Assembly (NCBI RefSeq): GCF_015100395.1
Contig: NZ_AP022847.1
Span: forward strand, 1,571,501-1,635,500
Length of the DNA: 64,000 bases
Direction of reading: 5' to 3'
Source of the DNA: Nitrosophilus alvini
Lineage (GTDB): Bacteria > Campylobacterota > Campylobacteria > Campylobacterales > Nitratiruptoraceae
How positions within the stretch are numbered: the stretch's first letter is position 1; every line of letters starts with the position of its first letter. The position numbers were made by a program, and so were the translations under genes. A model generated the notes under the pieces. That model was given only the letters and a program-made list of their open reading frames with translations, made no database searches and was not told the DNA's origin. Positions 1 through 64,000 of the stretch are shown here, in pieces.

Positions 1-100
1 TAGCAATAAATCGTCTGTTGACGGTATCTGTAGATTCTACTCTTTTGCCAATAGTCAATTTTATAGGGGTTTTGCATAAAAAGGGGTTAAAAAAGTGCAT

Positions 101-127
101 AAAAAAAGCCCGGACAAAAGTCCGGGC
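101..127 (-). terminator. Intrinsic terminator of the porin gene
   Basis: A perfect 8-bp GC-rich stem (108-115 with 120-127) has an AAAA loop. On the minus strand it is followed by seven T residues (101-107). It lies 23 bp past the porin stop codon, so it should end the porin transcript. The remaining bases 1-100 show no gene or motif I can support. Confidence 0.93.
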
Positions 128-149
128 AGTAATTGCTTCTAAAGTTTTA

Positions 150-1412
150 TTAGAAGTTGTAAGTAAGATATACTTGAACAGTATTGTAGCTGTCTGCATT
201 TCCGTTTGCATCAACATTTTGATTATCAGCATCTGTATATATGTATGCTAGAGTTGTATTAAGACTTCCATATGATTTAGTCGCAGTCAAAGTAAATTCA
301 GTCATATCATACGGCATAGTAACATTTTTAGCTTTATCTTGATCAGTGGATGTATAGTAAGCACCGAACTCAGCAACATCTTTCATATCATATTTAACAG
401 TTATGTTGTATGCATCTGTAGCAGGCGCACTAACATATCCGTAGTTCCACCATGCTTCAGTATACAGTTTTGACTGTGTTCCAGCTGTATTTGCGATATT
501 CACAACACCATCATCATCGGTTGAAGAGTAAGAAACGCAAGCTTTGAGTCCAGGAACAGCATCTTTAAAGTCATATCCAACTTTCAACGCCCATGCAGAA
601 CTCTCATCAGGTGTAATTTCGTTATCAGGATTTAAATTTGCATATTGCGCACCAAATATAAAATTAGGCACAGCATTTTTTACATCCGCTTCAAGCCAGT
701 ATGCTCTTGCAATTTGCTGAACGTCATAATACCATGCCTGAAGTGTAACATTTTCTATAGAGTTGTTTATAGCACCTACTGCATATGCTCCATTAGTTCC
801 AAAAGTAACAAATGGATCAGCTCCATTTGCAGCATTTCTAACTATGTTAGTATAAGTACCAGCACCAGTTCTACCTAAAACACCACTGGCATTATTTCCT
901 CTACCTATCCATGCAGCTACCAAAGTGGTATTTGGAACATCGCTGTTTAAAACAACCGCCGCATCAAAAGTGTTTTGAGCTATAGACCAAGTTTCACTAA
1001 ATGCAAGAGGGGTGTCGATAGCCTGTCTACCTACTTTTATAGTAGTGTTCGCAATACTTTTCGCAAGCCAAGCTTCACTAACCCACCATTGATTGCCTAA
1101 TCCGCCTTCCCATACATTGCTTACAAGATTGTTTTCCAATCCAAGTGTATTCAATGCAGTAATCGCTACTTTACCCTTAGCGCTATCTGCCAAATCAGCT
1201 TCTACCGCCAAATCGAGAGCTGCCTGTCCCGCACTATTGTTTTTACTAAAAAGATCACCCGTTGCCGGTCTTATACCAATTTGATTATTGTCTCCATCCT
1301 GTGTTGCATAAAATAGTTTCGCATCACCGCTTACTTTTATATTATTTACATCAGCGAACGCAGAAACACCAAGCGCTAACAATGCTGCAAGACTCAGTTT
1401 TGCATACTTCAT
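150..1412 (-). CDS. Outer-membrane porin (OprD/Campylobacter-type major porin)
   Basis: 420 aa. Residues 1-20 form a signal peptide ending AFA, and the chain ends in a terminal phenylalanine (YLTYNF), the usual signature for Bam-assembled beta barrels. The body has alternating amphipathic strands rich in Asn, Gly, Ala and aromatics and lacks cysteine except one near residue 295. This fits the trimeric porins that give Campylobacterota their main diffusion channel, though substrate cannot be told. AAAGGAG lies 6 bp before ATG. It is monocistronic, with its own TATAAT promoter and strong terminator, as expected for an abundant envelope protein. Family assignment is by overall look, not by a specific domain hit. 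Confidence 0.85.
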   Translation of the reverse strand: MKYAKLSLAALLALGVSAFADVNNIKVSGDAKLFYATQDGDNNQIGIRPATGDLFSKNNSAGQAALDLAVEADLADSAKGKVAITALNTLGLENNLVSNVWEGGLGNQWWVSEAWLAKSIANTTIKVGRQAIDTPLAFSETWSIAQNTFDAAVVLNSDVPNTTLVAAWIGRGNNASGVLGRTGAGTYTNIVRNAANGADPFVTFGTNGAYAVGAINNSIENVTLQAWYYDVQQIARAYWLEADVKNAVPNFIFGAQYANLNPDNEITPDESSAWALKVGYDFKDAVPGLKACVSYSSTDDDGVVNIANTAGTQSKLYTEAWWNYGYVSAPATDAYNITVKYDMKDVAEFGAYYTSTDQDKAKNVTMPYDMTEFTLTATKSYGSLNTTLAYIYTDADNQNVDANGNADSYNTVQVYLTYNF

Positions 1413-1462
1413 TCCTTACTCCTTTGCTAATTAAAATTTGAAAATTAACTCCCACGGACAGA

Positions 1463-1468
1463 ATTATA
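1463..1468 (-). promoter_or_regulatory. Sigma70 -10 element of the porin gene
   Basis: Perfect TATAAT on the minus strand with AT-rich sequence upstream and no clear -35, as is usual for Campylobacterota sigma70 promoters. The predicted start is near 1456, giving a 5' UTR of about 43 nt. Confidence 0.7.
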
Positions 1469-1562
1469 ACACACTTTTCTTAAAGTTTTGTTACAAATAT
1501 GTGAGATTTATTAAACTTTCCTTAAATTATATACTTTTTGGTATGTTTTCCGCTCTGCTATG

Positions 1563-2411
<849 letters not shown>

Positions 2412-3122
2412 TTATTGGCACTGTTCAACAATCGTTATCATCTCGATAAAACTGTCAACATCCCAACTTGCTGTGCCAATCAAAGCTCCGCCGCATCCTG
2501 CGATAGAAACTATCTCTTTAATATTGGAAGGCTTGACACTACCTCCATAGAGTATAGGTGCTTTTGTAAGATTGGAGATGAAACTTATCGTCTCTTCTAT
2601 CTGAACAGGCTCGGCACTCAGGCCGGTACCTATGGCCCATACCGGCTCATATGCAACTATGAGTTTTTCATATTTCGTATCTATACCGGAAAACTGGAGC
2701 TTGATATACTCTTGAAGCGCATCTTCGCCTTCGCGTCTGATCTCAAGCGGCTCTCCAACGCAGTAGACTATCTTAAACCCTCTATCTTTGAAAAAGTTAA
2801 ATTTCTCGGCTATAAAACCCTGGTTTTCTCCGAGTATATGCCTTCTTTCACTATGTCCTATCAAAACAGTTTTTATATCAAACTCTTCAAGTTGTTCAAG
2901 TCCTATTTCGCCAGTAAATGAGCCCTTCTCGGCAGGGTATGCATTTTGAGCGCCCAAAGTTATGTTTTCGCAAAGCTCAAAATCGTCAAATGCGGTAAAT
3001 GGAGGAAATATATAAATATCCTCGGATACGGAATTTTCTTTTACATATGAAACAAGTTTTTCCAGATACTTTGCTGTTGATTTTCTGGTATGGTTTGTCT
3101 TAAAGTTGGCCGCTATTATCAC
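2412..3122 (-). CDS. tpiA: Triose-phosphate isomerase
   Basis: 236 aa, in line with the shortened TpiA of Campylobacterota. It interconverts dihydroxyacetone phosphate and glyceraldehyde 3-phosphate. Catalytic residues are visible: K8 in NFKTN, H90 in GHSERR and E159 in [11 protein letters not shown]; the phosphate-binding [10 protein letters not shown] is near residue 191. The ATG overlaps the pgk stop as ATGA, showing translational coupling. Together with pgk and gap this forms the triose-phosphate section of glycolysis/gluconeogenesis. Confidence 0.96.
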
Positions 3123-4324
3123 TCTTCTTCTCCGTTCTCTACCATAAGAGCTGCGATACCAGGAAGTGTTTTGCCTTCAATCAGCTCTAAACTTGCACCT
3201 CCTCCGGTTGAGATAAAAGTCATCTCTTCATCATCTCCGGCTCTTTGTACCAAATCTGCGGTATCACCGCCCCCTACTACCTTGACGGCATACGACTGTG
3301 CTATAAAATGGGATATCTGAAAACTTCCTCTGGCAAATTTGTCCATCTCATATACGCCCATCGGTCCGTTCCAAAGAATTGTCTGTGCATCATTGAGAGC
3401 TTCTCTGAAAAGCCTTACAGTCGCAGGACCGATATCAAGTCCCATCCAGCCTCTGGGTATCTCCTTGTATGTGACATATTTTATGGGAGAGTCTTCACTG
3501 AATGTCTGGGCAACTACCAGGTCAACAGGCAGATACAGCTTTACCCCTAGTCTCTTGGCCTCTTCCATAATCTTTGCGGCTTCATCTATCAAATCGTCTT
3601 CCACCAAAGAGTTTCCAACCTCTTCTCCCATAGCTTTTAGAAATGTAAAAGCCATTCCTCCGCCAATAAGCATTTTATCAACTTTTGGCAAAAGATTTAT
3701 CAAGGCCTGAAGTTTTCCTGAAACCTTGCTCCCGCCTATAACCGCAACAAATGGTCGCGTAGGTCTTTTTAACAGATGATGAAAAAATTTAATCTCTTTT
3801 AAAAGCAAAAATCCTGCTCCTTTGTGCTCTTCGTCATAAAAATGTGTAACGGCTTCAACGGAAGCATGGGCTCTGTGACTTACGCCAAAAGCATCATTTA
3901 TATATATTTCACCAAACTTTGCAAGCTCTTTTGCAAATTCGGGATCGTTTTTTGTTTCGCCTTTTTCAAACCTTAGATTTTCCAAAAGCAATATTTCACC
4001 GTTCTTAAGATTTTTGGCTTTTGTCTTGGCATCTTCGCCGATTACATCCTTTGCCATAATAATATCAAGTTTCAATAAAGAGTGAAGCCTTCTGGCAACC
4101 GGTTTCAAAGAGTACTTTTCTTCAAAACCTTTCGGTCGTCCAAGATGACTTGCAAGTACAATTTTGCAGTCATGGTCCAGACAGTATCTGATAGTCTGCA
4201 GCGCCGAACGAATTCTTCTGTCATCCGTTATATTTCCGAATTCATCCATCGGAACATTAAAATCACATCTTATAAATACGCTTTTATTTGCGATATCGAG
4301 CTCTTTTATCGATTTTATATGCAC
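3119..4324 (-). CDS. pgk: Phosphoglycerate kinase
   Basis: 401 aa, full length. It transfers phosphate between 1,3-bisphosphoglycerate and ADP; in an autotroph it would run toward sugar synthesis. The N-domain substrate site is seen as [12 protein letters not shown] and HLGRPKG, and the C-terminal nucleotide loop as [13 protein letters not shown]. The start is a GTG with AAGGAG five bases upstream (peptide starts MHIKSIKEL). The stop overlaps the tpiA start by 4 nt. gap lies 66 bp upstream across a spacer carrying a short heptamer repeat. Confidence 0.96.
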
Positions 4325-4337
4325 CCAAACTCCTTAT

Positions 4338-4355
4338 TTCGTAATTCGTAATTCG
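4338..4355. repeat. Heptamer tandem repeat (TTCGTAA), 2.6 copies
   Basis: Two exact TTCGTAA units plus TTCG in the pgk-gap spacer, followed by GTGATTGATGATT-like sequence. The same heptamer recurs with 3.7 copies at 51708-51733, 47 kb away and also next to a GTGATTG segment. It is non-coding here. Confidence 0.8.
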
Positions 4356-4390
4356 CAACCGGTGATTGATGATTTTTGAACTGAACTTTT

Positions 4391-5392
4391 CTATTTTTCG
4401 CTTATATAGACCGCCATATCGACAAGTCTGTTGGAGTATCCCCACTCATTATCATACCAAGCCATAACTTTAACCATATTGCCGCAGATCACCTGCGTAA
4501 GATCGAGGGCAACGATAGAGCTGTGGGGGTCTCCCTGAAAATCCTGGGAAACTCTGTAGTCATTATCGACTGCAAGAATGTTTTTCAGTTCATTTTGCGA
4601 TTTTTGCACAAAAAGTTCGTTTATCTCTTCTTTGGAAGTATCTTTTTTAACTATTACATTCAGATCCACCATAGAGACGTTGGGAGTCGGAACCCTGACA
4701 CTTTGTCCGTGCATCTTGCCCTGAAGCTGCGGCAAAACAAGTCCGATAGCTTTTGCGGCACCTGTTGTAGTAGGTATCATGTTGACAGCTGCGGCGCGTG
4801 CCCTTCTTTTATCTTTTCTATGTTTTACATCAAGAATATTCTGATCATTCGTATAGCTGTGAATTGTAGTCATCAGGCCTTTTTCTATACCGAATGCATC
4901 ATCTAAAACTTTCGCAACCGGGCCAAGGCAGTTTGTTGTACAACTTGCGTTTGATATTATCTTTTCGCCATTGTAGTTATGCTCATTTACCCCAATAACA
5001 TATGTAGGGGTATCATCTTTAGCAGGTGCAGAAAAGATAACTTTTTTCGCACCGTTGTCTATATGCGCCCTGGCCTGCTCTCTAGTTAAAAAAACTCCTG
5101 TACATTCCAGAACTATTTCAGCACCGTAATCTGCAAATCTTAGATTCTCAGGGTCTCTGTCAGAAAACACTTTTACTTTCGAATTCCCGATTTTTAAAAA
5201 ACTCTCATCAAGAATTTCTACATCTTCGTCAAAAATACCGTGCACGCTGTCATATTTCAGAAGATATTCTATCATCTCCATAGAAGCCAGGTCGTTAATA
5301 GCAACTAGTTCTATATCATCTCTTTTGGCAATAATTCTTGCAACGCTTCTTCCTATTCTTCCAAATCCGTTGACTGCTACTTTTACCGCCAT
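4391..5392 (-). CDS. gap: Glyceraldehyde-3-phosphate dehydrogenase (type I)
   Basis: 333 aa. It oxidises glyceraldehyde 3-phosphate to 1,3-bisphosphoglycerate, or the reverse. The N-terminal Rossmann motif VNGFGRIGR and catalytic cysteine in SNASCTTNCLGP are both present, with the S-loop ending in WYDNEWGYSNR. I use ATG at 5392, giving MAVKVAVNGFGRIG, with AAGGTG upstream. An in-frame extension to a TTG at 5431 has no ribosome site and coincides with the predicted transcription start. It heads the gap-pgk-tpiA-fabI direction. Confidence 0.95.
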   Translation of the reverse strand: MAVKVAVNGFGRIGRSVARIIAKRDDIELVAINDLASMEMIEYLLKYDSVHGIFDEDVEILDESFLKIGNSKVKVFSDRDPENLRFADYGAEIVLECTGVFLTREQARAHIDNGAKKVIFSAPAKDDTPTYVIGVNEHNYNGEKIISNASCTTNCLGPVAKVLDDAFGIEKGLMTTIHSYTNDQNILDVKHRKDKRRARAAAVNMIPTTTGAAKAIGLVLPQLQGKMHGQSVRVPTPNVSMVDLNVIVKKDTSKEEINELFVQKSQNELKNILAVDNDYRVSQDFQGDPHSSIVALDLTQVICGNMVKVMAWYDNEWGYSNRLVDMAVYISEK

Positions 5393-5439
5393 AATACACC
5401 TTTTGCATAAATTTTGGCTAATTTTATCCAAAAAGAGGT

Positions 5440-5445
5440 ATTATA
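5440..5445 (-). promoter_or_regulatory. -10 element for gap; possible bidirectional promoter with nadD
   Basis: TATAAT on the minus strand, about 48 bp before the gap ATG. On the plus strand the same bases read TATTAT/TATAAA, so the site may also fire toward nadD, whose TTG start is at 5509. Confidence 0.6.
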
Positions 5446-5508
5446 AAAATTAAAAACCCGCCTTACCCTTTAAAGGCACAAATATCAATCCCAAAAAGGC
5501 CGTAAAAG

Positions 5509-6075
5509 TTGAAAATAGCAATTTTCGGAGGAAGTTTTGATCCGGTTCACACCGGTCATATAGAGGTTGTCAAAAAAGCACTTCATGAGCTGGATATCGA
5601 CAAAATAATAATAGTACCCACCTATCTGAATCCTTTTAAAAAAAGATTTTTCGCCCCTCCCGCTCTTCGTGTAAGATGGCTGAAAAAAGCTTTCATGCCA
5701 TTTAAAAACGTAGATATATCGCTTTATGAGATAGAAAATCAAAGACCTACCTATACTATAGAGACGACCCAATATCTGAAGAAAAAATACAAAAATATAG
5801 AAAAGATATATATCATAATAGGAGCAGACAATCTCAAAGATCTTAAAAAGTGGTACAAATACAGGCATTTGAACAAGATTGCGGAATTTGTCATAGCAAC
5901 AAGAGGCCAAGAAAAAATTCCGGCCAAATATAAAAAGATAAAAGTCAATGTTCCTGTCAGTTCAACACAGCTTAGAAAAAAACCTATAAGAAGATATTTG
6001 CCTAAAATAGTTGCTGGCGAGATAATTCGGTTTTATAAAAAAGCTTCCGGCCATCGGCACTCCAATGACCAATGA
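5509..6075 (+). CDS. nadD: Nicotinate-nucleotide adenylyltransferase
   Basis: 188 aa. It adenylates nicotinate mononucleotide to deamido-NAD in NAD biosynthesis. The nucleotidyltransferase motif GGSFDPVHTGH (HxGH, residues 7-17) and the C-terminal SSTQLR (ISTxxR-type) signature are both present. The start is TTG with only a weak ribosome site (AAAGG about 12 bp upstream); no ATG fits before the GGSFDP motif. The last codons (SNDQ) are written by a CCAATGA tandem repeat, so the C-terminus may have been extended by repeat insertion. It is convergent with rsfS. Confidence 0.92.
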   Translation: MKIAIFGGSFDPVHTGHIEVVKKALHELDIDKIIIVPTYLNPFKKRFFAPPALRVRWLKKAFMPFKNVDISLYEIENQRPTYTIETTQYLKKKYKNIEKIYIIIGADNLKDLKKWYKYRHLNKIAEFVIATRGQEKIPAKYKKIKVNVPVSSTQLRKKPIRRYLPKIVAGEIIRFYKKASGHRHSNDQ

Positions 6076-6076
6076 C
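6062..6076. repeat. CCAATGA heptamer, two copies, at the nadD 3' end
   Basis: Two exact CCAATGA units followed by C. They cover the final codons and stop of nadD. They belong to the same class of short heptamer tracts as at 4338 and 51708. Confidence 0.65.
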
Positions 6077-6082
6077 AAACAT

Positions 6083-6418
6083 CTACTCTTTTATCTCCCT
6101 GCCCTCTTTGATAGCTTCCAAAAACTCTTCTATATTATATTTTTTTCTGTAAGCTTCGGTCATTATATGTATAAGTATGTCACCGAGATCTATAACGATC
6201 CATTCGTCGCTTTCATCAATTTTAAGAAACTCTTCACCCAGAGGTTTTAGTTTTTCTTTCAGATAATCCAGTAAAGCTGCTGTATGTTTGTCACCAAGAG
6301 ATGTGGCTATTATAACCGTATCAACAAAATATCCTTTGTCTTTTAGGTCAAATATCTGAACATCTTCCGCCTTTTTCTCTTCGAGAAACTTTTTTATTCT
6401 TTCAATTCTTTCTTGCAT
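6083..6418 (-). CDS. rsfS: Ribosome silencing factor RsfS (Iojap family)
   Basis: 111 aa, typical RsfS size. It binds uL14 on the large subunit and blocks subunit joining when nutrients are short. The family core is seen as DLKDKGYFVDTVIIATSLGDKHTAAL and the WIVIDLGDILIHIM strand. It starts directly after the argS stop in the order argS-rsfS on the minus strand (argS ends TAG, rsfS begins ATG with no gap... the ATG at 6418 abuts). Pairing of nadD and rsfS is common in bacteria; here they are adjacent but convergent. Confidence 0.93.
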   Translation of the reverse strand: MQERIERIKKFLEEKKAEDVQIFDLKDKGYFVDTVIIATSLGDKHTAALLDYLKEKLKPLGEEFLKIDESDEWIVIDLGDILIHIMTEAYRKKYNIEEFLEAIKEGREIKE

Positions 6419-8008
6419 CTACATCCTCTTTTTAGCTTCGATACCCAGCAGACCAAGGCCGGTTCTGATAGATAGAGCCGTTATTGCGAAAAGCTTAAGG
6501 TATCTCTCTTCGTAATCTGTCCCTATTACTTTGTTTGCATTGTAAAATCTATGAAACATAGCCGCCAAATTTTTTAAATAATCAGTAACTCTTTGGAGTT
6601 CTCTTTTTTCGAATGCGTCTTCTATAACTTCAGGCAGAAGAAGAGATGCAAACATCAAATCCTTGGCATCATCATTCAGTTTTTCGAGCTTCACTCCTAT
6701 CACATCATCAAGAGTTTTGCCAGCTTTTTCAAAAAGGGAATTTATCCTGGCATGAGCATAGTTTATATAATAAACGGGATTTGAGGAGTCTTCTCTTTTT
6801 AACATATCAACATCAAATTCCAGATGCGTATCCGCTTTTTTGGTCAAAAATATAAATCTCAAAGCATCAGCACCCACTTCTTTGACAACATCGCTCATCA
6901 AAATGAAATTTCCGGCTCTTTTACTCATCTTGTAAGGCTCGCCGCCTTTAAGAAGAGAAACCATCTGAGCCAAAATAACTTCCAGTCTGTTTTCATCATA
7001 TCCCAAAAATTTTATTGCAGCTTTAACTCTTGCAATATATCCGTGATGGTCTGCTCCCCAGATATTTATATATCTGTCAAACCCTCTTTGAAATTTGTAA
7101 TCATGGTAAATGATATCTCCGGCCAGATATGTAGGTCTTCCGTCTTCTCTTACAACGACTCTGTCTTTCTCATCCCCGTATTCTGTCGACTTGATCCAAA
7201 TTTTTCCATCTTTTTCATATATAGCGCCATTCTCTTCAAGTTTTTCCAAAACCTTTGGCCACTTCTGATAAAGCTCTTTTTCACTTACAAATGAGTCAAA
7301 TTCGATTCCTATCTCTTCAAGATCGCTTTTTATAAGCTCCATCATCTCGTCTTTTGCCCATTCAGAGAGCTTAGGTATATGCACCTCATCTACAAAAACG
7401 GCTTCACCGAAAACTTCATACGCCTTTTTTGCAAGATCAAGTATATATTCACCTTTGTAATACTCTTTAGGCCACTCCACCTTGTCTTTGAGGATATTTT
7501 CTCTTCCTGAAAGATAGATCGAAAGTCCAAGCAGGTAGATCTGGTTTCCCGCATCGTTAATATAGTACTCTTTTGTAATTTTGTATCCGAGTCTTTTTCC
7601 TATTCTGCTGAGTGCATCGCCGATTACGGCTCCTCTTGCATGTCCTATATGAAGAGGTCCGGTTGGGTTTGCACTGACAAATTCAAGCAAAATTGACTCG
7701 CTTTTTTCATCACTGGCAAACTCATCTTCGTTTTTAAGCGCCCATGAGGCATAGCTATCCAGAAAATCTTCGCTGAGTCTGAAGTTTACATACCCCTTTA
7801 TAGCTTCTACCGATTCAAATACGGAGTCTTCCTGCGAAAACATTTTTGCCAACTCATCCGCTATAACCATCGGCGACTTTCGATACTCTTTAGCAAGCGA
7901 AAACGCAATAGGCGTGGCAAAATGTCCGAAAGATTTATCTTTCGGTTTTTCAAGAACCACACTTTTTTTAATATACTTTTCCAAGATAGACTGTACTCTT
8001 TTTTTCAA
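6419..8008 (-). CDS. argS: Arginyl-tRNA synthetase
   Basis: 529 aa, full length class I synthetase that charges tRNA-Arg. The HIGH motif is in [14 protein letters not shown] and the KMSKS-equivalent is KMSKR in [11 protein letters not shown]. The N-terminal Add1 domain and C-terminal helical DALR domain (ending [15 protein letters not shown]) are present. tatA lies 99 bp upstream, across a spacer with degenerate AAAGGT/AAGAGG-type repeats near 8035-8070. The order argS-tatA-gmk matches what I recall for Campylobacter and Helicobacter. Confidence 0.96.
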
Positions 8009-8107
8009 GCACGTTCCTTTTTATTGATTGAAGATTCGAAAGTCAAAAGGTAAAGAGGTCAAGAGGGTGTACATATCTTTTCCTCTTTTAACCGCTTCAA
8101 CCTTTTA

Positions 8108-8344
8108 TCAAGCCTCTTTTGATTCTGTAGTTTTTGAAGTATTTGAAGCTGCTTCCTCTTTTCCCTCTATCTCCTTTTTGGGTTCTGCTTTAGCAACTTC
8201 TTCCTCGTCTTCTTTCATGGCTTTTTTAAAGTTTTTGATACCGCTCCCTAGCCCTTTGGCAAGTTCGGGAATCTTTTTCGCACCAAAAAGAAGTACGACA
8301 ATAGCCAATATTATCAATAATTCCGGCATACTTGGCATACCCAT
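8108..8344 (-). CDS. tatA: Twin-arginine translocase subunit TatA/TatE
   Basis: 78 aa. One N-terminal transmembrane helix (about residues 6-21) is followed by the hinge [14 protein letters not shown] and an amphipathic helix, then a charged tail rich in Glu, Lys and Ala. It polymerises to move folded Tat substrates across the inner membrane. AAAGGAG is 5 bp before the first of three close ATGs, so that start is used. The Rieske protein at 50260-50760, with its RRDFIG motif, is a likely client in this window. tatB/tatC are not here. Confidence 0.92.
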
Positions 8345-8379
8345 CAGGTCTCCTTTAGTTGTCTTAAGTTTAAATGTTA

Positions 8380-8385
8380 ATTATA
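8380..8385 (-). promoter_or_regulatory. -10 element for tatA
   Basis: TATAAT on the minus strand, 35 bp before the tatA ATG. It lies in the gmk-tatA spacer next to a 6-bp dyad (AAGCAA/TTGCTT, 8388-8409) that may be a weak gmk terminator. Confidence 0.6.
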
Positions 8386-8410
8386 CTAAGCAAACCTGTT
8401 AAATTGCTTA

Positions 8411-9025
8411 TTATTGTGCGCGGCTCCAATTTTCTACAAACTTTTTTATCTCTTTTTTAGACCTTTTGAGTTTCGCAGCTTCTGCAACGCTGCAGAGTCT
8501 ATTAAGAGCCGATTCAAATTTATCATTAATAAGAATAAAATCAAAATATATAGCCTCTTTTATCTCTTCAAGAGCATTTGAAATTCTTTTTTCTATCACT
8601 TCAGCACTGTCTGTCCCTCTGTTCTGAAGTCTTGTTTTCAGTTCCTGAAGAGTAGGAGTAGTAACAAATACTGAGGTCGTTATATCTCCCATTTTTTCTC
8701 TGATACTTCTATGACCCTGAACATCTATATCAAAAACTACCAGCTTTCCTTCTTTTAAAGCATTGTTTATCTGCCTCATTGATGTTCCGTAATAGTTGCC
8801 ATGAACGTTGGCGTACTCCAGAAACATCCCCTCTTTTATATCTTTTTCAAACTCCTCTTTGGAAACGAAATAGTAATCGACCCCTTCTTTTTCTCCCTCT
8901 CTTTTGGGTCTGGTAGTTGTAGATATACTGAAATATATATTGTCGACTCTTTTTATCATCTCTTTAATCAAAGAACTTTTACCCGATCCGCTCGGACCTG
9001 AAATCACCAGAAAAGCTCCGCTCAT
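8411..9025 (-). CDS. gmk: Guanylate kinase
   Basis: 204 aa. It phosphorylates GMP to GDP. The P-loop SGPSGSGKSSL (residues 8-18), the STTTRPKREGEKEGVDYYFVS GMP-binding region and the lid segment are all in place. The start overlaps the stop of the upstream acidic protein by 4 nt (ATGA), so the two are coupled. The gene order tatA-gmk-acidic protein is a Campylobacterota hallmark. Confidence 0.95.
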   Translation of the reverse strand: MSGAFLVISGPSGSGKSSLIKEMIKRVDNIYFSISTTTRPKREGEKEGVDYYFVSKEEFEKDIKEGMFLEYANVHGNYYGTSMRQINNALKEGKLVVFDIDVQGHRSIREKMGDITTSVFVTTPTLQELKTRLQNRGTDSAEVIEKRISNALEEIKEAIYFDFILINDKFESALNRLCSVAEAAKLKRSKKEIKKFVENWSRAQ

Positions 9026-9894
9026 CTTTTTTTCTTCTTCTTTTTACTGAAATTTATTTTGATTGTTATCTCCATTCCGTCCAAAAGGTCTCTTATAGTA
9101 TATAGATCCAGTGCTTCTGTCAAGGCTTTTATCTTCTCTTCACGCGAAAGCGGAGCAGATTCTTTTTCTTCTGCTGCTTTTTCAACGACAGGTTCGATGC
9201 TTTCTGTAATCTCTTCGATCTTCTCTTCTTCTGCGCCTAAAATCTCTTCAATCTCTTCTTCTTGAGGTTTATCAGAATACTCCTTCTCCTCTTCAAGAAG
9301 CTCCTGCACCTTTTCAAGCTCGCTTCTATCCAGAACACCGCTTTCTTTGACTTCTTCTTCGGTCACAAAAGGCTCTTCCTCTATACGTTCTTCTATCTCT
9401 ATTATCTCTTCCTCACTACTCTCCTTGTTTTCTTCTTGTGCAGCAATCTCTTTTTGAATCTCTTGTATAAATTTGGGTTTTACCGTTTCATAACTCTCTT
9501 CCGTTTCCTGCTCTGTTTCAGTTTCCGCAACCATAGCCGCCTCGGCAGCTTCGGACTCTTTTTTTAGAATATATTCTATTTTTGACCTGATGCCTCTTAG
9601 AAGTTCGATAAGATCGGTAGGTAAAAAAGGTTTGGGCAGAGTAAAGTCAAAGCCTTCTATATGCTCATCTTTTACAGACGTTATAAGACCTATCTGTTTA
9701 TACTCAATATTTTTTTTTATCTCTTCGAGAAAATTTTCATCATACATCTCATCATCGAGAAAAAGAACATCGTAACTCCCTTTTGGAAGTTCATATATAT
9801 TATCGCACTCCTCAACCTCAAAACCTGCTTTTGGAGCACTCATGTGCAACATTCTTGATACTACCGGATTTTTGTTAATTAATAAAAGCTTCAT
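9022..9894 (-). CDS. Receiver-like protein with Glu-rich acidic region (poly-E-rich protein family)
   Basis: 290 aa from the ATG at 9894; a TTG 21 bp further out has a poorer context. Residues 1-110 look like a CheY-type receiver fold: KLLLINKN strand, phospho-site-like Asp in DVLFLDDE, and the conserved Lys in TLPKPFLPTDL. The usual N-terminal acidic pair is replaced by NKN, so phosphorylation is doubtful. A long Glu-rich region (about 115-245) follows, then a short helical segment and a run of six Lys. Position next to gmk matches the acidic/poly-E protein described in Helicobacter and Campylobacter. Function is not known. An A9 run near residues 65-70 could slip. Confidence 0.8.
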   Translation of the reverse strand: MKLLLINKNPVVSRMLHMSAPKAGFEVEECDNIYELPKGSYDVLFLDDEMYDENFLEEIKKNIEYKQIGLITSVKDEHIEGFDFTLPKPFLPTDLIELLRGIRSKIEYILKKESEAAEAAMVAETETEQETEESYETVKPKFIQEIQKEIAAQEENKESSEEEIIEIEERIEEEPFVTEEEVKESGVLDRSELEKVQELLEEEKEYSDKPQEEEIEEILGAEEEKIEEITESIEPVVEKAAEEKESAPLSREEKIKALTEALDLYTIRDLLDGMEITIKINFSKKKKKKR

Positions 9895-10021
9895 CTGCTG
9901 CCCCGCTATTTTCAAAATAAAACGTCAATTTTTATTTTATTATCTTTTTGCTTTAATAACATTTTAAAACCTTTTACGCAAATATGGCAAAACTGTTGTT
10001 ACAGCACAAAAAGGATGTTAA

Positions 10022-10558
10022 ATGAATATAAAAATAGCAAATATTTTGTTTCTTATTATGATGACTCTGACTCTAAATGCCCAGGAAGGTACGCTTTATG
10101 TGATGCCTAAAGAGTCAAAAGAGGCACTATCTGCTCTTCTTGATTCCATTGACAAAGCAAAATCAAAAATCGACGTGGCCATATACAGTTTTACACATAA
10201 AAAGATAGCTAAAAGACTTAAAAATGCGGCAAAAAGAGGGGTCAAGGTTAGAATAATATTTGATAAAAAATCAAACATAAACTATAAAAGAAGTCAGCTC
10301 AGATATCTGGCGAAATATTCAAATATTGATATCTATCTTATAAACGGAAAGAGATTCAAAAATAGAAAATATTTCGGAAAAATGCATATGAAACTTGCCA
10401 TCATCGATAATAGACGGCTTATTTTCGGTTCTGCGAACTGGTCCAATTCCGGATTTGGAAAAAATTATGAATTGCTGTATATTATAGACAGTTACCATAT
10501 GGCAAAAAAAGCTGGGAATTATTATGAACAGATGATCAGGGAAGCGGAAAGATACTAA
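10022..10558 (+). CDS. nucT: Phospholipase D-family nuclease NucT, secreted/membrane-bound
   Basis: 178 aa. A signal peptide (residues 1-20, ending LNAQ) precedes a single PLD domain. One HKD motif is present, H-x-K-x4-D in MHMKLAIIDNRRLIFGSANWS, so it should act as a dimer like Nuc. In H. pylori the equivalent, beside the poly-E gene, is NucT, a surface nuclease thought to help purine salvage. AAAAGGA lies 6 bp before ATG. It diverges from the acidic-protein gene and converges on the ABC gene with only 3 bp between them. Confidence 0.88.
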   Translation: MNIKIANILFLIMMTLTLNAQEGTLYVMPKESKEALSALLDSIDKAKSKIDVAIYSFTHKKIAKRLKNAAKRGVKVRIIFDKKSNINYKRSQLRYLAKYSNIDIYLINGKRFKNRKYFGKMHMKLAIIDNRRLIFGSANWSNSGFGKNYELLYIIDSYHMAKKAGNYYEQMIREAERY

Positions 10559-10561
10559 TTG

Positions 10562-11248
10562 TCAAAAATCCTGAATCTTTACAAGTTTCCTGTTTTCCAG
10601 TTTGTAAACACGATCGCACTTTTTTGCGAGATCTAAATCATGAGTAACAAGAAAAAGGGCACCGCCTGACTTTTTTAGATATCCGAAGACCCTTTGCATA
10701 ACTTCGCCTGCGGTCTTTTTATCCAGATTTCCGGTAGGTTCATCCGCAAAAATAATTTTTGGTTTTTTTGTCAGTACCCTCGCTATGGAGACTCTTTGCT
10801 GCTCACCGCCGCTTAATTCGGTAACTTTTTTATGTATAACTTTTTTTATTCCGAAAGAGTCGATAATCTCTTCATCTATCTCTTTTTTTGCAAGCAAAGA
10901 AGCCACTTTTATATTCTCAAAAGCACTAAAACCTTTGAAAAGATAATGAGATTGAAAAATGATGCCTATCTTTTCTCTTCTGATTTCCATAATATCTTTT
11001 TTATGAGAATTATAGATTTTTTTTCCAAAAAGAGTTACTTCACCCTTTTGAGGTTTTAAAAGTGTAGAAAGGATATGCAAAAGAGTCGATTTTCCACTGC
11101 CGCTTACACCTATAACAGCAACACTTTCGCAACTCTTCAACTGCAGTGTTACATTATCGAACAGGGGATAGTCAAATGAGTGGGAGATATTTGAAGCATT
11201 CAAAAGAAGAGAAGAGATCTCTTCTCTCTCTTCTGTTTTTTTTGTCAT
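10562..11248 (-). CDS. ABC transporter ATP-binding protein, LolD/MacB-like
   Basis: 228 aa. Walker A is GVSGSGKST, the Q-loop is IIFQSHYLF, the signature is LSGGEQQR, Walker B is KIIFADEPTGNLD and the switch His is in LVTHD. The EPTGNLDKKTAGEV pattern is typical of the LolD/FtsE/MacB group, which power lipoprotein release or mechanotransmission. No permease is adjacent, so the partner is elsewhere. The gene follows tsf after 1 bp, and I recall the same rpsB-tsf-ATPase order in C. jejuni. Confidence 0.88.
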   Translation of the reverse strand: MTKKTEEREEISSLLLNASNISHSFDYPLFDNVTLQLKSCESVAVIGVSGSGKSTLLHILSTLLKPQKGEVTLFGKKIYNSHKKDIMEIRREKIGIIFQSHYLFKGFSAFENIKVASLLAKKEIDEEIIDSFGIKKVIHKKVTELSGGEQQRVSIARVLTKKPKIIFADEPTGNLDKKTAGEVMQRVFGYLKKSGGALFLVTHDLDLAKKCDRVYKLENRKLVKIQDF

Positions 11249-11249
11249 T

Positions 11250-12170
11250 TTATTCGCCGAGCTGCTGAGCTACCTCTTCAGCGAAAGAGCATCCTTTTTT
11301 CTCGATCCCTTCGCCAAGTTCATATCTTACAAACTCTACAATCTTAGCTGTCCCTCCGGCTTTTTTAGCAGCTTCTTCAAGAACTTGTCTGACAGTTTTT
11401 TTGTCATCTTTGACAAATTTCTGTCCAAGAAGTGTATTTTCTTCTACAAATTTTTTGATTTTTCCCGGAAGAATTTTTTCGATGATATTTGCAGGTTTGC
11501 CCTCTTTCTCAAGCTGAGCTACCGCTATCTCTTTCTCTTTTTCAATAACACTCTCGGGAATTGAGCTCTCATCAAGATATTTTGGATTCATAGCTGCTAT
11601 ATGCATAGCTATATCTTTCAAAATATCTTTTATAGAATCACATACTTCGGGTTTGTCGCAAACAGCTGCAACAATAACGCCTATTTTTCCTCCCATGTGA
11701 AGATATCCGTTTACAACACCGTTACCTTCTACGCAGATTCTGTCAAATCTTCTTACAATAATGTTTTCTCCGATTTTTGCAATCTGCGCTTTCATAAACT
11801 CTTCAAATTTTATACCGTCAATTTCGGTTTCTAAAAGATCCTCTACAGTATCAGGCGCCGTTACATGGATATGCTTAGTCGCTTTTTTTACAAGAGCCTG
11901 AAAGTTATCGTTTTGAGCTACAAAATCTGTTTCAGAGTTTATTTCGCTTATCGTAGCACATTTGTAGTCATCGCTTATTTCGATGGTTATAGCTCCTTCG
12001 CTTGCTACTCTATCCGCTTTCTTTGCAGCTTTGGCGATACCCTTTTTTCTTAGAATATCTACCGCTTTATCAAGGTCTCCTTCAGCTTCAATGAGGGCTT
12101 TTTTACAATCCATCATTCCGGCACCGGTTTTCAGTCTCAAATCTTTTACCATAGCTGCACTGATATTCAT
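11250..12170 (-). CDS. tsf: Translation elongation factor Ts
   Basis: 306 aa. It is the guanine-nucleotide exchange factor for EF-Tu. The N-terminal UBA-like domain is VKDLRLKTGAGMMDCKKAL, and the EF-Tu contact motif TDFVAQND is at about residue 80. The start ATG overlaps the rpsB stop by one base (TAATG), with a GGAGG-type site inside the rpsB end. It is slightly longer than E. coli EF-Ts, as is common in this phylum. Confidence 0.96.
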   Translation of the reverse strand: MNISAAMVKDLRLKTGAGMMDCKKALIEAEGDLDKAVDILRKKGIAKAAKKADRVASEGAITIEISDDYKCATISEINSETDFVAQNDNFQALVKKATKHIHVTAPDTVEDLLETEIDGIKFEEFMKAQIAKIGENIIVRRFDRICVEGNGVVNGYLHMGGKIGVIVAAVCDKPEVCDSIKDILKDIAMHIAAMNPKYLDESSIPESVIEKEKEIAVAQLEKEGKPANIIEKILPGKIKKFVEENTLLGQKFVKDDKKTVRQVLEEAAKKAGGTAKIVEFVRYELGEGIEKKGCSFAEEVAQQLGE

Positions 12171-12967
12171 TATTCTGTCTCCTCCTCTTTAGCTGCTTCT
12201 TCTTTTGCCTCTTCTACAGTTTCGGCTATCTCTTCTTCTGTTACCTCTTCAACTGCAGCCTCTTCCTGCTCTTCCGCCTCTTCCTGTGCTCTAAGCTCTT
12301 TTCCTTCGATGATAGCCTCTGCCATCTCTTTGCAGAAAAGCTGTATAGATCTGATAGCATCATCATTTCCCGGAATAGGATAGTCTATAACATCAGGATC
12401 GCAGTTTGTATCAAGAGGGGCAATTACCGGAATTCCAAGCTTATTCGCCTCTTTTACCGCAATATGCTCTCTTACCGCATCAATAACAAAAAGCATATCC
12501 GGCAACGTTTTCATATCTCTGATTCCGCCCAGAAAGTTTTCAAGTTTCTCTTTTCTTCTTTTGAGCATCAAAGCTTCTTTTTTTGTAAGAAGCTCCATCT
12601 GACCGCTCTTTTCCATCTCTTCTATAACTTCAAGTTTTCTTATTGATTTTTTAATCGTAGGAAAGTTCGTAAGAGTTCCACCAAGCCATCTTGAATTGAC
12701 GTATGGCATTCCGGCTTTTTGCGCATACTCCTGTATAGCGTTTCTCGCCTGTTTCTTTGTTCCCACAAAAAGTATTGTTTTTCCTTCTTTTGCCGCATCT
12801 CTTGCTATGTTATATGTATATCTGAAATATCTCAGAGTCTTTTGAAGGTCGATAATATGGATATTCTTTCTTACTCCAAAGATATATTTTTTCATCTTTG
12901 GATTCCATCTTCTTGTCTGATGTCCGAAGTGCACCCCGCATTCGAGCAGGTCTTTCATTGTAACCAT
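12170..12967 (-). CDS. rpsB: 30S ribosomal protein uS2
   Basis: 265 aa from ATG 12967, where AAGGAG lies 5 bp upstream and the peptide begins [20 protein letters not shown], the usual S2 start. A 20-residue upstream extension in frame is untranslated leader. The S2 core includes [22 protein letters not shown] and the [24 protein letters not shown] region. An acidic tail (about 35 residues of Glu/Ala) ends the protein. It is cotranscribed with tsf. A structured leader precedes it. Confidence 0.97.
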
Positions 12968-13064
12968 TGGTTCTCCTTGTCTGTTGTTTAGGTTTTTGCC
13001 TCCACACCCATCAACGCTCTCGCGCAACCTCTCAAGGATTGGTGTGTGTGTTTTGGCTTTTGAA
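12968..13064 (-). promoter_or_regulatory. Structured 5' leader of rpsB (candidate autoregulatory element)
   Basis: Upstream of rpsB a TAAAAT -10 at 13071-13076 predicts a leader of about 97 nt. It holds a dyad: CACACC at 13003-13008 pairs with GGTGTG at 13041-13046, extended by ATC/GAT (13010-13012/13037-13039), and it encloses a small CGC-TCTC-GCG hairpin (13015-13024). The helix starts about 35 nt before the ATG. Leaders that bind S2 are known in other proteobacteria; assignment here is inference from position and folding. Confidence 0.5.
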
Positions 13065-13103
13065 CTGGCAATTTTACTAAAATTTCCCTTAATTTTAGCT
13101 TTC

Positions 13104-13580
13104 TTAAAGCTTACCCTTTCTCAGCTCTTTTAATTTCTCTTTTACCTCCTCCGCATGCCCCTTTACCTTCACTTTCGGCCATATATAGGCTATCTTACCT
13201 TCAGGATCAATAAGAAAAGTCGATCTTATGACCCCTTCGAACTCTTTGCCATACATCTTTTTAAGCCCCCACGCTCCATACTTTTTGAGGACTTCTTTTT
13301 CGGTATCGCTAAGTAGCGTTATTTTGAGCCCTTTTTTCTCTATAAAATTTCTGTGTTTTTGCGTCGTATCCGGGCTTACACCCAAAATAACCGCGTCTTG
13401 TTCTTCAAACTCCGGCATCCGCTCGGTAAAATCACATGCTTCGGTAGTACATCCGGGCGTGTTATCCTTGGGATAAAAATATAGAACAACCCATTTTCCT
13501 TTCAAATCATGAAGACATATCTCAACATCATCTTGATTCGGCAAACAAAAATCCGGCGCCAAATCTGCAATTTTCAACAT
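13104..13580 (-). CDS. bcp: Thioredoxin-dependent peroxiredoxin, Bcp/PrxQ type
   Basis: 158 aa. It reduces hydroperoxides with electrons from thioredoxin. The peroxidatic Cys is C44 in TPGCTTEAC and the resolving Cys is C49, the atypical 2-Cys spacing of PrxQ. The conserved Arg is in [22 protein letters not shown] lies upstream of ATG. It precedes rpsB on the same strand but rpsB has its own promoter. TrxA and TrxB, its reductants, are encoded about 9 kb away. Confidence 0.94.
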
Positions 13581-13625
13581 CTATTCTCCTTTTTAGTGTT
13601 AGTGTTGGAACAACATCGATCACTT

Positions 13626-14111
13626 TCAAGGGTTCCTCTCTACAAACTCGGCATTTTTATAAAACTCTTTAAGTTTTTTTGCAAAAATCCCTGTTTCATC
13701 ACTCTTTAAAAGGTTGCAGTTTTCGTCATATACTCTGGCACTGCACAAAGCACAGCTCGGCGATTTTGATTTTAGAAAAAATTTCTCTATATCAGGATAT
13801 CTTTTCGCAAATCTTTGCGCCTCATTTGCAATCTTTTCGGTATAGTCTTTGCGACTCTCGTTTCCAATGGCTCGAATGCTTCCATCTTTTTTTATCAGAT
13901 CTATCGTTTCTCTGGGAGTTCCCAATATATTATCTTCTGGGCAAAAAGAGACTACATCATACTCTTTGATCTCTTTTATCAACTCCTCGTCTCTTCTGTT
14001 TCCTCCGTCATATCTGCAATTTTCCCCCAACAGACATGCACTTACGGCTACTTTTGTGTTGGAGCCAGTATCTTTTGGCTTTCTCACTTTCTTGCTTTTA
14101 CACAATAACAA
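13626..14111 (-). CDS. DUF523 family protein
   Basis: 161 aa at most. The family core is visible as VAVSACLLGENCRYDGGNRRD, SFCPEDNILGTPRETIDL and the C-terminal SKSPSCALCSARVYDE, with paired cysteines that could bind metal. Function of DUF523 is not established to my knowledge. No ATG exists before the VSACLLG motif; possible starts are TTG 14111, TTG 14105 or GTG 14087, none with a strong ribosome site. It overlaps the end of the aldehyde dehydrogenase gene by up to 14 bp, so it is probably translated by coupling. Confidence 0.82.
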   Translation of the reverse strand: MLLCKSKKVRKPKDTGSNTKVAVSACLLGENCRYDGGNRRDEELIKEIKEYDVVSFCPEDNILGTPRETIDLIKKDGSIRAIGNESRKDYTEKIANEAQRFAKRYPDIEKFFLKSKSPSCALCSARVYDENCNLLKSDETGIFAKKLKEFYKNAEFVERNP

Positions 14112-15513
14112 CCGACTTTATTTCCGTATACTCTTCGAGTGCAAATTCCGGCCCCTCTCTACCTATACCGCTAAGTTTCACACCACCGTAAGGCTGGATA
14201 TCGAATCTTAAAGTCGGAATATCGTTTACAACGACACCTCCTGCCTCCGCATCCTCTATGAATCTTTGTACAAGCTTCAAATTATTTGTAAATATTGAAA
14301 ACTGCAGGCCATAAGGCGAGTTGTTGATCCTTTTGATTGCATCATCATAATTTTTCACCTTGACAAGGCTTACTATGGGAGCAAAAACCTCTTCGCAGAC
14401 TATTTTCATCTCTTCGGTAACATCAGCCATTACGGTAGGATAAAAAAGTTTTCCTTCCGATTTTCCTCCCGCAACTACTTTTGCCCCTTCCTGTTTCGCA
14501 CTCTCGACCCAGTTCAAAGCTCTTTTGGCAGCCTCTTCGTTGATAAGCGGTCCCATAAATGTATCTTCTTCATAAGGGGAGCCTACTTTCAACTTGCCTG
14601 TCTCTTTTGCCATAAGAGCAGCAAACTCCTCATATACAGCTTCATCAACATATATTCTTTGCAAAGATATGCAAACCTGCCCTGAGTTGACAAAAGCTCC
14701 GAATGCGCATCTTTTTGCGGCATATTCAATATCTGCGCTTTTTTCTATAAAGGTGGCTGCGTTTCCGCCAAGCTCCAGGCCTATCTTTTTTATCCCGGCA
14801 CTTTTCGTTATTATTTCGCCCACCTGAACACTTCCTGTAAAACTGACGACTCTGGGAATATCACTTGTTACAAGAGCACTTCCCACTTCTGCATCGCCGT
14901 AAACGACGCTTAATGCATCTTCGATCGCAAATTCGCTCTCAATAAACAGTTTTGCAAATTTATATGCAGTGAGAGGCGCTTCGGGTGTAGGTTTGAGCAC
15001 AACACTGCATCCTGCTCCCAGAGCCGGGGCAATTTTATGTGCGACCAGATTCAAAGGAAAATTAAACGGAGTAATGGCAGCGACAACTCCCGCCGGAACT
15101 CTTTTGTAAAAAGAGAGGGTTTTCTTTCCACTTAAAGTAGCATCGGTATTTATCGTCTCACCTTTCATATGCAAAACTGCATCTGCGGCAAGTTCAATCG
15201 TTTCGGCACATCTGTCCACCTCTACACGAGAAAACTGTATCGGTTTTGCTATTTCATCCGTTATCGTTTTTGCAAACTCCTCTTTTTTTTCTCTGAGTCT
15301 TTTTGCAACGTCTCTTAGCCAGGCTACTCTTTGAGAAATATTTGATTTTTTTGTTCTTTCAAACGCTCTTTTTGCACAGATAAGGGCTTCTTTGGCATCT
15401 TCTGCACTACATTTGGGATAGAGCGATACAACTTCACCGCTAAATGGACTTACTCTTTTTATCATCTCTTTTTTTTCTATCTCTTTGCTTCCTATAAGCA
15501 GTTTCGCTTCCAT
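14098..15513 (-). CDS. NAD(P)-dependent aldehyde dehydrogenase (lactaldehyde/GapN-like group)
   Basis: 471 aa. ALDH superfamily catalytic residues are in place: N151 in TPFNFPLN, E247 in GLELGGN and the nucleophile C281 in NSGQVCISLQ. The nucleotide-binding FTGSVQVGE segment is near residue 225. Closest in style to the short ALDHs annotated as lactaldehyde, succinate-semialdehyde or non-phosphorylating glyceraldehyde-3-phosphate dehydrogenase; substrate cannot be chosen from sequence alone. AGGAG is 7 bp before ATG. It leads a short operon with DUF523. Confidence 0.9.
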   Translation of the reverse strand: MEAKLLIGSKEIEKKEMIKRVSPFSGEVVSLYPKCSAEDAKEALICAKRAFERTKKSNISQRVAWLRDVAKRLREKKEEFAKTITDEIAKPIQFSRVEVDRCAETIELAADAVLHMKGETINTDATLSGKKTLSFYKRVPAGVVAAITPFNFPLNLVAHKIAPALGAGCSVVLKPTPEAPLTAYKFAKLFIESEFAIEDALSVVYGDAEVGSALVTSDIPRVVSFTGSVQVGEIITKSAGIKKIGLELGGNAATFIEKSADIEYAAKRCAFGAFVNSGQVCISLQRIYVDEAVYEEFAALMAKETGKLKVGSPYEEDTFMGPLINEEAAKRALNWVESAKQEGAKVVAGGKSEGKLFYPTVMADVTEEMKIVCEEVFAPIVSLVKVKNYDDAIKRINNSPYGLQFSIFTNNLKLVQRFIEDAEAGGVVVNDIPTLRFDIQPYGGVKLSGIGREGPEFALEEYTEIKSVVIV

Positions 15514-15563
15514 TTAAAACTCCTGTTTTTAAGACATTTTCTTCTCTTTTAACCCTTTATTCT

Positions 15564-15569
15564 ATTATA
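15564..15569 (-). promoter_or_regulatory. -10 element for the aldehyde dehydrogenase gene
   Basis: TATAAT on the minus strand, about 50 bp before the ATG at 15513. For the divergent ilvE a weaker TATATT lies at 15593-15598 on the plus strand. Confidence 0.55.
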
Positions 15570-15629
15570 TTCTTGTTTAAACTATATTTTGATAGACTTG
15601 GCAAAATTTTATTTTCGGAGCCGAATATA

Positions 15630-16544
15630 ATGGAAAAAGCCAAATATATCTGGATGGACGGGGATTTTGTCAACTGGGATGATGCCAAAATCCACATTTT
15701 AAGCCATACGCTACATTACGGAAACGGTGTTTTTGAAGGAACCAGAGCATACAAAACCGAAAAAGGTCTGGCAATATTCAGACTCAGAGATCATACTAAA
15801 AGACTTTTGAATTCTGCAAAAATAACTATGATAAAGTCTCCGTATACTCTCGAAGAATTGGAAAATGCACAGATTGAACTTTTGAAAAAAAACGATTTCA
15901 AATCAAACGTATACATAAGACCGCTTATATTCTTAGGCTACGGTGTTATGGGTCTTTATCATGTAAATGCTCCTGTTAACGTTTCCATCGCCGCCTGGGA
16001 ATGGGGAAGCTACCTGGGTGATGAGGGATTAGAAAACGGTATCAGAGTAAAGATAAGCTCTTTTGCAAGGAACTCGGTAAAATCGACAATGGGGAAAGCA
16101 AAAGCTGTAGCCAACTATCTTAACTCTCAAATGGCAAAGTTTGAAGCTCTGGAAGCCGGATATGAAGAGGCACTTCTCCTTGATGAAGAGGGTTTTATTG
16201 CAGAAGGCAGCGGAGAATGCTTCTTTATAATAAGAGACGGAGTTTTGATTTCACCTCCAAATGACAACTCACTTGAATCAATTACACAAGAAACGGTACT
16301 CAGACTCGCACGTGACAAAGGCATACCTATAGAGAGAAGAAGAGTAACGAGAGATGAAGTATATATAGCAGATGAAGCGTTTTTCACAGGGACCGCCGCA
16401 GAAGTTACGCCAATAAATGAAGTGGATGGCAGAGTCATAGGAAATGGAAAAAGAGGAGAGATAACAAAAGAGCTCCAGAGCGCATATTTTGATGTAGTGT
16501 ATGGAAGAAACCCGGAATATGAACATTTTCTAACATATATATAG
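15630..16544 (+). CDS. ilvE: Branched-chain amino acid aminotransferase
   Basis: 304 aa from ATG 15630, giving MEKAKYIWMDGDFVNW; a 19-residue in-frame extension upstream lacks a ribosome site. It is a fold type IV PLP enzyme that transaminates Leu, Ile and Val with 2-oxoglutarate. The early motif HTLHYGNGVFEGTRAY, the Lys in STMGKAKAVANYLNSQ and the ALLLDEEGFIAEGSGECFF stretch match the family. GGAG lies 9 bp before the ATG. The next gene is the SPFH protein, an order I recall from C. jejuni. Confidence 0.94.
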   Translation: MEKAKYIWMDGDFVNWDDAKIHILSHTLHYGNGVFEGTRAYKTEKGLAIFRLRDHTKRLLNSAKITMIKSPYTLEELENAQIELLKKNDFKSNVYIRPLIFLGYGVMGLYHVNAPVNVSIAAWEWGSYLGDEGLENGIRVKISSFARNSVKSTMGKAKAVANYLNSQMAKFEALEAGYEEALLLDEEGFIAEGSGECFFIIRDGVLISPPNDNSLESITQETVLRLARDKGIPIERRRVTRDEVYIADEAFFTGTAAEVTPINEVDGRVIGNGKRGEITKELQSAYFDVVYGRNPEYEHFLTYI

Positions 16545-16566
16545 AACCTTTTTAAAAAATAATTTA

Positions 16567-16632
16567 TATAATTTAAAACAAGCAGATTTAAATTAATAAA
16601 TGTAAAATATGGTCAGCCTATGAAAAATAGGC
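16567..16632 (+). promoter_or_regulatory. Promoter and leader hairpin upstream of the SPFH gene
   Basis: TATAAT at 16567-16572 and a second candidate TAAAAT at 16603-16608, in a very AT-rich stretch. A 6-bp hairpin (GCCTAT 16616-16621, ATAGGC 16627-16632, loop GAAAA) follows. It could be a weak ilvE terminator, or part of the leader of the next gene. Confidence 0.45.
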
Positions 16633-16668
16633 AGATTTTAAAGAAAACCAGAGAAAAAGGAAATTTTA

Positions 16669-17730
16669 ATGCCTGCTGATTTGAATGACTATTTTAAAAA
16701 AAAGATGGATGAAAATAAAGGAAATGAAGGGGGACCGCCGCAGTTTCTCAAGGATTTCGGGAAAAAGGCTACCCTTATCTATATCGCCGCTACAATAATA
16801 ATACTCATCATAATAGCAAAACCGTACGTGATAGTTAACTCAGGCGAAGTGGGAATAAAAGTTACAGCCGGTAAATATGACCCTATGCCGCTTGAACCCG
16901 GAATACACTTTTTTATACCGGGAATCCAGAAAGTTATAAAAGTAGATACCAAAGTTAGAATTATCAATTACAAGAGTTCTGCCGCAAGAGAGGGCTTTAG
17001 AGATATAGGTGAGGGAATAAAAGTAAATCCAGCTATATCAGTTCTTGATGCCAGAGGTCTTCCGGTCTCCATCGACCTTACAGTTCAGTATAGACTAAAA
17101 CCGCAGGGTGCTCCTCAGACAATAGCGACCTGGGGACTCAGCTGGGAAGATAAGATAATCAACCCCGTTGTAAGAGACGTAGTCAGAAACGTAGTAGGTA
17201 TGTTCAAAGCTGAAGAGCTTCCTATCAAAAGAAACGAGATAGCAAGACTTATAGAAACAAAAGTGAGAGAAAGAATAGAAAAGCTACCAAATACACCGGT
17301 CGAACTTCTATCGGTTCAGCTAAGAGAGATAATCCTGCCGCAAAAAATAAAAGAGCAGATAGAAAGGGTTCAGATAGCAAAACAGGAAGCAGAAAGAGTA
17401 AAATACGAAGTTGAACGTGCAAGACAAGAGGCTGAAAAAAGAGCGGCTCTTGCACGAGGTGAGGCTGAGGCCAAAAAGATAAAGGCGCAGGGCGAGGCAG
17501 ATAGAATAATGATAGAGGCGAAAGCAAAAGCACAGGCGAACAGAGAAATAGGTCAAAGCGTAACAGCGAACCTGCTGAAACTCAAGCAGATTGAGGTTCA
17601 AGGCAAATTCAACGAAGCGCTCAAAGAGAACAAAGATGCAAAAATATTCCTTACACCTGGCGGCGCCGTTCCTAATATCTGGATAGACACAAAAGAGAAA
17701 CAGAAAGCAACATCTGCTCAAAGCAGATGA
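16669..17730 (+). CDS. SPFH/prohibitin-domain membrane protein
   Basis: 353 aa. A cytoplasmic N-terminus (1-33) leads into a single transmembrane helix (about 34-53), then the SPFH domain (about 55-240: VNSGEVGIKVTAGKYDP onward) and a long coiled coil rich in Ala, Glu and Arg (about 240-305) as in HflK/prohibitin. Such proteins form ring-like membrane scaffolds and often modulate FtsH; no HflC partner is adjacent. AAAGGA is 7 bp before ATG. It stands downstream of ilvE, as in Campylobacter. Confidence 0.9.
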   Translation: MPADLNDYFKKKMDENKGNEGGPPQFLKDFGKKATLIYIAATIIILIIIAKPYVIVNSGEVGIKVTAGKYDPMPLEPGIHFFIPGIQKVIKVDTKVRIINYKSSAAREGFRDIGEGIKVNPAISVLDARGLPVSIDLTVQYRLKPQGAPQTIATWGLSWEDKIINPVVRDVVRNVVGMFKAEELPIKRNEIARLIETKVRERIEKLPNTPVELLSVQLREIILPQKIKEQIERVQIAKQEAERVKYEVERARQEAEKRAALARGEAEAKKIKAQGEADRIMIEAKAKAQANREIGQSVTANLLKLKQIEVQGKFNEALKENKDAKIFLTPGGAVPNIWIDTKEKQKATSAQSR

Positions 17731-17776
17731 TGCTCCACTGTTTCTTAACAGATAGTATCTTTGAACAGGATTAAAG

Positions 17777-18457
17777 ATGGACTTTATAGAATCTATCGAC
17801 TGGGAAAAAAATCCTCTCATACCGGCAATCGTTCAGGACATTGACACAAACGAAGTGCTGATGCTGGCATATATGAATAAAGAGGCTCTTGAAAAAAGTA
17901 TAAAGAGCGGCTATGCCCACTACTACTCCAGAAGCCGTCGCAAACTTTGGAAAAAGGGTGAAACAAGCGGACATACCCAAAAAATAGAGGAGATAAAACT
18001 TGACTGCGACAGTGATACCGTTTTGCTTAAGGTCAAACAGACAGGGCCCGCATGCCACACAGGAAGACAGAGCTGCTTTTTTAAAGATATATCCAAAAAT
18101 ATAATCTCTTCAGAGCCTCTGAAACCTACAGAAGAGATATACTCACCTGTTGATGCCTTGTATCACACAATAATGGAAAGAAAAGAGGCCGACATTGAGA
18201 GCTCATGGACAGCCAGACTTTTTGCCAAAGGTGAAAACACAATTTTGAAAAAAGTCATAGAAGAAGCGGGAGAGTTCTGTTTTGCGGTAAAAGACAATAG
18301 TAAAAAAGAGATTGTTTATGAGGCAGCAGACCTTCTGTATCACTCTCTTGTAGCTCTCGCATACAGAGATATCCATCCCGAACTTGTAAGAGAAGAGATA
18401 AAAAGAAGATTTGGCCAAAGCGGAATCGAAGAGAAGAAGAGCAGAAAAAACAGATAA
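17777..18457 (+). CDS. hisIE: Bifunctional phosphoribosyl-AMP cyclohydrolase / phosphoribosyl-ATP pyrophosphatase
   Basis: 226 aa. The N-terminal HisI domain (1-105) carries metal-site residues in [10 protein letters not shown] and the [13 protein letters not shown] motif. The C-terminal HisE domain (about 125-210) is MazG-like with [15 protein letters not shown] and [13 protein letters not shown]. Together they perform steps two and three of histidine synthesis. It lies 46 bp after the SPFH gene. Other his genes are not in this window. Confidence 0.95.
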
Positions 18458-18534
18458 AAAGCTACAAACAGTGAATCAATAGTTGCGCTCATTATAAATC
18501 AAAATGAAAACCAAGGTGTTGATATAACCCTCCA

Positions 18535-19551
18535 CTAGTAGAGAATTCCCTCTTTCAGAAGCGCTTTTCTGATATCTCTCATCTGTCTGTTTTTATCCCT
18601 GCACCACAGAGGAGTAAGCAAAGTATCGTCGTCTATTCCGGCTGTCACTCTCTGGACTATCATATCTTTTGGAATCATTTTCAATACTTTTGTCAAAGTA
18701 TCTATATAAAGTTCTTCGCTTATAGGCTTGAATCTGCCTTTTGTAAAGTCTACAGCAAGAGCTGTATTTTTTACAACATAAAGAGGGTGTATTTTTATCG
18801 AATCTATTCCCCATTCTATAGACTTTTCAACGGTTCTTAGCATCATATCCTGCGTCTCATCCGGAAGACCGAATATCACATGCCCGCATACCTTTAGACC
18901 TCTTTTTTTTGTCTTTTTTATCCACTCTTCAACATTTTTGCTGTCATGACCTCTGTTAATTTTCTCAAGTGTTTCGTCATACACAGACTGAATGCCGTAT
19001 TCTACCCATATCTCTTTTGTCTTTGCAAGCTCCTGCAGATAGTCCAGTATCTCTTCGGTTATAGAATCACTTCTGGTTCCGATACTCAGGCCTATAACAT
19101 CATCGAAAGTAAGAGCCTTTTCATATAGAGCTCTTAGTGTATCTATCGGTGCATACGTATTTGTAAAAGACTGAAAATATACCAGAAATTTTTCGGCGCC
19201 TTTTTTTTCAAGTCTCTTTTTGGTTGCATAGTATTGAAATTCTAGCTCTTTAATCTGTCTCTCAAGAAGGGGATTGGTTTTGACCGCAGGATTTAAAAAA
19301 AACTTTTTTGTCGCTGTTTTGTTCAGATTTGGACTGAATGATTCATTAAGGCAGAAGGTGCATCCGCCTTTTGCAACTGTACCGTCTATATTCGGACATG
19401 TAAAGCCGGGTATACTTATAGGAACTTTATAAACACTCTTTCGTAGAGTTTTTTTGTAATATCTTCCGAATGTCAGTATTTTTTTCACTTTTTTACTCTT
19501 CACCCGCTTCAAAGTATCAGCCGGGATCATAGATTTCAATAAACTTGTCAC
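18535..19551 (-). CDS. Radical SAM protein, YhcC/TIGR01212 family
   Basis: 338 aa. The family-specific iron-sulfur cysteines are spread as C-x11/12-C-x2-C in CPNIDGTVAKGGCTFC, as in YhcC-like proteins. Other marks are YFQSFTNTYAP, GLSIGTRSD and WVEYGIQSVYDETLEKINRGHD. The product of this family is not firmly known; E. coli YhcC is linked by context to glutamate synthase. The start is a GTG 14 bp after the purF stop, with AAGCGG as a weak ribosome site. It shares an operon with purF. Confidence 0.9.
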   Translation of the reverse strand: MTSLLKSMIPADTLKRVKSKKVKKILTFGRYYKKTLRKSVYKVPISIPGFTCPNIDGTVAKGGCTFCLNESFSPNLNKTATKKFFLNPAVKTNPLLERQIKELEFQYYATKKRLEKKGAEKFLVYFQSFTNTYAPIDTLRALYEKALTFDDVIGLSIGTRSDSITEEILDYLQELAKTKEIWVEYGIQSVYDETLEKINRGHDSKNVEEWIKKTKKRGLKVCGHVIFGLPDETQDMMLRTVEKSIEWGIDSIKIHPLYVVKNTALAVDFTKGRFKPISEELYIDTLTKVLKMIPKDMIVQRVTAGIDDDTLLTPLWCRDKNRQMRDIRKALLKEGILY

Positions 19552-19565
19552 TTTTTTACCGCTTT

Positions 19566-20927
19566 CTATCCGTTTTTGTTTGGGACTATATAGTTCCCGT
19601 CAAAACACGCTTTACAGTAACTCTGATCGTTACCCACACTTCTTATGAGACCTTCGATAGAGAGATAGGCCAAAGAGTCGGCACCAATATACTCTTTTAT
19701 CTCCGGAGTGCTCATCCTCGCACTTATAAGCTCCTTCTCTTCCGGAGTATCAACTCCGTAATAGCATGGACCGGTTGTAGGAGGAGAACTTATCCTCATA
19801 TGCACCTCTTTGGCTCCCGCATCTTTAAGAATCTGTACAATTTTTTTACTTGTCGTTCCTCTTACTATACTGTCATCAATGACTATAAGTCTTTTTCCTT
19901 TTATCAGTTCCGATATGGGGTTTAGTTTCATTTTAACTTTCAGATCTCTTATCTCCTGAGTAGGCTCGATAAAAGTTCTTCCCACATAGTGGTTTCTTAT
20001 AATACCAAGTTCAAAAGGTATACCACTCTCTTCGGCATAGCCCAAAGCAGCCGCAACACCGCTGTCCGGAACCGGCACTACCATATCGGCATCTACCGGA
20101 AATTCCCTTGCAAGCTCTCTACCCATGTTTTTTCTAAGCTTGTATACGCTTTTTCCGAATATATAACTATCCGGCCTTGCAAAATAGATAAATTCAAAAA
20201 TACATTTATGCGGAGTCGGCTCGAATACCTGTATGCTTCTTGGTTCTTTCCCTTTTTCAAAAACCACCATTTCACCCGGTTTAATATCTCTTAAATATGT
20301 AGCACCGATAAGATCAAATGCGCATGTCTCGCTGGCAACCACATATCCGTCGCCGAGTTTTGCGATACTGAGCGGTCTGAAACCGTGTGGATCTCGTATG
20401 GCAAACATCTTTTTACGGCTCAAAAATAGCAAAGAGTATGCACCTTCTATCCTTTTTACAGCATCGATTATCCTGTCGTACAGATGTTCTTTCTGACTTT
20501 TAGCGATAAGATGGATAAGATTTTCCGTATCCATAAACGTCTGAAAAATTGCACCCTCTCTTATGAGCTCACGTCTTACCTCTTTGGAATTTGTAAGGTT
20601 GCCGTTATGAACAACTGCAATCTGCCCAAGGTCATATCTTGCAAATATAGGCTGGGCATCCAAAATAGAATCATCACCTGCGGTAGAGTATCTTGTATGT
20701 CCTACCGCAGCATCTCCTGTAAGTTTTTTTAGTTTTGCTTTGTCAAAAACCTGTGTTACTAGTCCTCTATTTTTTACTAGATGAAGTCTCTCGCCGTCAC
20801 TGCTGCATATACCGGCAGCTTCCTGTCCCCTATGTTGCATACTAAAAAGTGAAAAATAGGCATATTTTGCCGCTTCCGGCACATCATACACACCTACCAC
20901 TGCACACTTTTCATTTAAAGAAAACAA
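19566..20927 (-). CDS. purF: Amidophosphoribosyltransferase
   Basis: 453 aa. It makes phosphoribosylamine from PRPP and glutamine, the first step of purine synthesis. A 7-residue propeptide precedes the glutaminase nucleophile C8, as in the B. subtilis-type enzyme. Iron-sulfur ligands C242, C388, C438 and C441 are all present, so this is the [4Fe-4S], oxygen-sensitive form. The PRPP loop is VIDDSIVRGTTS (349-360). The ATG follows AGGATTGAAA. dapB lies 46 bp upstream. Confidence 0.96.
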   Translation of the reverse strand: MFSLNEKCAVVGVYDVPEAAKYAYFSLFSMQHRGQEAAGICSSDGERLHLVKNRGLVTQVFDKAKLKKLTGDAAVGHTRYSTAGDDSILDAQPIFARYDLGQIAVVHNGNLTNSKEVRRELIREGAIFQTFMDTENLIHLIAKSQKEHLYDRIIDAVKRIEGAYSLLFLSRKKMFAIRDPHGFRPLSIAKLGDGYVVASETCAFDLIGATYLRDIKPGEMVVFEKGKEPRSIQVFEPTPHKCIFEFIYFARPDSYIFGKSVYKLRKNMGRELAREFPVDADMVVPVPDSGVAAALGYAEESGIPFELGIIRNHYVGRTFIEPTQEIRDLKVKMKLNPISELIKGKRLIVIDDSIVRGTTSKKIVQILKDAGAKEVHMRISSPPTTGPCYYGVDTPEEKELISARMSTPEIKEYIGADSLAYLSIEGLIRSVGNDQSYCKACFDGNYIVPNKNG

Positions 20928-20973
20928 TTTTCAATCCTTTTTCATATTTCACTGTCATAGTCATTTAAAATTA

Positions 20974-21738
20974 TTATATTCCAAGGCAATCGTTTATACT
21001 ATACAAACCGCTCTCTTGATTTACAAGCCATTTGGCTGCTTTAATCGCACCTTTTGCAAATGTGTCCCTGCTTGTAGCAGTATGATTTAGTTCTATATAC
21101 TCTCCCACGTTATAAAACCCTACTGTATGGCGACCTACTATATCGCCGCCTCTCAGGGCGAAAACACCGATCTCATCTTTGGACCTTTCGCCGATATTGC
21201 CGTTTCTTCCGCTTACTCTTACTTTATCTAGATCAAGACCTCTGCCTCTTGCCGCATATTCGGCAAGTGTCAGAGCCGTTCCGCTCGGAGCATCCTTTTT
21301 ATGCCTGTGGTGCATTTCAACTATTTCGATATCGAAATCAGATAGAGTTTTGGATGTAATCTCCACAAGCTTTTTAAGCAGAGCAATTCCCACCGACATA
21401 TTAGTAGCATACAAAACCGGCATCTTTTTTGAAACTTCGCTTATAAGATTCATCTGATGCTCACTCAATCCCGTTGTGCCTATTACGAGAGGTTTCGGAT
21501 TTTTGAGTACACTCTCAAGCAGAGCTTCGGTACCCTCAGGCAGTGTAAAGTCAATGACAACATCACTGTTTTGCAGCAGAGTCTCAATACTGTTGGTTAT
21601 CAGTGCACCCGGAACTTCAAAATCAATCTCATCTATCACATGAACAGAGCTGACTTTTGCATAATCATCATTTTTCAGATTTTCTATAATCAGTTTTCCG
21701 ACTCTTCCACTTCCGCCGTAAACTCCGACATTGATCAT
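20974..21738 (-). CDS. dapB: 4-hydroxy-tetrahydrodipicolinate reductase
   Basis: 254 aa. It uses NAD(P)H in the lysine/meso-diaminopimelate route. The nucleotide motif [12 protein letters not shown] is at residues 4-15, and the catalytic [14 protein letters not shown] signature is at about residues 142-155. AGGAGAGATA precedes the ATG. It lies 8 bp downstream of trxB, so it is likely in the same transcript. Confidence 0.96.
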
Positions 21739-21746
21739 TATCTCTC

Positions 21747-22685
21747 CTAATGTTCTATATTTTCTATATAATTTATTGCACTTATTGCAGCAGTTGCTCC
21801 GTCACCGGCAGCACATACAACCTGTTTTGCGGCATCAATCCTCACATCGCCTGCTGCAAAAAGGCCGGGAACGGAAGTTCTCATCTTCAGGTCTACAATA
21901 ATTTCACCATATTCGTTTACTTCACACAGAAATTTTCCATCATCCTGTTTCAAAACCTGATTATTTACAACATTTCCTACAAAAACAAAGACCCCCGGCA
22001 CTTTCAAATCTATAGTTTTATCACTTTGTTCTACGACAAGCCCCTGTACACCCATATTGTCGCCGTATACTTTCTGTACTTTTGCATTAAGTATAAACTC
22101 TATTTTTTCATTATTTTGGGCTCGTTCTACTGTTGATGGCGCAGCTCTAAATCTGTCACGTCTATGTATAAGATAAACTTTTGAACAGATATTTGCAAGA
22201 TACAAAGCCTCTTCAAGAGCAGTGTCACCTCCGCCTATAACCGCAACTTCTTTATTTTTATAAAAAAATCCGTCACATGTGGCACATGTACTGACACCTC
22301 GTCCAAAAAATTCGTCTTCTCCTTCAAAACCGGCTCTTTTTGGCGTACTTCCCGTACAGACAACTACGCTTTTGGCATCATATGTCTTGCCACTGAGAAG
22401 CTCAATTTTGAAAGTTTTGTCTTCGTTATGAGATACTTTTACAACCTCTTCCATCTCATGTTTGAGACCAAATTTCATACACTGCTTAGGCCAGCACTCC
22501 ATAAGTTCCATTCCAGTGACAACTTCGCAGACACCGGGATAGTTCTCTATTTCGCTGCTCTGTGTTATCTGCCCTCCTGGCATTCCTTTTTCAAACATAA
22601 TCACATTACCTAGCCCGCCTCTTGTGGCATAAAGCCCCGCTGTCAGTCCCGCAGGACCACCACCGATAATTGCCAAATCCAGCAT
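21747..22685 (-). CDS. trxB: Thioredoxin reductase
   Basis: 312 aa. FAD motif [17 protein letters not shown] (8-24), NADPH motif [12 protein letters not shown] (149-160) and redox pair C134/C137 in [10 protein letters not shown]. It passes NADPH electrons to thioredoxin. The C-terminal FAD motif is [20 protein letters not shown]. It lies 218 bp downstream of trxA, across a spacer with a terminator-like hairpin, so it may have its own promoter. Confidence 0.96.
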
Positions 22686-22881
22686 AGCTGCTCCTTGTCA
22701 GTTTAAAATAAATAAGTCCACTCTTTTAATATTGACCGGCTATAACTTTAGTTGTTCAATATTATTAAAAACTCTCTTTAAAAGGGATAAATTTTTAGAA
22801 AAGATTGATAGGTTAAGAGGCAAAAGGCTGTAGAAGGGAAATAAGAGTAATTTTTTCAATCAAAAGTCTAATATACTCTAA

Positions 22882-22899
22882 TGCGGGCAAAAGCCCGCA
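22882..22899 (-). terminator. Hairpin terminator of trxA
   Basis: A 7-bp GC-rich stem (TGCGGGC 22882-22888, GCCCGCA 22893-22899) with an AAAA loop lies 5 bp past the trxA stop. The T tract after it on the minus strand is poor. The rest of the spacer (22686-22881) holds degenerate AAGAGGCAAAAGG-type sequence near 22814 and no gene. Confidence 0.6.
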
Positions 22900-22903
22900 C
22901 AAT

Positions 22904-23224
22904 TTAGCCAAGAAGAGAGTCGAGTTTTTCTTTGAAAGCCTGTTTTGAAGCGGCACCAACCATCTGATCCACAAGTTCACCGTCTTTGAAAAAGAGGATT
23001 GTAGGAATGGATCTGATTCCGTATCTGATAGCAATATCCTGCTCTTCGTCTGTATTTACTTTGCAGATTTTTGCTTTTCCTTCATACTCTTCGGCCAGTT
23101 CGTCAATAACTGGGGCAATCATCCTACACGGCCCGCACCAGGGAGCCCAAAAATCTACCAAAACAACACCATCTTTAATAGTGCTATCAAAATTTGAAGC
23201 ATTTAATTCTAAATATTTACCCAT
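22904..23224 (-). CDS. trxA: Thioredoxin
   Basis: 106 aa. Active site WCGPC with C30 and C33, the usual [12 protein letters not shown] context and the cis-Pro IRSIPT loop. It is a cytoplasmic disulfide reductant serving Bcp and others. AAAGGAG is upstream of ATG. It has its own TATAAT promoter. Confidence 0.97.
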
Positions 23225-23284
23225 TTTTTCTCCTTTATAAAATATTATGAAAATGTTTACATAAATTTGTGCAAACAGACAAAT

Positions 23285-23290
23285 ATTATA
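23285..23290 (-). promoter_or_regulatory. -10 element for trxA
   Basis: TATAAT on the minus strand in an AT-rich spacer between yraN and trxA, about 60 bp before the trxA ATG. Confidence 0.6.
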
Positions 23291-23319
23291 CTTATTTTAT
23301 CTTTAAAATGACTTATTGG

Positions 23320-23649
23320 CTAATCTGCTGTAATGTTTTCCAGATGAACAAGTTCGCCGCTTTTAACAATAACTGCATCTATCTGGTAATCCGTATCAAT
23401 TCCGGTTTTAAGGAAAAAATAGTCGACAGTTTTGATTATTTTTGAAAGTTTAGATGGAGTAACAGCATAAACAGGATCAAAATTTTTTCCACTTTTGACC
23501 TCAATAAAATGAAGGATTCCGTTTCTTGATGCAATTATATCTATCTCGCCAAATCTGGAATAAAAGTTCCTCTCGACAATTACGAATCCTTCTGAAATCA
23601 GATATTCACATACCCTTGTTTCCGCAAAATTTCCTTTTACTCTACTCAA
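23320..23649 (-). CDS. yraN: UPF0102 family protein YraN (endonuclease-like fold)
   Basis: 109 aa. The family core is [39 protein letters not shown] and a C-terminal QIDAVIV strand. The E-x-D-x(n)-E-x-K residues (GEIDII...FIEVKSG) match a restriction-endonuclease-like fold; biological role is not settled. The start overlaps the end of the formate dehydrogenase-like gene by 8 bp. Confidence 0.92.
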
Positions 23650-25705
23650 CTCTAACCTTTACGGATTTGAATCTGGCAGTTTTCACCAGCTCATCCGCCT
23701 CATCTCCGAAAAGATAGTTGATATGGCTTTTTGCATGATGGAAAGAGGTATAGAGAGTCCCTCTTTTTACTGTTTTAGAAAATTTCACTCTAAGAGGGCG
23801 GCTTCGGCCATATTTGGAAATTAGAACAACTCTCTCTTTTCCTTTAAAATAGACCTTGTCTTTTTCACTGGCCAGAAGTATATCTTCTTTATGCCTTTTT
23901 GACAGAGACTTACACGCATTTGTCTGAGCAGCATTATTATACTGTGCGATTATCCTGCCTGTAGTAAGATAGAAATGATGATCTCTGTTTTTTATCATAT
24001 CTTTTAAATGCCCCCTTAATTTATAGGGGTTGTATCTGAAATAGCCAAATCCGTCATCCGTTCTGAACTTCTCAATGTGAAGTATAGATGTATCCTCTTC
24101 TTTAACAGGCCACTGCAGACCTCTTAAGAGATTCTTCTCAAACTTTTCATATTCTGCACCGCCAAATCTCTCATTTGCCACAACTCTTACCTCATTCCAC
24201 ACATCTTCTGTCTCTTTGAAACCAAAGTCGACTCCCAGCCTTTTTGCTATCTCGCTTATAACTTCCCAGTCATCAGGAAGGTCTGTTTCAACAAGAGGCT
24301 TGGAAAGGTGCATCCTTCTTTCCGCATTAACATATATTCCGGTTTTTTCATATGAACTTTTCACACCAAAAACAATATCTGCAAATTTTATAATCTGGGT
24401 AGGAAATATTTCGTTTACCATAAGAAATTCAAGATTTTTCAGCGCTTTGTGGATTTTATTCTGATTCGGATGAATATGCGCTATATCCTCACCCATATTG
24501 AAAAGTGCCTTTATTTTATTCTCATTCATGGCATCAATCAGATCGGGAGTCATCAGACCGATTTTTTTCGGTGTTTTATAGTCGGGCAGAAAATAGGGCA
24601 GACACCCCATATCACATGTTCCCTGCACATTGTTCTGTCCGCGCAGAGGCATAAGACCGGCTCCTTTTTTACCTATGTTTCCGGTCAACATGGCAAGGTT
24701 TGCCAAAGCCATGACCGCATAGCTTCCGTCTATATGCTCCGATACGCCAAGTCCCCATATGATAAGACTTTTTTTCGTAGCAAGAAGTCGCGCGACTGCT
24801 CTTATTTTTTCGGGAAGATCCTCATATCCCCGTATTTTTGAGAGGATTTCCGGATTTGCAAACTCATCTTCAAGTATATTTTTTCTATACTCTTCAAATC
24901 CTTTTGTTCTTTTATTTATAAAATCGCGATTCTCAAGATTTTCACTCAATATCACAAATGCCAGCATATTGAAAATCATCAGGTTGGTTTCATAGGGAAT
25001 TGAGAGATGGTAGTTTGCAAATTTTGACAGTGCAATCTCCCTTACATCTATAACCCCGAGACCTGCGCCATTGTTTTTTATCGCCTCCAAAATTCTGTTT
25101 GCAACTATCGGATGAGCTTCGGTGGTATTTGAGCCGATGACAAGCATAAATTCTGTTTCATAGATATCATCAAAAGGATTTGTCGCAGCACCTTCGCCTA
25201 TTGTTTCTTTAAGGCCTTTGAGACTCGGTGAATGGCATACTCTTGCACAGTTGTCCACATGCGGTGAACCAATAACCTCTCTTGTAAATTTCTGAAAAAG
25301 ATAGCTGCTTTCGCAGTTTGTTCTGGCACCGCCGATTGCGGCAAAGGAATCGGCTCCGTATTTTTGCGTAATCTCTTTGAGCTTGAAAGCTGCAATATCG
25401 TATGCCAGAGTGTATGGAATTTCATAAAATTCAGCATCAAACTCTTTTAGATTTTCAATAATATCGCCAAAATTTGCTTTCAGCTTTTCATATTCCCTTT
25501 TGAGGAACTCTTTTTTTATTCGGGCATTTTTTATCTTATCGGGACTGTAAAGATACTCCCAACCGTATTTGCCTTTTACGCACAGCTTCCCACGGCTTAC
25601 CACTCCTTCGGGAAGAGCATACATCTTTTCAATTTTGCCGTTTTTTATATCGGCTGCAACATCGCACCCCACACCGCAATAGGTACAGACACTGACTTTT
25701 CTCAC
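23642..25705 (-). CDS. Molybdopterin oxidoreductase, cytoplasmic formate dehydrogenase-like (Cys form)
   Basis: 687 aa. An N-terminal [4Fe-4S] site C7-x2-C10-x3-C14-x27-C42 with KGKYG following it, then the molybdopterin domains; the metal ligand position is C157-H158 in [10 protein letters not shown], where some formate dehydrogenases have selenocysteine. [12 protein letters not shown] is also typical of FDH. There is no Tat signal, so it is cytoplasmic, and no N-terminal ferredoxin-like extension. No beta, gamma or FdhD/E gene is adjacent, so the electron partner is unknown. GTG start with GGAGAGG upstream, overlapping the SDR stop. Formate oxidation or CO2 reduction are both possible; direction cannot be read from sequence. 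Confidence 0.85.
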
Positions 25706-26469
25706 CCCTCTCCTCCGACTTTTTTATTGTTGACATATCTTATAATCTTATCTCTTAAAGATGGCGGCATGAAAGAGAGAAGTTTTATCGCCAAGTAAAA
25801 CATTAAGGGAAAAGCGTACTCTTTTTTCTCTTTTTCTATCGCATAGACTATTTTTTCAACCCCTGATTGAAGGTCCATAAAAAAAGGCATTTTGAAACTG
25901 TTTTTTCGAGTCATAGGAGTATCGATGAATCCTGGAAGAATATTTATAACTTTTATGTTATATCTGTACAGATGGTTTCTAATCCCTTCGGCATAGGAGT
26001 TAAGGGCTCTTTTTGATGTACTGTAGGCTGTTGAAGTGGGCATAGTCACCAAAGAGGCAAGAGAAGATATAAAAACAATTTTCCCGGCTCTTTTTGACTT
26101 CATATCTTCCAAGAAAGGCTCCAAAAGAAAAGGAATTGATAAAAAATTGACTCTCATCATATATTCAATATCCTCATATTTAGCATATTCACAGTTATGT
26201 CCTGCCGATATACCAGCATTTGCTATGATCATATCTATCCCGCCGGATTTTTCCAATATATCCTTTTTCACAACTTCCAGTTTTTTGTAATCGCTCAGGT
26301 CGCAAGGATATATAAAGACCTCCGCTCCTTTTTCCTCCAGCTCGTTTTTCAGACTTTTTAAAAGATTTTCTCTTCTTGAAATCAGAAAAAGAGAATCTCC
26401 CCTTTTTGCATATCTTTTTGATAGCTCCCTGCCTATACCGCTGCTGGCACCGGTAACAAGGATTTTTAT
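25702..26469 (-). CDS. Short-chain dehydrogenase/reductase with apparent AUA start codon
   Basis: 255 aa if it starts at ATA 26469. From there the frame is open and reads the standard SDR N-terminus: KILVTGASSGIGREL, then NAG in IIANAGIS, the catalytic S136 and Y149-x3-K153 (YSTSK). The nearest in-frame GTG (26271) would delete the whole cofactor-binding part. In the same frame a TGA lies at 26479-26481 and no ATG, GTG or TTG lies between. GAGGAG is 5 bp before the ATA, and ATA overlaps the hom stop TAA. The C-terminus has a hydrophobic patch (YLAIKLLSFMPPS). Substrate unknown; it resembles the DltE/YdfG-like classical SDRs. The stop overlaps the FDH start. Confidence 0.82.
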   Translation of the reverse strand: MKILVTGASSGIGRELSKRYAKRGDSLFLISRRENLLKSLKNELEEKGAEVFIYPCDLSDYKKLEVVKKDILEKSGGIDMIIANAGISAGHNCEYAKYEDIEYMMRVNFLSIPFLLEPFLEDMKSKRAGKIVFISSLASLVTMPTSTAYSTSKRALNSYAEGIRNHLYRYNIKVINILPGFIDTPMTRKNSFKMPFFMDLQSGVEKIVYAIEKEKKEYAFPLMFYLAIKLLSFMPPSLRDKIIRYVNNKKVGGEG

Positions 26470-27734
26470 TGTCGCTCCTCAACTCGTATCATCACCGGTT
26501 CGGCTTTGACATAATCTTTGGCTCTGATTCTTTCAAGAGCTTTTTGTATCTCTTTTTCAAGGCATACATGTGTGGAAAGCAGGAGATTTGCCGTTGTTTT
26601 AGATTGCGGTTTTTGGAGCATTGATTCGACAGATATGCTGTTTTCGCCAAGTATCTGGGCAATATCAGCAAGGACTCCCGGCCTGTCGAGAACAGAAATT
26701 CTCAGATAATATTTTGAACTTATATTTTCGGATGCGGCAAGAGTCATTCCTGTCTCAAGCGGCCTTTTAAATCCAAGCATAGGAGAACATTTGCCGCCCC
26801 TAGCAATATCTATGATATTTGATATGACAGCACTCGCAGTTGCATCTCCACCTGCACCGGGACCGTAATACATAGTTTCGCCGACAAAATCTCCTATTAC
26901 GCTGATACCGTTCATTACACCGTCTACTTTTGCTATCATCTCCTCTTTCGGAACAAGAACAGGATGGACTCTAAGCTCCACTTCGTTGCCATTCTTTTTT
27001 GCAATTGCCAAAAGTTTGATTGCGTATCCGAACTCCCGCGCAAACTCAAAATCGAGTGAAGATATTTTCGTTATGCCTTCTATCAAAATATCTTCCGGTT
27101 TCGCATCTATTCCGTAAGCTATGCTTGCTAAAATCAAAAGCTTATGAGCAGCATCGTAACCCTCTATGTCGAAAGTGGGATCAGCTTCTGCATAGCCCAG
27201 TTCCTGAGCCTCTTTGAGCGTTGGGCCAAAGTCTGCACCCTCTTTGTCCATTTTTGTCAGAATAAAATTGCAGGTACCGTTCATAATACCTTTTATAGCT
27301 TCTATATGGTTTGCACTCAGGCCTTCTCTAAGAGCCTTGATGATGGGAATTCCTCCCGCAACGCTCGCTTCAAATTCAAAAGGTATTCCTCCTGCAATCT
27401 CCTGAAGCTCGTACCTGTGATATGCAAGAAGGGCTTTGTTTGCAGTTACAACGGCTTTTTTATTCTCGAGAGCTTTTTTTACAACTTTGTATGCTTCGTC
27501 CACTCCTCCCATAAGTTCTACAATTATATCGATAGAATCGTCTTCTATTATCTCATATGGGTCGTCTGTAAGAGGAATATCAACACCCCGTTTCCTGCCC
27601 AGATTTCTGACCGCCCCTTTTGCCACAACTATCTCTTTGCCGGCTCGGGCACTAATGATATCTCTGTTTTTATTCAATATTTTTACAACACTTTCACCTA
27701 CAGTTCCTACACCGATAATTCCTACTCTTATCAT
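26466..27734 (-). CDS. hom: Homoserine dehydrogenase
   Basis: 422 aa. It reduces aspartate semialdehyde to homoserine on the way to Thr and Met. The NAD(P) motif GIIGVGTVGESV (5-16), the catalytic region EFEASVAGGIPIIKALREGL and GYAEADPTFDIEGYDAAHK are present, with a C-terminal ACT domain (about 345-415, SILDRPGVLADIA-like) for feedback control. No kinase domain is fused. It sits 12 bp downstream of the aminotransferase gene. Confidence 0.96.
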   Translation of the reverse strand: MIRVGIIGVGTVGESVVKILNKNRDIISARAGKEIVVAKGAVRNLGRKRGVDIPLTDDPYEIIEDDSIDIIVELMGGVDEAYKVVKKALENKKAVVTANKALLAYHRYELQEIAGGIPFEFEASVAGGIPIIKALREGLSANHIEAIKGIMNGTCNFILTKMDKEGADFGPTLKEAQELGYAEADPTFDIEGYDAAHKLLILASIAYGIDAKPEDILIEGITKISSLDFEFAREFGYAIKLLAIAKKNGNEVELRVHPVLVPKEEMIAKVDGVMNGISVIGDFVGETMYYGPGAGGDATASAVISNIIDIARGGKCSPMLGFKRPLETGMTLAASENISSKYYLRISVLDRPGVLADIAQILGENSISVESMLQKPQSKTTANLLLSTHVCLEKEIQKALERIRAKDYVKAEPVMIRVEERQ

Positions 27735-27746
27735 CCTTTTTCCCTG

Positions 27747-28958
27747 TCAGTTGGAATAGTCTTTCAAAAATTTTTTTATATTTCTTGCAGCTTGTCTGAT
27801 TCTTTTTTCATTTTCTATAAGAGCAATTCTTACATGATTTTCGCCGTACTCTCCAAAACCTATACCTGGACTAACGGCAACTTTTGCTTCTGTGAGAAGC
27901 TTTTTGCTAAACTCCAGACTCCCCATCTCTTCAAACTCTTTTGGAATTCTTGCCCAAACAAACATAGTCGACTTGGGCTTTGCTATATCCCATCCCGCTT
28001 TTGAGAAACTTTCAATCAGCACATCCCTTCTTTTTTCATACTTTTTTCTTATCTCTTCAACACAATCCTGTGGTCCGTTGAGAGCAACAGTTGCAGCTAC
28101 CTGAATAGGAGTGAACATTCCGTAGTCTATCCAGCTCTTTATCTTTTGCAAAGCGCCCACAAGTTTTCTGTTCCCCACGACAAATCCCACTCTCCATCCG
28201 GCCATATTGTAGCTTTTACTGAGAGTAAAACTCTCTACGGCTACATCCTTGGCACCATCAGCCTCAAATATGGAAGGAGTTCTGTATCCGTCATATGTCA
28301 GATCAGCATAGGCTATATCGCTAAGGATATAAAATCTCTCTTTTTTTGCAATTCCAACCAGCCTCTCGTAAAAACTTTTAGTTACTGTTGCAGTTGAGGG
28401 ATTGTGAGGAAAGTTTACCACAAGAAATTTAGGTTTCGGAAAAGAGTCTAGAAGCGCCTTTTCAAGATTTTCAAAAAACTTATCTTCATCCACTTCATAA
28501 AATTCGTTATATACAAGCTCCATTTTCTGAACATTCCCGCCGGCCAAAACAAAAGCATAGGAGTGTATGGGATAGGTAGGATCAGGCACTATTGCAACAT
28601 CCCCCGGATTTGTTACAGCCTGCACAAGATGCACATAACCCTCTTTACTGCCCATAGTTGCTACCGCTTCGGTTTCCGGATCAAGTGCTACGCCGTATCT
28701 TCTTTCATACCAGTTACAGATAGCGAGTCTTAGTTTGTATATACCCTTGCTTGCACTATAACCGTGATTTTTTGGTTTTTGCGCAGATTCTATAAGTTTT
28801 TCGATAATATGCTGCGGTGCAGGTCCATCCGGATTTCCCATACTAAAATCTATAATATCTTCTCCGGCTCTTCTTGCAGCCATTTTAAGTTCATTTACCG
28901 CAGCAAATACATATTTTGGCAATCTTTCTATTTTGCTGAATCTTATCTCGTCAAACAT
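27747..28958 (-). CDS. PLP-dependent aminotransferase, AlaC/LL-DAP aminotransferase-like
   Basis: 403 aa, fold type I. The PLP lysine is in [16 protein letters not shown], with the NFPHNPST and [12 protein letters not shown] motifs nearby. The style ([21 protein letters not shown]) fits the group that holds glutamate-pyruvate aminotransferase AlaC and LL-diaminopimelate aminotransferases. Its place beside hom and the DapB enzyme in the window suggest a role in aspartate-family amino acids, but this is inference. In C. jejuni I recall an aminotransferase gene in the same place. Confidence 0.88.
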
Positions 28959-28975
28959 AATTATCCTTTAATCCC

Positions 28976-29788
28976 TTATTCCAAAACAACTTTCAATCCG
29001 TTTTTTATATTGCCAAGTGTATAAATATCGGAAATTTTTATATAATAGGCATTTTCCGGAAGCCTCAGAACAATCCAACTTGTCTTTTCATCTTTTTTAT
29101 AAACTTTGAGAAGATGAAGTCTTTTATCGTATATGGCCACTCTTGGATACCAACTGTTTCCGGGCATACTTGCAATGGAAATTTTACGCCCCTTTGGAAG
29201 AGCCAGCCAATAGTCGGAAACAGGTTTTTTCAGTTTCGTTTTCACATTTGGTTCAAGTTCCAGCACATCAAGATACGCTCCGTTTATATCAACGGTATAC
29301 ACCCATCTTTCTTCATCTTCTCTTCTTATATCAAGTATCAAGCAACCCTCTTTTTTCAAAGCATTGCTTAAAATGACTGGATCGATAGCATATTCCGCTG
29401 TTAGTGAAATACTCCAGTAAAAACCGTCATCTTCGTTTCTGGCTTCATAAGTTAAAAAATAGTAATATCCGAGCTCTCTTAGTTTATCACTCACTAGTTT
29501 TATAAAAAACAGTGGATATCCGTTTGTTCTGAACGTAACGATCAATTTTCTCGGTTCATTGAAAAAAAGCTTGAGCAGACCGTTTTCTTTGAGTCTTTGA
29601 ACAACTTTTACAATATCCACATGGCTTTCGTCCAAATAAAATTCGTTTCTGTTTTCAAAAATCTTCTCTATCAGTTTCTGATGCTGAATATAACTTTTTT
29701 TATCAACTAGGCTTTTGATTTTTTCCTCTAAAATATCTCCAAAGCCTGCAGAGATTATGATCAGAAAAAGAAAAATGTATCTTACCAA
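28976..29788 (-). CDS. Periplasmic or exported protein of unknown function
   Basis: 270 aa. A signal peptide (about 1-17) begins at a TTG with AGAGG upstream; the start overlaps the RodZ-like gene by 7 bp. I do not recognise a named domain. The middle (about 85-155) looks like repeated alpha-beta units with FRTNGYPLFFIKLVSDKLRELGY and a second ALKKEGCLILDIRRE unit; the end is beta-rich. The C. jejuni chromosome has, as I recall, a periplasmic protein in the same slot, and the pairing with the RodZ-like gene suggests they act together at the envelope. Confidence 0.78.
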   Translation of the reverse strand: MVRYIFLFLIIISAGFGDILEEKIKSLVDKKSYIQHQKLIEKIFENRNEFYLDESHVDIVKVVQRLKENGLLKLFFNEPRKLIVTFRTNGYPLFFIKLVSDKLRELGYYYFLTYEARNEDDGFYWSISLTAEYAIDPVILSNALKKEGCLILDIRREDEERWVYTVDINGAYLDVLELEPNVKTKLKKPVSDYWLALPKGRKISIASMPGNSWYPRVAIYDKRLHLLKVYKKDEKTSWIVLRLPENAYYIKISDIYTLGNIKNGLKVVLE

Positions 29789-30666
29789 TTTCTACCTCTG
29801 TTAAAACTTTTAAATTCTTCTTTGTCTATCTCTTTTAAGATACCTTTTTGTATAAGAAAATATTTTTTATCTTTTGACTTAATATCTGTTATATTCGAGT
29901 CACCCAAAACCCTTATCATTCCGTGTCCGGTTACAATAAGCTGGTCTCTTGAGGCGTTAAGTTCTACCGGCTCTTTGGTTGTTAACTGCTTTTTCTTAAA
30001 ATTATCGAGATAAATTATACCCACCCAAACCTTCTGTTTCGGTTCAATTGCATAAAATCTTCTCTTTTTTTCTTCTGCTGTTTCTTTTTTCAAAATCTTT
30101 TCAGACTCAGCCGCAGGTAGTAGTGTATCATTCTTTTCAAAATTATCTTTTGAAGATAATTTTTCGGTATTTTTTTCTATCTCTTTTTTCTCCTGAGATA
30201 TCATCTCCTGCAGAGATTTTTCACTAAACTCTTTCTTATCTGATATTTCCTCAGACTTTTGAAGCAATATCTCTTCTTCTGTCTTTTTGCTCTCTACACT
30301 ATCTGAAACATCGTTTTGGTAGAAAAGAAAAACCGAAGCTGCCAAAAGCACAATCAATACTGCCGCTATAAAAGGAAATGTAGGTTTTTTATTTGCAGAG
30401 AGTTTCTCTTTTTTTTCCAAAACCTTCCTGCTCTTTACCTCATCGGCTCCCTCTGAAAATCGGCTCTTTATATCATTTCTAAGCTCATTCAGGTCTACAT
30501 CGAACTCTCTTTCGATTATTTTGACAAATCCCAAAGCCTGAACTTTGTCAAATTTGGAAAAATCACCTTCAAGAAGAGACTCAATATGTCTGTGGGCTAT
30601 ATATGTTCTTTTGTGTATCTCTTCTATACCGATTTTTTTCAGCTTCTCAAGGTCGTTACTCATCAC
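29782..30666 (-). CDS. RodZ-like bitopic membrane protein with N-terminal HTH
   Basis: 294 aa. Residues 8-62 resemble the RodZ-type helix-turn-helix (IEEIHKRTYIAHRHIESLLEG then a FVKIIEREFDVDL helix). One transmembrane helix follows (about 96-115), then a charged Glu/Lys/Ser linker (about 120-210) and a C-terminal beta domain. RodZ links MreB to cell-shape machinery; whether this one does is inference. It overlaps rlmB by 8-11 bp. A second ATG three bases downstream is also possible. Confidence 0.72.
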   Translation of the reverse strand: MMSNDLEKLKKIGIEEIHKRTYIAHRHIESLLEGDFSKFDKVQALGFVKIIEREFDVDLNELRNDIKSRFSEGADEVKSRKVLEKKEKLSANKKPTFPFIAAVLIVLLAASVFLFYQNDVSDSVESKKTEEEILLQKSEEISDKKEFSEKSLQEMISQEKKEIEKNTEKLSSKDNFEKNDTLLPAAESEKILKKETAEEKKRRFYAIEPKQKVWVGIIYLDNFKKKQLTTKEPVELNASRDQLIVTGHGMIRVLGDSNITDIKSKDKKYFLIQKGILKEIDKEEFKSFNRGRNW

Positions 30667-31339
30667 GCATCCTGTCTATCAATATTGCGGCAGCAGCACT
30701 GACATTTAACGAATCAAATTCTCTTTTCATCTTTATGGACAAAAGCCTGTCACTTCTTTTGCAAACCCTTGCCGGAAGGCCTTCTCCTTCACTGCCCAAA
30801 ATCAATACTTTTTTGGGTGCAAAAGTAACTTTTCTAACATCTTCTCCTTCCATAGAGGCACTGTAAACACAAAAGCCGCTCTGTTTCAATTCGTTCAAAA
30901 GATCATATATGTTCGGACAAAGAGCTATATCCATATCCAGAGCCGCTGCGCTGCTCGCCCTTATAACACCTTCCATATTTACATTTTTTATTCCGCTTAT
31001 AACTACTCCGTCAACACCCAAAGCGTAGGCTGTTCTAACTATAGAGCCTATATTCCCAACATCTGTTATCGAATAAAGAACCGCAACGAAATCTCCTGTT
31101 TTTACGGTAGCTATATCTTTAAATTCAAAATCTTCTATCTCGGCAAGAAACCCCTGATGATTGCCGCCTTTTGCCAAAGCCTGAGCTTTTTTTGGATCAA
31201 CTTTTATTACAGGAGCTCCGCTCTTTTTTATCTTTGAAAAGATTTTTGGGTCTATATCTTTTGCCAGATATACTTTTTTTAAAAGATGTCGATGTTTTTC
31301 TAGAATATATGCGATTATCTGTTTTCCGTATACTATCAT
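30656..31339 (-). CDS. rlmB: 23S rRNA (guanosine-2'-O-)-methyltransferase RlmB (SpoU/TrmH family)
   Basis: 227 aa. SPOUT fold with motif 1 (DVGNIGSIVRTAYALGVDGV), motif 2 (KVLILGSEGEGLP) and motif 3 (LNVSAAAAILIDRM). The N-terminal L30e-like RNA-binding domain includes KKAQALAKGGNHQGF. It methylates one ribose in 23S rRNA (G2251 in E. coli numbering), though other SpoU targets are possible. Confidence 0.92.
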   Translation of the reverse strand: MIVYGKQIIAYILEKHRHLLKKVYLAKDIDPKIFSKIKKSGAPVIKVDPKKAQALAKGGNHQGFLAEIEDFEFKDIATVKTGDFVAVLYSITDVGNIGSIVRTAYALGVDGVVISGIKNVNMEGVIRASSAAALDMDIALCPNIYDLLNELKQSGFCVYSASMEGEDVRKVTFAPKKVLILGSEGEGLPARVCKRSDRLLSIKMKREFDSLNVSAAAAILIDRMRDE

Positions 31340-31368
31340 AATGAATCTTATCCGAAAATGGCTTAAAG

Positions 31369-32805
31369 TTAATTAGAACTGCATGATCCGGTATCACATA
31401 CTATATCTACAGTGCAGTCGGCATTGCTGTCAAGTGTCAAAAGATCACCGCTCAGATATGTGTTTCCTGTTGCACATCCCCATCTTCTTCCATCATAATC
31501 CATTATGAGAATTGTATCTGTAGAAGAGCCCGAAGTAGTATATGTATAGTTACTTACACCGTCATCCAACCTATAGCATGTTCCGTTATATGTAAAACTT
31601 TTCGTTCCGCTATTTGTCAAGATGACGGTATAGGCACTACATGATGTACCGCTTCCGCCCGAGGTTGTATTTACTTCAGGATTTACCGTCAGAGTCAGAC
31701 TTTTTGTATAACTGTTCGAACAGTTATCAGTTACCGAAACAGTTATCTGATGAGTTCCGGCAGTACCCTGGGCAAGGTCGCCAGATATCACATTGTCTGT
31801 TGCTGACAGATTTGCCGGAAGGCCGCTTATACTCCAGCTAAAGGGAGTTACTCCTCCTTCTGAGAATATCGTTGTTGTGGGATATGTCTGCCCCTCCTGT
31901 CCAAAAGGAAGGAAAAGGGTCGTTATGTTCAGCGGTTTTGGCAAAACCTTTATATTTCCGCTGTAGTTTTTCGTATCTCCCGCAGCATCCGTAACTGTAG
32001 CCGTAACAGTTAGATTTTGGTCACAAACGTCAAGTTCGCCCGTATTTGTAGCAGTGTAGCAGTTTATCGTTCCGCTGATTGTACCGTCACTGTTGATATT
32101 AAGACCACACTCTGCGCTTCCGCTCCAGCTATAAGGAGCTTTTCCGCCTGTTACTGATAGTTGATAGTAGTAGGGACTGTCCTCTTCACCCTGAGGAAGA
32201 ACCGACGATGTACTTACCTCCAGCGGTTTGCATCCTTCAAGTGACTGAAGCTCTGCTATCGTTACCCATTCTGCTATATCATCATATGCCTCAGGTCTGT
32301 TTATATCACCGGAATAGTTGTCTATATTGTCAACTCCATAGTCGTATATCGATATGTTTGTATCAACTGTTACAGCAAGGTTTCCTGATGTTTGATTGTT
32401 TTGGTTCTCTCCCGCACTCAGAACTATAAAAGCTACATTTTTCACATAGTCGAATGTATTGCATGCTGAATCTTTACAGATTTTAAGTCCCAAACGGTTT
32501 GAGTTTGTGCCGCAAAAGCCTCCGCTTCCTGCAAGAGAAGAATCGTATATATAAAAAAGAGGATTTCCGTATGTATCTTCAAATTTTGGAACAGTAGTTG
32601 AAAACTCTGCAGAATCCGGCAAATATCCGTGCCTTGTAGCATACCCTTTTATAGCCTCTTCGGCACTCTTTACTATCTCTTTGTTCTGTCTTATTTTACT
32701 GTTTTGTATCATAAGTTTGTATGCCGTCATACCGATACCCAAAAGAAGACCGATAATAATCAGCACCATAGAGAGTTCTACAAGGGTAAAAGCTCGTCTG
32801 TTCAT
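31369..32805 (-). CDS. Type IV pilin-like protein with two Ig-like (He_PIG-type) domains
   Basis: 478 aa, far longer than a usual pilin. The prepilin leader MNRRA is followed by FTLVELSMVLIIIGLLLG with Glu at +5. Residues 30-190 hold a pilin head with Cys98, 110 and 115. Two Ig-like repeats follow: about 193-288 (VTGGKAPYSWS...DGTISG) and about 292-375 (SEGGVTPFSWS...VTD). The last 90 residues are Ser/Thr/Gly-rich with several Cys, so disulfides are likely. It has its own promoter and lies apart from the pilus operon 3 kb away. Probably a tip or minor adhesive pilin; this is inference. Confidence 0.85.
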   Translation of the reverse strand: MNRRAFTLVELSMVLIIIGLLLGIGMTAYKLMIQNSKIRQNKEIVKSAEEAIKGYATRHGYLPDSAEFSTTVPKFEDTYGNPLFYIYDSSLAGSGGFCGTNSNRLGLKICKDSACNTFDYVKNVAFIVLSAGENQNNQTSGNLAVTVDTNISIYDYGVDNIDNYSGDINRPEAYDDIAEWVTIAELQSLEGCKPLEVSTSSVLPQGEEDSPYYYQLSVTGGKAPYSWSGSAECGLNINSDGTISGTINCYTATNTGELDVCDQNLTVTATVTDAAGDTKNYSGNIKVLPKPLNITTLFLPFGQEGQTYPTTTIFSEGGVTPFSWSISGLPANLSATDNVISGDLAQGTAGTHQITVSVTDNCSNSYTKSLTLTVNPEVNTTSGGSGTSCSAYTVILTNSGTKSFTYNGTCYRLDDGVSNYTYTTSGSSTDTILIMDYDGRRWGCATGNTYLSGDLLTLDSNADCTVDIVCDTGSCSSN

Positions 32806-32835
32806 AAATTTTCCTACTGCTAAATTGGAGTATGA

Positions 32836-32841
32836 ATTATA
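32836..32841 (-). promoter_or_regulatory. -10 element for the Ig-pilin gene
   Basis: TATAAT on the minus strand, 31 bp before the pilin ATG; the leader is short (about 24 nt) with AGGAAAA as the ribosome site. Confidence 0.6.
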
Positions 32842-32867
32842 ATATTACAATATTTTTTAATATAAGG

Positions 32868-33689
32868 TTATGAAGTTTCGTTTCTTAGAAGATGGTTATA
32901 GCACTCTTTTATACTTTTACCCGTAATTTTTGAAAGAAGTTTTGCAGCCTGCTTTTTAGGAATATCCAGTGAAAGAATATCGTTTATATCTAGAGCCGTC
33001 TCCTTTTTTTCGGAAGCTTTTATTATAACGACCCACTCACCTTTTATATTCTCGTTTTTCAGTTTTTCAAAAATTTGGACAACTTTGCCTCTGTAATATT
33101 TTTGAAATTTTTTTGTAAGCTCTTTTACCGCAAATACTTCTCTGTCACAATCATATGCGACTATCTCTTCAAATAGTTTAAGAAGTCTGTGCGGAGATTC
33201 GTAAATTATGGTGTCAAATCCGGAATTCATTACATTTTCAAAAGCTCTCTTTCTATCATGTCCTTTATGGGGCAAAAAACCGAAAAAAAGAAACCTGGAA
33301 GAGTTGAAACCGCTCGCAGCATATGCGGTAACAAAAGCCGAAGGACCCGGCAACACATCATATTCGATACCGTTTTTAATACAATAGTCCACAAGTATCG
33401 CACCAGGATCGCTTATACCGGGCATACCTGCATCACTCACATAAACCACATTTTTATCAAAAAAAGATGGATCAATTTTTTGAAGAAATTTTTTTTCATT
33501 ATGAGAGTGCAAAGATATAAATCTAGCCGGCGCAGGAGCAATATTGTACTTCTGTTTTACCAGTCCAAGCAGTTTTTTTGTAACTCTTGTATCTTCACAG
33601 AGAAATATATCGGCTTTTTCAAGGGCTTTTAGAGCCCTTGCAGAGATATCTTCGATATTGCCTATAGGAGTAGGAACCAGAGTGAGCAA
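32868..33689 (-). CDS. rsmI: 16S rRNA (cytidine(1402)-2'-O)-methyltransferase
   Basis: 273 aa. Tetrapyrrole-methylase fold. Motifs include LVPTPIGNIEDIS, FLCEDTRVTKKLL, YVSDAGMPGISDPG and LPGPSAFVTAYAASGF. It acts with RsmH on C1402. The start is TTG, only 1 bp past the rpmE stop, with no strong ribosome site, so translation probably depends on coupling to rpmE. Confidence 0.94.
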   Translation of the reverse strand: MLTLVPTPIGNIEDISARALKALEKADIFLCEDTRVTKKLLGLVKQKYNIAPAPARFISLHSHNEKKFLQKIDPSFFDKNVVYVSDAGMPGISDPGAILVDYCIKNGIEYDVLPGPSAFVTAYAASGFNSSRFLFFGFLPHKGHDRKRAFENVMNSGFDTIIYESPHRLLKLFEEIVAYDCDREVFAVKELTKKFQKYYRGKVVQIFEKLKNENIKGEWVVIIKASEKKETALDINDILSLDIPKKQAAKLLSKITGKSIKECYNHLLRNETS

Positions 33690-33690
33690 T

Positions 33691-33891
33691 TTATTTCATA
33701 TTGTATTTACGTTTAAATTTCTCGACACGTCCGGCAGTATCTACAATCTTTTCGGAACCTGTAAAAAACGGATGGCATTTGTCACAGATGTCGATTTTGA
33801 GTTCGCTTTTGTTTGACAAAACTACAAAATGGTTGCCGCATGCACAAGTAACAGAACATTCCATATATTCAGGATGTATGCCTTTTTTCAT
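33691..33891 (-). CDS. rpmE: 50S ribosomal protein bL31, zinc-binding form
   Basis: 66 aa. It has the four zinc cysteines of the C+ form (C16-x-C18 and C36-x2-C39). AAGGA precedes the ATG. It is transcribed from its own promoter at 33976-33981 through a leader with two hairpins, then continues into rsmI. Confidence 0.96.
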
Positions 33892-33968
33892 TATCTATTC
33901 CTTATAAAAATTTGTGATTTTCACAGCAGACCCTAAAAATAGAGCCTGCTGCTACATAGGGGGAGGGG
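33892..33968 (-). promoter_or_regulatory. Structured 5' leader of rpmE with two hairpins
   Basis: About 77 nt between the predicted start and the ATG. A 10-bp stem pairs 33924-33933 with 33942-33951 around an 8-nt loop, with two G-U pairs on the RNA strand. A 5-bp hairpin (33913-33917/33921-33925, TGTGA/TCACA) abuts it and overlaps by two bases, so the two may be alternative folds. Neither has a U tract, so they are not clear terminators. L31 leaders with autoregulatory roles are known in other phyla; this would be a candidate one. Confidence 0.55.
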
Positions 33969-33975
33969 AAGTGTA

Positions 33976-33981
33976 ATTATA
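33976..33981 (-). promoter_or_regulatory. -10 element for rpmE
   Basis: TGATATAAT on the minus strand with T-rich sequence just upstream, between the GspF stop (34001) and rpmE. It puts rpmE and rsmI on their own transcript. Confidence 0.65.
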
Positions 33982-34000
33982 TCAAAAAAGTGTTTTCTTT

Positions 34001-35221
34001 TCAACCTTGCTGCCCGACTTGAGAAATCAGATCATATACCGGTCCCATGAGTCCAAGCATAATAATCGCCATAAAAGCACCTACGAAAATTATAACCACA
34101 GGTTCAATAAATTTGGAGACATTTTCCGCCATATAGTCTACTTTGGCATAATAATAACCCGATATATACTTCAGCTGCTCATCAAGTGCGCCCGTCTCTT
34201 CACCTACCGCTATCATCCTTACGGTAAAAGGCGGATATATATCGGTTTGGCTGAATGCATTTGAAATACTCTGCCCACTCTTTATCTTTTCTATAGCCTC
34301 TTCTATCTTCTCTTTGAAAATCGAATTTTTTATATTTTTTTGCATCGACTGAAGTGCATCAAATATGGGAAGACCGGAAATGATGGCAAGTCTTATATAT
34401 TCGGAAAAAAAAGCTATATTAAAATACCTGATAAACTGTGATATAACAGGAATTTTAAGCAGTGCGGCATCAAAGGCTCTTCTAATCTTCGGAAATTTTT
34501 TTATAGCTGATTTGACTATCAGAACTGTTACCAAAACTGCAAACGCTATATATAGAAAATTGTTGTTAAGAAAATCCGAAACCCACATAATAGCCTTAGT
34601 AATAGGCGGAAGCTCTATCTTCATCTCTTCAAAAACAGTTATAATTTTGGGCAAAACATACATCAGCCAGACAAGAAGCGCTGCAGTTATGGCAGTCAGT
34701 GCAAAAGAAGGGTAAATCATAGCCTGCTTTGCCTTTTTTTTGAGAGTATCTATTCTTTTTAAAAATTCGGCGCCCTTTTTCAGTGTATCTTCCAGTTCTC
34801 CGGTCTGTTCCCCTATACGTACCAGACTTATTATAATATGCGAAAAATATTTCTCATATTTTTCCAATGCATGAGAGAGTGATTTTCCCTCTTCAACTGA
34901 ATAGGAAATCTCTTGCAAAATCTCTTTAAGATCTGGGTTTTCGGCCTCTTTCGCCATATCTTTAAGACCGTCCTGTATTGGCATGCCCGATTTTATAACA
35001 AGATGCAGATTTTCAAGAATTTCTATTATCTCTTCGGTCTTGACTCTTTTTTTGTTTAAAAAATACTCTATCGGAGAAAGAAAAGATGGAAGCTCTTTGA
35101 TATCAACAGCTACCGCACCTTCGCGTTCGATTTTTCTTATAGCTTTTTCGATATTTTCTGCTGCCTCAAAAACAACACTTTTCTTACCGAGACTGTCTAT
35201 CTTGCTGATAAGATATATCAT
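34001..35221 (-). CDS. Type II secretion/type IV pilus inner-membrane platform protein (GspF/PilC family)
   Basis: 406 aa. Two tandem T2SSF domains (about 68-190 and 270-395) with LHLVIKSGMPIQDGLKDMA and LAIISGLPIFDALQSM, and transmembrane helices near 170-190, 218-237 and 373-395. It anchors the ATPase and drives pilus extension. It overlaps gspE by one base (TGATG). It is the last gene of the eight-gene pilus operon. Confidence 0.92.
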   Translation of the reverse strand: MIYLISKIDSLGKKSVVFEAAENIEKAIRKIEREGAVAVDIKELPSFLSPIEYFLNKKRVKTEEIIEILENLHLVIKSGMPIQDGLKDMAKEAENPDLKEILQEISYSVEEGKSLSHALEKYEKYFSHIIISLVRIGEQTGELEDTLKKGAEFLKRIDTLKKKAKQAMIYPSFALTAITAALLVWLMYVLPKIITVFEEMKIELPPITKAIMWVSDFLNNNFLYIAFAVLVTVLIVKSAIKKFPKIRRAFDAALLKIPVISQFIRYFNIAFFSEYIRLAIISGLPIFDALQSMQKNIKNSIFKEKIEEAIEKIKSGQSISNAFSQTDIYPPFTVRMIAVGEETGALDEQLKYISGYYYAKVDYMAENVSKFIEPVVIIFVGAFMAIIMLGLMGPVYDLISQVGQQG

Positions 35222-36885
35222 CAGCCAACCACCCTGTCTACCTCTTCCAAAGAGGTTTCGCCTCTTAAGACTTTCAAGAGCGCATCCTCTCTCAAACTCC
35301 TCATGCCCTCTTCTATCGCCTTTTTTTCTATATCGATGGTGCTTTTTCCTTCAACTATGAGCTCTTTAATCTCTTTGGAAATCTCCATAAGCTCCGCAAT
35401 AGCTAGTCTGCCGATATACCCGGTATGTCTACAATGTTCACATCCTCTTTTTTCATATATTACAATCTCTTCGGATTCGATTTTTTCAAGAAGCCTGTCG
35501 GTAAATCCAAACTTTTTCAGCTCATCTTTAGTATAAACTTTTTTCTCTTTGCAATTTTCACAAAGCTTTCTAACTAGTCTTTGGGCAATTATTGCCAAAA
35601 GACCCTCTGCTATCATATATGATTTGAGTCCTAAGTCTTCAAGTCTTGAAACAGTGCTGGGTGCATCATTTGTATGTAGAGTCGAAAGAACAAGGTGTCC
35701 GGTTATAGATGCTCTGACTGCAAGTTCGGCAGTCTCTTCGTCCCTTATCTCACCTACCAACATAACATCAGGGTCTTGTCTCATAAATGTTTTTATTGCT
35801 TTTGCAAATGTATATCCTGCTTTTTCGTTTACCTGTGACTGTTTGATAAAAGTAAAACGGTATTCAATAGGGTCTTCAACTGTCAAAACATTCTTTTCAA
35901 GAGAATCTATTTTCCTCAGAGCCGAATACAAAGTTGTCGTCTTTCCGCTTCCGGTTGGCCCCACTACAAGAACTATACCGTACGGTTTTTTGAAATAGTA
36001 CTCTATCTTTTTCACATATTCGTTTTCAAACCCAAGATTTTGAAGATTGAAAAGCGAACTGTTTTTGGTAAGAAGTCTCAAAACTATATTTTCCCCGTGG
36101 TTTGTAGGAAGAGTAGAAACCCTCACATCATAGTCCGTCTCAAGAAAACTGAATGAAAATCCACCATCTTGAGGAAGCCTCTGTTCAGCGATATTAAGTG
36201 AGGAAACAATCTTTATACGCGAAACCATACTACTGTGAAGCCGCTGCGGAACAGCAAAACAGTGTTTTAAAACTCCGTCGATTCTATAAAAAATGTGTGT
36301 AGTATACGGCTCCGGAGTGATATGAATATCAGTAGCTCTGTCCTTAACGGCGTTATGCAAAATAAGATCGATAAATTTTACAATGTCTATCTCTTTACCT
36401 TCAGTGGCTGTTTTTATCATATCTTCAATATATTTTTCTATTGGATGCTCAAGCTGATAATAGTAAAGTTGGGCATATTTAGCTATTTTATTTTTATCGC
36501 TTATCACAAACTTTACTTTTTTACGGGTAATTCTGTTTATATAGTCATATACATTCAGATCATTAGGATTTTCTACGGCGACAACAATTGTATTGTCATC
36601 TTTCAAATCGATAGGTAGCAGAGGTGTAGATATTGCAAAATCCTTCGGCACTAGCTTTAAAACTTCCATTTTGGGAACAACCATATCAAGGTCTATATAT
36701 TCAAGACGGCTTTGTAGGGCAACGGCTCTTGCGATTTCATCTGAAGTGATAAAATCGAGATCCTGCAATATCTCACCTATAAATTTCCTGTGTACCTTTT
36801 GTACTTCAAGAGCAACTTCAATCTGCTCTTCAGTAATAAAACCAAGCTCTTTTAAGAGTTTGCCTATCGGTTTTTGCTGAGACAT
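35221..36885 (-). CDS. Type II secretion/type IV pilus assembly ATPase (GspE/PilB family)
   Basis: 554 aa from ATG 36885 (a TTG lies 3 bp further). The N-terminal MshE-like domain (about 1-145) is of the kind that can bind cyclic-di-GMP in related ATPases, though I cannot confirm the binding residues. Walker A GPTGSGKT (309-316), Walker B MLVGEIRD and the His box STLHTN are in place. Zinc cysteines C442, C445, C482 and C485 are present, as in GspE. It powers pilin assembly. No retraction ATPase is in the window. Confidence 0.94.
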   Translation of the reverse strand: MSQQKPIGKLLKELGFITEEQIEVALEVQKVHRKFIGEILQDLDFITSDEIARAVALQSRLEYIDLDMVVPKMEVLKLVPKDFAISTPLLPIDLKDDNTIVVAVENPNDLNVYDYINRITRKKVKFVISDKNKIAKYAQLYYYQLEHPIEKYIEDMIKTATEGKEIDIVKFIDLILHNAVKDRATDIHITPEPYTTHIFYRIDGVLKHCFAVPQRLHSSMVSRIKIVSSLNIAEQRLPQDGGFSFSFLETDYDVRVSTLPTNHGENIVLRLLTKNSSLFNLQNLGFENEYVKKIEYYFKKPYGIVLVVGPTGSGKTTTLYSALRKIDSLEKNVLTVEDPIEYRFTFIKQSQVNEKAGYTFAKAIKTFMRQDPDVMLVGEIRDEETAELAVRASITGHLVLSTLHTNDAPSTVSRLEDLGLKSYMIAEGLLAIIAQRLVRKLCENCKEKKVYTKDELKKFGFTDRLLEKIESEEIVIYEKRGCEHCRHTGYIGRLAIAELMEISKEIKELIVEGKSTIDIEKKAIEEGMRSLREDALLKVLRGETSLEEVDRVVG

Positions 36886-36920
36886 CAAAAGCCTTTTATA
36901 CTTTGAAGGTTCACAAAGAC

Positions 36921-36940
36921 GGCCAGAGCCGCCTCTGGTC
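36921..36940 (-). promoter_or_regulatory. Intercistronic GC-rich hairpin after the pilin gene
   Basis: An 8-bp stem (36921-36928 with 36933-36940, one G-T pair) with a CCGC loop lies 2 bp past the pilin stop and 35 bp before gspE. There is no T tract, so it looks more like an mRNA-stabilising or partly terminating hairpin that lets pilin be made in excess. Confidence 0.5.
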
Positions 36941-36942
36941 TA

Positions 36943-37509
36943 TCAGTAGCTGTAGTAGTATACAAGTGCGGTTATACTTGTATTTAGATCTGTACCCTCT
37001 CCGGTTACGTCTGTAACGGCGTCATTTGTAGTTGTGGCAATGTCTCCGTTACCAAGCGTAATACCCGTTGCACCGAGAACATCACCTGTAGTCCCATTAG
37101 CTTTGCCATCTAAAGAGTTGTCAACACTTTTTGCAAAAAAGAGTTGATCAGAAGTAAATGTACCTGTACAGTCGTTGGTTACACAAAGTACTATTACATT
37201 TCCGAGAGTATTAGAAGCATCAGAGCCTATTTTTACATAAAATGTGGATCCTCCCAGATTGATACTACTATCAGGTTTATTTTTCAACTCACTCTGCAAT
37301 ATATCATCAAGCTCATTAGGGTAGTTGCCATAAATATCATAATACCCAAATGAAGCCACCTCCCACGATTTAACAAGAGAAGTCAGTTTTTTCCCCTGAG
37401 CGCCTCTTATAAGATCCTGGCCTTTTAAAACGGCTCCCATTATTATCCCTATGATAATAAGAACTATCGCAAGTTCTACCAATGTAAATCCGCCTCTACC
37501 GTTTCGCAT
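36943..37509 (-). CDS. Type IV pilin/pseudopilin (major pilin candidate)
   Basis: 188 aa. The canonical prepilin motif is MRNGRGG then FTLVELAIVLIIIG, with Gly at -1 and Glu at +5. The hydrophobic helix is followed by SWEVASFGYYDIYGNYPNELDD, a short pilin head with a cysteine pair (CVTNDC) and a Thr/Gly/Asp-rich end. AAGGAG is 5 bp before the ATG, which lies inside the end of the SPOR/TPR gene. The hairpin downstream may raise its expression over gspE. Confidence 0.9.
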   Translation of the reverse strand: MRNGRGGFTLVELAIVLIIIGIIMGAVLKGQDLIRGAQGKKLTSLVKSWEVASFGYYDIYGNYPNELDDILQSELKNKPDSSINLGGSTFYVKIGSDASNTLGNVIVLCVTNDCTGTFTSDQLFFAKSVDNSLDGKANGTTGDVLGATGITLGNGDIATTTNDAVTDVTGEGTDLNTSITALVYYYSY

Positions 37510-38545
37510 CGTTACTCCTTGTATTAGAATTTAATCGGTTTCGGTTCATTTTATACAGATATATCTGCTGTATACGTAATTGTGCATATTCAACAACTCT
37601 ATTATCGGCCGAAGATAGACATTTTTTATATATTTTAAGAGCTTTTTCCAAATCTCCAGCCATATCAAGTGCTCTTGCATATGAATATATAAAAAAAGGA
37701 TTTGAAATATCTTTTTTATATGCCGCTTTATAAAAATAAAGCGCTTTTGGTAAATCCTTTTCTTTCTCACTGATTAGACCCAGCAACAGGTCGCAAAATC
37801 CGGAATAGGTGGTATGCCTATATTTTATCAATATTTTCTTTGCGTTTTCTAAAAACCCTGACTCTATTGCACCCGCTCCGTATGCATATAACAGACGTTC
37901 TTTGTCTTTACTATTAAACAGCAATTTTTCAAAAAGTTTGTCGTTTGACGTCTTACCGCATAAAAATGCAATATTTGCCAATGTCTTTTCCTCTTTTGCT
38001 CCGCTGTTATAAGCTTTGAGATAAAACTCCAGGCTTTTGCCAAAAGCACCCTTTCTATAAAAGTCGTGAGCTCTGTTTAGAAAAAAAATAGTTTTTTTTC
38101 GATTTTTTGGTTTGTTAAAATTTTTTTGTATATTTTTAGTTATGCGAGTTTTTACAATCTTTTTTTTCTCAACCACGGAACCTTTTTCAAAAAACTTTAT
38201 CATCTCTTTCAATCTACTTTTTTTCATCTTAACCAGAAATGAGTCTTTATATCCCCTCTCTTTTATCTTGTAGAGAATTTTTTTGAGTCTGGTAAGATTA
38301 TGTTCATATCCATATCTTACTGCATAATATTTTCCCGATTGGAAAACCATAACATTTTCTTTCATACCCGCAGGCAATTTAGAAACAAAACGCTTGGTAC
38401 TCTCAGGCCCTTTGGCTGAAAAAATCTGAATAGTATAAAAATAGCCGCTATTTGAAAAAGGTCCTCTCTTTTCACTTTTCCTGTCAACTTCAGCAGCACA
38501 TAAAACCAAAGCCGAAAACATTAAAAAGCATACAATTCTACTCAT
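37496..38545 (-). CDS. Exported protein with SPOR-like N-terminus and TPR repeats
   Basis: 349 aa. A signal peptide (1-18, ending CAA) precedes a SPOR-like fold (about 33-105: YFYTIQIFSAKG...YYAVRYGY), a basic linker, and a set of TPR-like helical repeats (about 150-335: FLNRAHDFYRKGAFGKSLEFYLKAY and ALDMAGDLEKALKIYKKCL). TPR proteins such as PilF/PilW help secretin assembly, so a similar role is possible. It overlaps the secretin gene by 8 bp and the pilin gene by 14 bp. Short A8 and T8 runs lie in the linker. Confidence 0.8.
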   Translation of the reverse strand: MSRIVCFLMFSALVLCAAEVDRKSEKRGPFSNSGYFYTIQIFSAKGPESTKRFVSKLPAGMKENVMVFQSGKYYAVRYGYEHNLTRLKKILYKIKERGYKDSFLVKMKKSRLKEMIKFFEKGSVVEKKKIVKTRITKNIQKNFNKPKNRKKTIFFLNRAHDFYRKGAFGKSLEFYLKAYNSGAKEEKTLANIAFLCGKTSNDKLFEKLLFNSKDKERLLYAYGAGAIESGFLENAKKILIKYRHTTYSGFCDLLLGLISEKEKDLPKALYFYKAAYKKDISNPFFIYSYARALDMAGDLEKALKIYKKCLSSADNRVVEYAQLRIQQIYLYKMNRNRLNSNTRSNDAKR

Positions 38546-40091
38546 TTCCCGTTACTTTCAATTTCAGCAGTATTACCAATTCCTTTTTCTGTCTTGTATC
38601 AGTATCTCTTTTGAAAAGCGCTCCTACAAGAGGAAAATCTGAAAGAACAGGAACAGAATCTTTCTTTTTTACTTTCAGGTCATTAATTAGTCCGCCGATA
38701 ACTATCATATCCCCGTCTTTTGCCTTTATGACGGTTCCCGCTTCTTTGATATTGAGCTTGGGAGCGCTTGCGACTACCTGTCCTCCGTCTTCATATGTGA
38801 CAATATCTTCTATTGTTGTCGAAACCGGCACAATATTGAGCAAAATTGTCCCGTCGTCTCTCACAATAGGAGTCACTCCCATCGAAATTCCCTCCAAGAC
38901 GTCTCTTCTGCTATATGTTACCTGTGGGATGAGGGTTGTAGCCGTTCCGCTGGTTACAGTAGTATAGTCTATCTTTTTCTCCCAGAAAGGTATTATCCCT
39001 CCTGTCAAAATCAGCGCACTCTGTCCGCTTAAGACCCTGATCCTCGGATTTGAAAGAGTCTCAACCGTTCCGGAACTCTGAAGAGCCTGTACAAGTAGGT
39101 TCAGATTTTTGCCGCTGAATTCCAAAGCGCCTGAGACCGCACCGGTAAGACCTAAAGTCTGAGTTACCCTCAAAGTTCCGCTTTTTGCAAAGTTGTTAAA
39201 TATATAATCCCAGTCAATTCCCAACTGATGATCTTTGTTTAGGCTTACTTCAAATATTTTTGCTTCTATCAAAACTCCCTTGTTTGACTGATGAAGTATC
39301 GACTCTATCAGTGATTCGACTCTTTTTATATTCTCTTTTGTATCACTGACTATCAGTGTACCGGTAAAACTGTTGAGCGTATAGGTGCCGTTTTTTGAGA
39401 GAAGTTCTTTAATATTCATCTCAAGCTGCATATAAAAGTCATTGGCTTCCGCAGGGTTTTCATATTTCAATGAAAAATCTCCGCTAAGTCTTCGTGAACC
39501 TCCACCGGTAGTAACACTTCCAGATGTACCAATAACACCTGCTGTCGACGTAGATGTACCTGTCCCCGAAGTTGAACCTGAGCTACTGGCGGCTCCCAAA
39601 ACATCTCCTCCAAGATTTGAGGTATATGATGAGTTTGTATGAATATACGGAACTTTGAATACTTTTGTCATTGTTCTTTTTATATGAAGAATATTTCCGT
39701 TTATCTCATAATAGCAACCAGTGATTTCCATAACCGTATCGAGTGCATTTTTCAGAGGAGCATTTTCAAGATTGAGCGTAATCTTCTGCGATGCCGGCAC
39801 ATCTTTATCTATCACCAGATTGAGATCAGCACTGCCAGCAATAGCATATAAAACTTTCGATAAAGATGCATCGGAAGATGAAAAAGTAAAATATCTGTTG
39901 TCAAAAGGGGAAGGTTTTTTATAAATTTCCGGCATTACAACAGGAGGCACCGGCGGAAGTTTTGCTGTTTTCTCATAAGCTTTAAACTCCGGTTTCTCGT
40001 TTTTTAAGACTTGAACATCTTTTTTTACACTGCACCCTGCAAAAAATATCAAAATTGCACCCATGAAAATCAATCGAATAATCTCAGCCAT
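38538..40091 (-). CDS. Outer-membrane secretin lipoprotein (MshL/PilQ-like)
   Basis: 517 aa. A lipobox (FAGC at residue 19) makes it a lipoprotein. An N-terminal STN-like domain (about 65-125) is followed by a Ser/Gly/Thr-rich insert (about 155-185), an N1-type domain (VSDTKENIKRVESLIESI) and the C-terminal secretin domain (about 285-515) with VQALQSSGTVETLSNPRIRVLSGQ and the VIGGLINDLKVKK motif. It forms the outer-membrane pore. AAGGTG is 4 bp before the ATG. It belongs to the MSHA-like branch rather than the Neisseria PilQ branch, judging by its short N-terminus. Confidence 0.93.
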   Translation of the reverse strand: MAEIIRLIFMGAILIFFAGCSVKKDVQVLKNEKPEFKAYEKTAKLPPVPPVVMPEIYKKPSPFDNRYFTFSSSDASLSKVLYAIAGSADLNLVIDKDVPASQKITLNLENAPLKNALDTVMEITGCYYEINGNILHIKRTMTKVFKVPYIHTNSSYTSNLGGDVLGAASSSGSTSGTGTSTSTAGVIGTSGSVTTGGGSRRLSGDFSLKYENPAEANDFYMQLEMNIKELLSKNGTYTLNSFTGTLIVSDTKENIKRVESLIESILHQSNKGVLIEAKIFEVSLNKDHQLGIDWDYIFNNFAKSGTLRVTQTLGLTGAVSGALEFSGKNLNLLVQALQSSGTVETLSNPRIRVLSGQSALILTGGIIPFWEKKIDYTTVTSGTATTLIPQVTYSRRDVLEGISMGVTPIVRDDGTILLNIVPVSTTIEDIVTYEDGGQVVASAPKLNIKEAGTVIKAKDGDMIVIGGLINDLKVKKKDSVPVLSDFPLVGALFKRDTDTRQKKELVILLKLKVTGNE

Positions 40092-40552
40092 TTTACACCT
40101 TCATATGTTTTTATCAATACTCTGTTTTTCTCTATCTTTAGAACTCTGGCCCCATTTATATTATCACCCTCACTAACAACTTTTCCGTTTATAATAGCTC
40201 TTTTTTTCTCTCCGCTTATTATAAAAGTTACCTTCCATTCGCCCTGACGTATTATCGGCGTTTTTTTAACGGATTTTCTGTTTTCTTTTAAAATTTCTAT
40301 CAAATATCTCTTTTTTTGCTCCAGCCCCTTTACACTCTCTAAAAGAGCACTGTTTCTTTTCACCAGTGTCTCTATCTCCTGATAACTTCTGGCAATTTTT
40401 TTACTGATCCTAATACTTTTCTCTTTTTTTATTACAAAAAAACTCTCATTTAATGAAGTGATAAAAAGTTCCTGATAAAAATATATAAACCCCCAGACAA
40501 GCAGCGGGGATAAAAGCATTATAAAATGTACCGATTTTATATATACTCTCAT
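40070..40552 (-). CDS. Bitopic pilus-assembly protein (PilP/GspC-like)
   Basis: 160 aa. One transmembrane helix (about 11-30), a coiled-coil stretch (about 50-95) and a C-terminal beta domain (WKVTFIISGEKKRAIINGKVVSEGDNINGARVLKIEKNRVLI) of the HR/PilP type that binds secretins. The SEGDNINGARVLKI pattern is the one seen in PilP, GspC and CtsR-like proteins. It overlaps the secretin gene by 22 bp and follows the PilO-like gene with no gap. Confidence 0.78.
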   Translation of the reverse strand: MRVYIKSVHFIMLLSPLLVWGFIYFYQELFITSLNESFFVIKKEKSIRISKKIARSYQEIETLVKRNSALLESVKGLEQKKRYLIEILKENRKSVKKTPIIRQGEWKVTFIISGEKKRAIINGKVVSEGDNINGARVLKIEKNRVLIKTYEGVKWLRLFD

Positions 40553-41038
40553 CTATCTCTCCACATATGGTGCAATAAGCTCTTTTTTCACACCGATACT
40601 CATACGCGGCCTGTCAAAATGAAACTCTTCTGTGAAAAAGAAAACAGAGCCTTCTTTATTCAAACTAAGCCAGTCGATACATTTTTTTACGTCGTAATAC
40701 TCTAAAGAGTCTCTTTGCATAACCGTCTTTGCCCTAACACTGTCATTTTTAGGAGTTAAAGAAGTAACCGAAAGAGCGTAGTCTCTTTTATATCTATCAA
40801 AAACAGATATCACATTTCTTGTAGCTCTGTTTTTAGAGTCAACAATGTTTTCAAAGTCAAAAGACTCTTTGATATCCTTATCTATTTTTTTAATTCTTTC
40901 CGTTTTTCGTATAAGCATATCGTACTCTCTTATAGTACGTTCAAACTTTAAAACCTTTTCCTTAAAAAAAACATCCGCAAGATATGTCAAAGATCCAAGA
41001 GAGGCCAATAGTAAAAGAGTAAAAAGTTTAGTCGTCAT
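40553..41038 (-). CDS. PilO-like inner-membrane alignment protein
   Basis: 161 aa. One N-terminal transmembrane helix (about 4-22), a coiled-coil helix (about 30-60) and a compact C-terminal domain. Similarity to PilO is by architecture and position only; the sequence itself is not strongly conserved. Its ATG overlaps the PilM/N-like stop as ATGA. Confidence 0.62.
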   Translation of the reverse strand: MTTKLFTLLLLASLGSLTYLADVFFKEKVLKFERTIREYDMLIRKTERIKKIDKDIKESFDFENIVDSKNRATRNVISVFDRYKRDYALSVTSLTPKNDSVRAKTVMQRDSLEYYDVKKCIDWLSLNKEGSVFFFTEEFHFDRPRMSIGVKKELIAPYVER

Positions 41039-42417
41039 TTTGCCCTCTTTTTAGTGTCGTATTGTAATACAAGGGTCAAATTTGCGAAAAAACGAAGGCT
41101 TTTATAATCGATTCGGCTGTTTAAAACGAGTTTTATATCCTTTTTCTCTTTCATATCCCGAGCAGCTTTTTCAAAAAGATTTTTTGTATTTACAAGAGCG
41201 CTCAAAGAAGAAAAATCCTTGGAAAAAGTTACCGTTATCAAAGTTTTATCGAGACTGTTTTTTAAATCTATTTTCTTAGGTTTTACAATATCGAAAAAAC
41301 TTTTCATACTGTAAAGAGTATTTACCGTTTGACTCCTTAAAACAATGTTTTCGAGTCTAAAATAGTTTTTCAGATAATCGAGTTTATACTGGGGCAAAAT
41401 ATCTATCGATTTTTCAAGATGTCTCAATCTCTCTACTTTCTGTTTCAAAATATCTTGTTTCTCCGTCAGTTCCATATAGGAGAAAATAGAAGAAAATCCA
41501 AAATAGAGTATCGGTAAAAACAGAAGTATCGCAGCAAGATTATAAACTTTTTTAAACTGTTTTGTAGCTTTTACTTTTTCAGACTCGAAACTGTTTTTTT
41601 TATCTATGAAAAGTATCCCTAAAGAGAGGAGGTGTTTTTGAAACTCGGGATCTTTCGACCTTTTACAAAGAAGAGATGAAACAGGAACACTTAAACGTTT
41701 GCCGGTCTGTTCGAAAATGGACTCGGCTACATATTCATCATCGCAAAACTCACCGATATAAAGTAAATTGTCAAAATCGATATCTCTATGCTGCTGAAAA
41801 ATAAAAAAAAGAGTTCTTGCAATATCGTTTGCAACTGCATCTTTTTTTTGAGCACTGTTCTCAGCAAATATATTGCTTGAACGTGTAAAAAGAATCGTTC
41901 CGTTTTTAAAAGCTGTATATATTATCTGCCCATTTTGCACAAAAACGGCAACTGCAGGTTTTTCACCGAATATATGGGATCCAATCGCACTCAAAGAGTG
42001 GTAGTCAGTGGTAACAATCTCAATATTTTCTTTATGTTCCACTCTCGAAATACAATCTTCGACCTCATCTTTCAATAGAGCAAAAACTCTATATTTTTTT
42101 TTCTCTTCTGCAGGAATTTCCGTTAGAAGTGTATAGGTGAATATAAACTCTCGCTGAAACTCTTTTTTAAGCTGATACGCTATAAGCGTCTCTATTGCAC
42201 TCGCTTTTTTCACATATTTGTTTATTTCTATCTCTTTAATATACACCTCTTCAGGCAAAAAAGTGATATAAAGCGGTTTTTTGTTTTTTATATATTTTGC
42301 AAATTCATCGAAATTCTCAAAATATGAATCATTTTTTAATTCTATAACATCTTTTTTTGTATGAACTTCGACGATATCGACAAAACTCTTTTCTATTCTA
42401 AGCAGATGTTTTTTCAT
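41035..42417 (-). CDS. PilM-PilN-like fused pilus assembly protein
   Basis: 460 aa from ATG 42417; a TTG 24 bp upstream is less likely. The N-terminal ~280 residues look like the actin-like PilM fold (LLRIEKSFVDIVEV, YHSLSAIGSHIFGEKPAVAVFVQNG). A transmembrane helix (about 288-310) then leads to a PilN-like part with coiled coil (TEKQDILKQKVERLRHLEKS) and a ferredoxin-like domain (KTLITVTFSKDF). PilM and PilN are normally separate, so this is a fused or GspL-like layout. It is the first gene of the operon. Assignment is by structure-like features, so moderately sure. Confidence 0.7.
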   Translation of the reverse strand: MKKHLLRIEKSFVDIVEVHTKKDVIELKNDSYFENFDEFAKYIKNKKPLYITFLPEEVYIKEIEINKYVKKASAIETLIAYQLKKEFQREFIFTYTLLTEIPAEEKKKYRVFALLKDEVEDCISRVEHKENIEIVTTDYHSLSAIGSHIFGEKPAVAVFVQNGQIIYTAFKNGTILFTRSSNIFAENSAQKKDAVANDIARTLFFIFQQHRDIDFDNLLYIGEFCDDEYVAESIFEQTGKRLSVPVSSLLCKRSKDPEFQKHLLSLGILFIDKKNSFESEKVKATKQFKKVYNLAAILLFLPILYFGFSSIFSYMELTEKQDILKQKVERLRHLEKSIDILPQYKLDYLKNYFRLENIVLRSQTVNTLYSMKSFFDIVKPKKIDLKNSLDKTLITVTFSKDFSSLSALVNTKNLFEKAARDMKEKKDIKLVLNSRIDYKSLRFFANLTLVLQYDTKKRAK

Positions 42418-42500
42418 GAACAGCCTGATAATAAAATGCAATATCGGTTTTATCTATTCTACTTAAATAAGATTAACACTATTTTAATCGATAAGTTCTG

Positions 42501-43166
42501 CTATATAACCATTTTCGAACTTATAACAACCGCAGCGGTTTCACTCTTCAAAACCATTTCTGTATCAAATCCAGCTATCCTTTCGCCTGCCAATGCAAGC
42601 TCATCATCGGTAAATCCTCCTTCACAGCCTATTACCGCCGTTAAAGGAATTTTATCTGTATAAAGAGTCTTCTTTGAAAAATTTATAAGAATGAACTCAG
42701 GATAAGTTTCGCTGAATTTTTTAAGGCTTTCAATCGTTTCTATCTCCATTAAAGAGCTTCTTCCACACTGCTGACATGAAGATATTAGTATTTTTTTTAG
42801 TCTCTCTTTGTTGATTTTGAAGTTTTTCTGACTTCTGTTACAATAGATAAAACTTATTTTTGAAACACCTATTTCATTTAACATAGGAAGTGTTTTTTCT
42901 ACTATTTTGGGATCTACAACACACCATCCCAGATGAAAATATCTTTTCGGCTCTACAGGTTTATTCTCATATGTCTCTAGTTCTAAAAAAGCGTTTTTTT
43001 TCCCGATTTGAATCACTTTATAGTGATAAAGAAGTGAATTTTCAAGGTTTCTAAAACAGATCACATCATCAACTTTGTGCCTTCGTGCCCTGAAAAGGTA
43101 TCTATATGTATCACCCTCTATTTTCAGCTCTTTATTTCCTGCCTCTTCATGGTAAATAAAGACCAA
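42501..43166 (-). CDS. rsmE: 16S rRNA (uracil(1498)-N3)-methyltransferase
   Basis: 221 aa. SPOUT fold: RYLFRARRHKVDDVICFRN N-terminal domain, ISSCQQCGRSSLMEIE middle motif and the C-terminal knot with IGCEGGFTDDELAL and LKSETAAVVISSKM. TTG start with AAGGA at 6 bp. The next upstream gene is a small membrane protein 9 bp away. Confidence 0.92.
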   Translation of the reverse strand: MVFIYHEEAGNKELKIEGDTYRYLFRARRHKVDDVICFRNLENSLLYHYKVIQIGKKNAFLELETYENKPVEPKRYFHLGWCVVDPKIVEKTLPMLNEIGVSKISFIYCNRSQKNFKINKERLKKILISSCQQCGRSSLMEIETIESLKKFSETYPEFILINFSKKTLYTDKIPLTAVIGCEGGFTDDELALAGERIAGFDTEMVLKSETAAVVISSKMVI

Positions 43167-43175
43167 TTTTTATCC

Positions 43176-43595
43176 TTAAAATAAAAAAGATAGTATCGTA
43201 ACCACGATTATGGCAATTATCTCTGCAATATAGACTTTGCCTGCATAACTTTTAAATCTTTTTTGCTGTTCATGATCCTTTGATGTAATAGTCCTAATTT
43301 TTTTGTACATTTTTATCTGAAAAAAAACTATAACAAGCAACAGAAGTATCATCAATATCTCTTTAAAACCTATATTTTCAAACTGGTTTACTGCCATAAC
43401 AACGAGACCTGTAAAAGCGGTCATCCCCAAAATTACGTTTTGAATCAGAAGCAGAAGCCTGAATTTTCTCGAAAATGTGATAAAATTTGAGATATTTCTG
43501 ACAAAAAAGAAAGAGACCTGAAAAAGTATCAGGGCAGCAAGTACTGTTATATGTATAGATATAGCGGTTTCAACCAATTTTTCCCCTTTTCGCAA
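43176..43595 (-). CDS. Four-helix membrane protein of unknown function
   Basis: 139 aa. Predicted membrane helices near 10-32, 46-68, 76-94 and 117-138. A basic loop (KMYKKIRTITSKDHEQQKRFKSY) lies between helices 3 and 4. No motif identifies it. It sits between rsmE and the divergent moeA. Confidence 0.75.
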   Translation of the reverse strand: MRKGEKLVETAISIHITVLAALILFQVSFFFVRNISNFITFSRKFRLLLLIQNVILGMTAFTGLVVMAVNQFENIGFKEILMILLLLVIVFFQIKMYKKIRTITSKDHEQQKRFKSYAGKVYIAEIIAIIVVTILSFLF

Positions 43596-43669
43596 TCTGA
43601 TTATTGAAAGAAGATTATATCAAAAGCCTCTTTATACAAAGGGCAGTTTTTAAAATAGAAGGAGAAATT

Positions 43670-44887
43670 GTGGCAGTTACGATATACGAAGCTTTGGAAA
43701 TCATCGAAAAAATATGCAAAAAAAAGGGAACACAGATTCTTCCTATAGAAGAAAGTGTGGGCAGAATCGGTGCTGAGGATATTGAAGCACAATTTGATCT
43801 GCCCAGATTTGACAACTCCGCCATGGACGGATTTGCCGTAAAGATAAGCGATAGCGCAAAAGAGGTAAAAGTTATAGGAAGAATCCTGGCTGGAGAAGAG
43901 AGTAATTTGAGAGTCGAAAAAGGCATCGCTGTAAAAATCATGACCGGTGCCAGAATACCTGATGGATGTGAAGCAGTCGTTCCTATCGAAGATACGTTGG
44001 ATTTAGGAGAGAGTGTCAAGCTTCCAGAAAACATAAAAGAGAATGCCAATATAAGACCAAAAGGTGAAGATGTCGCAGCAGGGGAAACAATACTGAGAAA
44101 AGGTGAAAAAATAACTCCTTACAAGATATCAGTTCTCTCCAGCCAGGGCGTCTCATATGTAAAAGTTTACAGACGACCTACTGTTGCAGTCTTCGCAACA
44201 GGTAAAGAGCTTAAAATGCATTATGAGAAAATTTTGTCCCATCAGATATATAACTCAAACACTCCTACCATGCTTACCAGGTCTTATGAACTCGGCTGTG
44301 ATGTATATTTCGCCGGTGCAGCCCAGGACGATATAGAGTCAATCAAAAATTTTATAAAAAATATGCTCGATGCTGACATGATTATCACATCCGGCGGCGT
44401 AAGCGTAGGAGAAGCGGACTTTACAAAAGATGCATTTAAAGAGATCGGAATGGAACTCTTTTTCGATAAAGTAGAAATCAAACCGGGTAAACCTACTACT
44501 CTTGGAAAGATCAATAATACGATTATTCTAAATCTGCCGGGCAACCCTCTGGCTGCAGCGCTAAATTTTGAGATATTCGGAAAATTTATTATAAATATAC
44601 TATCAGGAAGAGAAGATATATATCAAAACTATATTGAATGCAAAATATCGGAAGATTTAAAAAACAGACCCGGCAGAGAAGTAGTCATACCAGGTTTTTA
44701 TGATGGCCGGCAATTTACACCATCCAAAAAAAGAGGGCCGGGAATGGTAAGTCCTCTATCCAATTCAAACGGGTTTATTATCCTGGATAGAAACACGGAA
44801 TTTTTGGAAACGGGAAACAACGTGAAGTTTATACCGGTAAATTTTGAATTTTTAAGTAAAAATTTTAAAGATATCTATACAAAGTGA
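43670..44887 (+). CDS. moeA: Molybdopterin molybdenumtransferase
   Basis: 405 aa from GTG 43670, chosen because AAGGAG lies 6 bp upstream and the peptide MAVTIYEALEII matches usual MoeA starts; a longer in-frame TTG at 43604 does not. It inserts molybdate (or tungstate) into molybdopterin. MoeA motifs are FDNSAMDGFAVK, ILAGEESNLRVEKG, GARIPDGCEAVVPIED and ITSGGVSVGEADF, then KPGKPTTLG and NLPGNPLAA. The product supplies cofactor for enzymes like the formate dehydrogenase here. It is divergent from the rsmE block. Confidence 0.95.
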   Translation: MAVTIYEALEIIEKICKKKGTQILPIEESVGRIGAEDIEAQFDLPRFDNSAMDGFAVKISDSAKEVKVIGRILAGEESNLRVEKGIAVKIMTGARIPDGCEAVVPIEDTLDLGESVKLPENIKENANIRPKGEDVAAGETILRKGEKITPYKISVLSSQGVSYVKVYRRPTVAVFATGKELKMHYEKILSHQIYNSNTPTMLTRSYELGCDVYFAGAAQDDIESIKNFIKNMLDADMIITSGGVSVGEADFTKDAFKEIGMELFFDKVEIKPGKPTTLGKINNTIILNLPGNPLAAALNFEIFGKFIINILSGREDIYQNYIECKISEDLKNRPGREVVIPGFYDGRQFTPSKKRGPGMVSPLSNSNGFIILDRNTEFLETGNNVKFIPVNFEFLSKNFKDIYTK

Positions 44888-44926
44888 GCAGATAATTTAT
44901 ATTGTCTTTTTTTCCGCATGAGTATG

Positions 44927-44975
44927 AAAAAGTGCGTTCAAACCCAACAGACACCGTAGGTTTTTCGCACTTTTT
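44927..44975. terminator. Bidirectional terminator between moeA and the cytochrome c gene
   Basis: AAAAAGTGCG (44927-44936) pairs exactly with CGCACTTTTT (44966-44975). An inner stem AAACC/GGTTT (44940-44944/44959-44963) shortens the loop. Both strands end in a T run, so it serves the two convergent genes. Confidence 0.85.
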
Positions 44976-44981
44976 ATACGA

Positions 44982-45485
44982 CTATTTCAATTTCGATATA
45001 TAGTCAGCCAATGCCTCTATCTCTTCATCACTCAGCATAACGACCTGCCCTTTCATCAAACTTTTCATTGAACCGCCGTATGTACCTTTTTTATAACCTT
45101 TCAAAGCCTCGACTGTTTTGTCTTTCGGCCACCCTTTTATAACCTGAGATTTCCCCAAAGCTTTTTTCTCACCGTGAACTCCGTGACATCCCGCACATTT
45201 TACAAACAGCTTTGCACCGTCTATTGCACTTTCGGTCTCCTTAGCTTTCTCTTCTATTTTTTCTAAGACCTGTTCTGTTTGTGCATTGACTTCTACCTTT
45301 TTTTCTGTCTCCTCTGCCACAGGCTCATTTTCAGCAGTTTCAGATTTTACAGTTTCCGGTTTGAGTGTCTGAACAGATTTTGTTTCGACTCTATCCGCTT
45401 CTTTTGTTTTCTCCTCTTTTTTCTCTCCACAACCCGAAATCAACAGCATAGCTGCAGCCGTCAAAATAAACAGAATCTTTCTCAC
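44982..45485 (-). CDS. c-type cytochrome lipoprotein (c553-like)
   Basis: 167 aa from GTG 45485, where AAGGAG is 5 bp upstream. A lipoprotein signal ends in LISGC (Cys19), then a Glu/Lys/Val-rich linker (about 20-85) and a single cytochrome c domain with CAGCH, and Met-rich SMKSLMKGQVVMLS as the likely sixth ligand region. Probably a membrane-tethered periplasmic electron carrier, perhaps serving the bc1 complex encoded 3 kb away. It follows queD by 11 bp. Confidence 0.88.
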   Translation of the reverse strand: MRKILFILTAAAMLLISGCGEKKEEKTKEADRVETKSVQTLKPETVKSETAENEPVAEETEKKVEVNAQTEQVLEKIEEKAKETESAIDGAKLFVKCAGCHGVHGEKKALGKSQVIKGWPKDKTVEALKGYKKGTYGGSMKSLMKGQVVMLSDEEIEALADYISKLK

Positions 45486-45496
45486 GATATCTCCTT

Positions 45497-46078
45497 TTAT
45501 ACGAATTCGGGATTTTCCAGTTTTTCTCCCCGTATAAGTTTTTCCCACATTAAAGGATCATTCCACTCATTTTTGACCGCATTTGAAAATATTATCTCTT
45601 CTAGTCTTATCTCCCCCATATTTTTATTGTGTACATCCTCTAAAGAACAGTGTGCATATCCTGTATCAGTTTCATGAACAATCACACTTTTTAATGTAAC
45701 ATTTTTTTCCCTGTTTTTCATAACGGTGTTCTTTAACACTTTGTCCACCATCAGAAATATTACTCTGCTGTACTGCTCTGCAGAAGGACTAACGGGAAGT
45801 TCAACCCATCTTTCACTCCACTTTTTCATATCTTTCAAATACTCCGGGTCATCCTGACTCCAAAGCGTTATAGCATGGTCAAAAGAGTCGATAACATCTT
45901 TTATATAGAGTTTTGTCAATCCAAAATCATATACCATCTGCCCTCTATCAAGAAAATCGGACTCAAAAAAAATTTCAACTCTATATGAGTGACCGTGAAT
46001 ACTTCTACTACATCTTCTTGAGCTACAGTTCCTGACAATATGTGCATTTTCAAACTTAAACAATTTTCTGATAACCAT
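45497..46078 (-). CDS. queD: 6-carboxy-5,6,7,8-tetrahydropterin synthase
   Basis: 193 aa, longer than many QueD. Zinc ligands H13, H28 and H30 lie in NAHIVRN and SIHGHSY, with the catalytic Cys at C23. DFGLTKLYIKDVIDSFDHAI is typical, as is the HETDTGYAH end. It makes the precursor for queuosine from GTP-derived dihydroneopterin triphosphate. Pairs with queE just upstream (3 bp). Confidence 0.92.
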   Translation of the reverse strand: MVIRKLFKFENAHIVRNCSSRRCSRSIHGHSYRVEIFFESDFLDRGQMVYDFGLTKLYIKDVIDSFDHAITLWSQDDPEYLKDMKKWSERWVELPVSPSAEQYSRVIFLMVDKVLKNTVMKNREKNVTLKSVIVHETDTGYAHCSLEDVHNKNMGEIRLEEIIFSNAVKNEWNDPLMWEKLIRGEKLENPEFV

Positions 46079-46081
46079 CAG

Positions 46082-46840
46082 CTACCTTTTTTTCTCTCTG
46101 TTCCAAAGCCTTACATGAAGCCTGTCACTATATATAAATCCGTAAATCAGACAAAACTCAGCAACAGCTTTGTCATGTTTTTTTAAAATATCGATTTTAT
46201 CACCCAAAGGCATACAAAAAACCTCAACCTCAGGATAATCTTCTATAATATCCACTATCTCTTCTAAAGCTCTATGTTCTATTATACCTCTATCAAGTGT
46301 AAATTTAAAGAAACTAAAGCCTGTATTTTCTATATAAGATTTTATAGCTTCTTTGTTTACTCTTCTTTCATACGGCTCACCGCAGTTACTAAGTTTTACT
46401 GCTAATGCAAAAATAACATCTCTATATGCGGGAAATTTTTGAAAATCTATTTTTATTGTGGAGTTTGTCTCAACAGTTACAATAAACCCCTCATTTATAA
46501 GATATTCAACAAATTCGTAAAAAGATTTCTCAGCAGCATATATCATCGGCTCGCCCCCTGTTAAAACAACATGGGGTTTGAAATCTATGTTTTCTAGATA
46601 TTCATTTAAAATATCAATCAATATGCCGGCATTTTTTATCTCTTTCCACTCTTTTTGATAAAGCTCACGACTCACTGCCCTTACCGTATCGCATCCGTAA
46701 ACTATTTTTCCCTTTACAAAGTATTCTCCAAAGGATGGGCATTTAAGGTTACATCCTCCAAATCTGAAAAAAACAGAAGGAGTGCCTACAAATTTGCCCT
46801 CACCCTGAATACTATAAAAATGTTCCACCAAATAGACCAT
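46082..46840 (-). CDS. queE: 7-carboxy-7-deazaguanine synthase
   Basis: 252 aa. Radical SAM ring-contraction enzyme of queuosine synthesis. N-terminal YSIQGEGKFVGTPSVFFRFGGCNLKC is diagnostic. The cysteines are C30-x3-C34-x15-C50, so the third cluster ligand is separated by an inserted loop. LTGGEPMIYA and VETNSTIKIDF follow. It is probably cotranscribed with queD and the cytochrome lipoprotein. Confidence 0.92.
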   Translation of the reverse strand: MVYLVEHFYSIQGEGKFVGTPSVFFRFGGCNLKCPSFGEYFVKGKIVYGCDTVRAVSRELYQKEWKEIKNAGILIDILNEYLENIDFKPHVVLTGGEPMIYAAEKSFYEFVEYLINEGFIVTVETNSTIKIDFQKFPAYRDVIFALAVKLSNCGEPYERRVNKEAIKSYIENTGFSFFKFTLDRGIIEHRALEEIVDIIEDYPEVEVFCMPLGDKIDILKKHDKAVAEFCLIYGFIYSDRLHVRLWNREKKR

Positions 46841-46908
46841 CTGTTTCCTTTTGAGAGTATGTAGTTTGCAGCCAAAGGAAGTTTAGATATATATTAAAAC
46901 CAAATCTG

Positions 46909-46931
46909 TAAAATAGTACCGCCCTATTTTA
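46909..46931 (-). terminator. Candidate moaA terminator
   Basis: An 8-bp AT-rich stem (TAAAATAG 46909-46916, CTATTTTA 46924-46931) with a 7-nt GC-rich loop lies 9 bp past the moaA stop. Its T tract is short, so an operator for queE is an alternative reading. Confidence 0.45.
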
Positions 46932-46939
46932 AACTCAAA

Positions 46940-47905
46940 TCAGCCACCTGTTTCATAAAAAGCCCTGTTTGAAGTCTGTGCCTCTTCTTCACTCCATCTG
47001 TTTTTTTCAGGCTTGTTTCTTATAACCTCTTTCATAATTTGTGTTGCTTTTTGTATATCTCCTGCTTCTATAGCCTCTTTTATACTCATAGCTTCATCAA
47101 AATAGAGACAAGGGATCAGGTATCCTTCAGCAGTTAATCTTATTCGGTTACAGTTTTCACAAAAATCGTGTTTATGCGGATCAATAAGTCCAAATATATA
47201 TCCATCTTCAAGTTTATAATGAAAAGCCGGGCTGCTACCCTCTCTTCCGATTTTCTTTATAACATATTTCTCTTTTATTTTTTCGAGTATCTCTTTACCG
47301 TTCAATCCTTTGATATCGTTGCTTGCATAACTGTTTTCCATATATTCAATAAATCTTACCTGTATTCCTCTCTCTTTACAAAAATCAAGAATATCAACTA
47401 TTTCATTGTCATTAATGCCTTTGAGAGGAACCATATTTATTTTTACTTTCAAACCGGCTTTCAGTGAATTTTCTATTCCTTCTAAAACATTTGACAAAAC
47501 ATCTTTTTGGGCTATCTTTTCCGCAACTTCCGGCTTTAAGCTATCCAGTGATATGTTGATTCTTTTCAGTCCTGCATCTGCCAGCTTTTGCGCACTCTCC
47601 GCCAGCAGATATCCATTTGTGGTAAGTGCTAAATCTATATCACTTTTATAGTCATAAATCATTTTTATAAATTTGTCCAGGTCATGCCGTAAAGTCGGCT
47701 CTCCTCCGGTAATTCGTATCTTTTTTATACCTTCATCAATAGCAACTTTTATAAATTTGAAAAGATCTTCAAAAGATAAAAGGTTTTCTCTGGGAACCCA
47801 AGAAAAAGGCTTTTCAGGCATGCAATACTGGCATCTGAAATTACATCTTTCGGTTACGGAAACCCTTAAGTAGTCAATTTTTCTTCCATAGCCGTCTATA
47901 AGCAT
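46940..47905 (-). CDS. moaA: GTP 3',8-cyclase (molybdenum cofactor synthesis)
   Basis: 321 aa. It starts molybdopterin synthesis from GTP. N-terminal radical SAM cluster C21-x3-C25-x2-C28 in [13 protein letters not shown]-terminal cluster in [20 protein letters not shown], and the protein ends in the Gly-Gly tail that MoaA needs. GGAG is 5 bp before ATG. It has its own promoter next to a 7-bp dyad. Confidence 0.95.
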
Positions 47906-47969
47906 AATATCTCCAAATATTTTATTAATCTACGGTAATAGTGATATCAAACCATGAACAGAAGGTTAA

Positions 47970-47996
47970 ATTATACTATCTAAAAATGAATAGTAT
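47970..47996 (-). promoter_or_regulatory. moaA promoter with adjoining dyad (possible operator)
   Basis: TATAAT at 47970-47975 on the minus strand. A perfect dyad ATACTAT-N10-ATAGTAT (47973-47979/47990-47996) overlaps it, reaching upstream. Such a position would let a repressor cover the -10. No regulator gene is nearby. Confidence 0.5.
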
Positions 47997-48038
47997 CATA
48001 AAAGAAGCAGAAGAAATTTTTTTTAAGAAAAGTTAGAT

Positions 48039-48064
48039 TTCAAGAGGCATAAAAGCCTCTTGAA
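48039..48064 (-). terminator. Terminator of the petABC operon
   Basis: A 10-bp stem (TTCAAGAGGC 48039-48048, GCCTCTTGAA 48055-48064) with a 6-base loop lies 5 bp past the petC stop. The following minus-strand sequence has a mixed T tract only. The hairpin is strong and well placed. Confidence 0.7.
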
Positions 48065-48069
48065 TTTTA

Positions 48070-48996
48070 TTAATGTACTTCTCTCCAGATCTGCTTTTTC
48101 CACAGATATGCAACTACAGAGAATAGTATGAAATATAGAAGAATCAAAGGTCCAAGGAAATTTCTTTCATCTTTTTTCCTATCACCCACTTTTTCCATAT
48201 ATGTTACAACCTCTTCAGCCTTCTCTTTTGTAAGACCGACTCTTGGCATTGCTGTTCCGTGAAGAAGCAGTTGAGGATCACCTATGAAATTCATCAGATA
48301 CTCTTCACCTTTACTTCTGATCATCATAGAAAGATCAGGAGGCGTAGTTCCCAGATATTTTTTAAGATTTGCTTCATATTGTGCAAGTTTTACATTGAAT
48401 TCCGCTTCCTGAACAGCATCATCAAACTTAGGCTTCTCACCAAGTACTGTCCAGTTATCATATTTCATATTGTGGCATCTTCCGCATGCATCTTCAAATA
48501 CGGCTTTTGGTTCCATCTCTTTTGGTGCGATAGACTTCAAATAAGCAACTATATCTGCAACTTCCTGATCAAGATCTCCGCCTGCACCGTAGAATGCCGG
48601 CATCGGGAAAGGCTTTGACTCATTGAATTTGTGATCTACCTTCAATGCGTGTGCAGGATTTTTTATCAGGTTCGCCAAAAACTTCTCATCATAAAGTGCA
48701 CCTGCACTGCTTAAATCAGGCGGATTTACACCGTAACTTCCACTTGCACTGACAGCATCCATAGGAGCCGGCATACCTTGCGACTCTATAGAGTGGCAGC
48801 CTGTACAACCTGCCATCTGAATTGTCTCAGCACCTTTTTTGGCATCTCCTTTTTTAGGAAGACCGGAAAGATCGCTATATGTATAGTCGACCGGCTCTAC
48901 ATGAGCATGCATTTGAGAATGTGCAAACGGTTCAACTCCCCAATATGTAAGCAAAGTGAAAAATATTACAACTGCCAATATTTTCAATTCTCTCAT
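48070..48996 (-). CDS. petC: Cytochrome bc1 complex diheme cytochrome c1
   Basis: 308 aa. An N-terminal membrane helix/signal (1-22) precedes two cytochrome c domains with CTGCH (about residue 64) and CGRCH (about 170); Met ligands are likely in PMPAFYGAGG and TAMPRVGLT. A C-terminal membrane anchor (about 281-301) ends it. The diheme c1 is typical of Campylobacterota. Its ATG overlaps the petB stop (ATGA). Confidence 0.94.
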   Translation of the reverse strand: MRELKILAVVIFFTLLTYWGVEPFAHSQMHAHVEPVDYTYSDLSGLPKKGDAKKGAETIQMAGCTGCHSIESQGMPAPMDAVSASGSYGVNPPDLSSAGALYDEKFLANLIKNPAHALKVDHKFNESKPFPMPAFYGAGGDLDQEVADIVAYLKSIAPKEMEPKAVFEDACGRCHNMKYDNWTVLGEKPKFDDAVQEAEFNVKLAQYEANLKKYLGTTPPDLSMMIRSKGEEYLMNFIGDPQLLLHGTAMPRVGLTKEKAEEVVTYMEKVGDRKKDERNFLGPLILLYFILFSVVAYLWKKQIWREVH

Positions 48997-50249
48997 GCAG
49001 CACCTCCTGCTCTCTCAGCCTCTTTTTTTGTGATTGCAGGAAGCGCAACCAGCAACGATACAAGGAAAACTATTGTAGCAAAGAATCCTATCCATGCGTT
49101 AATACCTGTTGGAGGCAGTTTTCCCCAGATAGTCAATACAATCATATCAACAACAAGAATCCAGAACCATATAAAGAAAGGCCCTCTTTTGTGAGCTGGT
49201 TTAACAACCGGACTTCTGTCAAGAACAGGCATAAGGAAGAAAATAACGTTTGCTATACCGAATGCCGCAAGACCTATATCCATCGCCGCAATAGGCCCAA
49301 CATCGAAGAAGAACCCTCTTAGAACCTCATAACTCCACAGGAAATACCACTCAGGATATATGTGAGCCGGAGTTTTCATCGGGTTTGCAGGATCAAAGTT
49401 GATCGGGTCCATTGCAAAATTGTAATGATAGAAAACAAGATAGAAGTAGAAAATCATAAATACACCCATAACAAAAAGGTCTTTGCTAAGGAAAACCGGC
49501 CAGAACGGAATAACTTTTGACTCTTTTTTCTGTCCCGCTTTATATTTTTCTGCTTCTGCATCAAAATCTATCTCTTCACCCTCCTGATTGTTAACGTGAG
49601 GGATTCTTAGACTATAGAAGTGAAGTCCTATAATTCCCATAATAACTAATGGAAGAAGAAGAACATGAAGCATAAAAAATCTTGTCAATGTTGAGTCTGC
49701 AACATAGAAGTTACCTCTGATCCATATAACAAGCTCATCACCTATAAAAGGAATACCGCCGAAAAGATTTGTAATAACCTGTGCAGCCCAGTAGCTCATC
49801 TGTCCCCACGGAAGCATATATCCACTGAATGCTTCTGCAGAGAAGGTAACAAAAAGAAGCATACCGCTTATCCATATCATTTCGCGGCCTCTTTTATATG
49901 AACCATAGTAGATAGCCGTAAACATATGTATATATATAACAAGGAAAACAACAGATGCTGCAACAGCATGCATATGTCTCCACAGCCATCCAAAATAGAC
50001 CTCTTGCATTATAGTGTAATTAACACTGTCAAAAGCCAGTTTTGTATCCGGCTTGTAATACATTAGCAAGAATATACCGGAAATCAAAAGTACCGTAAAC
50101 ATTGTCATAAGGACAACACCCATTGCCCAGAGAAAATTGATATTCTTAGGAATCCAATATTCGGTCATCATGACCTTCATGAGTTTATTGACGGCCAGCC
50201 TCTGGTCTAGCCACTCTCCTACACTGTTTGCTTTTTCAAAATGCGCCAT
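48993..50249 (-). CDS. petB: Cytochrome bc1 complex cytochrome b subunit
   Basis: 418 aa, single polypeptide with the b-type heme histidines in RHMHAVAASVVFLVIYIHMF and HVLLLPLVIMGIIGLHFYSL, and the Qo-site PEWY in IYPEWYFLWSYEVLRG. About eight or more membrane helices. It oxidises menaquinol. It follows petA by 10 bp and ends in four Ala/Gly residues. Confidence 0.96.
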   Translation of the reverse strand: MAHFEKANSVGEWLDQRLAVNKLMKVMMTEYWIPKNINFLWAMGVVLMTMFTVLLISGIFLLMYYKPDTKLAFDSVNYTIMQEVYFGWLWRHMHAVAASVVFLVIYIHMFTAIYYGSYKRGREMIWISGMLLFVTFSAEAFSGYMLPWGQMSYWAAQVITNLFGGIPFIGDELVIWIRGNFYVADSTLTRFFMLHVLLLPLVIMGIIGLHFYSLRIPHVNNQEGEEIDFDAEAEKYKAGQKKESKVIPFWPVFLSKDLFVMGVFMIFYFYLVFYHYNFAMDPINFDPANPMKTPAHIYPEWYFLWSYEVLRGFFFDVGPIAAMDIGLAAFGIANVIFFLMPVLDRSPVVKPAHKRGPFFIWFWILVVDMIVLTIWGKLPPTGINAWIGFFATIVFLVSLLVALPAITKKEAERAGGAA

Positions 50250-50259
50250 ATTCCGCTCC

Positions 50260-50760
50260 TTACGCTTTGCCGACTAATTTTTTATACTCAGGTCCCTCTT
50301 CGCCAAGCACAAGTTTTGTACCTTCTATTTTAAATGGAGGAATATCCAACGGTCTTGGAGGAGGTCCGAAAGTGTTTACACCACATGCATCAAATTCGCC
50401 ACCGTGGCATGCACATTTAAATATCTGCTTATCAGCTTCCCACGCAGGAATACATCCCAAATGCGTACAAAGACCTATCGCAATCAAATAGTCCTCATTG
50501 CCTACCATGAGGTCTCTGTCGTCGCATTTCTTCATCTCTTTTGATTTTTTAAGGATAAAGATAGGTTTGCCCCTCCACTGAACAGTTCTAAACTCTCCTT
50601 CTTTCATAGGAGATAGATCTACAGTGGTAAAACCGGCAGCCATTACACTTGGAAGAGGATCCCAAGTTCTTTTCATAGCATACAGAGAGGCTACGCCGCC
50701 TACTGCTGCTACACCGCCGAAGACCATTCCTATAAAGTCACGTCTTCCTTGATCAGCCAT
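50260..50760 (-). CDS. petA: Cytochrome bc1 complex Rieske iron-sulfur protein
   Basis: 166 aa. The [2Fe-2S] ligands are in CTHLGC and CACHGG. The N-terminus GRRDFIGMVFGG is a twin-arginine-like signal with a transmembrane helix, so Tat export via TatA is likely. It transfers electrons from cytochrome b to c1. It is the first gene of petABC. Confidence 0.96.
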   Translation of the reverse strand: MADQGRRDFIGMVFGGVAAVGGVASLYAMKRTWDPLPSVMAAGFTTVDLSPMKEGEFRTVQWRGKPIFILKKSKEMKKCDDRDLMVGNEDYLIAIGLCTHLGCIPAWEADKQIFKCACHGGEFDACGVNTFGPPPRPLDIPPFKIEGTKLVLGEEGPEYKKLVGKA

Positions 50761-50797
50761 ATGACTTCCTTTGTTTTGAAATTAATTTTGTCGCTTT

Positions 50798-50805
50798 ATT
50801 TTATA
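50798..50805 (-). promoter_or_regulatory. Likely -10 of petABC
   Basis: TATAAAAT on the minus strand, about 40 bp before the petA ATG. It lies in the spacer after the glycosyltransferase-like gene stop, so petABC has its own promoter. Confidence 0.5.
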
Positions 50806-50823
50806 GGAGCTTTATTTAAAAGT

Positions 50824-51693
50824 TCATAAATTCAATCTCTTTTTTAGCTCTGTAGCAGCATTTGTTACACTTTTGTCATTAATTTTTTTTATATTGTAAT
50901 TTTTTGTAACATTTACAGTTTCAACAATTTCATTTTTACTGAAGCATTTCAATACAGGTATCCCAAGCTCCTCAAGAAGAGTAAAATAGTGATTTTCTTT
51001 ATCATCTCTATGTATATATACTGGATTTGAATTCGCAGCTAAAGCTTCAAGAGCCGACTGAGCCGAAGAAGTAACAAAATTTTTACTTTTTAAAAGAACT
51101 TCTTCATACATCTCTCCTTCATAAATATTATTAAAATATTTTTTAAGTTCTTTATCATACCCCATAAAAAAATAAAAACCTTCCAATAGATCAAAATTTT
51201 CATCTGCAAAAGCTTCCGCATCTTTTAAAAGTTTTTTTTCGTAATCGTCATCACCATAGAAAAAAACTTTTTCATACTCTTTGTCTTCTTTCTTAAAATA
51301 GGTCTTATCTATCAAAATCGCATTTATGATATTTTCGCCCTCCAGATAAGGTGATATTACTATCTCTCCATTTTTTACACTATCTGTGGGATCTGTAGAG
51401 ACTCTCACAAAATGACTGAAGTACTCAATCATTTCCTGATGCATAACCTCATTGTATTCGTCGCTGTCAAATATTACTATATCTCCTCTTTCCGTAATAT
51501 TGGGCATATTTCTTACATCGTCAATACCCACACTTCTTCTGACACCTAGCTCTTTGGCATACGATGCGGCCCTGAAATCAGAAACCATCAAAAGCGGATC
51601 AAACTCTTCAAACTCTCTCATCAGAGCAATTACCCTTCTCATCCTGTCAAGCCCTACTCTATGACCGGTTTTTGCATAAAAAAACAGTTTCAT
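50824..51693 (-). CDS. Glycosyltransferase-like (GT-B-type) protein of unknown function
   Basis: 289 aa from ATG 51693 with AAGGG 6 bp upstream. It starts LFFYAKTGHRVGLDRMRR, a glycine-containing loop reminiscent of GT-B/MurG- and PseG-like proteins, and has alternating strands and helices (VIFDSDEYNEVMHQ, SAQSALEALAANSNPVYI near the end, where the donor-binding region would lie). No catalytic motif is sure. The longer ORF upstream is a translation of the repeat and is not real. Confidence 0.7.
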   Translation of the reverse strand: MKLFFYAKTGHRVGLDRMRRVIALMREFEEFDPLLMVSDFRAASYAKELGVRRSVGIDDVRNMPNITERGDIVIFDSDEYNEVMHQEMIEYFSHFVRVSTDPTDSVKNGEIVISPYLEGENIINAILIDKTYFKKEDKEYEKVFFYGDDDYEKKLLKDAEAFADENFDLLEGFYFFMGYDKELKKYFNNIYEGEMYEEVLLKSKNFVTSSAQSALEALAANSNPVYIHRDDKENHYFTLLEELGIPVLKCFSKNEIVETVNVTKNYNIKKINDKSVTNAATELKKRLNL

Positions 51694-51707
51694 CTTTTTC
51701 CCTTTTT

Positions 51708-51733
51708 TTCGTAATTCGTAATTCGTAATTCGT
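51708..51733. repeat. Heptamer tandem repeat (TTCGTAA), 3.7 copies
   Basis: Three exact TTCGTAA units plus TTCGT, followed by GATTGG. Same unit as at 4338-4355. It sits just upstream of the glycosyltransferase-like gene. On the minus strand it translates as the familiar ITNYEL-type artefact. Confidence 0.85.
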
Positions 51734-51781
51734 GATTGGTTGAGAAGCTTTCCTTCGTCCTTATCTGGTGAACTGGCGTCT

Positions 51782-51813
51782 GGCGGTGCAATCGCTCCGC
51801 TCTGCACATCGCC
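51782..51813. other. GC-rich hairpin element in the mnmG-GT spacer
   Basis: Bases 51771-51828 are 39 of 58 G or C in an otherwise AT-rich window. Within it GGCG-GTGCA (51782-51790) pairs with TGCAC-AT-CGCC (51803-51813) around a 12-nt loop with a 2-nt bulge. It abuts the heptamer repeat and the mnmG terminator. Its origin is unknown; a mobile remnant or a small RNA are both possible. Confidence 0.5.
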
Positions 51814-51830
51814 ATCGCCGTGCGAGCCTA

Positions 51831-51854
51831 AAAAAGCAAAGCAGTTTGCTTTTT
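51831..51854. terminator. Bidirectional terminator after mnmG
   Basis: A perfect 10-bp stem AAAAAGCAAA (51831-51840) and TTTGCTTTTT (51845-51854) with a GCAG loop lies 2 bp past the mnmG stop. T runs lie on both strands. Confidence 0.85.
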
Positions 51855-51856
51855 CT

Positions 51857-53755
51857 TTACGGCTCTCCCTTCAGTCTTCTTCCTTCTTTCCGCAATTTCT
51901 CTCTCATCTTTATATAGATATGAAGTATCTCGATGGCAGCAGGAGTTATTCCGCTTATTTCACTTGCAGCAAAAAGAGTTGGTGGTCTGAATTTCTTGAG
52001 TTTCTCTTTCACTTCGTTGCTCAATCCTGAAATCGAGTCTATATCCAGGTCTTCAGGTATTTTTATACTGAGCATCTCTCTCATTTTGTCAATCTGCTCT
52101 TTCTGTTTCTTTATATACTGATGGTATTTTGCTTCTATTAAAATCTGCTCTTTTGCATCATCACTGAACTCTTTTATTTCCGGAGCTATTTTTTCAAGCT
52201 TTTTCATATCAAAGCTTTTTCGTGAGACGATATTTAAAAGATTTGTCTTATCTGTTATTTTGCTCTCATTTATCTCTTCGAGAAACTGGAGAGTCTCTTT
52301 TGTAGGTGTCAAATATCTGTTTTCAAGAATCTCAAGACCTTTTTGTATCTCATCTGCTTTTTTAACCATCTTGAAATATGTCTCTTCATCTATAAGACCA
52401 AACCTGTATCCATACGGCATAAGTCTAAGATCGGCATTGTCTTCTCTTAAAAGAAGCCTGAACTCTGCTCTGCTTGTAAACATCCTGTAAGGCTCTTTTG
52501 TCCCTTTTGTTACAAGATCATCGATCATAACTCCGATATAAGCTTCATCTCTTCTTAAGATAAAAGGTTCCTCCCCCTTTATAGAAAGAGCAGCGTTTAT
52601 TCCGGCCATAAGTCCCTGGGCAGCAGCCTCTTCATAGCCGGTTGTACCGTTTATCTGACCTGCAAGATAGAGCCCTTCTATCTTTTTGGTCTCAAGAGTA
52701 TGTTTAAGTTCGGTCGGATTTACGTAATCATACTCTATTGCATATCCGAATCTGACAATTTCGGCATTTTCCAAACCCTTTACACTTCTTACCATCTCCA
52801 CTTGAACATCGGTGGGCAAAGATGTACTCATGCCGTTTATATAGTATTCGGTAGCTTCAAGTGTCTGCGGCTCAACAAAAATATGGTGTCTCTCTTTCTC
52901 ACGAAATCTAAAAACTTTATCTTCGATACTAGGACAGTATCTGGGTCCCACACCCTCTATCTGACCTGTAAAAAGAGGGGCTCTTTCAAAGTTACTCTCT
53001 ATTATTTCGTGCGTTCTTTCATTTGTATATGTAATAAAGCAGGGGAGCTGAACGGGATCGAAGTTTTTCCTGTCCGTACGAAAACTAAAAGGAATTGGGT
53101 TTTCATCACCTGGCTGTATCTCCATTTTGGAAAAATCGATACTCTTGGCATCAATCCTTGCGCATGTCCCGGTTTTAAGCCTTCCTGTCTCCAAACCCAG
53201 CTTTTTCAGTGACTGGCTTAGTCTGTTGGATGCAAATTCGCCGGCCCTTCCAGCTTCTTGAGTAATATCGCCTATATGAATAACTCCCTTTAAAAAGGTA
53301 CCGGTAGTGATAACTATCTTTTTGGCATGATATATATTTTTGAGATTTGTTATAACGCCGGCAACTCTTCCTTGTTTTACAAGAATCTCATCAACCATCT
53401 CCTGAGCCACATCAAGATTTTCAGTCCCAAGAACGACCGTTCGCATATATATTCTGTATCTATCCATATCTATCTGGGCTCTGCTACCTCTTACGGCTGG
53501 ACCTTTGGAAGCATTCAGTATTCTAAACTGGATTCCGGTTTTATCAGTTGCCAGCCCCATCTGGCCTCCAAGCGCATCAAGCTCTTTTACAAGATGCCCT
53601 TTTGCGAGCCCTCCTATGGCCGGATTGCAGCTCGCCGCTCCAATCTGTTCGGCAAGAATGGTTATCAAAAGTGTCTTCATACCCATTCTGGCACTCGCCA
53701 AAGAGGCCTCTATCCCTGCATGCCCTCCGCCTACAACGATTACATCGTATTTCAT
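51857..53755 (-). CDS. mnmG: tRNA uridine 5-carboxymethylaminomethyl modification enzyme MnmG (GidA)
   Basis: 632 aa. With MnmE it modifies U34 of several tRNAs. FAD motif [19 protein letters not shown] at the start, then [16 protein letters not shown] and [13 protein letters not shown], and the C-terminal helical domain that contacts MnmE. A palindromic promoter lies 28 bp upstream. In C. jejuni I recall mnmG near the petABC genes. Confidence 0.96.
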
Positions 53756-53783
53756 TCATATCCTCTATATTCTTTGATTTGCT

Positions 53784-53797
53784 GATATAATTATATC
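53784..53797. promoter_or_regulatory. Palindromic promoter shared by mnmG and ribE
   Basis: GATATAATTATATC is a perfect 14-bp palindrome. It carries TATAAT on the plus strand (53786-53791) and TATAAT on the minus strand (53790-53795), overlapping by two bases. Predicted starts are near 53798 (toward ribE, leader about 65 nt) and 53783 (toward mnmG, leader about 28 nt). Confidence 0.7.
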
Positions 53798-53862
53798 TAA
53801 GATTGTTTTTCGGTTTTAGCTATGTTTATAATTTAAATAAAATTTTTATAAGAAGGAAGAGC

Positions 53863-54471
53863 TTGTTTACAGGATTGATAAGAGAGATAGCGGAAGTTCG
53901 TGCCTTTGAGAAGAACGTTTTAAAACTGAAAGCAAAATACAGACCCAATGTGGGCGATTCTATAGCGGTAAACGGGGCATGTCTCAGTGTAACCAAAGTA
54001 TATGAAGGCGGATTTGAAGTCGAGCTCTCACATGAGAGCCTGGAAGTTTTGGCGCTTGAAAACTACAAAGACAAAGTTCATATAGAACCGGCCATGAAAC
54101 TTGGCGACAGACTCGAAGGGCATATTATCCAGGGTCATATAGATACGGTGGGGGTTATAGAAAAAATCATAAAAAAACCCGGCGGCTATGATTTTTATAT
54201 AAAAATTCCTCCTCAGTTTATAAAGTTTGTGATACCTAAAGGGAGCATCGCCGTAGAAGGTGTAAGTCTTACCGTAAATGACGTATTTGAAGATAGCTTC
54301 AGATTGACGATTATCCCTCTTACAATGAAAGAGACACTTTTTGGAATATATACTCCCGGAAGAAGAGTAAATATAGAAACGGATATGTTTGCAAGATATC
54401 TGTACTATATGTTCAAAAAAGAGAAGAGTCTGCACTGGAGCGATATAGACAAAATTCAGGCACTCTATTGA
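53863..54471 (+). CDS. ribE: Riboflavin synthase (alpha chain)
   Basis: 202 aa from TTG 53863, with AAGGAAG upstream. The peptide then begins (M)FTGLIREIAEV, the fixed start of riboflavin synthases; the longer ORF start would prepend 20 unneeded residues. Two lumazine-binding repeats (about 1-95 and 96-190) hold GDSIAVNGACLSVT and KGSIAVEGVSLTVND. It condenses two 6,7-dimethyl-8-ribityllumazine molecules. It is followed by thpR. Confidence 0.94.
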   Translation: MFTGLIREIAEVRAFEKNVLKLKAKYRPNVGDSIAVNGACLSVTKVYEGGFEVELSHESLEVLALENYKDKVHIEPAMKLGDRLEGHIIQGHIDTVGVIEKIIKKPGGYDFYIKIPPQFIKFVIPKGSIAVEGVSLTVNDVFEDSFRLTIIPLTMKETLFGIYTPGRRVNIETDMFARYLYYMFKKEKSLHWSDIDKIQALY

Positions 54472-54487
54472 AAAAGGATAAGAGATA

Positions 54488-54985
54488 ATGCGGCTTTTTC
54501 TTGGAAGTTTTGCAACAATTTACAATTATGAGGATATAAAAAATGAGCTATCAAAGTATTTTGAAGGCAAATGGGTTGAACCACAAAACATTCATATGAC
54601 TTTTCATTTTTTCGGCGATATATCCAATCCATCAAAGATTATAGAATCACTTGATGGTATAGAGTATCCAAAAAGAACTTTCAAACTTAAAAGATACGGA
54701 ACGTTCGGCAGACCTCCTAAAGTTCTTTTTGCCGAATGCAAAGATAAAGAGATATACAGACTTTATGAAGATATAGAAAAAAGAGTGGCAATTGCTTCTC
54801 AAAAGCCTTTTATACCCCACGTAACTCTGATGAGGATTAAAAAAACAAACGGAGGAAAATCGTTCCTCAAATATTTCGAAAAGACCAGATACAAAATCCT
54901 CGGAGAAATGAAACTCAGACTCTGCCTTGTAAGCAGCACTCTTACGCCTGAGGGACCTATATACAGAACTATTCATACATTTTAG
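54488..54985 (+). CDS. thpR: RNA 2',3'-cyclic phosphodiesterase (2'-5' RNA ligase family)
   Basis: 165 aa. Two H-x-T motifs are in place: HMTFHFFGDI (near residue 37) and HVTLMRI (near 112), the 2H phosphoesterase pair. Bacterial ThpR opens 2',3'-cyclic phosphates; substrate in the cell is not certain. It lies 16 bp after ribE and just upstream of the cupin gene. Confidence 0.92.
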   Translation: MRLFLGSFATIYNYEDIKNELSKYFEGKWVEPQNIHMTFHFFGDISNPSKIIESLDGIEYPKRTFKLKRYGTFGRPPKVLFAECKDKEIYRLYEDIEKRVAIASQKPFIPHVTLMRIKKTNGGKSFLKYFEKTRYKILGEMKLRLCLVSSTLTPEGPIYRTIHTF

Positions 54986-54992
54986 GAGAATC

Positions 54993-55286
54993 ATGAATAT
55001 CTATGACTTTGAAATACCGCAAAAAGGTGAGATGTTCGACACACTTTTAAGATGTGGCAATGTGGAGATAAAAAGGATAGTGAGCGCAGAGAGTGTCAAA
55101 AGTTCTCTTTATATTCAGGATGAAGATGAGTGGGTTGTGCTTTTGGAGGGAGATGCTGAGCTTGAAATCAAGGGAAAAGCAAAAAAGTTGAAAAAAGGGG
55201 ATACACTATTTATTCCGGCCAGAACTCCCCACAAAGTTACTAAAACTTCAAAAGGGGCTCTCTGGCTTGCAGTTCATATCCACTAA
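54993..55286 (+). CDS. Small cupin-domain protein
   Basis: 97 aa. A single cupin fold: DEDEWVVLLEGDAELEI (first motif, with poor metal residues) and GDTLFIPARTPHKVTKT (second motif, with His). Cupins bind many ligands, so function is not assigned. The start follows AGGAG at the thpR stop. Confidence 0.85.
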   Translation: MNIYDFEIPQKGEMFDTLLRCGNVEIKRIVSAESVKSSLYIQDEDEWVVLLEGDAELEIKGKAKKLKKGDTLFIPARTPHKVTKTSKGALWLAVHIH

Positions 55287-55288
55287 AT

Positions 55289-55867
55289 TTATTTAAAATC
55301 CTCTTCACTGAATTTTTCAACCTGATATGTAAGAATTTCCGGATGTAGATCAAGGCAGTCGGGTCCAAGTCCAGCTTTCATACAAAGATGTGCGAAAAAC
55401 TGGTCAAAATCGTTCAAGTCCTCCCATACCTGCGGTAGAAATGTTGCCTGATAGCCATTATATTTTAAAATAACACCATCGATTCCAGGTCTTATCTTTT
55501 TTCTTAAATCCTCTTTGTCACTGTAAGGCAAAATCTCCGGAACAGTAAGAATAGATATCTCTATGTTTATTTTCTCAAATTCGTCACGGCTCAAAGGAGC
55601 AAATCTGGGATCATGAAACGCAGCGGCTTTCGCATTTTCGATAACATCTTCCAAAAGCGTCCTGTACGGAATTATGGAGCCTATACAGCCTCTGAGACTT
55701 CCTTGTTCGTTTATAGTAACAAATGTAGCTCTTTTTTCAAGTAGTTCTGGAAACATTTTGGTCAGTCTCTCAATAACACCCTCATTGAGCTCTTTATGTC
55801 CCATAAACTCCTCTTTTATTGCCACTCTGGCAATATTTAGGAGCGTCCTTTTCAATCTTTCGTCCAT
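55289..55867 (-). CDS. AMMECR1-domain protein (AmmeMemoRadiSam system protein A)
   Basis: 192 aa. Family motifs are LRGCIGS (LRGCIG in REQGSLRGCIGSI-like context), AAAFHDPRFAPL and INIEISILTVPE. Its partners in other genomes are a Memo-like protein and a radical SAM protein, neither of which is adjacent. Role unknown. It lies 10 bp downstream of the diguanylate cyclase gene. Confidence 0.9.
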   Translation of the reverse strand: MDERLKRTLLNIARVAIKEEFMGHKELNEGVIERLTKMFPELLEKRATFVTINEQGSLRGCIGSIIPYRTLLEDVIENAKAAAFHDPRFAPLSRDEFEKINIEISILTVPEILPYSDKEDLRKKIRPGIDGVILKYNGYQATFLPQVWEDLNDFDQFFAHLCMKAGLGPDCLDLHPEILTYQVEKFSEEDFK

Positions 55868-55877
55868 AATTCATCCT

Positions 55878-57716
55878 TTAGTATGATTCATCCAAAGAGC
55901 CATCTTTGATCAGACTCTTTTCAAAATTTACAACTCTGTTTCTTCCACTCTTTTTTGCTTTGTAAAGCGCCACATCCGCAAATTTTATACATTTCCATAT
56001 ACTTTCACTATCATCCGGAAATATTGATGTTCCAACACTCAGCGTTTTGGTAAAATATCCATCCGGACTTTTGATTTTCTGTTTGGAAAATTCTGTTCTT
56101 ATCTTTTCAGCTATTTTGGTTACGGCATCCTTATCACAGTTATAAAGCAGAACAAGAAACTCTTCCCCTCCGAAACGTATAGCGATATCGGAACTTCTTA
56201 TTGAATTTTTTATAACTTTGGAGACAGTCCTAATCGCTTCATCTCCAACATCATGTCCGTATGTATCGTTTATCATTTTAAAATAGTCAATATCTATCAT
56301 GAGTATACCGTATCTGATATTACTTCTAAGAGCCTGTGGTGCGGCTTTTTCAACAAACTCTTCCAAAAATTTTCTGTTGTACATGCCTGTAAGCTGGTCT
56401 ATTCTGGCCATCTCTTTTAGCATTTTCATAAGTTTTTTGCTGACAATTGCAGGTCTTGCGGCATTTATATAGTCTTCGACAAGTGGTTCAAGTTTTCTAA
56501 TTCTTTCGCTCTCCTCTTTGCTTTCGGAATATATGGAAATAATAAAGTTGAGCTCGTTGGAAATAGAATATGGAATGCAGAGATAATCCACACCCTCCTC
56601 CTCAAACAGTTCACAAACTTTTTCAAATATGCAAGAATCTATAATGGCATTTATCCTGTCTGCCCTGCATTCGCCTTCGGTTACTCTGCATCTGCATCTT
56701 TTGGAGGCATAAACAATTTTATTTGTTTTGGATGCCGTATCTGCTTCGATAAGTACAAAATCATCTATATGGAATCTCTTTTCAAGAAGATACGCTATTC
56801 TGTTATATACATCTTCAAGCTCTTTGTCATTTTCAATCGTCTTTTTAAATTTGTAAATATCAGAAAGCTGATTGACTGTTTTGTTTATACTTATAAGGGG
56901 ATCCTTATCTCTCATCTGATTTGAGTTTCTTAAAAATATATAGACTTTGCTGTCTATCTCTTTGAAAACCTTCTGTAATTTTTCTAAAAGATTGTTGAGC
57001 ATCTTTGCAACAGATTTGGTTTCGCTTGTAAAACCTCCGTCAACCCTGCCGGAATAGTCTCCATCATATGCTTTTTGCATCACCCTTTTTATAGAATAGA
57101 AGATATTTACATAGGGTTTCAGGAAATAGTTGATGATAAAAAGCGCCAAAACAATAAAGACAAAACCTATAAAAGCGTTATACAAAACAGTTTTCAGGCT
57201 TGCACCTCTCCCTTCGGTTACATCGATAACCATACTCACTACACCAAGCACCTCACCCTCTTTTGCGTTATGACATTTCAGACAGTTGGGTTTTTCAAAT
57301 GCAGATGCAATATAGGGAATACTTATTCTAAAAAGACTTTTGTCCGCAGTTTCTGTAATCTCTTTCATAACTTTGCCGGTTTTCAAAACCTCTTTGTCTA
57401 TGTCGTCTCTTGCTATTTCGTTATTGAGCCCTTTTCCAAACTGTTTTATAACTGCTGGAGACCTTGCAATCCAAATCGATTTAACATTCTCAATTCTTTC
57501 TATCTGCTCAAGGAAATAGGATCTTTTGTCCATAAAACCGTTTACCATATGAGCAGTAAGTCCGTTTTTGACCACTTCCGCAGTCAGTTTTGCTTTCTGT
57601 TCCGCGTTTTTAAAACCATAGTCTCTGAATTGCAGCAGAGTATTAGCAGTTATAAGAATAAAAGCAACGGCAAAAATTGCCAATAACAGTAGAGAAACCT
57701 TTTGTCTTGTATTCAT
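55878..57716 (-). CDS. Heme-c-containing sensor diguanylate cyclase
   Basis: 612 aa. Transmembrane helices at about 8-28 and 178-198 bracket a periplasmic domain (30-177) with a c-type heme motif C145-L-K-C148-H149, resembling the Tll0287-like/DUF3365 sensor. A HAMP-like segment (about 200-252) follows, then a GAF-like cytoplasmic domain (about 290-400) with six cysteines (C341, C343, C350, C362, C368, C380), then a GGDEF domain with GGEEF at 516-520 and an inhibitory RxxD (R507-D510). So it should make c-di-GMP in response to a periplasmic redox or gas signal, with product feedback. The signal is inference. Confidence 0.9.
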   Translation of the reverse strand: MNTRQKVSLLLLAIFAVAFILITANTLLQFRDYGFKNAEQKAKLTAEVVKNGLTAHMVNGFMDKRSYFLEQIERIENVKSIWIARSPAVIKQFGKGLNNEIARDDIDKEVLKTGKVMKEITETADKSLFRISIPYIASAFEKPNCLKCHNAKEGEVLGVVSMVIDVTEGRGASLKTVLYNAFIGFVFIVLALFIINYFLKPYVNIFYSIKRVMQKAYDGDYSGRVDGGFTSETKSVAKMLNNLLEKLQKVFKEIDSKVYIFLRNSNQMRDKDPLISINKTVNQLSDIYKFKKTIENDKELEDVYNRIAYLLEKRFHIDDFVLIEADTASKTNKIVYASKRCRCRVTEGECRADRINAIIDSCIFEKVCELFEEEGVDYLCIPYSISNELNFIISIYSESKEESERIRKLEPLVEDYINAARPAIVSKKLMKMLKEMARIDQLTGMYNRKFLEEFVEKAAPQALRSNIRYGILMIDIDYFKMINDTYGHDVGDEAIRTVSKVIKNSIRSSDIAIRFGGEEFLVLLYNCDKDAVTKIAEKIRTEFSKQKIKSPDGYFTKTLSVGTSIFPDDSESIWKCIKFADVALYKAKKSGRNRVVNFEKSLIKDGSLDESY

Positions 57717-57778
57717 ATCTGCCTCTTGTAATGTATATCAGAAAGGTTTTATTATAATATCATTTTATAACATAAGTT

Positions 57779-58537
57779 TCAAAGCAGAGCTTTAAAGTCA
57801 GCATCCTTGAGGCTTCTTGCCTCTGGATTTCTCTCTTTTTTCAATTCCATATCGATTTTTTCAAGAGGCAGTTGTCTTACACTTGCAACTGTTCCACTCC
57901 TGACACCTTCACTTACATTGTGATAGAGCAAAAAACCGTTTTCATAAAGGCCCATTCTCACAGGAGTTGCTGAAGAGTATGTAGTTAGAAGAAAATTATC
58001 TGAAGCTATTTTTTTCAGATCCCTGAAATACTCATATGTCCAAAGAAGTGGATTTTTTTTGGGACTAAAAGCATCCTGGTAACAGATATCAATATTTTTG
58101 GAGATTTTTTTTACGATATCTCTAGCATCACCTATCTTAACCTCTATCAAAAACTGTTCATCTTCATAAACTAGATCTTTTGAAAGGGTCTGGACAACTC
58201 TCCTGAAAGGCTCCAGTTCAGAGGGATACTGAAAATCCGAAAGATTTTTTACAAGATATTCATCTATCTCCGGAGAAATTATATGAACTTTTGTTTTAAT
58301 ACCTGTTTTTTTAAGGTGGTATATTGTTGCTAAAGTGTTGTAGCCGAGTCCAAAACATATATCCAAAACTGTCACCTGTTTCTTGTCTTTTTGAGATAAA
58401 ATAGTCCAGGCGGGCTCTATATGTTTTTTCAAAGACTCTCTCAGGGCACCATCCCGCACACTGTGATAGCACTCATCAAAATCTTTGTTGTAAAGAGTAA
58501 GAGTTCCGTCTTCTGTTTTTTTCAATTCATATTTCAA
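57779..58537 (-). CDS. MnmC-type (DUF752) tRNA methyltransferase-like protein
   Basis: 252 aa. SAM-binding VLDICFGLGYNTLATIYHL (about 55-73) and the DUF752 signature YQDAFSPKKNPLLWTYEYF. This matches the methyltransferase half of MnmC, without the oxidase half. It would methylate nm5U34 of tRNA to mnm5U in concert with MnmE/MnmG, the latter encoded 2 kb away. The oxidase domain is absent; some bacteria split the two activities. Confidence 0.8.
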   Translation of the reverse strand: MKYELKKTEDGTLTLYNKDFDECYHSVRDGALRESLKKHIEPAWTILSQKDKKQVTVLDICFGLGYNTLATIYHLKKTGIKTKVHIISPEIDEYLVKNLSDFQYPSELEPFRRVVQTLSKDLVYEDEQFLIEVKIGDARDIVKKISKNIDICYQDAFSPKKNPLLWTYEYFRDLKKIASDNFLLTTYSSATPVRMGLYENGFLLYHNVSEGVRSGTVASVRQLPLEKIDMELKKERNPEARSLKDADFKALL

Positions 58538-58553
58538 ACCCGAACCCTTTTTG

Positions 58554-58970
58554 CTATACTCCGTACATTAAAAGTCTTTTTGCAGTAATCAGATGGTATT
58601 CATCAAAAAGATCTATATCATTTGCCGCTGCAAAGTCCGCTTCTGATATCTTATCAACAGCTTCATACAGACCAAATCTATTTTTATCAAGCAAAACAAC
58701 TAGTTCTGCGACAGCTTTAAGTGAGTTTTTTGCAGTCTGTAGAATATTTTCATCAAGCGTATCGCAGATAACTACATAGTCGTAAACTCCTCTTTTTGGT
58801 CTGAAATTATCATTTTCAAAAATATCAAGCTCTCCTTCACACCTTTGCAGCTCACTATTCAAAAGTTCCGAAATTTCAGAGGGAATATCGACTGTAGCAG
58901 CAATTTTGACAAAAGGATAAAACTTAAAAATCTCTAGAAAAAGTTTTGCATCTTTTTTAGACAACTTCAT
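58554..58970 (-). CDS. Small protein of unknown function, methyltransferase-like C-terminal half
   Basis: 138 aa. I do not recognise the family. It may be a truncated Rossmann-type methyltransferase: YDYVVICDTLDEN looks like motif 4, then helices and ELVVLLDKNRFG and LFDEYHLITAKRLLMYG as late strands, but no glycine-rich SAM motif is left. It overlaps the next gene (58957-59253) by 14 bp. Confidence 0.65.
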   Translation of the reverse strand: MKLSKKDAKLFLEIFKFYPFVKIAATVDIPSEISELLNSELQRCEGELDIFENDNFRPKRGVYDYVVICDTLDENILQTAKNSLKAVAELVVLLDKNRFGLYEAVDKISEADFAAANDIDLFDEYHLITAKRLLMYGV

Positions 58971-59253
58971 CTAACTCCCTAAACATAAAAGCTTCTAAAA
59001 TATCCTCTACATAACTGTTCGGCATTGCCAAGAGCACTCTGGCTCCAAGCTCATAAACTGTATCAAGCTCTTCATTTTTGCTGTTGACTATAAAAAAATC
59101 GAAAAAATCTTCTGAAAAACTTTTTTTAAATTCTACATTTTCCAGTTTAGCTCCCTCTCCTAACTGCAAAAAAGCAAAATATTTTGCACTCTCAATCGAA
59201 GTTATTTTCGCTTCATCAATATCATTCAAATTTACGGGTATAACAACCAGCAT
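58957..59253 (-). CDS. Small protein, possibly NifX/dinitrogenase-cofactor-fold
   Basis: 98 aa. A thin resemblance to the NifX/NifB C-terminal fold is seen in the order of beta strands (SAKYFAFLQLGEG, LDTVYELGARVLLAMP), but the usual conserved His in the early strand is missing. It precedes the 138-aa gene. Function unknown. Confidence 0.6.
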   Translation of the reverse strand: MLVVIPVNLNDIDEAKITSIESAKYFAFLQLGEGAKLENVEFKKSFSEDFFDFFIVNSKNEELDTVYELGARVLLAMPNSYVEDILEAFMFRELDEVV

Positions 59254-59279
59254 TTACTTCCCCTCTCTTTTTTAAATGA

Positions 59280-59831
59280 TTACTGGCCAATAACTCTTAT
59301 ATCTTCAATTTTAACATCACATTTATGAGTATCGATTTTATTTAAATCCAATACCAAATCCTCATTTTTCATAATCCCTATGCCGCTTTGAATTACATGA
59401 TTTGCTATCTTTCTCGCCTCTTCAAGCGAATGCATTTTACAGCTTCCACACTGATATATATTCAACTCCGGAATCTGATCTGGGCTTTTCAAAGAGATTA
59501 TATCTCTCATACTTTTTTCCCAGCTTTGAGCAACATCCAGCTCGCTTGGTGTTCCTATAACACTCATATAAAATCCCGTTCTGCAGCCCATAGGAGATAT
59601 ATCAATGATCTCAACCTCTTCGCTGTTTAGGTGTTCTCTCATGAAACCGGCGAATAGATGCTCTAATGTATGTATTCCTTTTTCGGGCATTATCTCTTGA
59701 TTTGGTTTGCAAAATCTCAAATCAAACACTGTTATAGTATCACCGCAGGGCGTATTCATACTCTTTGCCACTCTTACTGCAGGGGCTATCATCTTGGTGT
59801 GATCTACCATAAAACTTTCAAGCAGAGGCAT
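59280..59831 (-). CDS. luxS: S-ribosylhomocysteine lyase LuxS
   Basis: 183 aa. Metal ligands H54, H58 (HTLEH) and C128, with catalytic C83 in MGCRTGFY. It cleaves S-ribosylhomocysteine to homocysteine and DPD, the AI-2 precursor, recycling the methyl cycle. The C-terminus is somewhat longer than the 150-170 aa usual for the family. The TATAAT promoter lies 56 bp upstream. Confidence 0.95.
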
Positions 59832-59886
59832 TTTTTCCCTTTATCTCTTATTTATATTTCATATAAACTTTATTTTCTGATGCTCA

Positions 59887-59892
59887 ATTATA
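59887..59892 (-). promoter_or_regulatory. -10 element for luxS
   Basis: TATAAT on the minus strand in an AT-rich spacer between the NDH-2 stop and luxS; predicted leader about 50 nt. Confidence 0.6.
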
Positions 59893-59900
59893 CGCTAAAT

Positions 59901-61106
59901 TCATTTTGAAATTTTTGAAAATCCTTCGTCTGCTTTTTTCAAAAGAGGTAATTTATATATTTTGAAAATCCCCTGTTTTGCAATATACGCGCTAAAACCA
60001 CTGAATACAAAATTTCCGCTTCTTCCGATAGCATATTTCCCACCGAGAGCTATGAGCATACCTCTTGATTTTAAATCAGACTTTTTCATCTCTTTATTAT
60101 CAACCATACAGATTATATTATGGACTGCAAGTTCGGCCGACTGTTCTGCGATATCTGCAGTCTGAGGAGCAATATTTCCTTCCGTATCTTTGATTTGCGC
60201 TATATCTCCTATCGCAAACTCTACTTCTTTACCTGCAACTCTCAGATACTCATCTGTGACTATCTGCAGTTTTCTGTTTTTTTCAACATCCAGCTTTTCG
60301 ACAAGATCAACTCCTCTAACACCACCGGTAAATATCAAAAAGTCATGTTCAAGAGCCGCATCTGTGGAGAGACGTACATATTTTTTATTTACTTTTGTAA
60401 TTTTGGCGTTAAATATCGTTTTTATTCCCAGTTTATTAAGTCTTTTTTGTGCGAGTTTTACCACTTTTTCCGGTAGACCCGGCAAAATAGTAGGCGTTGC
60501 ACTAACAAGATAGATATTCAGGTTTTCACACACAAATTTATGACTTTTGTAAAATTCTTTAGCATAGCATGCCATCTCCGCAGCTATTTCTACACCGCTA
60601 AGACCTGCTCCTCCTACTACAATATTGAATTTTCTCGTACAAAGACTACCTTCAGTTTCTATTCTGTCAAAAAGTTCATCTTCAAATTTATGTTTGAAAA
60701 TAAGTGCGTTTTGCAAATCTTTAATATCCCTTGAGTACTCTTTAAGCCCTTCAATCTCATCCATAAATGCAGTTTTGGCACCAAGTGCAATAATAAGAAA
60801 GTCATAAGAGACACTCTTTTTATTTAACAAAATAACTTTTTTGCTCTCAAAGTCTATATCTATTACAAAATCTTTTAAAAAAGAGACATTATCTCCAAAT
60901 CCTGCACAAAGTGCAAACAGATCGATTGCAACATCAGAAATTTTTATTTTATTGGCAATAAAATCATACACTTCCGTTTGAAGATAATGGTACGGATGCT
61001 GATCAATCAAAACCGTTTCAAAATCTTCTCTCTCACTCAGTCTCTGAGCCGCTCTTATTCCGCCATATCCCGCACCCAAAATAACTATTTTTGTTTTCTT
61101 GCCCAT
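59901..61106 (-). CDS. NAD(P)/FAD-dependent oxidoreductase, type II NADH dehydrogenase-like
   Basis: 401 aa. N-terminal FAD motif VILGAGYGGIRAAQRL, NAD motif VVGGAGLSGVEIAAEM (about 160-175) and C-terminal FAD motif VEFAIGDIAQIKD. No redox-active Cys pair typical of sulfide:quinone reductase is apparent, so NADH:quinone reduction is favoured. The end is amphipathic, as in peripheral membrane NDH-2. AAAGGG precedes ATG. An alternative is a soluble oxidoreductase. Confidence 0.86.
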   Translation of the reverse strand: MGKKTKIVILGAGYGGIRAAQRLSEREDFETVLIDQHPYHYLQTEVYDFIANKIKISDVAIDLFALCAGFGDNVSFLKDFVIDIDFESKKVILLNKKSVSYDFLIIALGAKTAFMDEIEGLKEYSRDIKDLQNALIFKHKFEDELFDRIETEGSLCTRKFNIVVGGAGLSGVEIAAEMACYAKEFYKSHKFVCENLNIYLVSATPTILPGLPEKVVKLAQKRLNKLGIKTIFNAKITKVNKKYVRLSTDAALEHDFLIFTGGVRGVDLVEKLDVEKNRKLQIVTDEYLRVAGKEVEFAIGDIAQIKDTEGNIAPQTADIAEQSAELAVHNIICMVDNKEMKKSDLKSRGMLIALGGKYAIGRSGNFVFSGFSAYIAKQGIFKIYKLPLLKKADEGFSKISK

Positions 61107-61148
61107 TTGTGCCCTTTATGTAAGGCGTAGGAGCCTCTGTTTGCAGTT

Positions 61149-61154
61149 ATTATA
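61149..61154 (-). promoter_or_regulatory. -10 element for the NDH-2 gene
   Basis: TATAAT on the minus strand, 43 bp before the ATG. The rest of this spacer (61160-61256) holds a short 8-mer repeat and no gene. Confidence 0.6.
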
Positions 61155-61231
61155 GCAAAGAATAAAGATTTGTGTAAGGATTGAAGAAATATTCGGTAGT
61201 TTTTCTATTTAAAGGCTGTTATACATAAAAA

Positions 61232-61247
61232 AGAGGCAAAGAGGCAA
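61232..61247. repeat. Octamer repeat AGAGGCAA, two copies, past porB
   Basis: Two exact AGAGGCAA units directly after the porB stop side of the spacer. It resembles degenerate AAGAGGCAAAAGG sequence near 22814 and 8040, but is too short to be sure of common origin. Confidence 0.5.
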
Positions 61248-61256
61248 AATGCACTC

Positions 61257-62255
61257 TTATACGCCTGCCTCTTCTCTTTTTTGCAGATTTTCCCATCTAA
61301 TATCGACCATTTTTTGCCAAAGGTCGATAATATGTCTGTTTTCAGGCTTAAACAGATGCTTAAATCTTGGCTGTGCGGCAAGATACTCTTCTACAGGTAT
61401 TTTATTTTTAGGTCTGTATGTGATATTCAATTTAGTACTATATATAATTCCGTGTTCGTCTCTTTCATTTATTATCTCATATAGAGGCCAGACACAGCTT
61501 TCAACACCCAATTCACTCACATCAATAGTATTCTCCGGCGCATGTTTCCACTCTGTGGTACAAGCACTCATTGCATTTATATAAACAGGTCCCTTTGTTT
61601 CAAAACCTTTTTGAATCTTTTTGACAAGATCTTTCCATTTATTCGGTGCTACCTGCGCTACATATGGTGCACCGTGATCCGCCATAATCTCCACCATAGA
61701 CTTTTTCATCATTTTCTCGCCATAACTTACGTTTCCGGCGGGACTTGTGGTAGTACTGGCACCTATAGGGGTAGAGGAGCTTCTTTGTCCACCAGTATTT
61801 GCGTATACCTCATTATCAAGACACACATACATAAAATCGTGTCCTCTTTCGAAACAACCGCTCAGCCACTGAAAGCCGATATCGTATGTGGCACCGTCGC
61901 CTCCAAAAGCGACAAATTTAGGTTCTCTCCCCTCTTCAATAGCCCTCATGGTCGACTCAGGAAGTCTGCCTTTTCTTTTTAAAACCTCATACATCACCTG
62001 CGCACTGGCAATTGCAGTAGAAGCGTTTTCAAAACCTATATGAATCCAGGAAACATCCCATGATGTATACGGATAAACTGCAGTACAAACTTCAAGGCAT
62101 CCTGTGGCTGTTGCAATCAGCACCGGATTATCTGTAGCATTCAAAACCTCTCTAACAATGATGTTATGAGAACATCCGGGACACATAAGATTGGCGCCCT
62201 CATATCTATCGTTGGAAGTCGAAAACTCTTTTAGGTTTCTAATCTTTTTAGTCAT
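61257..62255 (-). CDS. porB: Pyruvate:ferredoxin oxidoreductase beta subunit
   Basis: 332 aa. The thiamine diphosphate motif is seen in AFGGDGATYDIGFQWL...LDNEVYANTGGQRS, with cysteines CPGC, C-x-E-x-C and one later, for the iron-sulfur cluster. With porA, porC and porD it interconverts pyruvate + CoA with acetyl-CoA + CO2. In autotrophic Campylobacterota it can run toward pyruvate. It is 12 bp after porA. Confidence 0.96.
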   Translation of the reverse strand: MTKKIRNLKEFSTSNDRYEGANLMCPGCSHNIIVREVLNATDNPVLIATATGCLEVCTAVYPYTSWDVSWIHIGFENASTAIASAQVMYEVLKRKGRLPESTMRAIEEGREPKFVAFGGDGATYDIGFQWLSGCFERGHDFMYVCLDNEVYANTGGQRSSSTPIGASTTTSPAGNVSYGEKMMKKSMVEIMADHGAPYVAQVAPNKWKDLVKKIQKGFETKGPVYINAMSACTTEWKHAPENTIDVSELGVESCVWPLYEIINERDEHGIIYSTKLNITYRPKNKIPVEEYLAAQPRFKHLFKPENRHIIDLWQKMVDIRWENLQKREEAGV

Positions 62256-62267
62256 TTTGTTCTCCTA

Positions 62268-63485
62268 TTAATAAAAAGAGAGTTTAGGACCTCTCAGCCC
62301 TATAAACTGCTGCAAAGGATACTCACTTTTTCCACTCTTGGCACATCTGTCCAACTGCTCGTAAATATCAGTCAGGTGAGCAATAGTCGTATCTCTTCCA
62401 CCCAAACCGTAAATATAGTTCAACAAAACAGGCGTTTTTCCGGACTGAAGCATCGCTGCACCAATCTCATTGAAAAGCATTCCGAACGTTCCTCCGGGTG
62501 CGCTTCTATCCATAGCAGCAATAGCTTTTACATTTTTCAGAGCTTCTTGTATCTCTTTGAAAGGGAATGGTCTTAAAACTCTTATTCCCAAAACTCCGGC
62601 TTTTACACCTTTTTCTCTCATCCTGTCAGCTGCAATTTCTGCACTCTCTACTGTAGTTCCAAGAGCAACGATAGCAACTTCGGCATCATCCATTTTGTAT
62701 TTGTGCAGAAGATCATATTTTCTTCCGGTAAGCTTTTCAAATTCGGCAAAAACTTTCTTGATTGTACTTACTGAATTCATCAGATCGTTATGCTGTCTCG
62801 CTTTATGTTCAAAATGCCAGTCTTCTTCAGTCTGAACACCGTGAGTAACCGGATTTGCAACATCTAGCATACTGTTTACAGGTTTATATTCTCCTATAAA
62901 TCCGTAAGCTTCCTCATCTTGTAAAGGTCTCACATTTTGAGCCGTATGCGAACACAAAAAGCCGTCTTGATGAACCATTACAGGAAGTCTGACATTTAAA
63001 TCTTCACCTATTTTAAATGCCATAAGCGTCATATCGTAAGCTTCCTGTGGATTGTAAGAACATAGATTTATCCATCCCGCATCTCGTCCAAGATACATAT
63101 CGGAATGGTCTCCGTTAACGTTCAAAGGGGCAGCAAGCGCTCTGTTGACAACAGTAAGAACTATAGGCAGTCTCATACCGCTAGCTTGATACAATACCTC
63201 TATCATAAGAGCAAAGCCCTGAGAACTTGTTGCGGTAGCAACTCTTCCTCCGGCTGCAGCTGCACCAACACAACCACTCATAGCGCCATGTTCGCTCTCC
63301 ACCATTATAAATTCGCCGTCAACATAACCGTCGGCCAAAAATTTGGAGTAGTTTTGAACGATAGGAGTAGAAGGAGTTATGGGGTATGCTGCAACTACAT
63401 CTATCTGTGCCTGGCGAAGAGCCTGAGCAGCAGCCATATTGCCGTCCCAAACCTCCACTTCGTTTAATTGCATCTTTTCAGCCAT
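62268..63485 (-). CDS. porA: Pyruvate:ferredoxin oxidoreductase alpha subunit
   Basis: 405 aa. The POR N-terminal domain contains AYPITPSTPIVQ and EHGAMSGCVGAAAAGGRVATATSSQG; the second domain has GTTVESAEIAADRMREKG and VLRPFPFKEI. It follows porD by 38 bp. AAGG is upstream of the ATG. Confidence 0.96.
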   Translation of the reverse strand: MAEKMQLNEVEVWDGNMAAAQALRQAQIDVVAAYPITPSTPIVQNYSKFLADGYVDGEFIMVESEHGAMSGCVGAAAAGGRVATATSSQGFALMIEVLYQASGMRLPIVLTVVNRALAAPLNVNGDHSDMYLGRDAGWINLCSYNPQEAYDMTLMAFKIGEDLNVRLPVMVHQDGFLCSHTAQNVRPLQDEEAYGFIGEYKPVNSMLDVANPVTHGVQTEEDWHFEHKARQHNDLMNSVSTIKKVFAEFEKLTGRKYDLLHKYKMDDAEVAIVALGTTVESAEIAADRMREKGVKAGVLGIRVLRPFPFKEIQEALKNVKAIAAMDRSAPGGTFGMLFNEIGAAMLQSGKTPVLLNYIYGLGGRDTTIAHLTDIYEQLDRCAKSGKSEYPLQQFIGLRGPKLSFY

Positions 63486-63523
63486 TTCTTTTCCTTTTAA
63501 TACATAATTTTAAAGATGTTATA

Positions 63524-63928
63524 TTATTTTTTCTCTTTTTCTGGCCAACTAGCCAAAGCCTCTTCATTGTCCGTCTGTTCCGGAAACATCAATAGAGATT
63601 TAGGATTTGTCGGACAAACTTCTACACATATACCGCACCCTTTACAGTGATCATAATCGATACCTATCATCTTTTTATCCCTGCTTATAATAGAGATATC
63701 GGGGCAGAATATCCAGCAAAATTGACAATCGATACATAGATCTCTGTTGTAAACCGGTTTTTCTACTCTCCAGTCTCCAACACTAGCCTCATGGGAATTT
63801 GTAGGTGCATAAGGTCTCTCATCCATAGTAAGATCTACAACATTTTCAACAGGCTCTGTAAAAGAGAACAGGCAAGCTCCCGGAACCAGCTCATCCCACC
63901 CCAGTTCTTTTATATCTTTGCTACTCAT
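63524..63928 (-). CDS. porD: Pyruvate:ferredoxin oxidoreductase delta subunit (2[4Fe-4S] ferredoxin)
   Basis: 134 aa. Two ferredoxin clusters: CIDCQFCWIFCPD and CKGCGICVEVCP. The N-terminal extension (1-65) is usual for PorD of this group. It passes electrons from the core to ferredoxin or flavodoxin. Follows the porC end by 10 bp. Confidence 0.95.
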   Translation of the reverse strand: MSSKDIKELGWDELVPGACLFSFTEPVENVVDLTMDERPYAPTNSHEASVGDWRVEKPVYNRDLCIDCQFCWIFCPDISIISRDKKMIGIDYDHCKGCGICVEVCPTNPKSLLMFPEQTDNEEALASWPEKEKK

Positions 63929-63938
63929 TATTCATCCT

Positions 63939-64000
63939 TTATTTGACTTCGTTATATGCTCTCTCTATCGCAGCCATATTAGCATCGATGATTTTCTGCG
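63939..64000 (-). CDS. porC: Pyruvate:ferredoxin oxidoreductase gamma subunit, C-terminal end only
   Basis: Only the last 20 codons are inside the window, ending IERAYNEVK and TAA. Identity is inferred from position before porD, as in the porCDAB order of Helicobacter and Campylobacterota. The gene runs off the right edge. Confidence 0.7.
   Translation of the reverse strand, partial: QKIIDANMAAIERAYNEVK

Follow-up and report, generated by a model that had tools for sequence, protein, structure and literature searches.

A palindromic pair of overlapping -10 elements between mnmG and ribE of Nitrosophilus alvini: a predicted bidirectional promoter core and its recurrence in Campylobacterota

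The mnmG/ribE intergenic region

The window analysed here is a stretch of 64,000 nucleotides from the genome of Nitrosophilus alvini. It contains mnmG and ribE, two divergent genes separated by a gap of 107 bp. The features of this region are the following.

51857..53755, minus strand: mnmG (gidA); TIGR00136 (NCBIfam), 909.6 bits against a cut-off of 524.85
53761-53766, minus strand: Shine-Dalgarno-like AGAGGA of mnmG, found by eye
53783..53791, plus strand: ribE-ward extended -10 TGATATAAT; matrix score 10.7, predicted start 53798-53799
53790..53798, minus strand: mnmG-ward -10 AGATATAAT; matrix score 9.1, predicted start 53783 (A)
53827..53832, plus strand: second candidate ribE-ward -10, TATAAT; matrix score 6.7, predicted start about 53839, leader about 24 nt
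53850-53859, plus strand: Shine-Dalgarno-like AAGAAGGAAG of ribE, from the sequence
53863..54471, plus strand: ribE, riboflavin synthase, with TTG start at 53863; TIGR00187 (NCBIfam), 186.3 bits against a cut-off of 156.6
54488-54985, plus strand: gene for an RNA 2',3'-cyclic phosphodiesterase; TIGR02258 above cut-off
54993-55286, plus strand: small cupin-like gene; cupin matches below cut-off only

The profile query for ribE started at the second codon, and the TTG start was picked from homology and the Shine-Dalgarno-like sequence. The phosphodiesterase and cupin-like genes are probably co-transcribed with ribE, as suggested by the short gaps. No known RNA, FMN riboswitches included, was found in the window by Rfam at the gathering threshold.

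Direct reading of the sequence at 53784-53797 in the gap revealed the perfect palindrome GATATAATTATATC. It holds one TATAAT box on each strand, at 53786-53791 on the plus strand and 53790-53795 on the minus strand, and the two overlap by 2 bp in the central AT (53790-53791), which forms the last two bases of each box. The original prediction had claimed exactly this arrangement, and its coordinates and letters are correct. The 14-mer occurs as a single exact copy in the window and likewise in the 1.81-Mb genome. Perfect 14-bp palindromes are not remarkable as such, with 7 in the window compared to a mean of 5.9 in shuffled sequences. Four perfect 16-bp palindromes are also found in the window (11210-11225, 21323-21338, 31710-31725 and 54191-54206, the last within ribE), compared to a mean of 1.7 and a maximum of 8 in the shuffles.

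The -10 elements and the predicted starts

Scoring of the -10 elements used a matrix built from 236 upstream regions within 464 kb of the N. alvini genome, and the starts were placed by a 7-bp rule from the -10 position. The two arms of the palindrome are the top-scoring sites of their respective strands in the stretch scored. Both strands read GATATAAT, in agreement with the phylum pattern gnTAnaAT, and the plus-strand arm additionally carries a T that completes a TG extension. The predicted divergent starts are 15-16 bp apart. No -35 pair was called at the palindrome, in line with what is expected of the phylum. Inspection by eye for periodic T near -17, -27 and -38 showed upstream T runs on the plus side and no clear ones on the minus side.

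The original prediction had described the boxes as exactly placed for both genes and the site as a clean natural case. The placement fits mnmG, with a predicted leader of about 28 nt. However, the ribE leader would be about 64 nt, and the TATAAT at 53827-53832, absent from that prediction, lies nearer to ribE, so that the case is less clean than supposed. This second box, from which ribE is probably transcribed as well, lies in a block (GCTATGTTTATAAT) that can be aligned with GCTATTTATACAAT in relatives, L016 and L023 among them.

We propose that the palindrome is, in all likelihood, a bidirectional sigma-70 promoter core for mnmG and ribE. RNA polymerase with the housekeeping sigma factor would bind the palindrome facing either gene, with a single polymerase bound at any moment, and would read the extended -10 (gnTAnaAT) on either strand, with the overlapping AT as the end of both boxes. 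Transcription of mnmG would start leftward near 53783 and that of ribE rightward near 53798-53799, ribE probably being started from the -10 at 53827-53832 as well. With this overlap, neither box nor its G/TG extension would have to depart from the consensus to accommodate the other, an arrangement that may suit a phylum without -35 elements. The analysis shows the sequence, its agreement with the motif, its repeated occurrence in relatives and the enrichment of its register in divergent gaps; from these we infer the binding, the start sites, the exclusion of one polymerase by the other and how much each -10 contributes.

The locus in Nitratiruptoraceae

In all 22 genomes of the family, N. alvini included, ribE was found with mnmG adjacent and divergent. 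An exact ribE-ward TATAAT is present in 20 of the 22 gaps, and TATAATTATA in 7 of them from three genera (the window, L017, L018, L019, L020, L022 and L024). L019 carries the exact 14-mer in a gap of only 55 bp, 26 and 29 nt from the two gene starts, where it is the best-scoring site on each strand. In G000, G018 and G020, the TATAATTATA at mnmG/ribE is the sole GNTATAATTATANC of each genome. Most of the other 15 gaps keep the ribE-ward box together with a TTTATAC(A/T)ATA block nearer to ribE, and toward mnmG they score poorly, with 4.4 to 5.7 for 13 of the 15 and 1.4 for L030. Therefore, the mnmG arm is not conserved across the family. Conservation in relatives, which had been suggested as a check, is thus partial: the element is kept in the seven gaps, but the family does not share one architecture. 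We considered and rejected a strictly conserved palindrome in the phylum, as 15 of 298 genomes contain the exact 14-mer compared to 5 for the reversed control. Of the other 14 exact sites, nine lie in genomes among the ribE matches listed, and none of these nine is at ribE.

The family comparison bears on two alternatives. The palindrome might serve mainly mnmG, with ribE transcribed mainly from 53827-53832 and the ribE-ward arm weak or idle. The second box has the more usual leader length, scores 6.7 and lies in surroundings that align with a block in relatives. However, the ribE-ward arm of the palindrome outscores it and carries the TG extension, and it is the exact ribE-ward TATAAT that is kept in nearly all gaps of the family, whereas the mnmG-ward arm is not. 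We consider this division of labour unlikely.

Less probable still is a single real ribE-ward -10 in AT-rich DNA whose mirror half arose by chance, with mnmG started elsewhere. It would agree with the absence of the mirror half from most family genomes and with shuffles of the gap, 10 of 100 of which yielded an overlapping -10 pair (d = 1 or d = 4 as defined below, threshold 5). On the other hand, dinucleotide shuffles of the 107-bp gap gave GNTATAATTATANC in only 3 of 20000 cases, TATAATTATA arising in 40 of 5000. In addition, no stronger mnmG-ward -10 exists in the stretch scored, where the next best reaches 5.5, and the palindrome recurs at mnmG/ribE in three genera, although related genomes are not independent.

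Recurrence of the element and its register

GNTATAATTATANC was found at 28 sites compared to 7 for the reversed pattern (23 genomes). Of the 24 sites that were placed, 20 elsewhere and 4 at mnmG/ribE, divergent gaps hold 12 and ORFs 8, while 3 are tandem and 1 is convergent; divergent gaps make up 1.7% of the sampled N. alvini DNA (8068/464000 bases). Among the genes next to the divergent sites are lpxB and greA, rpmB and rpe, and dnaX. N. alvini itself has another TATAATTATA between a HIT-domain gene and pheS.

The shift between two boxes is given here as d, where d = 4 is the register at mnmG/ribE and d = 1 the 18-bp form known from Escherichia coli and Salmonella. At threshold 6, the 125 divergent gaps of five genomes contained 17 pairs at d = 4 compared to 3.28 in shuffles, which makes it the most frequent register between -45 and 45, while the tandem gaps of the same genomes contained 9 compared to 6.1. 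In four held-out genomes, 75 divergent gaps gave 11 compared to 2.88, a count reached by none of 60 shuffles; these 11 sites lie in 8 gaps, some of them in one AT-rich gap. The most GC-rich held-out genome, G160, had no d = 4 sites in its divergent gaps. Other held-out gaps showed 7 compared to 5.83 (tandem) and 2 compared to 1.47 (convergent), and coding DNA of G000 showed 3 compared to 7.67. All other registers in divergent gaps were also raised, 2.88-fold in the first set and 2.20-fold in the held-out set, because these gaps are rich in -10 elements; therefore, the excess specific to d = 4 is less than 2-fold. The d = 4 register is thus moderately enriched in the divergent gaps of the nine sampled genomes.

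A separate arrangement was seen in the same data. Back-to-back pairs of the form ATTATAnc-N8-gnTATAAT (d = -18), with predicted starts 37 bp apart, numbered 13 compared to 0.35 in shuffles of the first five genomes, which are mostly Nitratiruptoraceae; examples include L093:12438-12520, L105:10432-10548 and L110:5363-5581. The held-out four genomes showed this pair only weakly (2 compared to 0.57).

The original prediction had held that a symmetric -10 works in both directions. At mnmG/ribE it has good support from the sequence through the gnTAnaAT arms, the relatives that keep the palindrome and the enrichment of the register; the plausible second ribE promoter and the 15 family gaps without TATAATTATA speak against it.

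The full 16-mer and the compact gaps of one family

The full 16-mer TGNTANAATTNTANCA occurs at 188 sites compared to 24 for the reversed control (81 genomes). The N. alvini site lacks the right-hand CA and is outside this count. Five genomes of the family f5, probably Nautiliaceae, account for 66 sites compared to 3 reversed, leaving 122 compared to 21 without them. Of the f5 sites, 35 of 66 were placed, and 27 of these are divergent, 7 inside ORFs and 1 tandem. Divergent positions also account for 11 of 16 placed sites in family f1 and 12 of 30 in a phylum sample, whereas the reversed control gave 4 of 21, with 15 of 21 inside ORFs; the placed 16-mer and control sites are non-random samples.

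In 16 of the 35 placed f5 sites, no more than 30 nt separate the palindrome centre from either start codon, the distance often being about 21 nt, and 11 of these 16 compact gaps have exactly one -10 site per strand, both being those of the palindrome (gene starts from a simple gene caller, the counts of 16 and 11 tallied by eye). Several f5 loci (L299, L301, L302, L305 and L307) show near-symmetric divergent gaps of about 40 bp, which read start codon, CCTTTTT, palindrome, AAAAAGG, start codon. Unrelated genes flank the compact gaps, for example FliL-like and MlaE-like genes at L301.

Operators typically show perfect dyad symmetry, and the palindrome might accordingly be the operator of a dimeric regulator with the -10 elements elsewhere. 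However, both halves match the -10 consensus of the phylum, and the recurring palindrome leaves the same positions free as a -10 does. In the 11 compact f5 gaps, moreover, the palindrome holds the sole -10-like sites, so that no room is left for a promoter elsewhere. We therefore regard a pure operator as very improbable; operator and promoter roles could coexist.

The mnmG/ribE pair outside the family

We compared 43 loci from other families (L038-L080), consisting of the 3 best matches and 40 picked across families among the matches listed of the 298 genomes. mnmG and ribE are adjacent and divergent in 17 of the 43 and not adjacent in 26. Among seven additional named loci, the pair is adjacent in L081, and L082 is cut by the contig end. 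In family f7, the pair is adjacent and divergent in 11 of 13 loci, and all 11 gaps contain TATNATA, as in the 18-bp form, although this motif is short and some of the gaps are long and AT-rich. Based on the family and the 43 loci, the mnmG/ribE pair often has a common small promoter region whose geometry differs.

Individual gaps illustrate other arrangements. An odd palindrome in the 18-bp form, GGTATTATACC or GGTATGATACC, is present in the gaps of L044, L047, L048 and L080 (f7), which also resemble one another in an upstream block that reads TTAGCTTCT or TTGCTTCT. The gap of L073 (family f4) has two facing TGCTATAAT at d = 13 (TGCTATAATTAGCGAAATTATAGCA), with predicted starts about 6 bp apart.

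MnmG uses FAD and RibE makes riboflavin, and the original prediction had tied the tRNA modification gene to FAD supply through the shared promoter. Coupling of this kind as the purpose of the promoter would agree with the adjacency of the pair throughout the family, but we reject it as scarcely credible, because the element also lies between unrelated genes (lpxB/greA, rpmB/rpe, dnaX, HIT-domain gene/pheS and fliL-like/mlaE-like genes); the pair is adjacent in a minority of the other-family loci, the window has no known flavin-sensing RNA, and strong activation in one direction can repress the opposite direction in E. coli (PMC12825309).

Comparison with known bidirectional promoters

Bidirectional promoters of bacteria were reportedly first described in a 2021 paper. 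Like the bidirectional promoters of E. coli and Salmonella (PMC12825309, PMC10268837), the palindrome has overlapping -10 elements on opposite strands, a short symmetric stretch and divergent genes. Its predicted spacing, calculated from inferred starts, is inside the range of 7-25 bp given by these authors (PMC12825309, PMC10268837). It differs from the common E. coli spacings of 18, 10 and 23 bp (PMC12825309), and "15 bp" is absent from the main text of that paper. In the 18-bp form, -7T and -11A are reciprocally paired (PMC10268837); in the palindrome, by contrast, -7 of the plus strand is 53791 and -11 of the minus strand is 53794. A further difference from the E. coli and Salmonella form is that both boxes of the palindrome can be perfect, with extensions and without a -35. 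This is possible at d = 4 because the common AT reads identically on both strands and the extensions fall outside the overlap, whereas at d = 1 the A at -9 of one box clashes with the opposite box.

In Campylobacter jejuni, gnTAnaAT is found 4-8 nt upstream of 948 of 992 mapped starts, with no -35 (PMC3847290). Both arms of the palindrome agree with the gnTAnaAT box of this Campylobacterota sigma-70 promoter. PMC3847290 treats promoters singly, and the word "divergent" is absent from its main text. Neither the d = 4 register nor a link between mnmG and ribE was found in the literature searched, which included passages of PMC12825309, PMC10268837, PMC3847290, PMC7728183, PMC11539149 and PMC5217627. 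The predicted promoter is of a known kind, and no description of its register was found in that literature.

A proposed compact promoter design in Campylobacterota

The mnmG/ribE palindrome very probably belongs to a compact type of promoter seen repeatedly across Campylobacterota. It is an even question whether Campylobacterota have a bidirectional promoter class of their own, consisting of a self-complementary double extended -10, TGnTAnAATTnTAnCA, that runs from start site to start site. In such a class, the TG of one promoter would be the CA initiator of its partner on the other strand, 16 bp might be a complete core for two genes, one family (probably Nautiliaceae) would have entire divergent gaps reduced to about 40 bp, and mnmG/ribE of N. 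alvini would be a near-perfect member. A core of 16 bp could suffice on this class reading since Campylobacterota use no -35.

By the 7-bp rule, the last A of TGnTAnAATTnTAnCA is the right-hand +1, and therefore the TG on one strand is the CA (-1/+1) on the other. A double role as extension and initiator would be expected to give an excess of TG and CA at the flanks. Among 28 sites counted by eye, TG was present on the left in 10 and CA on the right in 9, showing no excess over the matrix expectation of about 0.35 (0.60 x 0.59). The double role is thus a reading of the structure only.

A promoter core common to two genes need not imply a common function, and the wider design is of more interest than the mnmG/ribE case. 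If the class is real, it would be a minimal promoter of natural origin that serves two genes, and the extended -10 without a -35 would provide a simple rule for why one overlap register is preferred in this phylum to the ones usual in E. coli.

Follow-up and report, generated by a model that had tools for sequence, protein, structure and literature searches.

The sCache_heme family (PF11845, DUF3365, Tll0287-like) was defined in a 2026 preprint (PMC12889525), the accessible part of which reports a NO-binding Cache domain, GGDEF and EAL outputs and an enrichment in Campylobacterota. According to that same part, the signalling member binds NO tightly, with a koff of about 6e-4 per s, lacks an axial Cys and forms no stable complex with O2. 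In the Geobacter heme-c chemoreceptors GSU0582 and GSU0935 (PDB 3b47 and 3b42; PF21563), a transmembrane (TM) helix, a periplasmic heme-c domain, a second TM helix and a HAMP region precede an MCP domain as output. The heme of GSU0935 has His144 and either Met60 or water as axial ligands, and a redox-linked Met/water axial switch has been proposed for it (PMC8396549). In the literature compared, the layout nearest to the one reported here is that of GSU2622, in which a heme-c motif is combined with HAMP and GAF and with an HD-GYP domain as the c-di-GMP enzyme (PMC8396549).

Precedents for the cytoplasmic half come from other proteins. The S. aureus histidine kinase AirS likewise has a Cys cluster in its sensor region, which holds [2Fe-2S], and its motif is published as C-X7-C-X-C-X17-C (PMC4601167). 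Chloroplast Sensor Kinase/Hik2 offers a precedent for a [3Fe-4S] cluster with a ligand Cys in a GAF domain that controls the output, although a single Cys ligand is identified, there is no Cys4 motif and the output is a kinase (PMC6949291). In DgcZ a metal-bound Cys site regulates a GGDEF domain (PMC8262984).

Here, we describe a gene in the window, meaning the whole stretch of 64,000 nucleotides of Nitrosophilus alvini DNA that was analysed, whose product is probably a membrane diguanylate cyclase that takes a NO or redox input through periplasmic heme c and carries a four-cysteine (Cys4) metal site in the cytoplasm, with Fe-S likelier than zinc. The protein shares the TM, heme-c, TM and HAMP layout of GSU0582 and GSU0935 and differs in having GAF-GGDEF as output where these have MCP. 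GSU2622 has HD-GYP, a domain that usually degrades c-di-GMP, where the window protein has GGDEF, and the two are likened by described layout and not by the Cys content of their GAF domains. The periplasmic half is an already known type of sensor; the cytoplasmic Cys4 GAF is the less known half of the protein. The initial annotation took the pairing of the two to be undescribed, which does not hold for the periplasmic half but does for the Cys4 GAF and its pairing with heme c, for neither of which a description was found in the open-access literature. The signal is known for only a small number of c-di-GMP enzymes, and this layout lets one ask whether two metal cofactors on either side of a membrane are read by one enzyme.

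Protein layout and the predicted periplasmic heme-c domain

The gene occupies 55878..57716 on the minus strand of the window, as do all features given below by coordinates within that range, and encodes 612 aa from an ATG start with an AGAGG-like ribosome site just 5' of it. Hydropathy identifies TM helices at residues 7-28 (57633..57698) and 177-199 (57120..57188), and between them lies the heme-c attachment motif C145LKC148H149 (residues 145-149; 57270..57284), a position that agrees with its initial placement in the periplasm. Residues from about 200 to 260 (56937..57119) would form a HAMP-like linker and coiled coil; the linker of the window protein has no Pfam match, and one homologue matches HAMP at 0.0024. 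A GAF-fold domain with the start of a signalling helix follows at residues 290-432 (56421..56849), and the GGDEF domain at residues 438-594 (55935..56405), where PF00990 scores 154.5 bits against a cut-off of 23.8 (2.6e-45). The DxLT motif at 440, the RxxD of the I-site (RSSD, residues 507-510; 56187..56198) and the GGEEF active-site motif (residues 516-520; 56157..56171) are all intact, the latter two as first annotated, and the enzyme is predicted from its sequence to make c-di-GMP.

The periplasmic domain (residues 29-176; 57189..57632) is Cache/PAS-like, of the Tll0287/GSU0935 type. Taken by itself, that of the window protein scores 17.4 bits, below the PF11845 gathering cut-off of 24.1. 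PF11845 is matched by 12 of 24 relatives at E up to 1, and PF21563 (Mcp40H-20_sensor, Geobacter-type) by 8 of 24 (best 8e-5), the window protein not being among them. A sequence-profile search of solved structures gave no relevant match for either sensor domain. Because a full-length model compared with the PDB returned only matches dominated by GGDEF, residues 28-432 were modelled with the GGDEF domain left out (AlphaFold2, 71 sequences, mean pLDDT 88.5). Among single-domain matches, the closest to the periplasmic half of this model is GSU0935 (Foldseek; 3b42_B at E 3.1e-5, 3b42_A at 7.4e-4), and the modelled domain is assigned a Cache/PAS fold like that of 5b82, 3b47 and 3b42. This fold and the single CxxCH are shared with the sCache_heme family, and the periplasmic region of the window protein holds no third Cys, as in the NO-binding signalling member, described without an axial Cys in the accessible part of PMC12889525. 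The sub-threshold PF11845 score sets the window domain apart from that family, as does the Cys4 GAF, which that part of the preprint does not mention.

The CxxCH is invariant among those homologues that have the heme domain. In the N-terminal helix of the domain M57 shows no variation and H56 hardly any, and for this reason one of them is a likely distal ligand; H149 is probably the proximal ligand, with M57 or H56, or else water, on the distal side. Two open reading frames (ORFs) with a ResB region, of 1,093 and 1,112 aa, are found elsewhere in the genome (G000:C1 near 1228976 and 1405489), and both are likely fused CcsBA heme-c assembly proteins, two in one small genome. As a prediction, the covalent heme proposed by the initial annotation is well supported by the invariant CxxCH, the modelled GSU0935 fold and the two ResB ORFs.

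The genome encodes NapA, and genes for a NorC-like cytochrome c and a NorB-like protein of the COX1 family lie close to the nap cluster (assigned as Nor by COX1 family, adjacency and gene order, with no curated NorB model), which makes NO a plausible internal signal. It is quite possible that the periplasmic heme reads the ambient redox potential and not NO, a role proposed for GSU0582/GSU0935. Of the solved structures that of GSU0935, with its proposed redox-linked Met/water switch (PMC8396549), is the closest, and the invariant M57 lies in a helix able to supply a distal ligand. On the other hand, a domain of the signalling class was measured to bind NO tightly and formed no stable complex with O2 (PMC12889525), and GSU0582 and GSU0935 bind NO too, so that the NO and redox readings are mutually compatible. 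The redox proposal concerns the heme signal only, and it is compatible with the dual-input cyclase that we favour.

The same genome also encodes an MCP with a heme-Cache sensor bearing CIICH (L169:457-2052, minus strand), which matches PF21563 and PF11845, both below cut-off. With this protein present, the same type of input appears to feed both chemotaxis and c-di-GMP.

The cysteine loop of the GAF domain

GAF_2 is matched in 5 of 28 relatives (best 8.5e-6), the window copy alone giving no match, and the GAF half of the model matches 5w10, 4g3k and other GAF structures, so that the earlier label of GAF-like holds. In the model the Cys loop (residues 341-380; 56577..56696) comes after the second strand of the domain and before its last two, with a block pLDDT of about 89-93. 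GAF domains usually close over their ligand at the region that corresponds to this loop.

Six of the ten Cys of the protein (C341, C343, C350, C362, C368 and C380) sit in these 40 residues, in agreement with the original count, and random placement of ten Cys puts six of them in a 40-aa stretch with P = 0.00065. Such a cluster may look striking in a single sequence and yet be a functionless local accident of the window protein; this is hardly credible here, given the shuffling result and the conservation of four positions across the phylum. The alignment rejects chance for these four of the six Cys, while chance still stands for C362 and perhaps for C341. A role of all six as ligands was also rejected, C362 being mostly Thr in other homologues and C341 common to close relatives only (as 'CHC' or 'CRC').

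The four conserved positions are C343 (Cys 1; 56688..56690), C350 (Cys 2, within CRAxR; 56667..56669), C368 (Cys 3; 56613..56615) and C380 (Cys 4, within C[IL]P; 56577..56579). Relatives lacking these cysteines, which would speak against the initial annotation, are few: all four are retained in 123 of 131 homologues. The spacing of Cys 2 and Cys 3 is 17 in 122 of these 123, the spacings of Cys 1-2 and Cys 3-4 being variable. By weighted conservation C380, C368 and C350, together with S361 and R351, make up the top five positions within residues 290-432, and C343 is conserved at 93% by weight. The family motif reads C-x(5-14)-C-R-A-x-R-...-S-...-C-x(10-14)-C-[IL]-P, and the window protein has C-x6-C-x17-C-x11-C.

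Most alignment rows exceed four Cys, with five or six, and an extra Cys lies between Cys 3 and Cys 4 in 83 of the 131. Three Sulfurospirillum-type rows (L024, L095, L135) are without Cys 1 but have CxxC at Cys 3; another (L121) has lost Cys 3 and kept the second Cys of such a CxxC pair. Judged from the alignment, a CxxC-type Cys beside C368 could take the place of the missing Cys in these four of six partial losses. In the other two, Cys 2 is lost with another Cys nearby (L144) and Cys 1 is lost with no evident substitute (L031). Loss of all four is confined to one family (L156 in G199, L157 in G168). Since L156 lacks the four Cys altogether and still retains heme domain, GAF region and GGEEF, these Cys are unnecessary for keeping the motifs of the enzyme intact. 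Four near-invariant Cys, lost jointly in one family and partially in few rows, fit a metal site, and their strict conservation supports a cytoplasmic one as predicted. Of the cytoplasmic redox or Fe-S state initially proposed, the metal site is accordingly the part that gained support, and Fe-S in preference to zinc is a choice that we infer.

Candidate Cys ligands are present in the sensor domain, as in Fe-S sensors of the AirS, NreB and CSK type. The spacing C-x6-C-x17-C-x11-C does not match the AirS type (PMC4601167), and in the compared literature, Chloroplast Sensor Kinase included, no named Fe-S motif agrees with it. AirS is further set apart by its histidine kinase output and lack of heme, a distinction drawn from the published description and not from sequence (PMC4601167). 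That the Cys4 GAF binds zinc, either structural or released on thiol oxidation, and leaves the sensing of redox or gas to the heme alone seems to us a serious if less likely rival reading, as Zn(Cys)4 fits four conserved Cys as well as Fe-S does and the loop is modelled with fair confidence. DgcZ is a precedent in this respect, being a diguanylate cyclase that is regulated by zinc and has a Zn-Cys site sensitive to redox, and it is unlike the window protein in its CZB fold, its 3His/1Cys zinc and its lack of heme (PMC8262984). Two features weigh slightly against zinc, namely that the window protein lacks the two CxxC pairs common in Cys4 zinc sites and that the further Cys found between Cys 3 and Cys 4 in so many rows would be unusual for a plain structural zinc.

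Those additional Cys could also provide spare partners for disulfides, and many of the relatives come from sulfur-cycling genera (Sulfurimonas, Sulfuricurvum), as might be expected if the cysteines were a metal-free thiol/disulfide switch for cytoplasmic oxidants or polysulfide. Such a switch requires only two Cys, however, and we consider it improbable: four near-invariant Cys with a fixed 17-residue spacing, their joint absence in one lineage and the apparent compensation of single losses fit a metal site better. With Fe-S as the preferred occupant, the Cys4 GAF may tentatively be regarded as an undescribed Fe-S sensor, and the cyclase as a conserved dual-compartment sensor of Campylobacterota that integrates periplasmic heme-c NO or redox signals with cytoplasmic Fe-S signals. 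The Cys4 GAF would extend the list of metal-binding GAF domains.

Distribution and separability of the two sensors

In 60 related genomes, a search with the sensor half turned up homologues over the full length, at 34-49% identity and spread over many of the families sampled. The initial annotation had suggested a profile search for the same architecture, and the two-sensor design indeed recurs across Campylobacterota. The Cys-GAF profile was found in 104 of 347 Campylobacterota genomes and 36 of 63 genera, nearly always in ORFs of about 530-650 aa. This count is free of selection for the heme domain. A heme-domain scan of named genomes recovered loci in Sulfurimonas, Sulfuricurvum, Sulfurospirillum, Arcobacteraceae and others, which have the heme domain by construction and give no measure of Cys4 without heme. 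A plasmid search with the Cys4 domain gave no match, and among the sequences searched, the chromosomes being those of Campylobacterota, the Cys4 GAF has so far been seen in Campylobacterota only.

The bulk of the homologues have heme and Cys4 together. Cys4 without heme occurs in two families (f13 and f16) and in L158, heme without Cys4 in L156, and neither the heme motif nor Cys4 in L157. On a quick tree built without the Cys loop and the periplasmic domain, in which L158 and L160 lie on long branches, a minimum of three changes is required for heme and one for Cys4. The existence of all four combinations, together with these changes, indicates that neither sensor depends on the other, while most lineages keep both; Cys4 in particular is not tied to heme, as it is kept in two families that have lost the heme domain. 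An obligatory coupling of heme and Cys4 was rejected on the same grounds. The natural homologues with one sensor, or with neither, are ready-made controls.

The proposed mechanism would place two cofactor inputs in series within one membrane-bound diguanylate cyclase. The periplasmic Cache-type domain would hold one covalent heme c, at which a ligand, probably NO, or a redox change would shift the axial ligation, and this shift would be relayed through TM2 and the HAMP-like helix. In the cytoplasm C343, C350, C368 and C380 would form the metal site of the GAF domain, most likely an Fe-S cluster and less likely zinc, and the cluster would respond to O2, NO or the redox state inside the cell. 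Both inputs would converge on the coiled coil, which would govern the way in which two GGDEF domains come together, and control would run from there to the level of c-di-GMP and the choice between sessile and motile life.

Genomic context and paralogue

In the window the AMMECR1 gene lies 10 bases downstream of the cyclase gene on the same strand, and a methyltransferase (PF05430) gene lies upstream; no conserved neighbour was found in the lineage of the window copy. A paralogue of the heme/Cys4 cyclase is encoded in the same genome (L170:8117-9955, minus strand; G000:C1 near 604100-606000), directly after glmS and glnD and near flgK/flgL-like and other flagellar genes, these glmS, glnD and flagellar names being read from translations and not from profile searches. 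The order glnD-glmS-cyclase is recurrent in many Campylobacterota. Among 82 loci examined glmS is present in 48; of the 67 that were classified, it occurs in 37 of 40 non-window-like loci versus 2 of 27 window-like ones. The glmS-glnD neighbourhood belongs to the lineage of the paralogue and not to that of the window copy.

Second copies with an altered GGDEF (SGDEF and GGDIF) were observed in genomes G208 and G336 (L160 and L167). They are encoded near, and opposite to, an intact copy and are possibly inactive partners.

Elsewhere in the window, two small adjoining ORFs of 138 and 98 aa (58554-59253, minus strand) sit between a methyltransferase gene and luxS and have no Pfam match. An ORF of 327 aa (50824-51807, minus strand), likewise with no Pfam match, is situated between Rieske-type and mnmG-like genes, and its true start is probably an internal ATG before KLFFYAKTGHRVG.
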